Positions 1-35,514 of a DNA stretch of 35,514 nucleotides are shown in pieces. A program made the translations under genes and the position numbers. The DNA is from Herpetosiphonaceae bacterium. Lineage in GTDB: Bacteria > Chloroflexota > Chloroflexia > Chloroflexales > Herpetosiphonaceae. Under the pieces are notes generated by a model. The model did not search any database, had not been told where the DNA came from, and was given only the letters and a program-made list of their open reading frames with translations. Every line of letters starts with the position of its first letter. Positions within the stretch are counted from its first letter, which is position 1. The stretch lies in NCBI GenBank assembly GCA_013813565.1, contig JACCRK010000296.1, positions 1 to 35,514 on the forward strand, written 5' to 3'.

Positions 1-96
1 ATTCCAGACCAGGCCAGACCGGTAGGTGGCCGCTGCAAGCTCCAGCGGCAGGTGGGAGCGAGGGCAGCGCAACAGGGGCAGAATGTCAGGATGCAT
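1..96 (-). CDS. Trm112/YcaR-like protein, N-terminal part (runs off the window)
   Basis: The minus-strand frame from an ATG at 96-94 stays open to the window edge (32 codons seen). It begins MHPDILPLLRCPRSHLPLEL, which resembles the N-terminus of Trm112-like small zinc-ribbon proteins or Trm112-headed methyltransferases (LLxCPxxxxPL). The ATG overlaps the stop codon of the response-regulator gene as TAATG, so translational coupling is likely and the gene would be the last visible cistron of the operon starting near 2811. Only the first Cys-Pro of the presumed zinc site is visible, so the assignment is tentative and the full length is unknown. Confidence 0.5.
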   Translation of the reverse strand, partial: MHPDILPLLRCPRSHLPLELAAATYRSGLVWN

Positions 97-1082
97 TACT
101 CACCTCGGGTGGCAGTCTGCAGATCGATCCGGGGCAGCTCGCCATGCTCGACCAGCTGGATAAACAGATCAATCAGATGGCCTTGCCACTGCTGATCGCG
201 ACCTTCGCGCAAGATCGCCAGCGAGTCCTGCTCACTCATGCCTTTGCGATAGGGGCGATCGGTGGTCATCGCATCGAAGCTATCCACAACCGCAATAATC
301 CGCGCACCCAGGGGAATCGCCGCTCCGACGAGCTGGGCCGGATAGCCCTTGCCATCCCAGCGCTCGTGATGGTGCAAAATCATCGGGCCAACTGCGCCTG
401 CAAAACGCATCGGGTTGACAATATAGGCCCCAATCTCAGGGTGGCGCTTCATCTCATTGTACTCCTCGGGGGTCAGCGGCCCTTGTTTTTGCAGCACCGC
501 CTCGCGAATGCCGATCTTGCCAATATCGTGAAGCATGCCACCATAGCGGATCAGGCGAGACTGCTGTTGGTCGCAGCCGTGGGCCAGGGCCAGCGCATAG
601 CTATACTCGGCCAGGCGGCGCAGATGGCCTTCCGTGTAGGGGTCACGCGCTTCAACGGTGGCGGCCAGGGCAAAAATAACCCGCTCGGTATTTTCCAACT
701 GGTCGGTCAGGCGACGGACACGCAGCAGTGAGCGAATGCGCGCCAGCAAGACCGTGCGCTCAAACGGCTTATTGATGAAATCGTCGGCGCCTTTTTCCAG
801 GCCTTTGACTCGTGACTCATCATCATTGAGTCCGGTCAGCATTGCGACTGGCAACAGCTGAGTCTCTTCTTTTTCGCGCAGTCGCTGACAAACCTCGAAG
901 CCATCCATTTCCGGCATTGTTACGTCAAGTAGCACCAGATCGGGCATACACTCAGCAATATCGGCTAACGCTTCCACACCATTGCGCGCAACCCGCACAG
1001 TATAGCCCTCACGTTCTAGAACCCGGCGGAGTGTATCGATACTACGAGTTTCATCATCAACAACAAGAATGGTGGCTGTCAT
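96..1082 (-). CDS. Response regulator with HD-GYP domain (putative c-di-GMP phosphodiesterase)
   Basis: This 328-aa protein has an N-terminal receiver domain (about 1-122) with the acidic pair D9-D10, phosphoacceptor D53, T83 and K105. An HD-GYP domain follows (about 130-320), with the HD pair H185-D186 in HDIGKIGI, further metal-site histidines in HHHERWD (237-243) and the signature GKGYP at 244-248. Known family members hydrolyse cyclic-di-GMP when the receiver is phosphorylated. No membrane segment is seen, so it is cytosolic. The start is supported by GAGG seven bases before the ATG. It follows the DUF309 gene by 18 bases and overlaps the next gene by one base. No partner histidine kinase is in the window. 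Confidence 0.93.
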   Translation of the reverse strand: MTATILVVDDETRSIDTLRRVLEREGYTVRVARNGVEALADIAECMPDLVLLDVTMPEMDGFEVCQRLREKEETQLLPVAMLTGLNDDESRVKGLEKGADDFINKPFERTVLLARIRSLLRVRRLTDQLENTERVIFALAATVEARDPYTEGHLRRLAEYSYALALAHGCDQQQSRLIRYGGMLHDIGKIGIREAVLQKQGPLTPEEYNEMKRHPEIGAYIVNPMRFAGAVGPMILHHHERWDGKGYPAQLVGAAIPLGARIIAVVDSFDAMTTDRPYRKGMSEQDSLAILREGRDQQWQGHLIDLFIQLVEHGELPRIDLQTATRGE

Positions 1083-1100
1083 AACACTACCTCGGTCTTC

Positions 1101-1514
1101 CTATATTGCTTCATTCGATGGACCACCCTGGCCAAGACCATCATGCACCAGCGCCAAGGTTGGCGCATTGGTAATTGCGTGCGTCGCCATGCCGTCCATC
1201 CAGGCGCCCAGAGCAGTCAGATCGATCCCAGCATACGGCGATGGCACGGCGGAGAGGTTAATCTGGGCCTTATGCCAGTTGCGCAGGAGACCGCGTTGAT
1301 TGCCACGTTGCCAGTGAACTAAGGCCGCCGCCACTTGTATCAGGCCCTGAATAAACTGGCGCGAGTGGCCTGAGCTGTGGAGCCAGCGGGCTTCCCAGGC
1401 TTCGTGGGCGTGCCAGAACTGGCCGCGATTGAATAGCTCGATGCCCTCACGATAGGCGGTATCATTGAACAGGGCGTGTGGTTCTGGATGCGCTGGCTGG
1501 GCCGTGGTGTTCAT
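1101..1514 (-). CDS. DUF309 family protein
   Basis: The protein has 137 aa. The helical motif FNRGQFWHAHEAWEARWL near the N-terminus, with conserved His and Trp-Glu, is the hallmark of DUF309, a small all-helical family of unknown function found in cyanobacteria, Chloroflexota and Bacillota. The open frame extends upstream to 1571, but that part overlaps the rhodanese gene. The ATG at 1514, four bases after the rhodanese stop, gives normal operon spacing and the usual family length. Its neighbours (rhodanese upstream, HD-GYP regulator downstream) give no clear functional link. Confidence 0.85.
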   Translation of the reverse strand: MNTTAQPAHPEPHALFNDTAYREGIELFNRGQFWHAHEAWEARWLHSSGHSRQFIQGLIQVAAALVHWQRGNQRGLLRNWHKAQINLSAVPSPYAGIDLTALGAWMDGMATHAITNAPTLALVHDGLGQGGPSNEAI

Positions 1515-1518
1515 AGGA

Positions 1519-1842
1519 TTAGTACCGTGGGACTGCCGGATCGACCTGCAACGACCAGCGATCGATGCCACCGCTCATATTGGTGAGGTTGCTCAGGCCA
1601 GCCTGGGTTGCCAGGGCATGGCAGAGATGCGCCGAACGACTGCCATGATGGCAGAAAATCACCACTTCACGGTCGCTGGGTAGCTCTTGCCACCATTCGT
1701 TAACCTGGCTCATCGCCCGCTGTTCGGCACCCTCAATGGCAGCAATAGTCCACTCAACCGGCTCCCGAATATCGATCAGCACCAGATCTTCACCGCTCTG
1801 CAACCGTTGGGCAATCTGTTCAGCTGGAATCGTCTTATACAT
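1519..1842 (-). CDS. Single-domain rhodanese-like protein
   Basis: This 107-aa protein is one rhodanese domain. The substrate-loop cysteine lies in IFCHHGSRS (active Cys followed by HHGSRS), and the CDC25-like LIDIREPVEW motif is present near residue 22. Such proteins usually carry a persulfide for sulfur transfer, or act in cyanide/thiosulfate handling. The frame is open to 1887, but AAAGGA is placed five bases before the ATG at 1842, and that Shine-Dalgarno overlaps the stop of the preceding gene, so 1842 is preferred. The physiological acceptor cannot be told from the sequence. Confidence 0.88.
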   Translation of the reverse strand: MYKTIPAEQIAQRLQSGEDLVLIDIREPVEWTIAAIEGAEQRAMSQVNEWWQELPSDREVVIFCHHGSRSAHLCHALATQAGLSNLTNMSGGIDRWSLQVDPAVPRY

Positions 1843-1852
1843 TAACATCCTT

Positions 1853-2356
1853 TCAACGCCCTGGCTGCCACTTGGCGCTCCAAACATGCAGCCACTGGGG
1901 CCAATCCAGCACGGGCGGAAGTATTAAATCACGAAAATAGCGGCCATCGAGCAGCATCTGCGGCAGATCATCCGGGGTCAGGGCCGGGTGCCCACGATCC
2001 CAGGCTTCGATCCGTCTGTTGACCACACTGAGCGTAAATTTGCGGGTCTGGCGTGAAAACGCAGCGGCAAAGGGAGCGTACTGCAGCACATTTGGATAGA
2101 CAACCACCCAGCCATTGTGCGGCGGGGCAATATGATACGCGCTCGCCAGCGGTGGGCGGGGCGGGAGTGGCAGGTCCAGTAGCGACGTTTCAGGTGGGTT
2201 CCAGCTCACCGCAGCTGGTGGCGTATCGGTGCAGCCAGTCACCGCCCGCACGGCGGCGGTAATCACATGATGATTGTTGCTGCGAAAAATATAGGCGGTC
2301 ACCATCGCTATATGCATCCAGTCACTAAAGCCATCCGCTGTCCAATAGCTGGACAA
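1853..2356 (-). CDS. Conserved-looking hypothetical protein
   Basis: I do not recognise this protein. The longest frame (167 aa) starts at a TTG five bases after the VanZ-like stop and has no clear Shine-Dalgarno. ATG codons at 2317 and 2305 are alternatives, and the segment AYIFRSNNHHVITAAVRAV follows them. The middle is rich in Pro (NPPETSLLDLPLPPRPP) and the C-terminal half is rich in Trp and Arg. No membrane helix or catalytic motif stands out. It lies between vanZ-like and rhodanese genes in tight operon spacing, and its stop overlaps the Shine-Dalgarno of the rhodanese gene, which argues that it is translated. Confidence 0.6.
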   Translation of the reverse strand: MSSYWTADGFSDWMHIAMVTAYIFRSNNHHVITAAVRAVTGCTDTPPAAVSWNPPETSLLDLPLPPRPPLASAYHIAPPHNGWVVVYPNVLQYAPFAAAFSRQTRKFTLSVVNRRIEAWDRGHPALTPDDLPQMLLDGRYFRDLILPPVLDWPQWLHVWSAKWQPGR

Positions 2357-2361
2357 AAGCT

Positions 2362-2811
2362 TTAGATTATGTTTTCAGATCTATTGTTGTTGATACTGCG
2401 AAATATCCGGCTTGTCAATACCCAAAAAACAAGATAGCCCAACACGGCGCCAAATGTGTTGAGCATCACATCATCAACATCGGTCACACGCTGGCCCTGA
2501 ATCCACCGGAGCGCTTCAATCGTAGTGCTAATGCCACTCCCAATCAGCGCTACATTGCGTCCTTGACGGCCTAGCCGATGCCAGAGCGGCAACAAGAAGC
2601 CAATCGGCATGAAAGCAATAATATTCCCGACAATATTGATCAGGACTGCCAGGCCGCCGGCTGACAGCGACTGGCCCAATCCCCAGAATGGCACCAGGTT
2701 AACCACCGGCGGCTGAACACTGGCAGGTGAAAAGTGCCATTGACTCAGCCCAACAATAACGCCAGTGTAGATCAGCAAGACCCACCCTGCTACCTGAGGA
2801 CGTACCCGCAT
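2362..2811 (-). CDS. VanZ-like family membrane protein
   Basis: This 149-aa protein has four hydrophobic segments. It carries the family signature NIVGNIIAFMPIGFLLPLW, the STTIEALRWI segment and VTDVDDVMLNTFGAVLGY. VanZ-like proteins are small integral membrane proteins; the founding member raises teicoplanin resistance, but most are of unknown role. The frame is open upstream to 2880, but that part runs straight through a 17-bp hairpin at 2833-2871 that looks like the terminator of the preceding gene. The ATG at 2811, with GAGGG upstream, is therefore the more likely start. It is probably the first gene of the operon ending at the window's left edge. Confidence 0.85.
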   Translation of the reverse strand: MRVRPQVAGWVLLIYTGVIVGLSQWHFSPASVQPPVVNLVPFWGLGQSLSAGGLAVLINIVGNIIAFMPIGFLLPLWHRLGRQGRNVALIGSGISTTIEALRWIQGQRVTDVDDVMLNTFGAVLGYLVFWVLTSRIFRSINNNRSENII

Positions 2812-2832
2812 CCGTGTTTGCCCTCGTGTTTC

Positions 2833-2871
2833 AAAACGCGCGGGGACGAGTAGTTCGTCTCCGCGCGTTTT
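2833..2871 (-). terminator. Strong hairpin terminator after the Fe-S carrier gene
   Basis: A 17-bp inverted repeat (2833-2849 and 2855-2871) with one wobble position and a 5-base loop is flanked by A4 and T4, so it can act in both directions. It lies 43 bases past the stop of the minus-strand Fe-S carrier gene and just before the preferred VanZ-like start. Confidence 0.85.
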
Positions 2872-2913
2872 GTGCTTCACTATGATCTGGTGTTAATCGA
2901 CAGCTGCTGCGCC

Positions 2914-3360
2914 CTACTGACAGCCACAGCCACCCGAACCACAGCCACCGCCGCCACCCTGGGCAGCTTCGCCGGATTCATTTTTCGGCTTGAATGAACT
3001 CCCACAGCCACAGCTTGAAACTGCGTTGGGGTTATCAATCTTGAAGCCGCCACCCATCAGGCTGTCAATATAGTCAATCGAAGCACCGGCCATATAGTTG
3101 GCGCTCATCGAGTCAACCAGCACGCGCAGACCGCTCTCAACGAATTCGGCATCGCCTTCGCGCACCTGATCGTCGAAAGTCATGCCGTACTGGAGGCCTG
3201 AGCAGCCGCCGCCAGCCACAAAAACCCGCAGAGCAAACTGCTCAGAAAGGTTTTTTTCCTGCATTAGACCTTGGAGACGCCGTGCTGCTTCAGCGCTAAT
3301 TGAAACAGGACTGGTCTGAACATCAATTACCGTTACCGGTTTGGTCATGGTGTCGCTCAT
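2914..3360 (-). CDS. A-type iron-sulfur carrier protein (ErpA/IscA/HesB family) with extra Cys-rich tail
   Basis: The protein has 148 aa. The A-type carrier domain spans about 17-124 and has the three ligand cysteines C53 (GGGCSGLQYG) and C117, C119 (SSCGCGSSF). Family members hold a [2Fe-2S] or [4Fe-4S] cluster between two subunits and deliver it to apoproteins. The domain normally ends a few residues after the CGC motif. Here it continues for about 25 residues into a Gly/Cys tail containing C140, C145 and C147. The start is well supported by AGGAGG seven bases before the ATG. It is a single-gene transcription unit with its own terminator. It could serve MoaA, Mrp and the Rsm22-like protein upstream, all Fe-S linked, though this is an inference from proximity. 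Confidence 0.93.
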   Translation of the reverse strand: MSDTMTKPVTVIDVQTSPVSISAEAARRLQGLMQEKNLSEQFALRVFVAGGGCSGLQYGMTFDDQVREGDAEFVESGLRVLVDSMSANYMAGASIDYIDSLMGGGFKIDNPNAVSSCGCGSSFKPKNESGEAAQGGGGGCGSGGCGCQ

Positions 3361-3393
3361 TCGTGAGCCTCCTCGTGAAATAATAGAAAAATA

Positions 3394-3410
3394 CAGTACG
3401 TGATGTACTG
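3394..3410. promoter_or_regulatory. Palindrome in the leader of the Fe-S carrier gene
   Basis: CAGTAC-N5-GTACTG is a perfect 6-bp dyad 34 bases before the start codon. It may be an operator or a small leader hairpin. No cognate regulator is recognised. Confidence 0.35.
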
Positions 3411-3464
3411 CTAATTAGTATCTTTCATATGCAGAAAGAATACTGGAAAATGAGCCGAAACGCA

Positions 3465-3491
3465 AGTATAGAGCCGGATCATCCCTTGCAA
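3465..3491 (-). promoter_or_regulatory. Possible promoter of the Fe-S carrier gene
   Basis: On the minus strand, TTGCAA (3491-3486) is followed after 15 bases by TATACT (3470-3465). The short spacer makes this only a fair sigma70-type match. It would give a leader of about 100 bases containing the palindrome at 3394-3410. Confidence 0.35.
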
Positions 3492-3560
3492 TACAGGCGC
3501 AATATGTGGACACAGCGTTGTCCCATCAGCCGATAGCCGGAACTCTTATCGGCAGGTTTT

Positions 3561-4568
3561 TCAGATCAAAGCCTGGGCCAGGTGGTCTAGCTGCTCACGA
3601 TATTCAATGTGTTCAATCCAGTGGGCGGGCCAGCGGGCCATGCCGTGGTACGCGCCAGCAAAGGCGCCGGCCAGACAGGCGATCGAGTCGGAGTCGCCCG
3701 CCGAGGCCGCCGCCCGCTGGAGCGCTTTGCGGGGTTCATCGGGGTACAGCAGGAAACATAGCAGGCCGGTCGCCAACGCCTCCTCGGCAATCCAGCCCAG
3801 CCCGGTCGCCAGGCATGGGTCGCTAGTCACATCAGGGTTGATCAGCGCTGCATCGAGCCGAGCCAGCACGCTGAAACATTCATTCCAGCCGCGGGCGATA
3901 AAGCTTTTCGGCGAGGTGCTGCCAAACTGCTCCCACAGGTCGCCCAGCCACTCGGCATGGTAGATCTCGCGCTGGCTCTCGGCATAGGCGCGCAGGCGGG
4001 CCGTCAGCCCGGCCACATCGCCCCCGGCCAGCAGATCAGCGATCACCCAGGCGGTCAGGTCGGCCGCTGCCAGGCCGGTCGGGTGGCCATGGGTCAGCGC
4101 CGCCTGAAACTGCGCCAGCGCCGCACGGGTTGGCCCATCTACCTGTAGCAGGCCGACTGGCTGCACCCGCATGTTGGCGCCACAGCCCTTGGAGTGGGCG
4201 ACGGTCGCGACTTGCCAGCGCTGGCCCCGCTCAAGGTTGCCACAGGCCTGCAGGCAGGTCATACCGGGGGCGCGATTGTTCTCGGGGTCGTTCAGCCAGC
4301 TGATGAAGGTTTTGCGCAGCGCCGGCTCCAGCGTTGCAAGTGTGATCTGGCCACTCGCCTGCGCCGCAACCAGCGCCGCGCCAACCGCCAGCATCATCTG
4401 GGTGTCGTCGGTGACCCGGCTCGGCTGGCGATCAAGGTCGGCCGGGCCATCCGGCGGCCAGCGCTGCACAATCTGGTCGAACGTCAAAAACTCGGTCGGC
4501 GCCGCCAGAGCATCGCCAAACGCGGTTCCAAACAGACAGCCCAGCACTCGTTCACGTCGTTCAGGCAT
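3561..4568 (-). CDS. ADP-ribosylglycohydrolase family protein
   Basis: The protein has 335 aa, normal for the DraG/ARH family. The N-terminal LGCLFGTAFGDAL leads to the metal-binding VTDDTQM (T53-D54-D55), and the C-terminal GDSDSIACLAGAFAGAYHG supplies the second metal cluster (D292, D294). These residues hold the binuclear magnesium centre that removes ADP-ribose from proteins or small molecules. AGGAG lies before the ATG. It is the last gene of a minus-strand cluster after the Rsm22-like gene, 104 bases away. The acceptor (protein, O-acetyl-ADP-ribose or nucleic acid) cannot be read from the sequence. A truncated relative lies at 21093-21240. Confidence 0.93.
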   Translation of the reverse strand: MPERRERVLGCLFGTAFGDALAAPTEFLTFDQIVQRWPPDGPADLDRQPSRVTDDTQMMLAVGAALVAAQASGQITLATLEPALRKTFISWLNDPENNRAPGMTCLQACGNLERGQRWQVATVAHSKGCGANMRVQPVGLLQVDGPTRAALAQFQAALTHGHPTGLAAADLTAWVIADLLAGGDVAGLTARLRAYAESQREIYHAEWLGDLWEQFGSTSPKSFIARGWNECFSVLARLDAALINPDVTSDPCLATGLGWIAEEALATGLLCFLLYPDEPRKALQRAAASAGDSDSIACLAGAFAGAYHGMARWPAHWIEHIEYREQLDHLAQALI

Positions 4569-4672
4569 TGAAGGTGTCTCCTCATACTGTAGCGATCAGG
4601 GATCAGTTCTTCGTGATTCTTTATCGAGGGCCTGCGGGCGGGTGGCGTGGACAATTAAGCTTGGACGAGCGA

Positions 4673-5656
4673 TTATTGCTCCTCGTTCGGCAGCAACTCG
4701 TCACCCCAGTCCAGGCCGCGGGCTTCGCGCCAGCCGGGATCGCGCTTGGTGACAGTGCGCTGCTGCAGTCCCGCCAGGGTGCAAAGCTCCAGCCCAATCC
4801 GGCCGGGCTGGCTCTGCGGGTGGCGCAGGACGCGGGCGGCGATTGGCCCGGCGGGCTGGCGCGACACGGCGACGTAGCTGAACTTTTCATCCTCGTAGCC
4901 CAGCTCGGCCCCCTTGATGGCCCGATGAATTTTGGTGCGCTCGATCCGCTGGCTGAAGTGGCACCAGTCGCCATTCGCCATCGGGCAGGCAGCGGCGTGC
5001 GGGCACGGGGCGAGGATATGGGCACCAGCCGCAATCAGCTGGGCGCGCACCGCCCGCAGCAGCTCGAAGCCGCGCGGCGTGCCTGGCTCGATGATCACCA
5101 GCGTAGCGCCCGTCACGCTCCACAGCCGCTCGACCAGCGCGCTGTGTTTGCTCTGCGGCAGCTCCCCCAGCACATAGGCCAGCGTCACCAGATCGTGGGG
5201 CGGCACTTGCCACTGGCCGGCCAGATCGGCCTGGGTCCAGCTGGCGCTCCGCAGCGCCGCCGACTGCGCCTGGGCGGCGAACTCGCGCCCGAGCTTGATC
5301 ATGATCGCGTCGCGCTCAAGCAGCGAGATACGCTCAAGGGTTGGCCAGATCGCGGTCGCCGCCCAGGCGGCGGTGCCGGGGCCGGCGCCGATATCCAGGT
5401 GGCTGCAGGGCTGCCAGTCGGGCTGACGTCTGGCGGTGGCGTGCAGCGCCGCATAGGCCGCCGCCCAGGTGGCCGGCATGCGCGTCGCCGTGTAGGCGCT
5501 CACATCCTGCGGAGTGCGCAGAAAGGTCGCCTGGTCACGGGCATGGCCCTCACGGTAGCGGGCCGAAAGCTCCGCCGCCACCGTCGCCAGCTGTTTGGGC
5601 GCAATCCCACGCAGGGATCGCTCCAGGGCGAGACGCAGATCATTTGGTAGTTGCAT
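4673..5656 (-). CDS. Rsm22-type mitoribosome/ribosome-associated methyltransferase-like protein
   Basis: The protein has 327 aa. A Rossmann methyltransferase fold has the SAM loop LDIGAGPGT (87-95) and YVLGELP near 161-167, where the family is conserved. The block APCPHAAACPMANGDWCHFSQRIER has C218, C224 and C232, and a fourth Cys is at C292 (LELCTLAGLQQ). These match the four-cysteine Fe-S site described for Rsm22/METTL17 proteins, which act in small-subunit maturation. The C-terminal TVTKRDPGWREARGLDWGDEL is also typical. Cytosolic. It sits 21 bases after the unknown gene at 5678-6097. Whether bacterial members methylate rRNA is not established. Confidence 0.88.
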   Translation of the reverse strand: MQLPNDLRLALERSLRGIAPKQLATVAAELSARYREGHARDQATFLRTPQDVSAYTATRMPATWAAAYAALHATARRQPDWQPCSHLDIGAGPGTAAWAATAIWPTLERISLLERDAIMIKLGREFAAQAQSAALRSASWTQADLAGQWQVPPHDLVTLAYVLGELPQSKHSALVERLWSVTGATLVIIEPGTPRGFELLRAVRAQLIAAGAHILAPCPHAAACPMANGDWCHFSQRIERTKIHRAIKGAELGYEDEKFSYVAVSRQPAGPIAARVLRHPQSQPGRIGLELCTLAGLQQRTVTKRDPGWREARGLDWGDELLPNEEQ

Positions 5657-5677
5657 AGTTTAAGACCAGGGAGCTAA

Positions 5678-6097
5678 TCAATGCTCAAGCGGGGGAGCGC
5701 TGGGAACAACGTGGTAGGTCATGGTGTTGCGAACCTGATTATGCCGAACCAGCTCCAGCAATTCGGGCGCTGAAATCAGAAGTTCGCCCGTGGATCGAGC
5801 GCCGTTCCAGAGCATTTCGAAGGTCCAGGCCCCAGCGTGATGTTCCATCAGCCATGTGAGCGCCTCCCTGAGCAGCGCGCAGCCCTCGCTGTGGAGCAGC
5901 CAGCACTCATGCTTCCAGTGGGCGGAGTCGTCAAGCAGCGAACAGGCACAGCTGTGTTCTTCGGAAAAGTGCAGCACGGTGGCGAAGCGGCCCTCGCCGG
6001 CAAACACATCCAGCTCGCACTGCGTCGAGATGGCCTGGGCAATGGCGTTGGTTGTAGCGACATCCAGCTGGAGATCGGCGGTGATGAACAAGCACAT
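5678..6097 (-). CDS. Hypothetical protein
   Basis: I do not recognise this 139-aa protein. It begins MCLFITADLQLDVATTNAIAQAI and has no signal peptide or membrane segment. It is rich in His, Cys, Leu and Trp. The middle segment CELDVFAGEGRFATVLHFSEEHSCACSLLDD holds several cysteines. It lies between moaA (69-base gap) and the Rsm22-like gene (21-base gap) on the same strand, so co-transcription is likely. Codon use looks like the neighbours and there is no competing frame with family similarity. Confidence 0.65.
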   Translation of the reverse strand: MCLFITADLQLDVATTNAIAQAISTQCELDVFAGEGRFATVLHFSEEHSCACSLLDDSAHWKHECWLLHSEGCALLREALTWLMEHHAGAWTFEMLWNGARSTGELLISAPELLELVRHNQVRNTMTYHVVPSAPPLEH

Positions 6098-6166
6098 GGA
6101 CGTTGCTCCAGATTGGGATTGGATAGCAGTCAGATGATCTATTGATGGCGGTGAGAGCCAGGCCGT

Positions 6167-7204
6167 CTAGCCGCCCAGCTGCGACATGCCGCGCAGGGTT
6201 GGCTTGATCCCCTGGGGTAGGCCGTGGCCCCACGGTTTGGTGTGAACAGCGTAGCGGATAAGGGCTTCAATCTCGTCATCGGCGGCCCCGGAGCGCAGCG
6301 TCTCGCGCAGATCCACCTCGTTGTCGCGCAGCAGACACAGGTGCAGCTTGCCGTCGGCGGTCAGGCGCATGCGGTTGCAGGTGGCACAAAATGGGTCGCT
6401 GACCGAGCTGATGAAGCCCAGCGAGCCACGCGCACCGGGAATCTTGTAGGTGCGGGCCGGATCGGCGCCGAACCAGCCGACAAACTCAATCCCCAGCGCC
6501 TGGTCGATCCGCTCGATCAGCTCGGCGCTCGGCACCACGCCCCCATCGGCGACATCGGCCACGCCGACCAGCGGCATCACCTCGATAAAGCGCATCTGCC
6601 AGGGGCGGTCGATCGTCAGGCGGGCCAGCTCAACGACCTCATCATCGTTGACGCCGCGCACAACCACACAGTTCAGCTTCAGCGGGGTCAGCCCGGCCTG
6701 CTCGGAGGCCTCAATCCCGGCCCAGACCCGCGCCAGATCGCCGCCACGGGTGATCTGGCGGAAGCGCTCGGCGTCGAGCGAGTCGATGCTGATGTTGAGC
6801 CGTTTCAGGCCCGCTGCGGCCAGCGGCCGGGCCAGCTCAGCCAGCCGCAGCGCGTTGGTGGTCATCGAGACCTCGGTGATGCCTGGCGTGTGGGCCATCG
6901 CCTCAACCAGCGACACCAGATCGCGGCGCAGGGTTGGCTCGCCGCCGGTCAGGCGAATTTTCTCGAAGCCGCTGCGGGCCAGAATCGGCATCAGGCGCAG
7001 CAGCTCGGCGTTGCTCAGCAGCTCCGGCGGCGGGGCGAACTGCATCCCGACGGCGGGCATACAGTAAAAGCAGCGGAAATTACAGCGGTCTGTCAGCGAC
7101 ACCCGCAGATAGTTAATCCGCCGCCCATATGAGTCGTGGGCCGGGCCTGTGGTGGCTATATCGCCCAGATCAGGCTCGATAAATGTAATTGGAGCAGAGA
7201 TCAT
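6167..7204 (-). CDS. moaA: GTP 3',8-cyclase (molybdenum cofactor biosynthesis)
   Basis: The 345-aa radical SAM enzyme converts GTP to 3',8-cyclo-7,8-dihydro-GTP, the first step of molybdopterin synthesis. The N-terminal cluster motif CNFRCFYC gives C41, C45 and C48. The second cluster is C273, C276 and C290 (CATCNRMRLTADGKLHLC). The chain ends in LGG, matching the C-terminal Gly-Gly needed for catalysis in known MoaA. The frame has an ATG at 7204 with a purine-rich stretch (GAGAAGG) upstream. No other moa/moe gene is in the window. It follows the mrp gene by 78 bases, with a hairpin between them. Confidence 0.95.
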   Translation of the reverse strand: MISAPITFIEPDLGDIATTGPAHDSYGRRINYLRVSLTDRCNFRCFYCMPAVGMQFAPPPELLSNAELLRLMPILARSGFEKIRLTGGEPTLRRDLVSLVEAMAHTPGITEVSMTTNALRLAELARPLAAAGLKRLNISIDSLDAERFRQITRGGDLARVWAGIEASEQAGLTPLKLNCVVVRGVNDDEVVELARLTIDRPWQMRFIEVMPLVGVADVADGGVVPSAELIERIDQALGIEFVGWFGADPARTYKIPGARGSLGFISSVSDPFCATCNRMRLTADGKLHLCLLRDNEVDLRETLRSGAADDEIEALIRYAVHTKPWGHGLPQGIKPTLRGMSQLGG

Positions 7205-7232
7205 ACCATTGCCTTCTCACCACTATGTTGTG

Positions 7233-7272
7233 CGCCGCTGAGCGTGAAGCGCTCGGCCAACCCTCAGCGGCG
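7233..7272 (-). other. Inverted repeat between mrp and moaA
   Basis: CGCCGCTGAG (7233-7242) pairs perfectly with CTCAGCGGCG (7263-7272), with a smaller nested hairpin (GCG-TGAA-GCGC) inside the 20-base loop. There is no U-tract on the minus strand, so it looks more like an mRNA-processing or stabilising hairpin, or a weak terminator, than a strong intrinsic terminator. Confidence 0.5.
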
Positions 7273-7282
7273 TGCGGTGGGT

Positions 7283-8356
7283 CTAAACCAGGGTCTCGAC
7301 GCTAATTCGCCCGGCCAGATGGCGGGCCACATCACGAAACGACTGCGCATACGAGTGTGTGCCTTCGTTGGTCACCGCCGGCAGGCCGCGATCGCCGCCC
7401 TCGCGGATTGGGATGCCCAGCGGGATCTCGCCGAGGAATGGCACGCCCAGGCGCTCGCTGGCGGATCGAGCGCCACCGTGGCCGAAGATATCGTAGCGAT
7501 TGCCGGTGTCGGGAGCGATGAAATAGCTCATGTTCTCGATAATCCCCAGGATGGCCACGTTGAGCTTGCGAAACATCTCCACGCCCTTGATCGCATCGGC
7601 CAGTGCGACATCCTGCGGCGTGGTGACGATCACCGCGCCCGACAGGGGAATCGACTGGGCCAGAGTCAGCTGGATATCGCCGGTGCCAGGCGGCAGGTCG
7701 ACAATCAGATAGTCGAGCTGGCCCCAGTCGACCTCGAACAGAAACTGGCGCAGCATCGATGAGATCATCGGGCCGCGCCACACCAGCGGCTGGCTATCGT
7801 CGACAAAGTAGCCGACCGAGATGATCTTGATGCCGTGGGCTTCGAGCGGGGCGATTTTTTTGTTCTCGGTCAGGCCGGGCTTGCCGCGGGCGCCGGTCAT
7901 CAGCGGGGCGCTGGGTCCATAGATATCGGCATCGAGCAGGCCAACGCGGGCGCCATCCTGGGCCAGCGCGACGGCCAGATTGACCGCAACCGTGGATTTG
8001 CCCACGCCACCCTTGCCCGAGGCCACCGCCAGGATATGGCTGACGCCGGGCACGCTGGCCTTGTCGGGGATGCCGGTCAGGGAGCGCACCGTGGCGGTGA
8101 AATCCACATGCACGGCGGTCACGCCCGGGACCTGCTGCAGCGCGGCGACGACATCGGTCTCCAGCTTTTCCTTGAACGGACAGGCTGGGGTGGTCAGATC
8201 GACGACGACTGAGACCCGCCCGCCCTCAATCTGCAGCTCCTTGATCATCTTGCGGGACACCAGGTTGCCACCAAGCTCCGGCTCCTGGACGGTCGCCAGG
8301 GCGGCGAGAACAGCTTCCTGGGTTGGCGCCTCAGGACCTCGATTGAACAATCCCAT
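7283..8356 (-). CDS. Mrp/NBP35 family P-loop ATPase (Fe-S cluster carrier)
   Basis: The 357-aa protein has an N-terminal MIP18/DUF59 domain (about 10-95, including TTPACPFKEKLE) and a deviant-Walker ATPase domain with GKGGVGKS at 114-121, DADIYGPS and LIVDLPPGTGD. Mrp proteins bind and transfer Fe-S clusters. The C-terminal CxxC of many members is absent: the region after ENMSYF reads IAPDTGNRYDIFGHGG. That variant also occurs in other bacterial Mrp proteins as I recall. The start at 8356 is supported by CAGGAG nine bases upstream; the open frame to 8419 has no such signal. It probably heads the moaA cluster. Confidence 0.92.
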   Translation of the reverse strand: MGLFNRGPEAPTQEAVLAALATVQEPELGGNLVSRKMIKELQIEGGRVSVVVDLTTPACPFKEKLETDVVAALQQVPGVTAVHVDFTATVRSLTGIPDKASVPGVSHILAVASGKGGVGKSTVAVNLAVALAQDGARVGLLDADIYGPSAPLMTGARGKPGLTENKKIAPLEAHGIKIISVGYFVDDSQPLVWRGPMISSMLRQFLFEVDWGQLDYLIVDLPPGTGDIQLTLAQSIPLSGAVIVTTPQDVALADAIKGVEMFRKLNVAILGIIENMSYFIAPDTGNRYDIFGHGGARSASERLGVPFLGEIPLGIPIREGGDRGLPAVTNEGTHSYAQSFRDVARHLAGRISVETLV

Positions 8357-8461
8357 TGTTGGTTTGCTCCTGATAAAAAATAGCGCGAAGCAGCGCACAG
8401 ATGTCGCGGCTCGCGCCAAATCAAATTTTCAAACTTTAGCCAGATTCAGACATCTAGAACG

Positions 8462-8470
8462 ATTATAACA
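8462..8470 (-). promoter_or_regulatory. Extended -10 promoter for mrp
   Basis: The minus strand reads TGTTATAAT, a perfect -10 with an upstream TG one base away. No good -35 is seen. The start of transcription would be near 8455, leaving a leader of about 100 bases before mrp. Confidence 0.55.
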
Positions 8471-8703
8471 TAGCTTGAATCGAGATATAGCGACAAATAT
8501 CACATTGTCCGGTCTAGATTGCACGGGGCATTTAGTGGGCCAGAGCCGCCATCCACCGTCGCTTGTGGATCATGCACCAGCGCCGATTGAAGCGCGGCAT
8601 TCACCGGCTCCCTCGCAAAGGTTGTGCTTCTGGTGCCATCTGCTATACGCTGGCCATTGCGCGAAACGGCGCCGGCCAGCACAAAGCCTGACGGTCGGGC
8701 TGT
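8471..8703. other. Intergenic stretch without a convincing gene
   Basis: This lies between the mrp promoter and the end of the LacI-type gene. Short frames occur on both strands but none has a ribosome-binding site or recognisable motif. The imperfect stem AGCCTGA/TCGGGCT at 8686-8702, with TTTG after it on the minus strand, may be a weak terminator for the regulator gene. Confidence 0.5.
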
Positions 8704-9738
8704 CTATCCAGCGCGATATGGCGCGCAGCTGTTCCGCTCAATCAGTCGGGTTGGCAGCTCAATATGTGAGGAGGGGAGGTCTGGATTCTCGATATGCTCG
8801 ATCAGCAGGCGGACGGCGATGCGCCCCATCTCCTGGAGCGGCTGGCGGATAGTGGTCAGGGCCACAGCGTCGGCGGCCGCCTCAGGGATATCATCAAATC
8901 CGATGATCGAGAGATCGGCCGGGATGCGCAGGCCGGCCTCGGCGGCCGCCCGGATCGCCCCAATCGCCATACTGTCGCTGGAGGCGAAGATCGCGGTCGG
9001 CGGCTGATCGAGGGTCAGCAGCGTGCGCAGCGCAGTGTGGCCGCTCGGCTCCAGAAAATCGCCATCGACCACCAGCGCCGGATCATACGCCAGGCCGTGA
9101 GCCTGCAACGCTGCGGCGTAGCCATCCAGGCGTTCCTGGGCGCAGCCGACGCTCAGCGGCCCGGTGATGCAGCCAATCCGCCGATGCCCCAGCCCGACCA
9201 GGTAGTCGGTGGCGGCCTGGCCGCCGACGCGGTTGGTGGCCCGCACGGCATTGCTGGCCCGATCGCCGCCCGTATAATCGATCAATACATACGGGAAGTG
9301 CTGCTGGCTCAAATCCGCGACGTAGGCTTCAAGATTGCGCGGCAGCACAATCAGCAGGCCATCGACCACCCCCTGCGCCAGCCGACTGACGACGCTGGCC
9401 TCCTTGTGCTTACGCCGGTGGGTGGTCGAGAGCATAAGATCGTAGTCCAGCTGGCTCAGCTCGTCATCGATACCGCGGACAATCTCGACCAGATAGCTGC
9501 TCGCCAGGTCGTAGACCAGCAGGCCGATAACCTGCGACCGTCCGCCGGCCAGGCTGCGCGCCTGCACATTGGCGACGTAGCCAAGTTCCCGCATCGCCGC
9601 CTCGACCCGTTCCCTGGTCGTCGGCTTGACGAACTCGTAATTGTTGGCGATCCGCGAGACGGTCGAGTATGAAACGCCAGCCGCCCGAGCGACATCGAAG
9701 ATGGTTGGCCCGTGGCCGCCGGCTTTTTTTCGCGTCAT
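8704..9738 (-). CDS. LacI family transcriptional regulator of the xylo-oligosaccharide operon
   Basis: The protein has 344 aa from the ATG at 9738, chosen because GGAG lies six bases before it; the ATG at 9750 lacks a spaced ribosome-binding site. The N-terminal helix-turn-helix is TIFDVARAAGVSYSTVSRIANN, followed by the hinge helix region (VANVQARSLAGG) and a periplasmic-binding-protein-like sensor domain (about 60-340, ending LPTRLIERNS). LacI members bind palindromic operators and release them on binding a sugar. It is divergent from the sugar operon, and three identical palindromes lie in the shared intergenic region, so it very likely controls both the operon and itself. The inducer is probably xylose or xylobiose (inference from the operon). 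Confidence 0.93.
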   Translation of the reverse strand: MTRKKAGGHGPTIFDVARAAGVSYSTVSRIANNYEFVKPTTRERVEAAMRELGYVANVQARSLAGGRSQVIGLLVYDLASSYLVEIVRGIDDELSQLDYDLMLSTTHRRKHKEASVVSRLAQGVVDGLLIVLPRNLEAYVADLSQQHFPYVLIDYTGGDRASNAVRATNRVGGQAATDYLVGLGHRRIGCITGPLSVGCAQERLDGYAAALQAHGLAYDPALVVDGDFLEPSGHTALRTLLTLDQPPTAIFASSDSMAIGAIRAAAEAGLRIPADLSIIGFDDIPEAAADAVALTTIRQPLQEMGRIAVRLLIEHIENPDLPSSHIELPTRLIERNSCAPYRAG

Positions 9739-9783
9739 GGTCCTCTCCATATCCTAGGTGCCGGCACAGTCTCAAAGTGAGTC

Positions 9784-9812
9784 TTGACAGTCGATTAAAA
9801 AACGGTTATATT
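9784..9812 (+). promoter_or_regulatory. Consensus sigma70-type promoter of the sugar operon
   Basis: TTGACA (9784-9789), a 17-base spacer and TATATT (9807-9812). Operator 1 begins three bases after the -10, covering the expected start of transcription, which is a classic repression layout. The leader to the first gene would be about 280 bases. Confidence 0.8.
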
Positions 9813-9815
9813 TTC

Positions 9816-9827
9816 GCAAGCGCTTGC
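9816..9827. promoter_or_regulatory. LacI-type operator O1
   Basis: The perfect palindrome GCAAGCGCTTGC, flanked on the right by AAAA, sits over the expected transcription start of the promoter at 9784-9812. It is also 78 bases upstream of the divergent regulator gene. Confidence 0.85.
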
Positions 9828-9968
9828 AAAAGAATAACAAAAACTCACTCCGCCGTCAATTATCCATCACCCCCATACTATCTGCCAGTCTGGCTTCGGC
9901 CAGCGACCTGTTGAAACGTTCCATCTCGCCGGAGCGCAGTCCTTGGTGAAGCATCGCCGGTCCACTTT

Positions 9969-9980
9969 GCAAGCGCTTGC
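9969..9980. promoter_or_regulatory. LacI-type operator O2
   Basis: The same palindrome GCAAGCGCTTGC, flanked by TTT and AAA, lies 153 bases after O1 within the predicted leader. Identical cores at this spacing suggest DNA looping between bound regulators. Confidence 0.85.
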
Positions 9981-10057
9981 AAAGCGGGCCAGCGACCGTC
10001 CAACCTGAGCGCTCCGCGTCGGACGTATGGGCCTCCGGAATAATTTTGAGTGTTTTT

Positions 10058-10069
10058 GCAAGCGCTTGC
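10058..10069. promoter_or_regulatory. LacI-type operator O3
   Basis: The third identical palindrome, flanked by TTTT and AAAA, lies 89 bases after O2 and 32 bases before the start codon of the binding-protein gene. It could act as a transcription roadblock or a looping partner. Confidence 0.85.
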
Positions 10070-10101
10070 AAAACATCGACAGTGTATAAAAGGAGTCAAC
10101 A

Positions 10102-11493
10102 ATGACGTCGACATTGCTCCGCCTCGGAACCCTGATCGTGCTGTGTGTCACCCTGATCAGCTGCGGCACCGGCGTGACGCCGACGGCCAGCCCGCCGCCA
10201 GCCAGCGGCCAGCCAAGCGCTGTACCGGTGGCGACCAGCGCCGCCGCCGCCGTGACCAGCGCTCCGGCGACCAGCGCTCCCGTAAGTGACGCCAAGGTCA
10301 CCGTCCGCTGGTGGCACATCAACACCATCGAGGCCGAAGCCAAGGTCTTTCAGGATCTGGCCAACGACTACATGGCCGCCAACCCCAACGTCACCATCGA
10401 CATCACCGTGCTTGAAAACGAAGCCTTCAAAACGCGCCTGACCACGGCCATGCAGTCCGGCGATCCGCCGGATCTCTTTCAGAGCTGGGGCGGCGGTGTG
10501 CTGTGGCAGTTCGCCGACGCCAAGCTGGTACGCAACATCGCGCCGGAGCTGAACGGCGCATGGAAAGATTCCTTCAGCACCAAGGCGGCGCTCGAGCTGT
10601 TTGGCAAGGATGGCGAGTACTACGGCGCGCCGTGGCGCTGGGGCGCGGTCGGCATCTTCTACAACAAAGAGCTGTTCGCCAAAGCCGGCCTCGATCCGGC
10701 CGCGCCGCCCAAAACCTGGGACGAGTTCCTGAGCGCGGTCAAGGCGCTCAAGGCGGCCGGCATCACGCCGATCGCGCTGGGCGAAAAGGAGAAATGGCCC
10801 GGCCACTTCTGGTGGGTCTACCTGGCCATCCGGGCCGGCGGCGAGCAGGCTTTCCTGGCGGCCTACGACCGCAGCGGCACCTTCAACGACGCGCCCTTCG
10901 TGGAGGCCGGGACGCGACTCAAGGAGCTGATCGACCTGGAGCCGTTCCAGGACGGCTACCTGGGACTGGGCTACGCTGACCAGGCCGCGCTGATGGGCAA
11001 TGGCGAGGCCGCGATGGAACTGATGGGGCAGTGGGCGCCGCCGAACCAGGCCAGCAACAGTACCAGCGGCGAGGGGCTGGGCGAAAACCTCAGCTGGTTC
11101 CCCTTCCCGGCCCTGCCGGACGGCGCCGGCAACCCCACGGATGTGCTGGGCGGCGGCGATGGCTTCGCCGTGGGCATCAACGCCCCCGACGCGACGGTTG
11201 ACTTTCTGCGCTACCTGACCAGCCTCGACGTCCAGAAGCTCCTGGTCGAAAAGAAGATGGCTATCCCGCCGGTGATCAAGGGCGCCGCCGACCAGATCGC
11301 CGACCCGGTGATGCAGCAGATCGTCGCCGCCCGCGATGGCGCCACCTACTCGCAGCTGTACTACGACCAGTTCCTGCCACCGGCGGTTGGCGAGGCGGTC
11401 AATGACGCCGTGGAACAGCTGTTTGTCGGCGTGGCCACCCCCGAGGAGGTATCCGCCCAGATCGAGGACGCCGCGAGCAGCGAGCTACGCTAG
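10102..11493 (+). CDS. ABC sugar transporter, substrate-binding lipoprotein (CUT1 type)
   Basis: The 463-aa extracellular solute-binding protein (family 1) has a lipoprotein signal peptide: hydrophobic segment 5-20 and lipobox LISC with the lipidated Cys at 21. A Ser/Thr/Ala/Pro-rich linker to about residue 62 would tether it to the membrane surface. The mature domain starts near VTVRWWHIN and contains the family pattern DPPDLFQSWGG and GAVGIFYNKELFAKAGL. AGGAG lies six bases before the ATG. It is first in the operon, under three operators. Given the GH3, XylA and XylB genes downstream, it probably binds xylo-oligosaccharides; the ligand is inferred. Confidence 0.94.
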   Translation: MTSTLLRLGTLIVLCVTLISCGTGVTPTASPPPASGQPSAVPVATSAAAAVTSAPATSAPVSDAKVTVRWWHINTIEAEAKVFQDLANDYMAANPNVTIDITVLENEAFKTRLTTAMQSGDPPDLFQSWGGGVLWQFADAKLVRNIAPELNGAWKDSFSTKAALELFGKDGEYYGAPWRWGAVGIFYNKELFAKAGLDPAAPPKTWDEFLSAVKALKAAGITPIALGEKEKWPGHFWWVYLAIRAGGEQAFLAAYDRSGTFNDAPFVEAGTRLKELIDLEPFQDGYLGLGYADQAALMGNGEAAMELMGQWAPPNQASNSTSGEGLGENLSWFPFPALPDGAGNPTDVLGGGDGFAVGINAPDATVDFLRYLTSLDVQKLLVEKKMAIPPVIKGAADQIADPVMQQIVAARDGATYSQLYYDQFLPPAVGEAVNDAVEQLFVGVATPEEVSAQIEDAASSELR

Positions 11494-11500
11494 CCCACCC

Positions 11501-11527
11501 GGCGGGCGCTTGCGGCAAGCGCCCGCC
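11501..11527 (+). other. Intercistronic hairpin after the binding-protein gene
   Basis: A perfect 12-bp stem (11501-11512 with 11516-11527) closes a 3-base loop eight bases past the stop. No T-tract follows. Such hairpins after a binding-protein gene are known to protect the upstream mRNA and raise binding-protein levels over permeases (as in malE-malF), which I infer here. Confidence 0.75.
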
Positions 11528-11559
11528 AGGCATTCCGCCCACCAATAAGGAGGCTAGGT

Positions 11560-12498
11560 ATGTCATCGTTTACCTCGGGGCAACTTGCCAGCGCCAAGGT
11601 CGCCGCAGCGCGGCAGCGGCGGATCAAACGCACCAAAACGCTTACGATTCTCGCCTTTCTCCTCCCCGGTTTTATCTTGCTTGCCGTCTTTATGCTGTAC
11701 CCCGTTGGCGCATCAACCTACTACAGCTTGTTCAAATGGAATGGGCTGGGGCCGCGCGAAACCTTTGTGGGGCTGGAAAACTATCAGCGCGTGCTGAGCC
11801 ACAATGTGTTTCTGGGTGCGCTCAAGCACTCGCTGCTGCTGGTGGTACTGTCGCTGCTGATCCAGCTGCCGATGGCGCTGGGACTGGCGCTGCTGCTGGT
11901 GCGCAGCAAGATTCGCGGCAAGCGTTTTCTGCGGGCGATCTTCTTTATCCCCTACGTCTTCTCGGAAGTCATCACGGCGATCTTGTGGCTGTATGTCTAT
12001 CACCCCAGCAACGGGCTGGCGAATGTGATGCTGGGGAGCGTTGGCATCGATGGCATGGCCTGGCTCGCGAACCGCACCACCGTCCTGCCGGCGATCTTCA
12101 TTGTGCTGACCTGGAAGTTCTTCGGCTTTCATATGCTGCTGTATATGGCGGCCATCCAGAACGTCCCGCGCGATCTGGAGGACGCAGCCCGAGTCAATGG
12201 CGCCGATGAGTTCGCTGTTTTACGGTATGTCACCTTGCCGATGATGGGCAGCACCATCAGGCTCTCGGTTTTCCTGTCGATCCTTGGCTCGCTGCAGCAG
12301 TTCATCATTGTGTGGCTGCTCACCGAGGGCGGGCCGGTGTCGTCCAGCGAGCTGGTGGTGACCTACCTGATGAAATTCGGCATCACCCGCATGGCGCTTG
12401 GCTACGGCAGCACGGTGGCGGTGCTGATGTTCTTGCTGACGCTGGTGTTCTCGATCGGCTACCAGCGCACAATTATGCGCCAGGACTACCTGGATTAG
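11560..12498 (+). CDS. ABC sugar transporter permease, MalF type
   Basis: This 312-aa inner-membrane protein has six predicted hydrophobic segments, the first around 30-50. The cytoplasmic coupling EAA loop reads VPRDLEDAARVNGADEFAVLRYVTLPMM near 205-232, the expected place for a CUT1 permease. AAGGAGG lies before the ATG. It pairs with the MalG-type permease at 12859. The usual few-base gap between such genes is broken here by a 353-bp element starting seven bases past this stop. No ATPase gene is in the operon, so a shared MsiK-like ATPase elsewhere is likely. Confidence 0.94.
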   Translation: MSSFTSGQLASAKVAAARQRRIKRTKTLTILAFLLPGFILLAVFMLYPVGASTYYSLFKWNGLGPRETFVGLENYQRVLSHNVFLGALKHSLLLVVLSLLIQLPMALGLALLLVRSKIRGKRFLRAIFFIPYVFSEVITAILWLYVYHPSNGLANVMLGSVGIDGMAWLANRTTVLPAIFIVLTWKFFGFHMLLYMAAIQNVPRDLEDAARVNGADEFAVLRYVTLPMMGSTIRLSVFLSILGSLQQFIIVWLLTEGGPVSSSELVVTYLMKFGITRMALGYGSTVAVLMFLLTLVFSIGYQRTIMRQDYLD

Positions 12499-12505
12499 GG
12501 GGCGG

Positions 12506-12858
12506 CTGTCACCAACCCCCCGCCAAGGCGGTGGGCTTGCACCTGACCCGCGGTCGGTGCATTGGCCCGTGGTGCTGGTTGGTCTCGGGAAACCAGCGGG
12601 CCTCTCTAGGTTGGGTGACATTGGCGGGTGGGTATCGCCAACAACCGCGATCCAGCACCGACCTCCACCGCATCCACGAACCGTGGCTGTTGCCAACCCA
12701 AAGCTGGATCACCGAGACATTTTATATCACCAATAGTAGCACATACGTGCGTAACCTGCAAGGAGTCCGTGGCCTCCTTGCACCCCTACGATCGTCTGAG
12801 GGGAACCTTGGCCGCATTCCTCCCCGCAGCACGCTACGGGGTTTCCAGCGGAGGATTT
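12506..12858 (+). mobile_element. HEARO/omega-RNA-like noncoding element, copy A, inserted between the two permease genes
   Basis: A 353-bp sequence is 96% identical, without indels, to 30376-30728 (14 differences). Visible helices include 12508-12517 pairing with 12609-12619 (10 bp, one bulge) and 12649-12656 with 12703-12710 (GATCCAGC/GCTGGATC). Local hairpins lie at 12621-12641, 12674-12686, 12757-12782, 12783-12803 and 12822-12841. The element ends in GGAGG and then the ATGAAA of the permease gene. Removing it leaves the MalF-type stop seven bases before the MalG-type start. Position next to ATGA, the structured RNA and its presence without an ORF fit the HEARO class (omega-RNA of IscB, IS200/IS605 superfamily). 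That family name is from memory and not confirmed by a model search. No transposase or nuclease is encoded. Confidence 0.75.
12850..12855 (+). promoter_or_regulatory. Element-borne Shine-Dalgarno with upstream anti-SD
   Basis: GGAGGA lies 3-4 bases before the MalG-type ATG and is the last part of element copy A. TCCTCC at 12818-12823 can pair with all six bases. The last two of those bases are also needed for the CCCCG/CGGGG hairpin at 12822-12841, so the two foldings compete. This arrangement could control translation start. Confidence 0.5.
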
Positions 12859-13683
12859 ATGAAATTAATCCGCACACTGCTGACCTATGGCGGCATCGGG
12901 TGCCTGCTGCTGCTGATGATCGCACCGGTGCTAACCGCCATGCTAGGCAGCGTCCGAACGACGGGTGAGTTTCTGTCCTCGCCTTTCGGGCTGCCAACCA
13001 GGGGCTTGCATTGGGAAAACTACGCCGGCATCCTGACGAGTTCATCGTTCTGGCGGGCGCTTGCCAACAGCATCTTCATCACGCTCACGGTCACCGCGCT
13101 GGTGGTGATGCTTTCCAGCATGCTCGCCTTCGTCTTCGCGCGCATGGAGTTTTGGGGCAAAAGCATCTGGTTTAACATCCTCTCGATCGGCATGCTCTTT
13201 CCGCTGGTCGTCGCCATCCTGCCGGTATTTATCCAGATCCGCGAGCTGAAGCTCATCAATAGCTACTGGGGGGTGATCCTGCCGATCGTCACCTTCAGCC
13301 TGCCGGGCAGCACGATTATTCTGCGCGGTTTTTTTCGCTCGATTCCGCGCGAGCTTGAGGATGCGGCCTATATCGACGGCTGCACGACCCCGCGCTTTTT
13401 CTGGCACATCCTGCTGCCGATGGCCCGCCCCGGCCTGGCCGCAGTGGCGACGATTACAGTTATCGCGGCCTGGAACGACTACTTTCTGGCCCTGCTGGTG
13501 CTCAACGATGCCGATAAATGGCCGCTGCCGCTGGGCATCATGCAGTTCCAGGGCCAGTTTGGCACCGACTGGGCCAAAGTGATGGCCTTCGTAACCCTAT
13601 TGATTATTCCGGCGGTGACCTTTTATATCTTCACCGAAAAGTACATCATCACCGGATTGACCGGTGGCGAGCTTAAGGGATAG
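12859..13683 (+). CDS. ABC sugar transporter permease, MalG type
   Basis: This 274-aa inner-membrane permease has six hydrophobic segments. Its EAA loop IPRELEDAAYIDGCTTPRFFWHILLPM lies near 170-195 and the C-terminus is FTEKYIITGLTGGELKG, typical of CUT1 MalG-like subunits. The frame is open upstream to 12628 through the element, but the ATG at 12859 follows GGAGG, gives the standard family length and matches the point where the two element copies stop being alike. Its natural ribosome-binding region has been separated from it by the element, so its translation now depends on the element's own 3' end. Confidence 0.93.
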   Translation: MKLIRTLLTYGGIGCLLLLMIAPVLTAMLGSVRTTGEFLSSPFGLPTRGLHWENYAGILTSSSFWRALANSIFITLTVTALVVMLSSMLAFVFARMEFWGKSIWFNILSIGMLFPLVVAILPVFIQIRELKLINSYWGVILPIVTFSLPGSTIILRGFFRSIPRELEDAAYIDGCTTPRFFWHILLPMARPGLAAVATITVIAAWNDYFLALLVLNDADKWPLPLGIMQFQGQFGTDWAKVMAFVTLLIIPAVTFYIFTEKYIITGLTGGELKG

Positions 13684-13706
13684 TTGCGCTTTTAGAAAGG
13701 TATGCA

Positions 13707-16082
13707 ATGGTTTCACTACCCCAATCAGCTGACACCGATACCAGCGCGTATAAAGATTCCAGCCAGCCAATCGCCACCCGCGTGAGCGATCTGCTGGCGC
13801 GGATGACCGTGGAGGAGAAGCTCGCCCAGCTAGGCAGCGCCTGGGTGTTCGAGCTGCTGAGCGGGCTGGAGTTCGATCCGGCCAGAGCCGAACAGCTGCT
13901 GAGCCACGGCATCGGGCATATCACCCGTATCGCCGGCGCCAGCAGCCTTGGCCCGCAGGCCGGCGCCGAGCTGGCCAACACCATCCAGCATTTTCTGATC
14001 GAACACACGCGCCTGGGCATCCCGGCGCTGATTCATGAGGAGTCGTGCTCGGGCTACATGGCCCGCGACGCCACCTGTTTCCCCCAGATGATCGGGCTTG
14101 GCAGCACCTGGCAGCCCGCGCTGGCCGAGGCGATGGCGGCAGTGGTGCGCACGCAGATGCGGGCCGGCGGCGCGCACCAGGGGCTGGCGCCGGTGCTGGA
14201 TGTCACCCGCGATCCGCGCTGGGGCCGCGTCGAGGAAACGTTTGGCGAAGATCCCTATCTGGTGGCCCAGCTTGGCGCGGCCATCGTGCGCGGACTCCAG
14301 GGATCGTCGCTGCGCGAGGGCGTGGCGGCGACCGGGAAACATTTTGTCGGCTACGGCATGCCCGCCGGCGGCATGAACTGGGGGCCGGTGGCGCTGGGCG
14401 AACGCGAGCTGCGCGAGATCTTCCTCTTTCCATTTGAGGCCGCAATCAAAGAGGCTGGGCTGCAATCGATTATGAACGGCTACCACGAGCTGGATGGCGT
14501 ACCCTGCGGGGCCTCGCGCTGGCTGCTGGAGACGATTTTACGCGACGAGTGGGGCTTTGAGGGCGTGGTGGTTTCGGACTACTTCGCGATCGACGAGCTG
14601 GAGCGGACCCATGGCGTGGCCCCCGATCTCGCCACCGCCGCGATCATGGCGCTGGAGGCCGGCATTGATATTGAGCTGCCCAGCACCAAAGGCTACGGCG
14701 CACCCCTCCGGGCCGCCCTGGCGGCAGGCCGCATCGATGTGGCGCTGATCGACCGCAGCGTGGCGCGGCTGCTGGCCATGAAGTTCGCCCTCGGCATCTT
14801 CGACAACCCCTACGTCGATGCCCAGCATGCGCCGACGGTGTTCGATACGCCCGACCAGCGAGCGCTGGCCTACGACATCGCCCGCCAGTCGATGGTCCTG
14901 CTAAAAAATCAGGGTGATCTGCTTCCGCTGGCGCGACCGCTCGGCTCGATCGCGGTCATCGGGCCGAATGCCGATAGCGCACGGGCGCTGGTTGGTGACT
15001 ACGCCTATGTCTGCCATATCGAGACCCTGATTGAGATGCGCGATGAGGATAATGTCTTTGGCATGCCCATCCCGGATAAGCACAGCCTGACCACGAGCTT
15101 TGTGCATACGCCAACCATCCTCGATGTGCTGCGCGAACGTCTGCCGGACACCGCCATCCACCACGCGCCGGGCTGCACTATCCAGGATCAGGACAGCGCC
15201 GGTTTCGCGGCGGCTGTGGCGGCGGCCCGGCAGGCTGAGGTGGCGCTGGTGGTGCTGGGCGAAAAGTCGGGCCTGACCGACTCGTGCACCTGCGGCGAGG
15301 CCCGCGATCGGGCCGATCTGGGCCTGCCGGGCGCCCAGCAGGCCTTGCTGGAGGCGATCCAGGCGACCGGGACGCCGGTGGTGCTGGTGCTGGTCGGCGG
15401 CCGGCCGCTGTCGATCCCGTGGGCGGCCGAGCATATCCCGGCCATCCTGCACGCCTGGCTGCCCGGCGAGGAGGGCGCCGCAGCGGTGGTTGACACCCTG
15501 CTGGGCAGCGCCAACCCTGGCGGCAAGCTGCCCATGAGCGTGCCGCGAACCGTCGGCCAGGTGCCGATGCACTACAACCACAAGCCGTCGGGCGGCCGCT
15601 CGCACTGGAAGGGATCCTACGTCGATGTCAGCAATACGCCGCTATGGCCGTTTGGCTACGGGCTGAGCTACACACGGTTCGCGCTCAGCAACCTGCAGGT
15701 CGATCAGGCCGCCACGCCGACCGATGGCCGGATCGATCTGCGCGTTGATGTGCGCAACACGGGCGAGCGCGCCGGAGACGAGGTTATTCAGCTCTACATC
15801 CGCGATCCGCAGGCCAGCGTCACGCGGCCAGTCAAAGAGCTGAAGGGCTTTCAGCGCATCCATCTGAGCGCAGGCGCGCAGGCGACCATCGCCTTCAGCG
15901 TCAGCGCAGCCCAGCTTGGGTTCTATGATCTCGACCATGCGTATGTGGTTGAGCCGGGGGAAATCCAACTGATGATCGGCACCTCATCCGCTGATATCGC
16001 GCTTGCCACAACTGTTACACTAACTGGGCCGCGGCTGATCAATCCGCCCAAAGCGTTTTTCAGCACGGTCACGATTAAATAG
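13707..16082 (+). CDS. Glycoside hydrolase family 3 (beta-xylosidase/beta-glucosidase), cytoplasmic
   Basis: The protein has 791 aa. The GH3 TIM-barrel domain (about 20-360) has the nucleophile in [13 protein letters not shown] (D291) and the upstream [14 protein letters not shown] second alpha/beta domain (about 395-640, with GEKSGLTD and [20 protein letters not shown]) and a C-terminal fibronectin type III-like domain (about 665-741, [22 protein letters not shown]) follow. There is no signal peptide, so it acts in the cytoplasm on imported oligosaccharides. AGAAAGG lies six bases before the ATG. With xylA and xylB next to it, release of xylose from xylo-oligosaccharides is the most likely reaction; beta-glucosidase activity cannot be excluded. 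Confidence 0.93.
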
Positions 16083-16092
16083 GAGGGTATCT

Positions 16093-17253
16093 ATGTACGA
16101 GCCGAAAGCGGAGCACAAGTTCACCTTTGGCCTTTGGACGGTCAGCAACGTCGGGCGCGACCCGTTTGGTGAGGCGACCCGAGCGACCCTGCCGCCGGTG
16201 GAGGCCGTCCGGCTGCTCGCCGAGGCTGGCGCCTGGGGCGTCAATCTCCACGACAACGATCTGGTGCCGATCGATGCGAGCGCTGCCGAGCAGGCGCGAA
16301 TCGTTCGCGAGTTCAAGGCGGCGCTTGCGGAGACCGGCCTGGTGGTGCCGATGGCGACCACCAATCTGTTCAGCGACCCGGCCTTCAAGGACGGCGCCTT
16401 CACCAGCAACGACGCAGCGGTGCGCGCCTATGCGCTCCAAAAAACCATGCGGGCCATGGATCTGGGCGCCGAGCTTGGCGCGACGACCTATGTTTTTTGG
16501 GGCGGCCGCGAAGGGGTGGAAAGCGATGCGACCAAAGACCCGCGTGAGGCGCTCAGGCGTTTCCGCGAGGCGCTTAACTTTCTGTGCGCCTACAGCCAGG
16601 ACCAGGGCTACGGCTATCGCTTTGCACTAGAAGCCAAGCCCAACGAACCGCGCGGCGATATCTATCTGCCCACCACCGGCGCCATGCTGGGCTTTATCGC
16701 AACCCTTGATCAGCCCGCGATGGTCGGCGTCAACCCGGAGTTTGCCCACGAGAGCATGGCCGGCCTGAATTTCGTCCACGCTGTGGCGCAGGCGCTGGAC
16801 GCGGGCAAGCTCTTCCACATCGACCTGAACGATCAGAACGGCGGCCGCTACGACCAGGACTTCCGCTTTGGCGCCCACAACTACAAGCAAAGCTTTTTCC
16901 TGGTCAAGCTGCTGGAGGATGCGGGCTACGCCGGCCCGCGCCATTTCGACGCCCACGCCTATCGCACCGAGGACGCCGCCGGAGTCAAGGACTTCGCCCG
17001 TGGCTGTATCCGCTCGTACCTGATTCTGGCCGAAAAAGCCCGCCAGTGGAACGCCGACCCCGAGATCCAGGCGCTGCTGGCCGAGATCAACGCTCCCGCT
17101 TCCGAGGGCGACCTGCTGGCCGGCGACTACAGCCGATCGCGGGCGGAGGCCCTCAAAGCCCAGCCATTTGACCGGGCGCGGCTCGGGGCGCGCGGCCTGG
17201 GCTATGAGCGTCTCGATCAGCTGGTGTTTGATCTGCTGATGGGAGCCCGCTGA
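16093..17253 (+). CDS. xylA: Xylose isomerase (class I)
   Basis: The 386-aa cytoplasmic enzyme interconverts xylose and xylulose. Its length matches the short class I type of Streptomyces and Arthrobacter, not the 440-aa class II type. Active-site and metal residues align one position before the Streptomyces numbering: H53 and D56 (NLHDNDL), E180 and K182 (EAKPNEPR), E216 and H219 (NPEFAHE), D244, D254, D256 ([14 protein letters not shown]) and D286 (RHFDAHAY). AGGAGG lies before the ATG, which is ten bases past the GH3 stop. The stop shares one base with the next start (TGATG), so the two are translationally coupled. Confidence 0.97.
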
Positions 17254-18185
17254 TGCTGGAGGTTGTCCAGTGGGATGGTCTGGAGTGCGTGGCGCTGCGC
17301 AACAGCGCCGTGGCGCTGCTCGTAACCCGCTCGGTCGGGCCACGGGTGATCAGCGTTGGGCTGGCCGATGGGCCAAATATCCTGGCCGCGCTGCCGGACG
17401 CGCAGCTAGCCTGCCCGGACGTCGGCCCCTGGACGTTTTATGGCGGCCACCGGCTGTGGGTCGCCCCGGAGGTCCCGGCCCGCACCTACCTGCCGGACGA
17501 TCATCCCGTCGCGATTGAGCAAAGCGGGCGGGCGCTCAGCATCACCCAGCCCGCCGATGCGTCGGGGATCCAAAAAAGCCTGCGAATCAGCCTGCCGGAA
17601 GCGGCGGCGCCGATTGTTGTTGTCGACCATGCGCTGCTCAACCACGGCCGCTGGCCGGTGGAGTGCGCCGCCTGGGCGATTACCCAGCTGCCGCCGGATG
17701 GCACGGCCCTGATCCCGCAGACTCAATCGCGGGTCGATGCCGCCGGAGTGCTGCCCAATCGAACCCTGGCGCTCTGGCCCTACACGGACGTGACCGCGCC
17801 TGAGCTCCTCTGGGGCAATCGGGTAATCCGCCTGCGCGGGCCACTGGCCAGCGGCCCGCTGAAGCTTGGCTGGCCCAACCATGACTCCTGGCTGGGCTAC
17901 GCGCACGGCGATGTGCTCTTTATCAAGCAGGCCCGCTACGCCCCCGGATCAGCGTACTACGATCAAGGCAGCTCCAGCCAGGTCTACGCCAACGCCCGCT
18001 TCATGGAGCTGGAGACACTTGGCCCGCGCACGACGCTCGCCCCCGGGGCAACGCTCACCCACCGCGAAGTTTGGTCGCTCTATCCAACGAGGCTTGCCGA
18101 CGTCAGCGAAGCAGGAGTGCTATCCGTCCTTGAGGGCTGCAATCTGGCCCACACCGCCCGCTATCTTGAGGAAACGAGCGCATGA
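17253..18185 (+). CDS. DUF4380 protein, galactose-mutarotase-like fold (possible xylose mutarotase)
   Basis: The protein has 310 aa. The segment FYGGHRLWVAPEVPARTYLPDDHPV and the beta-rich remainder match what I know of DUF4380 proteins, which fall in the galactose-mutarotase-like superfamily. It has no signal peptide. It is coupled at both ends: its start overlaps the xylA stop and its stop overlaps the xylB start (ATGA). A place between xylose isomerase and xylulokinase suggests it speeds the anomer exchange of xylose released by the GH3 enzyme. That role is an inference, and classical aldose 1-epimerase catalytic residues were not identified with certainty. Confidence 0.75.
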   Translation: MLEVVQWDGLECVALRNSAVALLVTRSVGPRVISVGLADGPNILAALPDAQLACPDVGPWTFYGGHRLWVAPEVPARTYLPDDHPVAIEQSGRALSITQPADASGIQKSLRISLPEAAAPIVVVDHALLNHGRWPVECAAWAITQLPPDGTALIPQTQSRVDAAGVLPNRTLALWPYTDVTAPELLWGNRVIRLRGPLASGPLKLGWPNHDSWLGYAHGDVLFIKQARYAPGSAYYDQGSSSQVYANARFMELETLGPRTTLAPGATLTHREVWSLYPTRLADVSEAGVLSVLEGCNLAHTARYLEETSA

Positions 18186-19711
18186 ACCACTACCTTGGTC
18201 TGGATATCTCGACCACCGCCACCAAAGCCCTGCTTATGGACGAACAGGGCGCGGTGGTCAGCGTCGCCAGCGCAACCTATGACTATCAGGCCCCGCGCCA
18301 GCTGTGGAGCGAGCAGGACCCTGCCGTCTGGTGGGACGCCACCGTCGCCAGCATCCGCCAGGTGCTGGCCGCCGCCGCGATCCCGGCCGCCGCGGTCCGC
18401 GCGATCGGCCTGAGCGGCCAGATGCACGGGCTGGTCCTGCTGGATGCGGCTGGTGGTGTGCTGCGCCCGGCTATCTTGTGGAATGACCAGCGGACTGAAC
18501 GCCAGTGTGCGGAGCTGACCCGACGTGTCGGCGCCGATCGCCTGCTGGCCCTGACCGGCAACACGCCCGTTACCGGGCTTACCGCGCCCAAGCTGCTGTG
18601 GGTCCAGGAGCACGAGCCAGAGATCTACGCGCGCATCGCCCATGTTCTGTTGCCCAAAGATTATGTGCGCTATCGGCTAACCGGCGAGTTTGCCAGCGAT
18701 GTCGCCGATGGCTCCGGGACCTTGCTGATGGACCTTGAGCGCCGGCGCTGGTCGGCTGAGATCTGCCAGGCCATCGATGCGCCGCTCGAATGGCTCCCGC
18801 AGCTCTACGAAGGGCCGGAGGTCAGCGGGCTGCTGGCGGCTGACGCGGCGGCGGCGGTCGGGCTGCGGGCTGGCACGCCGGTCGTGGCCGGCGGCGGCGA
18901 TCAGGCCGCCACGGCGGTGGGCTGCGGAGTCATTGACGCCGGAACCCTGGCGCTGAGTCTGGGAACCTCCGGGGTCATCTTTGCGCCCACCAACACTCCT
19001 GTGATCGAAGCCAACGGGCGGCTGCACGCTTTTTGCCACGCCGTCCCCGAGCGCTGGCATGTGATGGGCGTGATGTTGTCCGCCGCCGGGAGCCTGCGCT
19101 GGTTCCGCGACACCTTCGCGCCCGGCAGCGACTACGCAGCATTGCTAGCTCCGGCTGCGCTCGTGCCCGCCGGAGGCGAAGGGCTCATCTTCCTGCCCTA
19201 CCTGTCCGGCGAGCGGACGCCTTACCCCGATCCGCAGGCGCGCGGCGCCTTTATCGGACTGACGGTGCGCCACACGCTGGCGCACCTAACCCGCGCGGTG
19301 CTGGAAGGTGTTGCCTTTGGCCTGCGTGACATCCTGGAGCTGATTACGGCCAGCGGTGCGCCGCCCGCAAGCGGCTCACCGGCCGCGCCGATACGAATTT
19401 CTGGCGGCGGCGCCCGCAGTCCGCTGTGGCGACAGATTATCGCCGATGTGCTGCAGGCGGAGTTGGCGGAAGTCACCACGACGGAAGGGGCGGCTTTCGG
19501 AGCGGCCTTGCTGGCCGCCGTCGGCAGCGGGACATTTGGCAGTGTCGCGGAGGCAGTGGCAGCCACCGTTCAGGTTACCGGTACGACAGCGCCAGGTGCC
19601 GATGTCCAGCGCTATGCCGGTGCCCATGCTGCCTACCAGGAGCTGTATCCAGCGCTCAAAGATCTGTTCCCGCACATCGCGGCCACTCCGCCCGACTCGC
19701 AGGTGGGCTGA
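18182..19711 (+). CDS. xylB: Xylulokinase
   Basis: The 509-aa FGGY-family kinase phosphorylates D-xylulose with ATP to xylulose-5-phosphate, feeding the pentose phosphate pathway. The N-terminal YLGLDISTTATKALLMDEQG holds the phosphate loop and D8. GLSGQMHGLVLLD is the xylulose-kinase version of the substrate motif. GGGDQAATAVGCG supplies catalytic D240, and RISGGGARSPLWRQIIADVLQ is the second family signature. Its start overlaps the previous stop by four bases (ATGA). It is the last gene of the operon, followed by a strong terminator. Confidence 0.96.
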   Translation: MNHYLGLDISTTATKALLMDEQGAVVSVASATYDYQAPRQLWSEQDPAVWWDATVASIRQVLAAAAIPAAAVRAIGLSGQMHGLVLLDAAGGVLRPAILWNDQRTERQCAELTRRVGADRLLALTGNTPVTGLTAPKLLWVQEHEPEIYARIAHVLLPKDYVRYRLTGEFASDVADGSGTLLMDLERRRWSAEICQAIDAPLEWLPQLYEGPEVSGLLAADAAAAVGLRAGTPVVAGGGDQAATAVGCGVIDAGTLALSLGTSGVIFAPTNTPVIEANGRLHAFCHAVPERWHVMGVMLSAAGSLRWFRDTFAPGSDYAALLAPAALVPAGGEGLIFLPYLSGERTPYPDPQARGAFIGLTVRHTLAHLTRAVLEGVAFGLRDILELITASGAPPASGSPAAPIRISGGGARSPLWRQIIADVLQAELAEVTTTEGAAFGAALLAAVGSGTFGSVAEAVAATVQVTGTTAPGADVQRYAGAHAAYQELYPALKDLFPHIAATPPDSQVG

Positions 19712-19753
19712 CCCCAGCTAAGGCAGTTCTGCCACAATGAGCAGGCGATCAAA

Positions 19754-19792
19754 CAAAGGCTATCTGGTGTACACAGATAGCCTTTGTTTTTT
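19754..19792 (+). terminator. Intrinsic terminator of the xylose operon
   Basis: A perfect 13-bp stem (19754-19766 with 19774-19786) and 7-base loop are followed by six T (19787-19792). On the minus strand the stem is followed by TTTG, so it may also stop the convergent MBL-fold gene. Confidence 0.95.
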
Positions 19793-19901
19793 GGTCATAG
19801 GTTGGCCGGCAGGCCGACTACCCGCCAAAAACTCGCTAAAATTCGCGCCAGAAGCTGAAGGAGATGACAGCATGATCCAGAACTTCCTTTGGTGGAGCGT
19901 A

Positions 19902-20843
19902 TTATGGGGTCAATTCAGGCGTTTCAACCGGCGGCGGATCGGCCCGCTGGATAATGGAATGCATTCCCTCACGGGCGACAAAAGCCCCAGGATGGGCGGC
20001 GCGGGCGGCCTGATCGATCGCGTTCATCTGCTCATCGGTGTGGCTTGGATCGTGGTGAAACAGCGCGACCTGCTTGATATTCGCCAGCCGCGCCAGCTCT
20101 ACCGCCATCTCCCAGGTGCTATGGCCCCAGCCCTGGCGGCTATACAGCGGGTGTCTATACTCATCGGGGGTGAAGTGGGCGTCGTGGATAATCAGCTCGC
20201 TATCGCGGGCAAAGTCGGCCAGCCCCTGGTCGGCGCCGTGGTAGGACTCAGTATCGGTCGCAAAGACAATACTTTTACCGTTGTGGGTCACCCGATAGCA
20301 CATCGAGCCGCCCCGCGGATGGGCGTGCGAGCGGTAGGTCTGAATCTCGATCCAGCCAGGCGGCACCGGACCGGTGTCACTGCCAACCTGGAGCGGCGTG
20401 GTCGACTCGGTGTTCCACCACAGGCGCTCACCGCCTTCGATCAGCATTGTGCGGCGGCGCGCCCGCAATCCAGGCCGCTCGGCCAGGGCTGAGTGCGATG
20501 AGGCGTGAGTCAGCAAATCCCAGACCCGATCCTGGAAGATATTCCAGGGCGCAACAATATGTAGGATCTGGTCCTTGGCATACAGCGGCGAAAAGTGGGG
20601 CAGGCCCTGGATATGGTCGTGATGATAGTGCGAGAGCAAAATCAGAATTGGCCGCAGATCGCCGCTGGCGCTAATCGCTTCGCCGAGCGGCACCAGGCCG
20701 GTCCCGGCGTCAAAGATCAGGCGCTGGCCGGCGACGCGCACCTCAACACACGATGTGTTCCCACCAGTCTCAACAAACTCAGGGCCGGTGCTTGGATGGC
20801 TGCCGCGCACGCCCCAAAAATAGACCGAAAAATCTTGCGTCAT
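19902..20843 (-). CDS. MBL-fold metal-dependent hydrolase (PhnP/RNase Z-like group)
   Basis: The protein has 313 aa. It has the metallo-beta-lactamase zinc motif HYHHDH (H72, H74, D76, H77), the earlier FWGVRGSHPSTGPEFVETGGNTSCVEV that is usual in the PhnP-like/cAMP-phosphodiesterase-type group, and later metal ligands in FATDTESY and HDAHFTPDEY. Members hydrolyse phosphodiesters or related bonds; the substrate here is unknown. It is cytosolic. GAGAAGG precedes the ATG. It is a single gene with its own consensus promoter at 20986-21014 and is convergent with the xylose operon. Confidence 0.9.
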   Translation of the reverse strand: MTQDFSVYFWGVRGSHPSTGPEFVETGGNTSCVEVRVAGQRLIFDAGTGLVPLGEAISASGDLRPILILLSHYHHDHIQGLPHFSPLYAKDQILHIVAPWNIFQDRVWDLLTHASSHSALAERPGLRARRRTMLIEGGERLWWNTESTTPLQVGSDTGPVPPGWIEIQTYRSHAHPRGGSMCYRVTHNGKSIVFATDTESYHGADQGLADFARDSELIIHDAHFTPDEYRHPLYSRQGWGHSTWEMAVELARLANIKQVALFHHDPSHTDEQMNAIDQAARAAHPGAFVAREGMHSIIQRADPPPVETPELTP

Positions 20844-20961
20844 CGTGTGTCCTTCTCAGAATGCACTGTCGCGGTACGCCGCCACTGGCCCGCCAGCACA
20901 GCGTATTCAAAATCGATTGGTTGTCATCATTAGGATCGCGCCTGTGGAGCGGGAACGGGGT

Positions 20962-20971
20962 GGAGATCTCC
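20962..20971. promoter_or_regulatory. Palindrome near the MBL gene transcription start
   Basis: GGAGATCTCC is a perfect 10-bp palindrome about ten bases after the expected transcription start of the MBL-fold gene. It may be an operator; no cognate regulator is recognised. Confidence 0.3.
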
Positions 20972-20985
20972 CACGTCCACGAGCA

Positions 20986-21014
20986 ATGATAACGATGCCA
21001 TGATGCGCTGTCAA
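20986..21014 (-). promoter_or_regulatory. Consensus promoter of the MBL-fold hydrolase gene
   Basis: On the minus strand, TTGACA (21014-21009), a 17-base spacer and TATCAT (20991-20986). The leader to the ATG at 20843 is about 135 bases. Confidence 0.75.
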
Positions 21015-21092
21015 GGTGATCAAAGTCAAGGGCGCTGAGGGCCAGAAAAACTGTCGGTGCTCGTTGGCGCCATGATCGGTCTACGTGCTCGC

Positions 21093-21240
21093 TCATTCTG
21101 TGAAGGCCCACTCGGCCAGCGGCTCGCAGGCTTGCTGCCAGGCGGCGGGGATGGCGCTCACCCCGGTGCGCATCGCCAACCGCCAGCCCGATCAGCGCTT
21201 GATGCGCTCGCTGAAGCGGCGCGGAAAGCGGGATTGGCAT
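21093..21240 (-). pseudogene. Relic of an ADP-ribosylglycohydrolase gene (large internal deletion)
   Basis: A good start (GGAAGG before the ATG at 21240) leads into MPIPLSAPLQRAHQALIGLAVGDA, the typical N-terminus of the DraG/ARH family. After that the frame makes no family sense. The neighbouring frame instead reads TGVSAIPAAWQQACEPLAEWAFTE and stops at 21093, resembling the family's C-terminal segment. The middle, including the metal-binding TDD and DSDS motifs, is missing. I read this as a gene reduced to both ends by an out-of-frame deletion. It is 11 bases after the GNAT stop, so it was probably co-transcribed with it. The region 20844-21092 has promoter signals only. Confidence 0.5.
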
Positions 21241-21251
21241 CTTCCTTCCCT

Positions 21252-21734
21252 CTAAAGCTTTTTGAAGTATCTGGCGATCGGCAGGAGCCCGAAGCCCAGC
21301 GACTCATAGGTGCGCCGGGCCGGGGCGTGGCCAGGATCGCCGCCGGTCTCGACCATGGCAATCGCCATCCCGGCTGCTTTCATCCAATCCAGGGCAAACT
21401 GAGTCAGCGCCGCACCAATGCCGTGACCCTGGGCGGCGGGATCGACCGCAACCATATAGATTTCACCCATGCTGTCCTCCGCATGGAGCTTCACGGCGAC
21501 AAAGCCCACCGTCAATCCAGCCTCGATCGCAACCCAGACGTGGGTGTCTTCAGCCGAACAAACACTGTCGACCGCAGCCTGCTGAGCCACGCGCCAATCA
21601 GGATAGAACGCCTGGTAGATTTCAGGATCCATGACCTGCTTAAGCGCGTCAAAAACCGGAGTCCAGGCGCGCAGCGATAGCTGAATCACAGCAACACGGT
21701 GCTGCCCGGCGTAGGGTTCAATCTGGATAGTCAT
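21252..21734 (-). CDS. GNAT family N-acetyltransferase
   Basis: The 160-aa acyl-CoA-dependent acetyltransferase has motif A in VDPAAQGHGIGAALTQFALDWM (the Q/RxxGxG/A acetyl-CoA loop). The preceding beta strand is EIYMVAV, and the C-terminal part is ARRTYESLGFGLLPIARYFKKL. The frame is open to 21806, but AGGAG lies just before the ATG at 21734, giving the usual single-domain length. The acetylated substrate is unknown. It was probably followed in its operon by the now-decayed glycohydrolase. Confidence 0.88.
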   Translation of the reverse strand: MTIQIEPYAGQHRVAVIQLSLRAWTPVFDALKQVMDPEIYQAFYPDWRVAQQAAVDSVCSAEDTHVWVAIEAGLTVGFVAVKLHAEDSMGEIYMVAVDPAAQGHGIGAALTQFALDWMKAAGMAIAMVETGGDPGHAPARRTYESLGFGLLPIARYFKKL

Positions 21735-21827
21735 AAAACTCCTATGCGGACAAATAGCTGTTTGATCAGCGTACCCGAGGACAACGTATTCCGGGTGCTG
21801 GCACAAGGTCAGGCTCTGGCCCTGCCA

Positions 21828-23027
<1,200 letters not shown>

Positions 23028-23070
23028 TTAAAAATCGGTTAGCGGCCGGAGGGCGGGCGTTGACAACCAA

Positions 23071-23113
23071 ACGAGCCGTGAACTCCGCGTGCAGACGGGA
23101 GTCCACGGCTCGT
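23071..23113 (-). terminator. Terminator of the ABC exporter operon
   Basis: A 16-bp inverted repeat (23071-23086 with 23098-23113, one mismatch) lies 22 bases past the stop of the last ABC gene. On the minus strand it is followed by TTTGGTTGT. Confidence 0.75.
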
Positions 23114-23134
23114 GATCCACCTGAAAGCCGGCTA

Positions 23135-24910
23135 CTACAGCGCGACGGTGGCCTCGGGGGTGGCCTCGCCCTGCCACAGCTGCTGCATCTCAGGGCTGGT
23201 CGCCAGCAGCTCGTCGAGCGATCCGACGGCCTCGATCGCGCCATCCTTGAGCACGATAATCTGATCGGCGCGGCGGAGCAGGGTGCGGCGATGCGAGACC
23301 ACCAGGCAGGTCAGGTCCCCGGCCGCCAGCAGCCGCTCCCATAGAATCTGCTCGGTCTGCACATCAAGGGCGCTCGAAAGGTCGTCGAAGACCAATAGCT
23401 CGGGCTGGCGCACGAACATCCGCGCCGCCGCGCTGCGCTGAACCTGCCCGCCCGACAGGCGTACGCCTTTGGCCCCGACCACCGTCTCCAGGCCGAGCTC
23501 CATCGTGGCGACGTCCCGATCGAGCACCGCCAGCCGGATTGCAGCGTCCAGATCGGCCTGGCTCGCCGGGTAGTCGAGCAGGATGTTTTCTCGCAGCGTG
23601 CCGCTGAACAGGCGCGGCACCTGCGGCGTGTAGGCGGCCCGCGGCGGCACAAACCAGGTCGCCGGACTGGCCACCGTCGCGCCGTTCCAGCGGGTCGCGC
23701 CATCGGCGGGCAGCAGGCCCAGCAGCGCACGGATCAGCGTGGTCTTGCCCGCGCCAATGCGGCCAGTCACCACCGTGATCGTCCCACGTTTGAGCTGCAG
23801 ATTGAGGCCGTGAATACCACGGCCAGAGTCGGGGTGGACATAGCTCAGGCCGGCGACCTCCAGCGTGTCCAGACGGTCGGCGGCGGTCTTGGGCCGGTGG
23901 GTGCTGACCGGCAGCGGCCCAGACAGGTGCAGCGGCCTGTGTGCAACCAGCGCCGCGTCCGGCGCACCCTGCATCAGCCCGTTCATGCGCTCGAAGGCCA
24001 CGCTGGTCTGCTGGTAGTGGGCCAGAAACATGCCGAAAAACTCGGTAAACTCGGTCACAAAAGCCAGATACGACACAAACAGCGCGAAATCGCCCACGGT
24101 AAAGCTGCCGTCGCGCATCGCACCCGCCGCAATCAGCAGGATCAGGCCGGTGCCCAGGCTGACGATATTGCCAAACACGGCATCAACTGTTTTGTTGACC
24201 GCCCGATCCTTGAGCATTGCAGCGCGGCGCTGGTCGTTGAGCAAGTGAAAATGGGTGATGATGCTCGTCTCGGCGCCGGCAACTTTGATCGCCTGCACGC
24301 TGGTGAACATCTCACCAATCGCTCCGGTGACGCGCCCGGTCGCCAGATGGCTGGCCACCCGCGCCCGCTGGACAGCTTTGCGTGCCAGCCGCGCCACCGC
24401 CACCACGCCGACGAGCGGTAAAAAGACATACAGCGTAATCGTGACGTTGATGCTAAGCAGCACTGCAACTGCGCAGATCGCAAAGATCAACGTGCCAATC
24501 ACATCGAGCGTCCAGCTGATCGCGTCCTCGGCCTGCTCGGCGTCGTCGCGGAACCGACTGAGCGCCTCGCCGACCGAGTCGGGCAGCGCCCGCGCGCCTG
24601 GTCGCTGCAGCACCCGCTCCAGCAGGTTGCGCCGCAGCAGCGCGCTCATCGTGAAGCGGTGCAGCGGGTCGACGCTGCCACCGCCAAAAATAAGCAGCAC
24701 CCGCATCAAGGCGGTCGTGATCAGCAGGGCGATCAGGGCGCCGATGCTCCAGCTGTGCGTGGCGTCGCCGCTCAGAGTATCGAAGAACTCGCGAATAATC
24801 AGCCCCGGCACCAGCGGCGAGAGGTGGATCAGCGTCCACAAGGTCGCGTTGAGCAGATACAGCCACGGGCGGTAGCGGATGAGCTGCCACAGAAATTGAT
24901 AGGTTTTCAC
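23135..24910 (-). CDS. ABC exporter half-transporter (permease-ATPase) with non-catalytic Walker B
   Basis: The protein has 591 aa. A six-helix type-1 exporter membrane domain (about 1-310) precedes a nucleotide-binding domain with Walker [12 protein letters not shown] (about 383-393), canonical signature LSGGQVQR (about 484), Walker [10 protein letters not shown] (about 501-509) and H-loop VVSHRR. The usual catalytic Glu after Walker B is Asp (FDD). It follows the other half-transporter by 20 bases, and the two motif patterns are complementary (see that entry), so a heterodimer is likely. The substrate is unknown; the glycosyltransferase upstream suggests a glycosylated lipid or natural product. 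Confidence 0.92.
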
Positions 24911-24930
24911 AGATACCTCACGCGCCCGTA

Positions 24931-26673
24931 TCAGGCGAGAACTTCCATGATGCCCGCCCGCAGCAGGGCGGCGAAGCGCGACTGCGGATCGTCGGTCAGC
25001 GTCTGGCGGGGGCCGTGTTCGACAATCACGCCCTGGTCGAGGATCATAATTTCGTCGGCCCGCTGGACGGTCGCCAGCCGGTGGGCGATGATCACGCCGG
25101 TGCGCCCGGCCAGCAGCCGCGTGATCGCCCGCTCGATCAGCTGCTCGGTGGCGGGGTCAAGCCGCGACGAGGCCTCCTCGAGAATCACCAGGCCCGGATC
25201 GGCCAGGAACAGGCGGGTGAAAGCCAGCAGCTGGGCCTCGCCGGCCGACAGGCTGCTGTCACCCTCCAGCTCCGTATTCAGCCCGGCCGGCAGCTTTTTG
25301 AGCCACGCACCCAGCCCCAGCTCCTCCAGCGCCGCCATAATCCGCTCGTCGGCGATATCGCGGTTGAAGAAGGTCAGGTTGTCGCGGATGGTGGCGTGAA
25401 ACAGCTGGACATCCTGGGTCACAATCCCGACCCGCCGACGCAGATCGGCCGTCTCGACACTCCGCAGGTCGTGATCGGCCAGCCGCACCGCCCCCGCTGT
25501 CGGGTCGTACAAACGCAGCAGCAGCCGGGCGAGGGTGGTTTTGCCGCTGCCGGTGCGGCCAAGCAGGCCCAGGATGTGGCCGGGCGCCAGATCAAACGAG
25601 ATCTCGTTCAGCACCCGCTCGTCATCGTCGTAGTGAAAGTGAACCTGGTCGAAGGTCACCGCCAGCGGGCCGGACGGCAGCGGCGGCCCGTCACCATCGG
25701 TCAGGGTCGGCTGAATCGCCTGCAGCTCGCTGATCCGCCCGATGCTCGCCCCGGCCTTTTGCAGATCCTGCATCTGGCTGCGGATCTGGTTGATCGGGCG
25801 GATCAGCAGCTCGGTATAAAAGAAGATCATATAGACCGTGCCGAGCGAGATCGTTTTGCTGCTCCAGAGCGCCGCGCTGATGCCAAACGTCACCGCGTTG
25901 CCCAGCGCAAACAGGCCGATTGTCGTCATCCACATCGTGTACATCAGCAGGCTGGCCTTGCGCTGAAGGGGCAGCCAGCCCTGGAGTTGCCCGGTGAACG
26001 AGCGCACCACAAAGCCAGTCGCGCCATTGGCCCGAATATCCTCGGTACTTGCCAGATGCTCGCCTAAGAAGCCAAAAAACTGGGCGCTGCGCTCGCGGGA
26101 GGCCGCCAGCGTGGGCACGGCGACCGAGCGCAGCAGTAGCAGCACCGCCAGCGCCGTGAACGCAAACAGCCCCAGCGCCAGGCCAACCCGCCAGTCCTCG
26201 CGAAAAAGCAGCGCCAGCACACCGACCAGCAGCACCAGATTGCTGACGATCCCGATGATGAACTGAGAGAAGAAGGTCGATAGCGCATCAACATCGCCAT
26301 CGATCCGCTGGATCAGCTCGCCAGGCGTGCGCTTTTTGTGAAACGCCAGATCGAGCCGCAGACAGTGGTCGGCCAGATGCTTGCGCAGGGCGTTGGTCGC
26401 GGTCCAGCCGACGTTCTCACCGAGCCAGGTGGCGGCCACGCTGGCCAGCTGGGCGACAAAAGCCACCCCAATGAAGAACGCGGCCAGGCGCAGCAGGCCA
26501 TTCAGCGCACCATTCGCGGTGGCCGTATCGATAAACGAGCGCAGGATCTGCGGGTTGAGCAGCTGCAGCCCAATCTCCAGCAGCAGCAGAATGCCCAGCC
26601 AGGCCACCCGCGGCCACTGTGGGCGCAAGTACTGGCGCAAGAGGTTAAAGTATGAGCCAAGCGGCAATGCCAC
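24931..26673 (-). CDS. ABC exporter half-transporter with degenerate signature motif
   Basis: The protein is 580 aa from a GTG at 26673, chosen because AAAGGA lies six bases before it. The ATG at 26679 abuts that site, and a longer frame to 26775 crosses an inverted repeat. The membrane domain (about 1-310) is followed by Walker [15 protein letters not shown] (about 371), signature LSAGEAQLL instead of LSGGQ (about 474), Walker [13 protein letters not shown] with the catalytic Glu intact, and H-loop IIAHRLATV. An intact Glu with a poor signature, beside a partner with a good signature and Asp, is the pattern of heterodimeric exporters such as BmrCD or TM287/288. Confidence 0.9.
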
Positions 26674-26714
26674 GAGCATTCCTTTCAGAGACGTGATCCA
26701 CGCAGGACCCAAAG

Positions 26715-26770
26715 AGCCCACAGATAAAGATGGATTGATCTGTATAGTTGTACTGCATTGTCTGTGGGCT
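26715..26770 (-). other. Inverted repeat between the glycosyltransferase and ABC genes
   Basis: AGCCCACAGA (26715-26724) is perfectly complementary to TCTGTGGGCT (26761-26770), with a 36-base loop and CTTT after it on the minus strand. It could be a partial terminator, attenuator or processing site between the glycosyltransferase and the exporter genes. Confidence 0.45.
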
Positions 26771-26836
26771 GCCATCAGCCGCGCGAATGAAGTGGCGACG
26801 GGCGGAGAAGAGTTCCCGCCGTCAGTGATTCCATGA

Positions 26837-28042
26837 TCACACCCCGGCCTGCTGCTTGAACTCGCCGATCAGGTCGGCGGCTTTGAGGTAGCCGCCGGCC
26901 GCTTTGAGCGACGCGCCCAACTGCTGGGCGGCGGGCTTGAAGCTGGGACCGCTGAGAATCTGCTCGGCCAGCTGCCTGAGCCGGGCCGGGCTGACCTGCG
27001 CCATCGCTAGGAAGCGGCCAGCATCTAATGCGTTCACACGCTGGGCAACCAGAAACTGATCGCCGGCCTGTGGCACCACCAGCACTGGAACGCCGGCCAG
27101 CAGCGACTCGCTGACGCTGTTCATCCCGCCGTGAGTAATGAACAGCGCCGCCCGCTCCAGCACCTCCAGCTGCGGAACATAAGGCCGCACGGTGAAATTA
27201 GCTGGTGGCGCCCCGAGCCTGCTCGCATCAACATTATTGCCGATCGACATGATCACGTGATAGGGCTGATCGGCGAACGCCTGGTAGCAGTCGCGGTAGA
27301 ACTCGGCCAGATTGTTGAAAATCGTTCCCATCGAGATATAGATCAGTGGTTGCGTGCCGACCTGCTGCCAGGGAAACTCGACCGTCTCGTGGCGGGCGGC
27401 GACCGATGGACCGACAAAGGCGAAGCGGCTGTCGAAGCTATCCACCGCCGGCTGAAACTCACGTGAGCTAAAGACAAGATTGAGCGCCTGCTGATTGTTA
27501 AAAAATTTGATCAGACCGGGAGCTTTAACCGCGTGCTGACGGTTGATACGGCGGGCAATCCGGAAATAGCGCACGAGGAAATGCAGCCCACCCAGCATAT
27601 CCTTCAGCGGTTGTTTGGGAGCCTTAGAGCGCTGAAGCTCGCTCATCACCGCTCGACTCATCGCAAACGTTGAGTACAGATTGATCGTGGGCAGCCTGAG
27701 CTTCTGCGCCACCAGGTTGCCCCAGACGCACAGCGAGTCGGTCAGCAGGTAGCCGGGAGTATCGCGGCGCAGCTCGGCCAGCAAACCCGGGAGCAACTGC
27801 TCGCTGGCCTCAAGTGTCCGCGCCATCAGGCCAAACGGCCCGCCCATATCACGGGAAGGATCAAGGTCGGAGCTGAATGCATAGTCGCGAAAAATCGCCC
27901 CGGCGGCCTCGATCTTGGCGCGAAACGGGGCGGTGGCATAGTAAATAATCGTCTCGCCCCGCCGCACCAGCTCGTCGACTAGCGGCAGCGTCGGATTGAT
28001 GTGGCCGTGTGCGGGCAGGCTAAGAAAAAAAGCCGTGGTCAT
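26837..28042 (-). CDS. MGT/UGT-type glycosyltransferase (GT1, YjiC-like)
   Basis: The 401-aa GT-B fold enzyme has the N-terminal FFLSLPAHGHINPTLPLVDELVRRG with the catalytic His of the AHGHINP motif. The C-terminal donor-binding block FITHGGMNSVSESLLAGVPVLVVPQAGDQ lies near 304-333. MGT-family enzymes move a sugar from a nucleotide donor onto macrolides, other natural products or lipids. AAAGGA lies eight bases before the ATG. It is followed on the same strand by the two ABC half-transporters, a combination seen in self-resistance and in glycolipid export. The acceptor is unknown. Confidence 0.92.
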   Translation of the reverse strand: MTTAFFLSLPAHGHINPTLPLVDELVRRGETIIYYATAPFRAKIEAAGAIFRDYAFSSDLDPSRDMGGPFGLMARTLEASEQLLPGLLAELRRDTPGYLLTDSLCVWGNLVAQKLRLPTINLYSTFAMSRAVMSELQRSKAPKQPLKDMLGGLHFLVRYFRIARRINRQHAVKAPGLIKFFNNQQALNLVFSSREFQPAVDSFDSRFAFVGPSVAARHETVEFPWQQVGTQPLIYISMGTIFNNLAEFYRDCYQAFADQPYHVIMSIGNNVDASRLGAPPANFTVRPYVPQLEVLERAALFITHGGMNSVSESLLAGVPVLVVPQAGDQFLVAQRVNALDAGRFLAMAQVSPARLRQLAEQILSGPSFKPAAQQLGASLKAAGGYLKAADLIGEFKQQAGV

Positions 28043-28169
28043 GGACAGATTCCTTTCTCACAGACAGCCTGCATCATTTAGGCAAGCCGCCAGGCAGTTC
28101 GCTCCAGCCTAACGCATTGCGAGGCAACTCGTCATCCGCCAGAAGCTTGATCGAGGTCGATTTTGACCC

Positions 28170-28198
28170 TTGCAGATCCAGCTGTCCTGCGCTATACT
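28170..28198 (+). promoter_or_regulatory. Promoter of the VOC gene
   Basis: TTGCAG (28170-28175), a 17-base spacer and TATACT (28193-28198). The core TGCGCTATACT is repeated exactly at the probable promoter of the next gene (28743-28753). Confidence 0.7.
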
Positions 28199-28255
28199 CG
28201 GAACAGAACATATGTTTCATTGCTTCAAGAATGAGGCAAGAAAGGATGGGCACCA

Positions 28256-28642
28256 ATGGCTATCACGCGAGTTGGCCAGATCAGTATTCCGGTTGGCGAT
28301 CAGCAGCGGGCGCTGGATTTCTACACCCAGAAACTGGGCTGGGAGCTGAGCGCCGATGTGCCGATGGGCGACGATGGCCGCTGGATCGAGGTGCGGATTC
28401 CTGGGGCCGAAACGGGTCTGGTGCTGTTTGCCGCCGATGAGCACAAAAGTCGGATTGGCACGACGTCGGATATTATGTTTAATACCGATGATATCGAGAA
28501 AACCTTCGCCGAGCTGACCGGCCAGGACGTTGAGATCGCCCAGCCGATCACCACCGAATTTTGGGGCACCTTCTTTATGTTCAAAGATCCCGACGGCAAC
28601 ACCTTCCTCGTTGCCGGGACCGACAGCGCCCAGGCCGCTTAG
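28256..28642 (+). CDS. VOC/glyoxalase-bleomycin resistance superfamily protein
   Basis: This 128-aa protein is one VOC module made of two beta-alpha-beta-beta-beta units. The motif ISIPVGDQQRALDFYTQKLGWEL is at the start and TTEFWGTFFMFKDPDGNTFLVAG at the end, with a metal-ligand Glu or Asp pattern as in the family. Members act as isomerases, dioxygenases or antibiotic-binding proteins; the activity here cannot be assigned. AAGGA lies nine bases upstream of the ATG, and a promoter and terminator frame it as a single-gene unit. Confidence 0.9.
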   Translation: MAITRVGQISIPVGDQQRALDFYTQKLGWELSADVPMGDDGRWIEVRIPGAETGLVLFAADEHKSRIGTTSDIMFNTDDIEKTFAELTGQDVEIAQPITTEFWGTFFMFKDPDGNTFLVAGTDSAQAA

Positions 28643-28663
28643 CCTCCAGCATGAAGTGTTGAG

Positions 28664-28697
28664 CAGGAGCACGGTTTCGCCGTGCTCCTGGAATTTA
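28664..28697 (+). terminator. Terminator hairpin after the VOC gene
   Basis: A perfect 11-bp stem (28664-28674 with 28680-28690) has a TTTCG loop and is followed by GAATTT. The T-tract is weak but the stem is strong and the position is right. Confidence 0.7.
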
Positions 28698-28742
28698 AGC
28701 GCCAGGCCGCCCATCGAGCAGAATGCCTCCGATCAGCCAGTT

Positions 28743-28753
28743 TGCGCTATACT
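28743..28753 (+). promoter_or_regulatory. Probable promoter -10 of the formiminotransferase-cyclodeaminase gene
   Basis: TGCGCTATACT is identical to the -10 region of the VOC gene promoter. No good -35 is seen at 16-18 bases. The leader would be about 25 bases. Confidence 0.45.
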
Positions 28754-28785
28754 TGGCTGAAAATGTGTTGTCAAAGGAGACACTA

Positions 28786-30303
28786 ATGGGCCTGGTTGAA
28801 AGCATTATGAACTTCAGTGAGGGACGACGTGAGGACGTGGTTGCCGCGATCAGCGCGGCGATCAGCGGAGTCGCCGGCGTCCAGCTGCTTGATGTTCAGT
28901 CGGATAGCGACCACAATCGGACGGTGATTAGTTTTGCCGGCCCGGCCGATGCTGTCGGCGAGGCGGCGTTTCAGGCGACCAAAGTTGCCCAGGGCCTAAT
29001 CAACCTCGATGCGCATCGCGGCGCCCACCCGCGGATCGGCGCCACCGATGTGGTGCCATTTGTCCCGCTCGGCGACACCCCGATGGCCGAGTGTGTGGCG
29101 CTGGCCCGCGAGGTTGGCCGTCGGATCGGCGACGAGCTGGGGATTGCGGTCTACCTCTACGAAGAGGCCGCCACCCGCCCGGAGCGGCGCAATCTGGCCG
29201 ATGTGCGGCGCGGCGAGTACGAGGCCTGGCGCGAGAATGTGGACAGGGATCCCGCCCGCCAGCCCGACTTTGGCCCGGCCCAGGCCTCCCCGGCCGGCGC
29301 AACGGTCGTCGGCGCCCGCCCGCCGCTGATCGCCTACAACGTCTATCTGAGTACCGCCGACGTGGAGATCGCCCGCAAGATCGCCAAGGTTGTGCGCTTT
29401 CTTGGCGGCGGGCTGCGCCATGTCAAAGCTATGGGGCTGCTGGTCGACGGCCGCGCCCAGATCTCGATGAACCTGGTCAACTATCGCAGCACGCCCATCC
29501 ACCGGGTGGTTGAGATGATCCGCTCCGAGGCGAACCGCTACGGCGTGAGTGTCACCGAGAGCGAAGTGGTTGGCCTGGTGCCGCAGGATGCGCTGCTTGA
29601 TGCGGCCGAGCACTATCTACAGCTCAACCGCTTTCGCCGCGACCAGGTGCTGGAGCAGAAGCTGGCCGCCGGCGGCGACAGCGCGACCGCGACCGAGGTT
29701 AGCTGGCTGCCGACCGCCACCCTGCGCAGCTTCGCCGCTGGCACCCCGGTCCCTGGCGGCGGATCGGCGGCGGCGCTGGCTGGCGCGCTGGCGGCCGCGC
29801 TGGGCCAGATGGTCGCCAACCTGACGGTCGGGCGCAAAAAGTATGTGCAGGTAGAGGAGATCCTGCGGGCAGCGCTGGCGCGGCTTGAGACCGCCGGCCG
29901 CGACCTGACCCGGCTGGCGGCGGACGACAGCGCGGCCTTCGCGGCGCTGATGAGCGCCAACAAGCTGCCGCAGGACACCCCCGAGCAAGTCACCGAGCGC
30001 GACCGCGCCGTCCAGTCAGCCACCAGCCAGGCGATTCAGGTCCCGCTGACCGTTGCCCAGCGGGCCGTGGCGCTGCTCGACGACCTGGCCACGCTGGCCA
30101 CGCAGGGCAACCCCAACGCCCGCACCGATGCGCAGGTCGGGGCCTATCTGGCCTACGCCGCCGCCAACGGTGCCGGGCTGAACGTGCTGGTGAATCTAGA
30201 GGGCGTGGCCGATAGCGCCGAGCGCGATCAGCTGAGCGGCCAGATTCAGACGCTGCGCACAGCGGCCGAGGCGGGCCTGCAAAATGTTCTTGGGAGCGCC
30301 TAA
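28786..30303 (+). CDS. Bifunctional glutamate formiminotransferase / formiminotetrahydrofolate cyclodeaminase
   Basis: The protein has 505 aa. The N-terminal formiminotransferase (about 1-295) begins GLVESIMNFSEGRR and has HRGAHPRIGATDVVPFVPL and the LYEEAATRPERRNLADVRRGEY segment. A Ser/Thr linker leads to the cyclodeaminase domain (about 315-505), with SFAAGTPVPGGGSAAALAGALAAALGQMVANLTVGRKKY. Together they move the formimino group of formiminoglutamate (from histidine breakdown) to tetrahydrofolate and release ammonia, giving 5,10-methenyl-THF. The frame opens at 28723, but AAGGAG lies six bases before the ATG at 28786, where family similarity begins. No hut genes are adjacent. Confidence 0.94.
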   Translation: MGLVESIMNFSEGRREDVVAAISAAISGVAGVQLLDVQSDSDHNRTVISFAGPADAVGEAAFQATKVAQGLINLDAHRGAHPRIGATDVVPFVPLGDTPMAECVALAREVGRRIGDELGIAVYLYEEAATRPERRNLADVRRGEYEAWRENVDRDPARQPDFGPAQASPAGATVVGARPPLIAYNVYLSTADVEIARKIAKVVRFLGGGLRHVKAMGLLVDGRAQISMNLVNYRSTPIHRVVEMIRSEANRYGVSVTESEVVGLVPQDALLDAAEHYLQLNRFRRDQVLEQKLAAGGDSATATEVSWLPTATLRSFAAGTPVPGGGSAAALAGALAAALGQMVANLTVGRKKYVQVEEILRAALARLETAGRDLTRLAADDSAAFAALMSANKLPQDTPEQVTERDRAVQSATSQAIQVPLTVAQRAVALLDDLATLATQGNPNARTDAQVGAYLAYAAANGAGLNVLVNLEGVADSAERDQLSGQIQTLRTAAEAGLQNVLGSA

Positions 30304-30329
30304 ATTGAGGCGCAGCAGCCCAAGGGTTG

Positions 30330-30338
30330 TGATAGAAT
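30330..30338 (+). promoter_or_regulatory. Possible extended -10 promoter for element copy B and the 52-codon gene
   Basis: TGATAGAAT is a TG-plus-one-base extended -10. A transcript from about 30345 would begin before the old ribosome-binding site GAGGAG and run through the element. Confidence 0.4.
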
Positions 30339-30375
30339 AGCTGCGGTGGATTTTGTTTTTTCGAGGAGAATTTCT

Positions 30376-30728
30376 CTGTCACCAACCCCCCGCCAAGGCG
30401 GTTGGCTTGCACCTGACCCGCGGTCGGCGCATTGGCCCGTGGTGCTGGTTGGTCTCGGGAAACCAGCGGGCCTATCTAGGTTGGGTGACATTGGCGGGTG
30501 GGTATCGCCAACAACCGCGATCCAGCACCGACCTCCACCGCATCCACGAACCGTGGCTGTTGCCAACCTAAAGCTGGATCACCGAGACATTGTATGGATC
30601 CAAGAATAGCACATACGTGCGTAATCTGCAAGTAGTCCGTGGCCTCCTTGCACCCCGACGATCGTCTGAGGGGAACCTTGGCCGCATTCCTCCCCGCAGC
30701 ACGCTACGGGGTTTCCAGCGGAGGATTT
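30376..30728 (+). mobile_element. HEARO/omega-RNA-like noncoding element, copy B
   Basis: This is the second copy of the 353-bp element at 12506-12858, 96% identical with no gaps. The two long-range helices and most of the local hairpins are kept. Half of the 14 differences fall in one 15-base patch (30592-30606). Its left neighbour sequence is CGAGGAGAATTTCT, and directly after it comes ATGAAACG. Joining these two gives a textbook Shine-Dalgarno and start codon, showing where the element entered. No ORF of an IscB-like nuclease or TnpA transposase is inside. Identity as HEARO/omega-RNA rests on architecture and the ATGA site, not on a model search. Confidence 0.75.
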
Positions 30729-30887
30729 ATGAAACGTTGGTTCTGGGCCATTATCGCGCTGGCTGCAGCTGTGCGTCTGATCGATCTGCAGCGCAAACTT
30801 GAGGCCGCCCGCTCGCGTGGCGATATGTATCGGGACATTTCTTCGCGGCTGGACCGCCAGCTCGCCGACCTGCAAAAACAGGCCTGA
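30729..30887 (+). CDS. Small membrane-anchored coiled-coil protein (52 aa)
   Basis: The protein begins MKRWFWAIIALAAAVRLIDLQ, a short N-terminal membrane anchor, and continues with a charged helical segment (LEAARSRGDMYRDISSRLDRQLADLQKQA) with heptad-like spacing. I do not recognise a family. The start follows the element's GGAGG, and the pre-insertion site also has a good Shine-Dalgarno (GAGGAG, eight bases), which argues that this tiny gene is real. A longer frame from 30639 lies inside the element and is not supported. Confidence 0.65.
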   Translation: MKRWFWAIIALAAAVRLIDLQRKLEAARSRGDMYRDISSRLDRQLADLQKQA

Positions 30888-30902
30888 TTGGCGGTCATAC
30901 TT

Positions 30903-30929
30903 CTGACGTAGATTGAAGTCAGACGTCAG
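30903..30929 (+). terminator. Possible terminator hairpin after the 52-codon gene
   Basis: CTGACGT (30903-30909) pairs with ACGTCAG (30923-30929), with a 13-base loop, 15 bases past the stop. No T-run follows, so termination is uncertain. Confidence 0.35.
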
Positions 30930-31011
30930 CCTCTCATCAGATACCCTTCATTCGCTACAATAGTTGGGTGCGCTACGATACACCCGGCTAGTGCGAATGG
31001 AGGGTATTCCT

Positions 31012-31152
31012 ATGCTGCCAGTATTATTCTTTAGCATCATTCTGCTTGGCGTGCTGGCGATTCTGCCACATATGCATCCAGCCGTGGTAATTGATGAAGA
31101 CGATGGCGATGAGCCGGCCAAGCTACGCCTGAAGTCGACGCGCCAGCGCTAA
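31012..31152 (+). CDS. Small single-pass membrane protein (46 aa)
   Basis: The protein begins MLPVLFFSIILLGVLAILPHM, one hydrophobic helix, followed by an acidic (VIDEDDGDE) then basic (KLRLKSTRQR) tail. I do not recognise a family. The ATG at 31012 has GGAGGG seven bases upstream; the open frame to 30964 lacks this. Its last 30 bases overlap the end of the convergent tRNA nucleotidyltransferase gene. It may be a small accessory or regulatory membrane peptide; no function is assigned. Confidence 0.6.
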   Translation: MLPVLFFSIILLGVLAILPHMHPAVVIDEDDGDEPAKLRLKSTRQR

Positions 31153-32676
31153 AGCATCGTCGCTGCTGCTGATCTCGCCGGCCGCGTAGGCTTCCCGAAT
31201 TGCCTCTAGCAGTTCGCCCACCTGCGGCCCGGCAGATACATTAAGTTCTCGCATCAACGTGTGCCCATCCACCAGGGGCGCACGTTTTTGTTGCTCCCGC
31301 GCCCCATCCCAGTGAAATCCCAGCATCGCATCGGTCCAGGCCAGATGCATGGCCCAGTGGGGCGGCGAGAGCTTTGGGCCGCGGGTCGCCAGATGATCGG
31401 CCAGCGAGTGCAGCAGGGTGTCCGCCGCCGCCGGGTCAAGGTCGCGAAAAAAGCGATAGGCGGCGCGCGGGGTGATCTCGCCAAGATCGTTCAGCTGGCC
31501 AGGCCGCATATGGCCGCGCACAACGGTGTGGACATACTCCACCTCAGCCCGGCTCAGCCGCAGCCGCTGACAGATTCGCCGCGCCATATCCGCCCCAATG
31601 TCCTGATGGCCGTGAAATGACACGCCGCCGTCCGGTTTATCGGCGCGGGTGGCCGGCTTGGCGATGTCGTGCAGCAGCAGGGCCAGCTTCCACAGCCCGA
31701 TACGGCTATGCTGGCCAGGCAGCGGCTGCTGCATATGCGCCAGAACCTGGCCGGCCCACTGGAGCTCGGCCCGCAGCCCAGGGTGGCTGCGGGCGGCAAC
31801 CGGGTGGTTGAAAAACGCTGGCGGATACGGATCGGCGCGGTCGGCCGGTGGCGACGGCGGGGCTGGCCGAGCATCATCAGCCAGCTGGGCCAAAACCCAC
31901 TCGCCGCAGCAGATCGCCTCCAATGTATGCTCCCAGACATCGAGGAAGTGGATGATCGGCTGAGTCTCGCCGTGGGTCGGGCCAAGCTCCGGCAGCAGCA
32001 CCGCCAGCACGCCCGCCCGATCGAGGTAGCGCAGCCAGGGGGCGCTCCAGCGGGTCGCCAGCAGCGCCAGCAGCTCATCGCGAACGCGCTCCGCCGAGAT
32101 CGCGGCAATCCGTGGGGCCGCCGCTCGCAGCGCCGCATCCAGAGACGGATCGAGGGTCCACCCCAGCTGGCTGGCCAGCCGCGTCGCCCGCAGAATCCGC
32201 AGCGGATCATCGGCAAACGTGGCGGGCGAACACATGTGCAGCACGCCGGCGGCGATGGCGGCGGCCCCGCCAACGTGGTCGATCAGCGGGCCAACGCTGC
32301 CGTCAGGCCGCAGCGGCGCGGCGAGGGCGTTGGCGCTAAAATCGCGGGCCAGCAGATCCGCCGCCAGGGTTGGCGCACGCAGCCGGGCGAAGTCCAGCAC
32401 TGCTCCCCCGGCCAGCACCACGCGGGTCACGGCGCGCTCCTCGTCCAGCGGCACGAAAGCGGCGCCAAGCGCATCGGCGGCCGCACGGGCCAGCGCCGTG
32501 GCATCGCCATCAACCGCCAGATCGACATCGTGGATTGGGCGGCCGACCAGCGCATCGCGCAGCGTTCCGCCGACGACCCAGACCGCACACTGTTGCGCGG
32601 CGGCGTGGGTGGCCAGCACCTGCAAGGCGGGCTGGAATGGCCCCAGGATTGTCGTTACTTCAGGCATGGGCATCAT
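31123..32676 (-). CDS. tRNA nucleotidyltransferase/poly(A) polymerase family protein with HD domain
   Basis: The protein has 517 aa. The N-terminal class II nucleotidyltransferase head has VVGGTLRDALVGRPIHDVDLAVDG (GG at 36-37, metal-binding DVD at 50-52) and DFARLRAP. The RNA/ATP-binding neck (DPLRILRATRLASQLG, ERVRDELLALL) follows. The C-terminal half has an HD phosphohydrolase domain, with LLLHDIAKPATR near 333-344 and HTVVRGHMRPGQL. Such proteins add CCA (or only CC or A) to tRNA 3' ends; which of these cannot be told here. It is longer than a minimal enzyme because of the HD part. The exact start among the ATGs at 32676, 32673 and 32667 is uncertain. Confidence 0.92.
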   Translation of the reverse strand: MMPMPEVTTILGPFQPALQVLATHAAAQQCAVWVVGGTLRDALVGRPIHDVDLAVDGDATALARAAADALGAAFVPLDEERAVTRVVLAGGAVLDFARLRAPTLAADLLARDFSANALAAPLRPDGSVGPLIDHVGGAAAIAAGVLHMCSPATFADDPLRILRATRLASQLGWTLDPSLDAALRAAAPRIAAISAERVRDELLALLATRWSAPWLRYLDRAGVLAVLLPELGPTHGETQPIIHFLDVWEHTLEAICCGEWVLAQLADDARPAPPSPPADRADPYPPAFFNHPVAARSHPGLRAELQWAGQVLAHMQQPLPGQHSRIGLWKLALLLHDIAKPATRADKPDGGVSFHGHQDIGADMARRICQRLRLSRAEVEYVHTVVRGHMRPGQLNDLGEITPRAAYRFFRDLDPAAADTLLHSLADHLATRGPKLSPPHWAMHLAWTDAMLGFHWDGAREQQKRAPLVDGHTLMRELNVSAGPQVGELLEAIREAYAAGEISSSDDALALARRLQA

Positions 32677-32765
32677 CTCAAACTATCCAGGCTCAAAACA
32701 CTTCCGCTGGGTCACACCTAGCGGATGCGCGGGGTGACTCAACAAACTATAGGGCTGGTTTCCAG

Positions 32766-32771
32766 TATAAT
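32766..32771 (+). promoter_or_regulatory. -10 box of the rfbC promoter
   Basis: Perfect TATAAT, 81 bases before the start codon. No convincing -35 lies 16-18 bases upstream, so activation or a non-consensus promoter is possible. Confidence 0.5.
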
Positions 32772-32810
32772 GCGCGGCGACGATAGGTTTCCGCACCACT
32801 AAGAAAAAAC

Positions 32811-32834
32811 ATACACTGCTATCCAGCGGTGTAT
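32811..32834 (+). promoter_or_regulatory. Leader hairpin before rfbC
   Basis: ATACACTGC pairs with GCGGTGTAT (one wobble) around the 6-base loop TATCCA, ending just upstream of the GTAGGAG ribosome-binding site. It may influence translation or be a weak attenuator. Confidence 0.4.
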
Positions 32835-32851
32835 TTAATGTAGGAGCCAGC

Positions 32852-33418
32852 ATGCAATTCCAGATTACTCCGACCACCCTTGAAGGCGTGGTCATCGTGG
32901 ACTCACCGGTGGTTGTCGATGAGCGTGGTTTCTTTATGGAAACATACCATCAGAGCAAATTCGCGGACCTCGGCCTGCCGACCAATTTTATGCAGGACAA
33001 TCACTCGCGCTCGAAGTATGGGGTGCTGCGTGGCCTGCACTATCAGGATGAGCGGGCGCCCATGGCGAAGCTCATCCGCTGCACCTTTGGACGCATCTTT
33101 GATGTCGCGGTCGATCTGCGGGCTGGCTCGCCGACGTTCGCCCGCTGGGTCGGGGTTGAGCTGGCCGCCGATAACTTTCGCCAGCTGCTGGTGCCCGCCG
33201 GGTTCGGCCACGGCTTTGTGGTGCTCTCGGAGGTCGCCGAGGTCCAGTACCGCTGCACCAACGTCTACGCCCCCAGCACCGAGGGCGCCGTGCGCTGGAA
33301 CGACCCTGAGATCGGCATCGAGTGGCCGATCAGCGACCCGACGCTCTCGGCCCGCGACCAGCTGGCGGCCACGCTGGCGGAGTATCGGCAAAAGCCAGCC
33401 TTTATCTACCCACGCTAG
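32852..33418 (+). CDS. rfbC: dTDP-4-dehydrorhamnose 3,5-epimerase
   Basis: The 188-aa cupin-fold enzyme carries out the third step of dTDP-L-rhamnose synthesis. Family segments are VVVDERGFFMETYHQSKFADLGL, DNHSRSKYGVLRGLHYQ with catalytic H63, and K73 (MAKLIRC). The segments VPAGFGHGFVVLSEVAEVQYRCTNVYAP and DPEIGIEWP complete the pattern. GTAGGAG precedes the ATG. It stands alone here; rfbA, rfbB and rfbD are not in the window. It may supply rhamnose for cell-surface glycans together with the GT2 downstream, on the other strand. Confidence 0.95.
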   Translation: MQFQITPTTLEGVVIVDSPVVVDERGFFMETYHQSKFADLGLPTNFMQDNHSRSKYGVLRGLHYQDERAPMAKLIRCTFGRIFDVAVDLRAGSPTFARWVGVELAADNFRQLLVPAGFGHGFVVLSEVAEVQYRCTNVYAPSTEGAVRWNDPEIGIEWPISDPTLSARDQLAATLAEYRQKPAFIYPR

Positions 33419-33429
33419 ACGCTGGCCAG

Positions 33430-33468
33430 GGCTGCTCCACCCGGAAGATCGCCTTGCGTGGAGCAGCC
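33430..33468. terminator. Bidirectional hairpin between rfbC and the GT2 gene
   Basis: Perfect 11-bp arms (33430-33440 and 33458-33468) with a 17-base loop lie exactly between the two convergent stop codons. There is no long T-tract on either side. Confidence 0.6.
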
Positions 33469-34497
33469 TCAGCCGACATGCTGCTCCTTTTCGTCGTCAT
33501 CCCGCGTCAGGGCGGCGATCTCAACTTCCAGATTGCGCAGTCGATACAGCACCTCTTCATTGATGCGCCGATTGTTGCCGCTCAGGTCAGCGAGGATCCC
33601 GATAAAGAACGTCAGGATCCCGACCAGCATAAAGATCCCGCCGATAAACACCGACTGGAGATAGCGCTGAAACGTGCCCACTGGATCCATGATGTAGTAG
33701 ATCAGAAAGCGCATCAGCAGGGCGCCGCCGAGCAGCAGAAACGGCAGCGCCAGGTAGGTGAAGGTTTTGAGCGGCTCGTACTGGGCGTAGGTGCGAATAA
33801 TCGTGGCGCCCTGGCGCTTGACGAAGTTCCAGTTGCCGCGATGCAGCCGCGATGGCCGGGTGGGCTTGGTCGTAATCGTCACATGCGAGACCGTCAGGCG
33901 GCGCTTGCCGGCCTGAATCAGGTTCTCGATGGTGTAGGAGAACTCGCTGGTGACATACAGCCGCAGCGCCGACTCCTTGGAGTAGGCCCGAAAACCGCTG
34001 GGCGCATCGGGGACATCGGTATCCGAGGCGGCGCGCACGACCCAGCTGCCGACCAGCTGCAAAAACTTCTTCTGGCGCGAGAAATGTTCCACTAGGCTGG
34101 TCTGGCGGTCGCCGATGACAATATCGGCCTGGCCGGCAATAATTGGCCGGACCAGGTCGGGGATCGCCGAGCCGGGATATTGATGGTCGCCATCGGTATT
34201 GACGATAATATCCGCGCCCAGCTTGAGGGCCGCATCAATCCCCGACTGAAACGCCGCTGGCAGACCCTTGCGCCCACGATGGCGAACAATATAGTTCACG
34301 CCCATCTCGCGGGCCACCGCCACCGTGCGATCGGTCGAGCCATCGTCGATGACCAGCGTCTCAAAGCGCACATTGCGCAGGTCGGCCGGCATATCCCGCA
34401 GCACATCAGGCAGGGTTTCTTCTTCATTCAAACATGGAATTTGAATAATCACCCGCCAGATCGTCGGATCAACATATTCTTGGCTTGGTTCGCTCAT
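33469..34497 (-). CDS. Family 2 glycosyltransferase, polyprenyl-phosphate hexose synthase type
   Basis: The protein has 342 aa. A GT-A domain (about 1-240) has IPCLNEEETLPDVL, the VIDDGSTDRT nucleotide-binding motif, the metal-binding NTDGDHQYPGSAIPDLV and the acceptor segment DAPSGFRAYSKE. Two C-terminal hydrophobic segments (about 258-285 and 295-318) and a polar coiled tail ending EKEQHVG anchor it in the membrane. Related enzymes load mannose or glucose on undecaprenyl- or dolichyl-phosphate for surface glycans. It follows the acyltransferase gene by 52 bases, suggesting a shared role in envelope glycolipid assembly. Confidence 0.9.
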   Translation of the reverse strand: MSEPSQEYVDPTIWRVIIQIPCLNEEETLPDVLRDMPADLRNVRFETLVIDDGSTDRTVAVAREMGVNYIVRHRGRKGLPAAFQSGIDAALKLGADIIVNTDGDHQYPGSAIPDLVRPIIAGQADIVIGDRQTSLVEHFSRQKKFLQLVGSWVVRAASDTDVPDAPSGFRAYSKESALRLYVTSEFSYTIENLIQAGKRRLTVSHVTITTKPTRPSRLHRGNWNFVKRQGATIIRTYAQYEPLKTFTYLALPFLLLGGALLMRFLIYYIMDPVGTFQRYLQSVFIGGIFMLVGILTFFIGILADLSGNNRRINEEVLYRLRNLEVEIAALTRDDDEKEQHVG

Positions 34498-34549
34498 AAT
34501 ATTTGTATCTCATACCCTAAGTAGCCCGCCTGGCAGCGCTGGATCGCGT

Positions 34550-35437
34550 TTAGATGCCGGGCTGCTCTGGATCGACTGGCGGCCAGACTGGCTGCAGCAC
34601 GCCCCAGCTGGCGGGAAACGCGGCGATATAGGCCTCCAGCTGCTGCAAAATGCTCCGGGCGGCCCGCTCAATCGCGCCCTCAGCGGATTCATTGGGCTGC
34701 GCCGCGAGACCTGGCAGCGGATCGATCCGGGCCACCGCCCGGCCACCCTCCATCCAGGCGGTAAACGCGGCGACCACCGGCACACCGCGAGTGGCCAGGC
34801 GCGCCAGGCCGCTGGGGACATCGGTGGGCGTGCCAAAGAAGGGCAGGCGAATGGGCTGGGCGGATAGATCGCGGTCGCCGGCCAGCACCACAATTTTGTT
34901 GGCCCGCAGCGCCCGCAGCACCTCGCGCCCGGCAGTCGGGCCAAGCGTCAGCACCTCAAGCCCGTGGGAGCGGCGCAGCCCGCTGACGATATCGAGCAGC
35001 TCCGGCGGCTCAATCCGCTCAACGACCAGCACCAGCGGATAGCCCAGCGCGGCCAGGCAGGCCAGAATAGTGCTGAACGAGCCGCAGTGCGGCACCGCTA
35101 TCATACCACCAGCGCCGCCAGCCACCAGCAAATCAAGATGCTCAAGTCCAGTAATCTCAAAGCGCTGGCGCAGATCGGCCTGGCTGAAGGAGGGCAGGCG
35201 CAGCATATCGGCGTAGTGGCGCAGCACATAGGCCAGCACCTGCCGGGCCAGCAGCAACCTGCGCCAGCGAGAGCGGCCTGGCTGGGTATGGGCGAGATTG
35301 GCGAGAATATTCCGCCGGATCGACGGAGCGGCCAGCAGTGTGGCTGCGGCGGCGCCATCGCACAACCAATAGATCAGGGGTTCTGGCAGCTGAGGCAGCA
35401 GGCGCATCGCCCAGCGGTAGAGTCGAGCCACGTTCAT
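34550..35437 (-). CDS. LpxL/PatA-like lysophospholipid acyltransferase
   Basis: The protein has 295 aa, the usual length of the LpxL/HtrB and PatA group. An N-terminal amphipathic segment is followed by the acyltransferase motif AVPHCGSFS. The catalytic His is H117, but the acidic residue expected five positions later (HxxxxD/E) is Ser122. Later family blocks are present: VLAGDRDLSAQPIRLPFFGTPTDVPSGLARLA (cf. DRD/DQ block). Members acylate lipid A or glycolipids at the membrane. The ATG at 35437 overlaps the stop of an upstream frame (ATGA). If S122 is real, activity may be changed or lost. Confidence 0.85.
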   Translation of the reverse strand: MNVARLYRWAMRLLPQLPEPLIYWLCDGAAAATLLAAPSIRRNILANLAHTQPGRSRWRRLLLARQVLAYVLRHYADMLRLPSFSQADLRQRFEITGLEHLDLLVAGGAGGMIAVPHCGSFSTILACLAALGYPLVLVVERIEPPELLDIVSGLRRSHGLEVLTLGPTAGREVLRALRANKIVVLAGDRDLSAQPIRLPFFGTPTDVPSGLARLATRGVPVVAAFTAWMEGGRAVARIDPLPGLAAQPNESAEGAIERAARSILQQLEAYIAAFPASWGVLQPVWPPVDPEQPGI

Positions 35438-35514
35438 GCAGCGACCTGGAACGCACAGCGCGCATGCAGCATTGGTAGACTCTCACAAGAGTTAAGCGGG
35501 AAAGACCGCGCCGG
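35435..35514 (-). CDS. Possible C-terminal end of an upstream gene (runs off the window)
   Basis: A minus-strand frame is open from the window edge and ends in TGA that overlaps the acyltransferase ATG (ATGA), the usual sign of coupling. Only about 25 codons are visible (ending PMLHARCAFQVAA), too few to name a product, and the frame could be open by chance. Confidence 0.25.

Follow-up and report, generated by a model that had tools for sequence, protein, structure and literature searches.

A dispersed gene-less repeat in a Herpetosiphonaceae genome probably carries a TnpB-type guide RNA on its minus strand

The 351-bp element found twice in the 35,514-nt stretch of DNA that we analyzed (hereafter the window) is likely to be a nonautonomous IS200/IS605-type PATE (palindrome-associated transposable element) bearing a TnpB-type omegaRNA on its minus strand, and it would rely on TnpB and TnpA supplied in trans. 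An earlier note on this DNA had seen in it a structured, protein-less, mobile and nonautonomous element at ATGA, and this description is supported by the present work. The same note likened the RNA to an omegaRNA of the IscB/HEARO kind; an OMEGA guide RNA, plausibly used in trans, is what our data favor, but not one of that kind.

As previously described, two gap-free copies match at 339 of 353 positions (12506-12858 and 30376-30728), and this pair is the sole long repeat of the window. Comparison of the copies sets the bounds of the element at 12508-12858 and 30378-30728, two 351-bp units identical at 337 of 351 positions and read on the minus strand with, for copy 1, the left end (LE) at 12858 and the right end (RE) at 12508. 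A search of the whole genome, which the earlier note had suggested, gave at least five copies beyond the window pair, one full (C324:6594-6941, locus L003) and four ending at contig ends. Since all of these genomic copies, at least seven with three of them full, have different flanks around the same common unit, the window element is a dispersed repeat and not a chance resemblance. A blastn search with it over 60 relatives gave matches in its own genome only. In the C324 copy, the last bases of the LE are GGAGGTCAT instead of GGAGGATTT, and they are followed by ATGAAGTAA, so that no gene is fronted there.

Both window copies abut ATGA on the plus strand (12859-12862 and 30729-30732), in agreement with the earlier description; an ABC-transporter permease gene has its start codon in the former, and a 52-aa ORF starts at the latter. 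On the element strand this flank reads TCAT. The tetranucleotide is read directly from the sequence, while established IS200/IS605 biology leads us to presume that it is the TnpA target site or the TnpB TAM. No repeat that would correspond to a target duplication was seen flanking the window copies. The comparison of ends revealed a left-end hairpin (CCCCGtagcgtgctgCGGGG, 12822-12841, minus strand) in a region that matches at 85-87% over 39-40 nt the TnpB elements of contigs C365 and C165 (L008, L010), and the left end at C245 is similar as well. Indeed, the ends of the window element match those of both the IscB elements (L011, L012) and the TnpB elements (L008, L010) of its own genome: on the ATGA (TCAT) side, all three types share a GAAACCC-footed hairpin flanked by GAGGAATGC, while the opposite end reads CAAGCCC-hairpin-...TGAC. 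Since the three have the same type of ends, these appear to point to one set of IS200/IS605-type transposase signals. With no genes and thus no transposase ORF, no terminal inverted repeats, near-terminal palindromes, IS605-type ends and near-identical copies, the element resembles the PATEs (PMC3119063); it differs from them in carrying a conserved guide-RNA structure.

The nature of this RNA emerged from covariance models. The first element model (R1), built on the plus strand as the earlier note had it, gave mostly chance matches but also two real, weak relatives from other genera (L025, L026). Both have the layout of the window element, lie directly before ATGA start codons and encode no protein; Rfam scans of the two matched no family. 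A model made from this pair alone, with the window sequences excluded (R2), matched copy 1 at 12621-12508 on the minus strand with an E-value of 5e-10 and copy 2 at 30491-30378, also minus, with 7e-11, about 55 kb being searched. Over 158 genomes of the class, R2 recovered numerous tnpB genes as well as additional solitary elements: tblastn found at more than 12 of its loci a same-strand tnpB gene ending at the match, and reading and alignment identified L014 as a further tnpB end. Over 400 genomes of the phylum, at E<=1e-4, it added few matches, such large searches scoring few candidates per genome. A third model (R3), from three window-family copies, gave full-length matches to four elements that we call class C (L025, L026, L054 and L058; E 1.9e-13, 7.9e-11, 1.5e-9 and 1.7e-6), and it matched the tnpB ends L008 and L010 of the host genome, which have Pfam matches to the TnpB families Cas12f1-like_TNB and OrfB_IS605, at E 1.7e-5. 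The right end, required by TnpA in any case, contributes part of the R3 score; when this end was removed, the match was kept in two of three cases (E 5e-5 and 0.008) and lost for L036, and the sequence-only similarity outside the right end is modest (z 1.5 to 4.6). The element thus resembles tnpB 3' ends in sequence and structure, on the tnpB strand. No tnpB gene lies beside the copies read, and we therefore claim TnpB membership for the RNA structure alone and not for a complete TnpB system. At another locus, L078 (G076:C49), stem 1, GTCAACC, a hairpin and GGTTGAC form a right end like that of tnpB; no tnpB was noticed in the stretch read there, and the locus is perhaps a remnant.

According to the R2 and R3 matches, the scaffold spans 12508-12722 in copy 1 (the R3 region) and 30378-30592 in copy 2, on the minus strand in both. 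Read 5' to 3' in copy 1, it has near its 5' end the strand GUCUCGG (12712-12718), which can pair with the P4b loop CCGAGAC (12582-12588) in a pseudoknot, PK2, whose class C counterpart is CCUGG/CCAGG. The pair table then gives a helix, P6, with an inner hairpin (12649-12710; strands 12703-12710 and 12649-12656), in which four pairs show two-sided changes in class C. Stem 1 (12609-12646; GGTTG at 12642-12646 with CAACC at 12609-12613, GGUUG/CAGCC in other copies) encloses a P5 hairpin and the strand GUCACC (12614-12619). It is followed by P4/P4b (12564-12602), which the pair tables and class C identify as the counterpart of stems 2/3, and by the right end (12508-12534) with a terminal hairpin (stem 4) and the bases GGUGAC, which pair with 12614-12619 and abut the guide. 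By TnpB omegaRNA logic, the presumed guide would be AGCCGCCCCCTAATCC, 16 nt of flanking DNA at 12492-12507, and its equivalent in copy 2 would lie at 30362-30377.

This arrangement is that of the TnpB omegaRNA of the ISDra2 type (PMC10097598), where guide-adjacent bases likewise pair with a strand in the stem 1 loop, followed by stems 2/3, a terminal hairpin and a 3' guide from the right-end flank. In our elements, the pseudoknot strand flanked by stem 1 lies 72-143 nt upstream of the guide-adjacent bases. The window RNA differs from that of ISDra2 by the lack of tnpB overlap, by a promoter-like site of its own and by three additions, namely the 5' P6, its loop pseudoknot PK2 of seven pairs and the inserted P5 hairpin, of which the latter two are additions seen in the window copies. 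At solitary and tnpB loci alike, covariation gives the six-base pseudoknot at least seven forms (GUCACC/GGUGAC, GUCAAC/GUUGAC, GUCAGC/GCUGAC, GUCAGA/UCUGAC, GUCAAA/UUUGAC, GUCAAU/AUUGAC and GUAAGC/GCUUAC). For L008 and L010, the automatic search chose another GTCA, and the likely pair found by eye is GTCAGC/CTTGAC, with five positions including one G-U. In the class C alignment, 98.6% of cells are paired, a percentage that proves little alone as the structure was drawn on these four sequences; the main evidence is that 11 of the 54 pairs show a two-sided change, a number reached in none of 500 shuffles and never exceeding 2 in slid structures. A separate search with P4b-region patterns in public genomes and viral contigs returned seven stretches, which we treat as chance because R2 confirmed none of them and the R1 matches were short and weak.

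One could also propose that the element is a plain MITE or PATE, whose hairpins serve TnpA as DNA and whose internal RNA structure is the leftover of a decayed tnpB element. The LE and RE of IS200/IS605 elements alone should indeed suffice for mobility by TnpA. Moreover, IS605 derivatives that lack a transposase abound in a haloarchaeon (PMC3119063). Leftovers would be expected to drift, however; our elements instead show, from one genus to another, a conserved interior (P6, PK2, stem 1 and P4) with compensatory changes, and their promoter-like sites have stayed in the same position. We thus consider this explanation unlikely.

The RNA most likely lies on the minus strand, since the homology to tnpB ends, the wobble pairs and the promoter-like sites all favor it. 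Among the one-sided helix changes of classes C and D (the latter being the window family), a manual count found that a G-U pair is kept in the minus-strand reading at nine positions and in the plus-strand reading alone at three. Promoter-like sites on the RNA strand, to the left of the RNA and with an N17 spacing, occur in most of the twelve solitary elements examined. They read TTGCAG-N17-TACTAT in copy 1 (12733-12761, minus strand) and TTGCAG-N17-TATTCT in copy 2 (30603-30631, minus strand), in each case just before the structured RNA. Scored against shuffles with a hand-written matrix, single sites gave p-values from 0.01 to 0.97, the three window-family copies being non-independent, and a stricter consensus scan found a match in L026 only and missed the window-copy sites. 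Individually, the 9-to-3 wobble asymmetry and the single promoter scores are weak evidence of strand; a minus-strand RNA with a promoter on the element is supported but not proven.

The strand bears directly on the identity proposed earlier, a solitary IscB-type omegaRNA (HEARO or a variant), which would be read from the plus strand, take its guide from the 5' flank and use ATGA for its 3' TAM. The ATGA flank and the ends, both common to the IscB/HEARO elements of the same genome, speak in favor of such an RNA, and solitary copies are known there too: L013 (G000:C366:12067-12315, minus strand) is a HEARO without IscB that scores 72 bits against a gathering score of 83, has IS200/IS605-type ends and immediately precedes the ATGA of an HNH-endonuclease-like gene. 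But insertion directly before ATGA/GTGA is common to the local IS200/IS605-type elements and so does not discriminate for HEARO. The HEARO model RF02033 does not match copy 1 (E<=10) and finds nothing at threshold in the window, where no other Rfam family reaches threshold either; the same model detects real HEARO RNAs elsewhere in the genome, each accompanied by an IscB gene, at C231 (125 bits) and C224 (112 bits). Both full-length IscB genes of the genome already have their own HEARO. Homology to tnpB 3' ends, most one-sided pair changes and the promoter-like sites argue for the strand opposite to that of the earlier note, and the guide reads as 3', as in TnpB, at the other end of the RNA from the 5' guide of IscB. 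Its two long-range helices can both form, but 12508-12517/12609-12619 is better explained as the minus-strand pseudoknot GUCACC/GGUGAC adjoining stem 1. Altogether, an IscB-type RNA seems to us very unlikely. The genome also has three paralogous loci, L017 (G000:C254), L018 (G000:C401) and L019 (G000:C113), encoding a 275-329 aa protein with only an N-terminal RRXRR domain (PF14239), like IscB. The DNA just upstream is similar in all three, and L017 and L018 have downstream a conserved stretch, CCTTCCGTCGGCTGGG ... AAGGCTGGAAGTCTCAAAGTGGAGATTA; Rfam scans of these two gave nothing except weak sub-threshold mir-5881 matches in L018.

The position of the elements relative to genes deserves comment. 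In the orthologous permease pairs of G009 and G016, a gap of about 14-16 bp, free of any insert, separates the two genes; in the window, 9 bases and the element, followed by ATG, lie between them. These orthologs share 45-54% protein identity and thus do not fix the exact insertion junction. By inspection, 10 of 12 solitary elements directly precede an ORF start, as do three IscB/HEARO elements. A role as a 5'-UTR element, with control over the gene starting at ATGA, would fit this siting, which includes phosphoglycerate-kinase-like and EF-G-like genes, and the GGAGG that the LE of the window copies places close to the start codon, but it is highly improbable in view of an RNA better read antisense to the gene, of two sites (C324 and L059) followed by no real ORF, and of the ATGA target combined with selection against insertion within genes, which may explain the siting by themselves.

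The TnpB-type reading extends to other solitary elements. Class A (L046, L050, L052, L056) and class B (L053, L059) have ends and a core like those of the window element; L050 lies before a phosphoglycerate-kinase-like start codon and L056 before an EF-G-like GTG start. Solitary elements carry 5' parts that set them apart from tnpB-borne omegaRNAs: P6/PK2 and, in classes A, B and C, the motif GTGC-NAAGGC-hairpin-ACGGTTT-GCAC, which is absent from class D. A model of this 5' TAAGGC/ACGGTTT domain was dropped, its closing stem being not alignable. In Rfam scans, L050, L053 and L054 had no match. Meers et al. reportedly noted omegaRNA-bearing PATEs in their 2023 study of Geobacillus TnpB. RAGATH-18, the reRNA of IS607 TnpBs, is likewise a TnpB-family guide RNA but of the IS607 type; 64% of 16,029 such RNAs adjoin IS607 TnpBs and about a third do not (PMC11061315). 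It was matched in none of the Rfam scans of the window, L025, L026, L050, L053 and L054. PATEs (PMC3119063) and TnpB omegaRNA were thus already known; what is added here is this RNA family, together with its additional 5' structure and promoter-like site, and the finding of relatives in several genera.

As for the mechanism, the promoter-like site at the left end would drive transcription of the minus strand, giving a TnpB-type omegaRNA of approximately 215 nt that reaches the right end and continues into the flanking DNA, which would supply the guide. This RNA could then be loaded into TnpB from other elements. As the earlier note stated, neither iscB nor tnpA is seen in the window; the genome outside it has two IscB loci, two Y1 tnpA loci and several tnpB loci, an inventory of tnpA and tnpB made uncertain by an assembly (G000) of 417 contigs and 76% completeness. 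Because tnpA genes are present, a TnpA acting in trans is conceivable, its pairing with these ends being our supposition; it would cut the element out as single-stranded DNA and place it on the 3' side of TCAT. TnpB and the RNA, in trans, would cut TCAT-flanked empty sites, and the element would be copied back or kept, a form of retention or homing. On plasmids, TnpB has been reported to act as a gene drive for insertion sequences (PMC11870625). On the other hand, the RNA could have a partner other than TnpB, given that its 5' part (P6, PK2) has no known counterpart in tnpB-borne omegaRNA.

Cas12 probably descends from TnpB, whose guide RNA is as a rule coupled to the end of the tnpB gene. Since at least four RNA architectures in the class have promoter-like sites and conserved 5' parts, one could wonder whether the solitary elements are dedicated guide-RNA elements that behave as guide-only gene drives sitting at start codons and that may engage a partner, or exert regulation, in a manner unlike known TnpB; we hold this for a rather doubtful, speculative proposal. 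Gene-less guide-RNA families would show a guide RNA evolving free of coding sequence, and a parallel can be drawn with the split between guide RNA and effector that Cas12 systems must once have undergone. Finally, judging from the element families, a single TnpA and a single TnpB could serve several of them in a cell.
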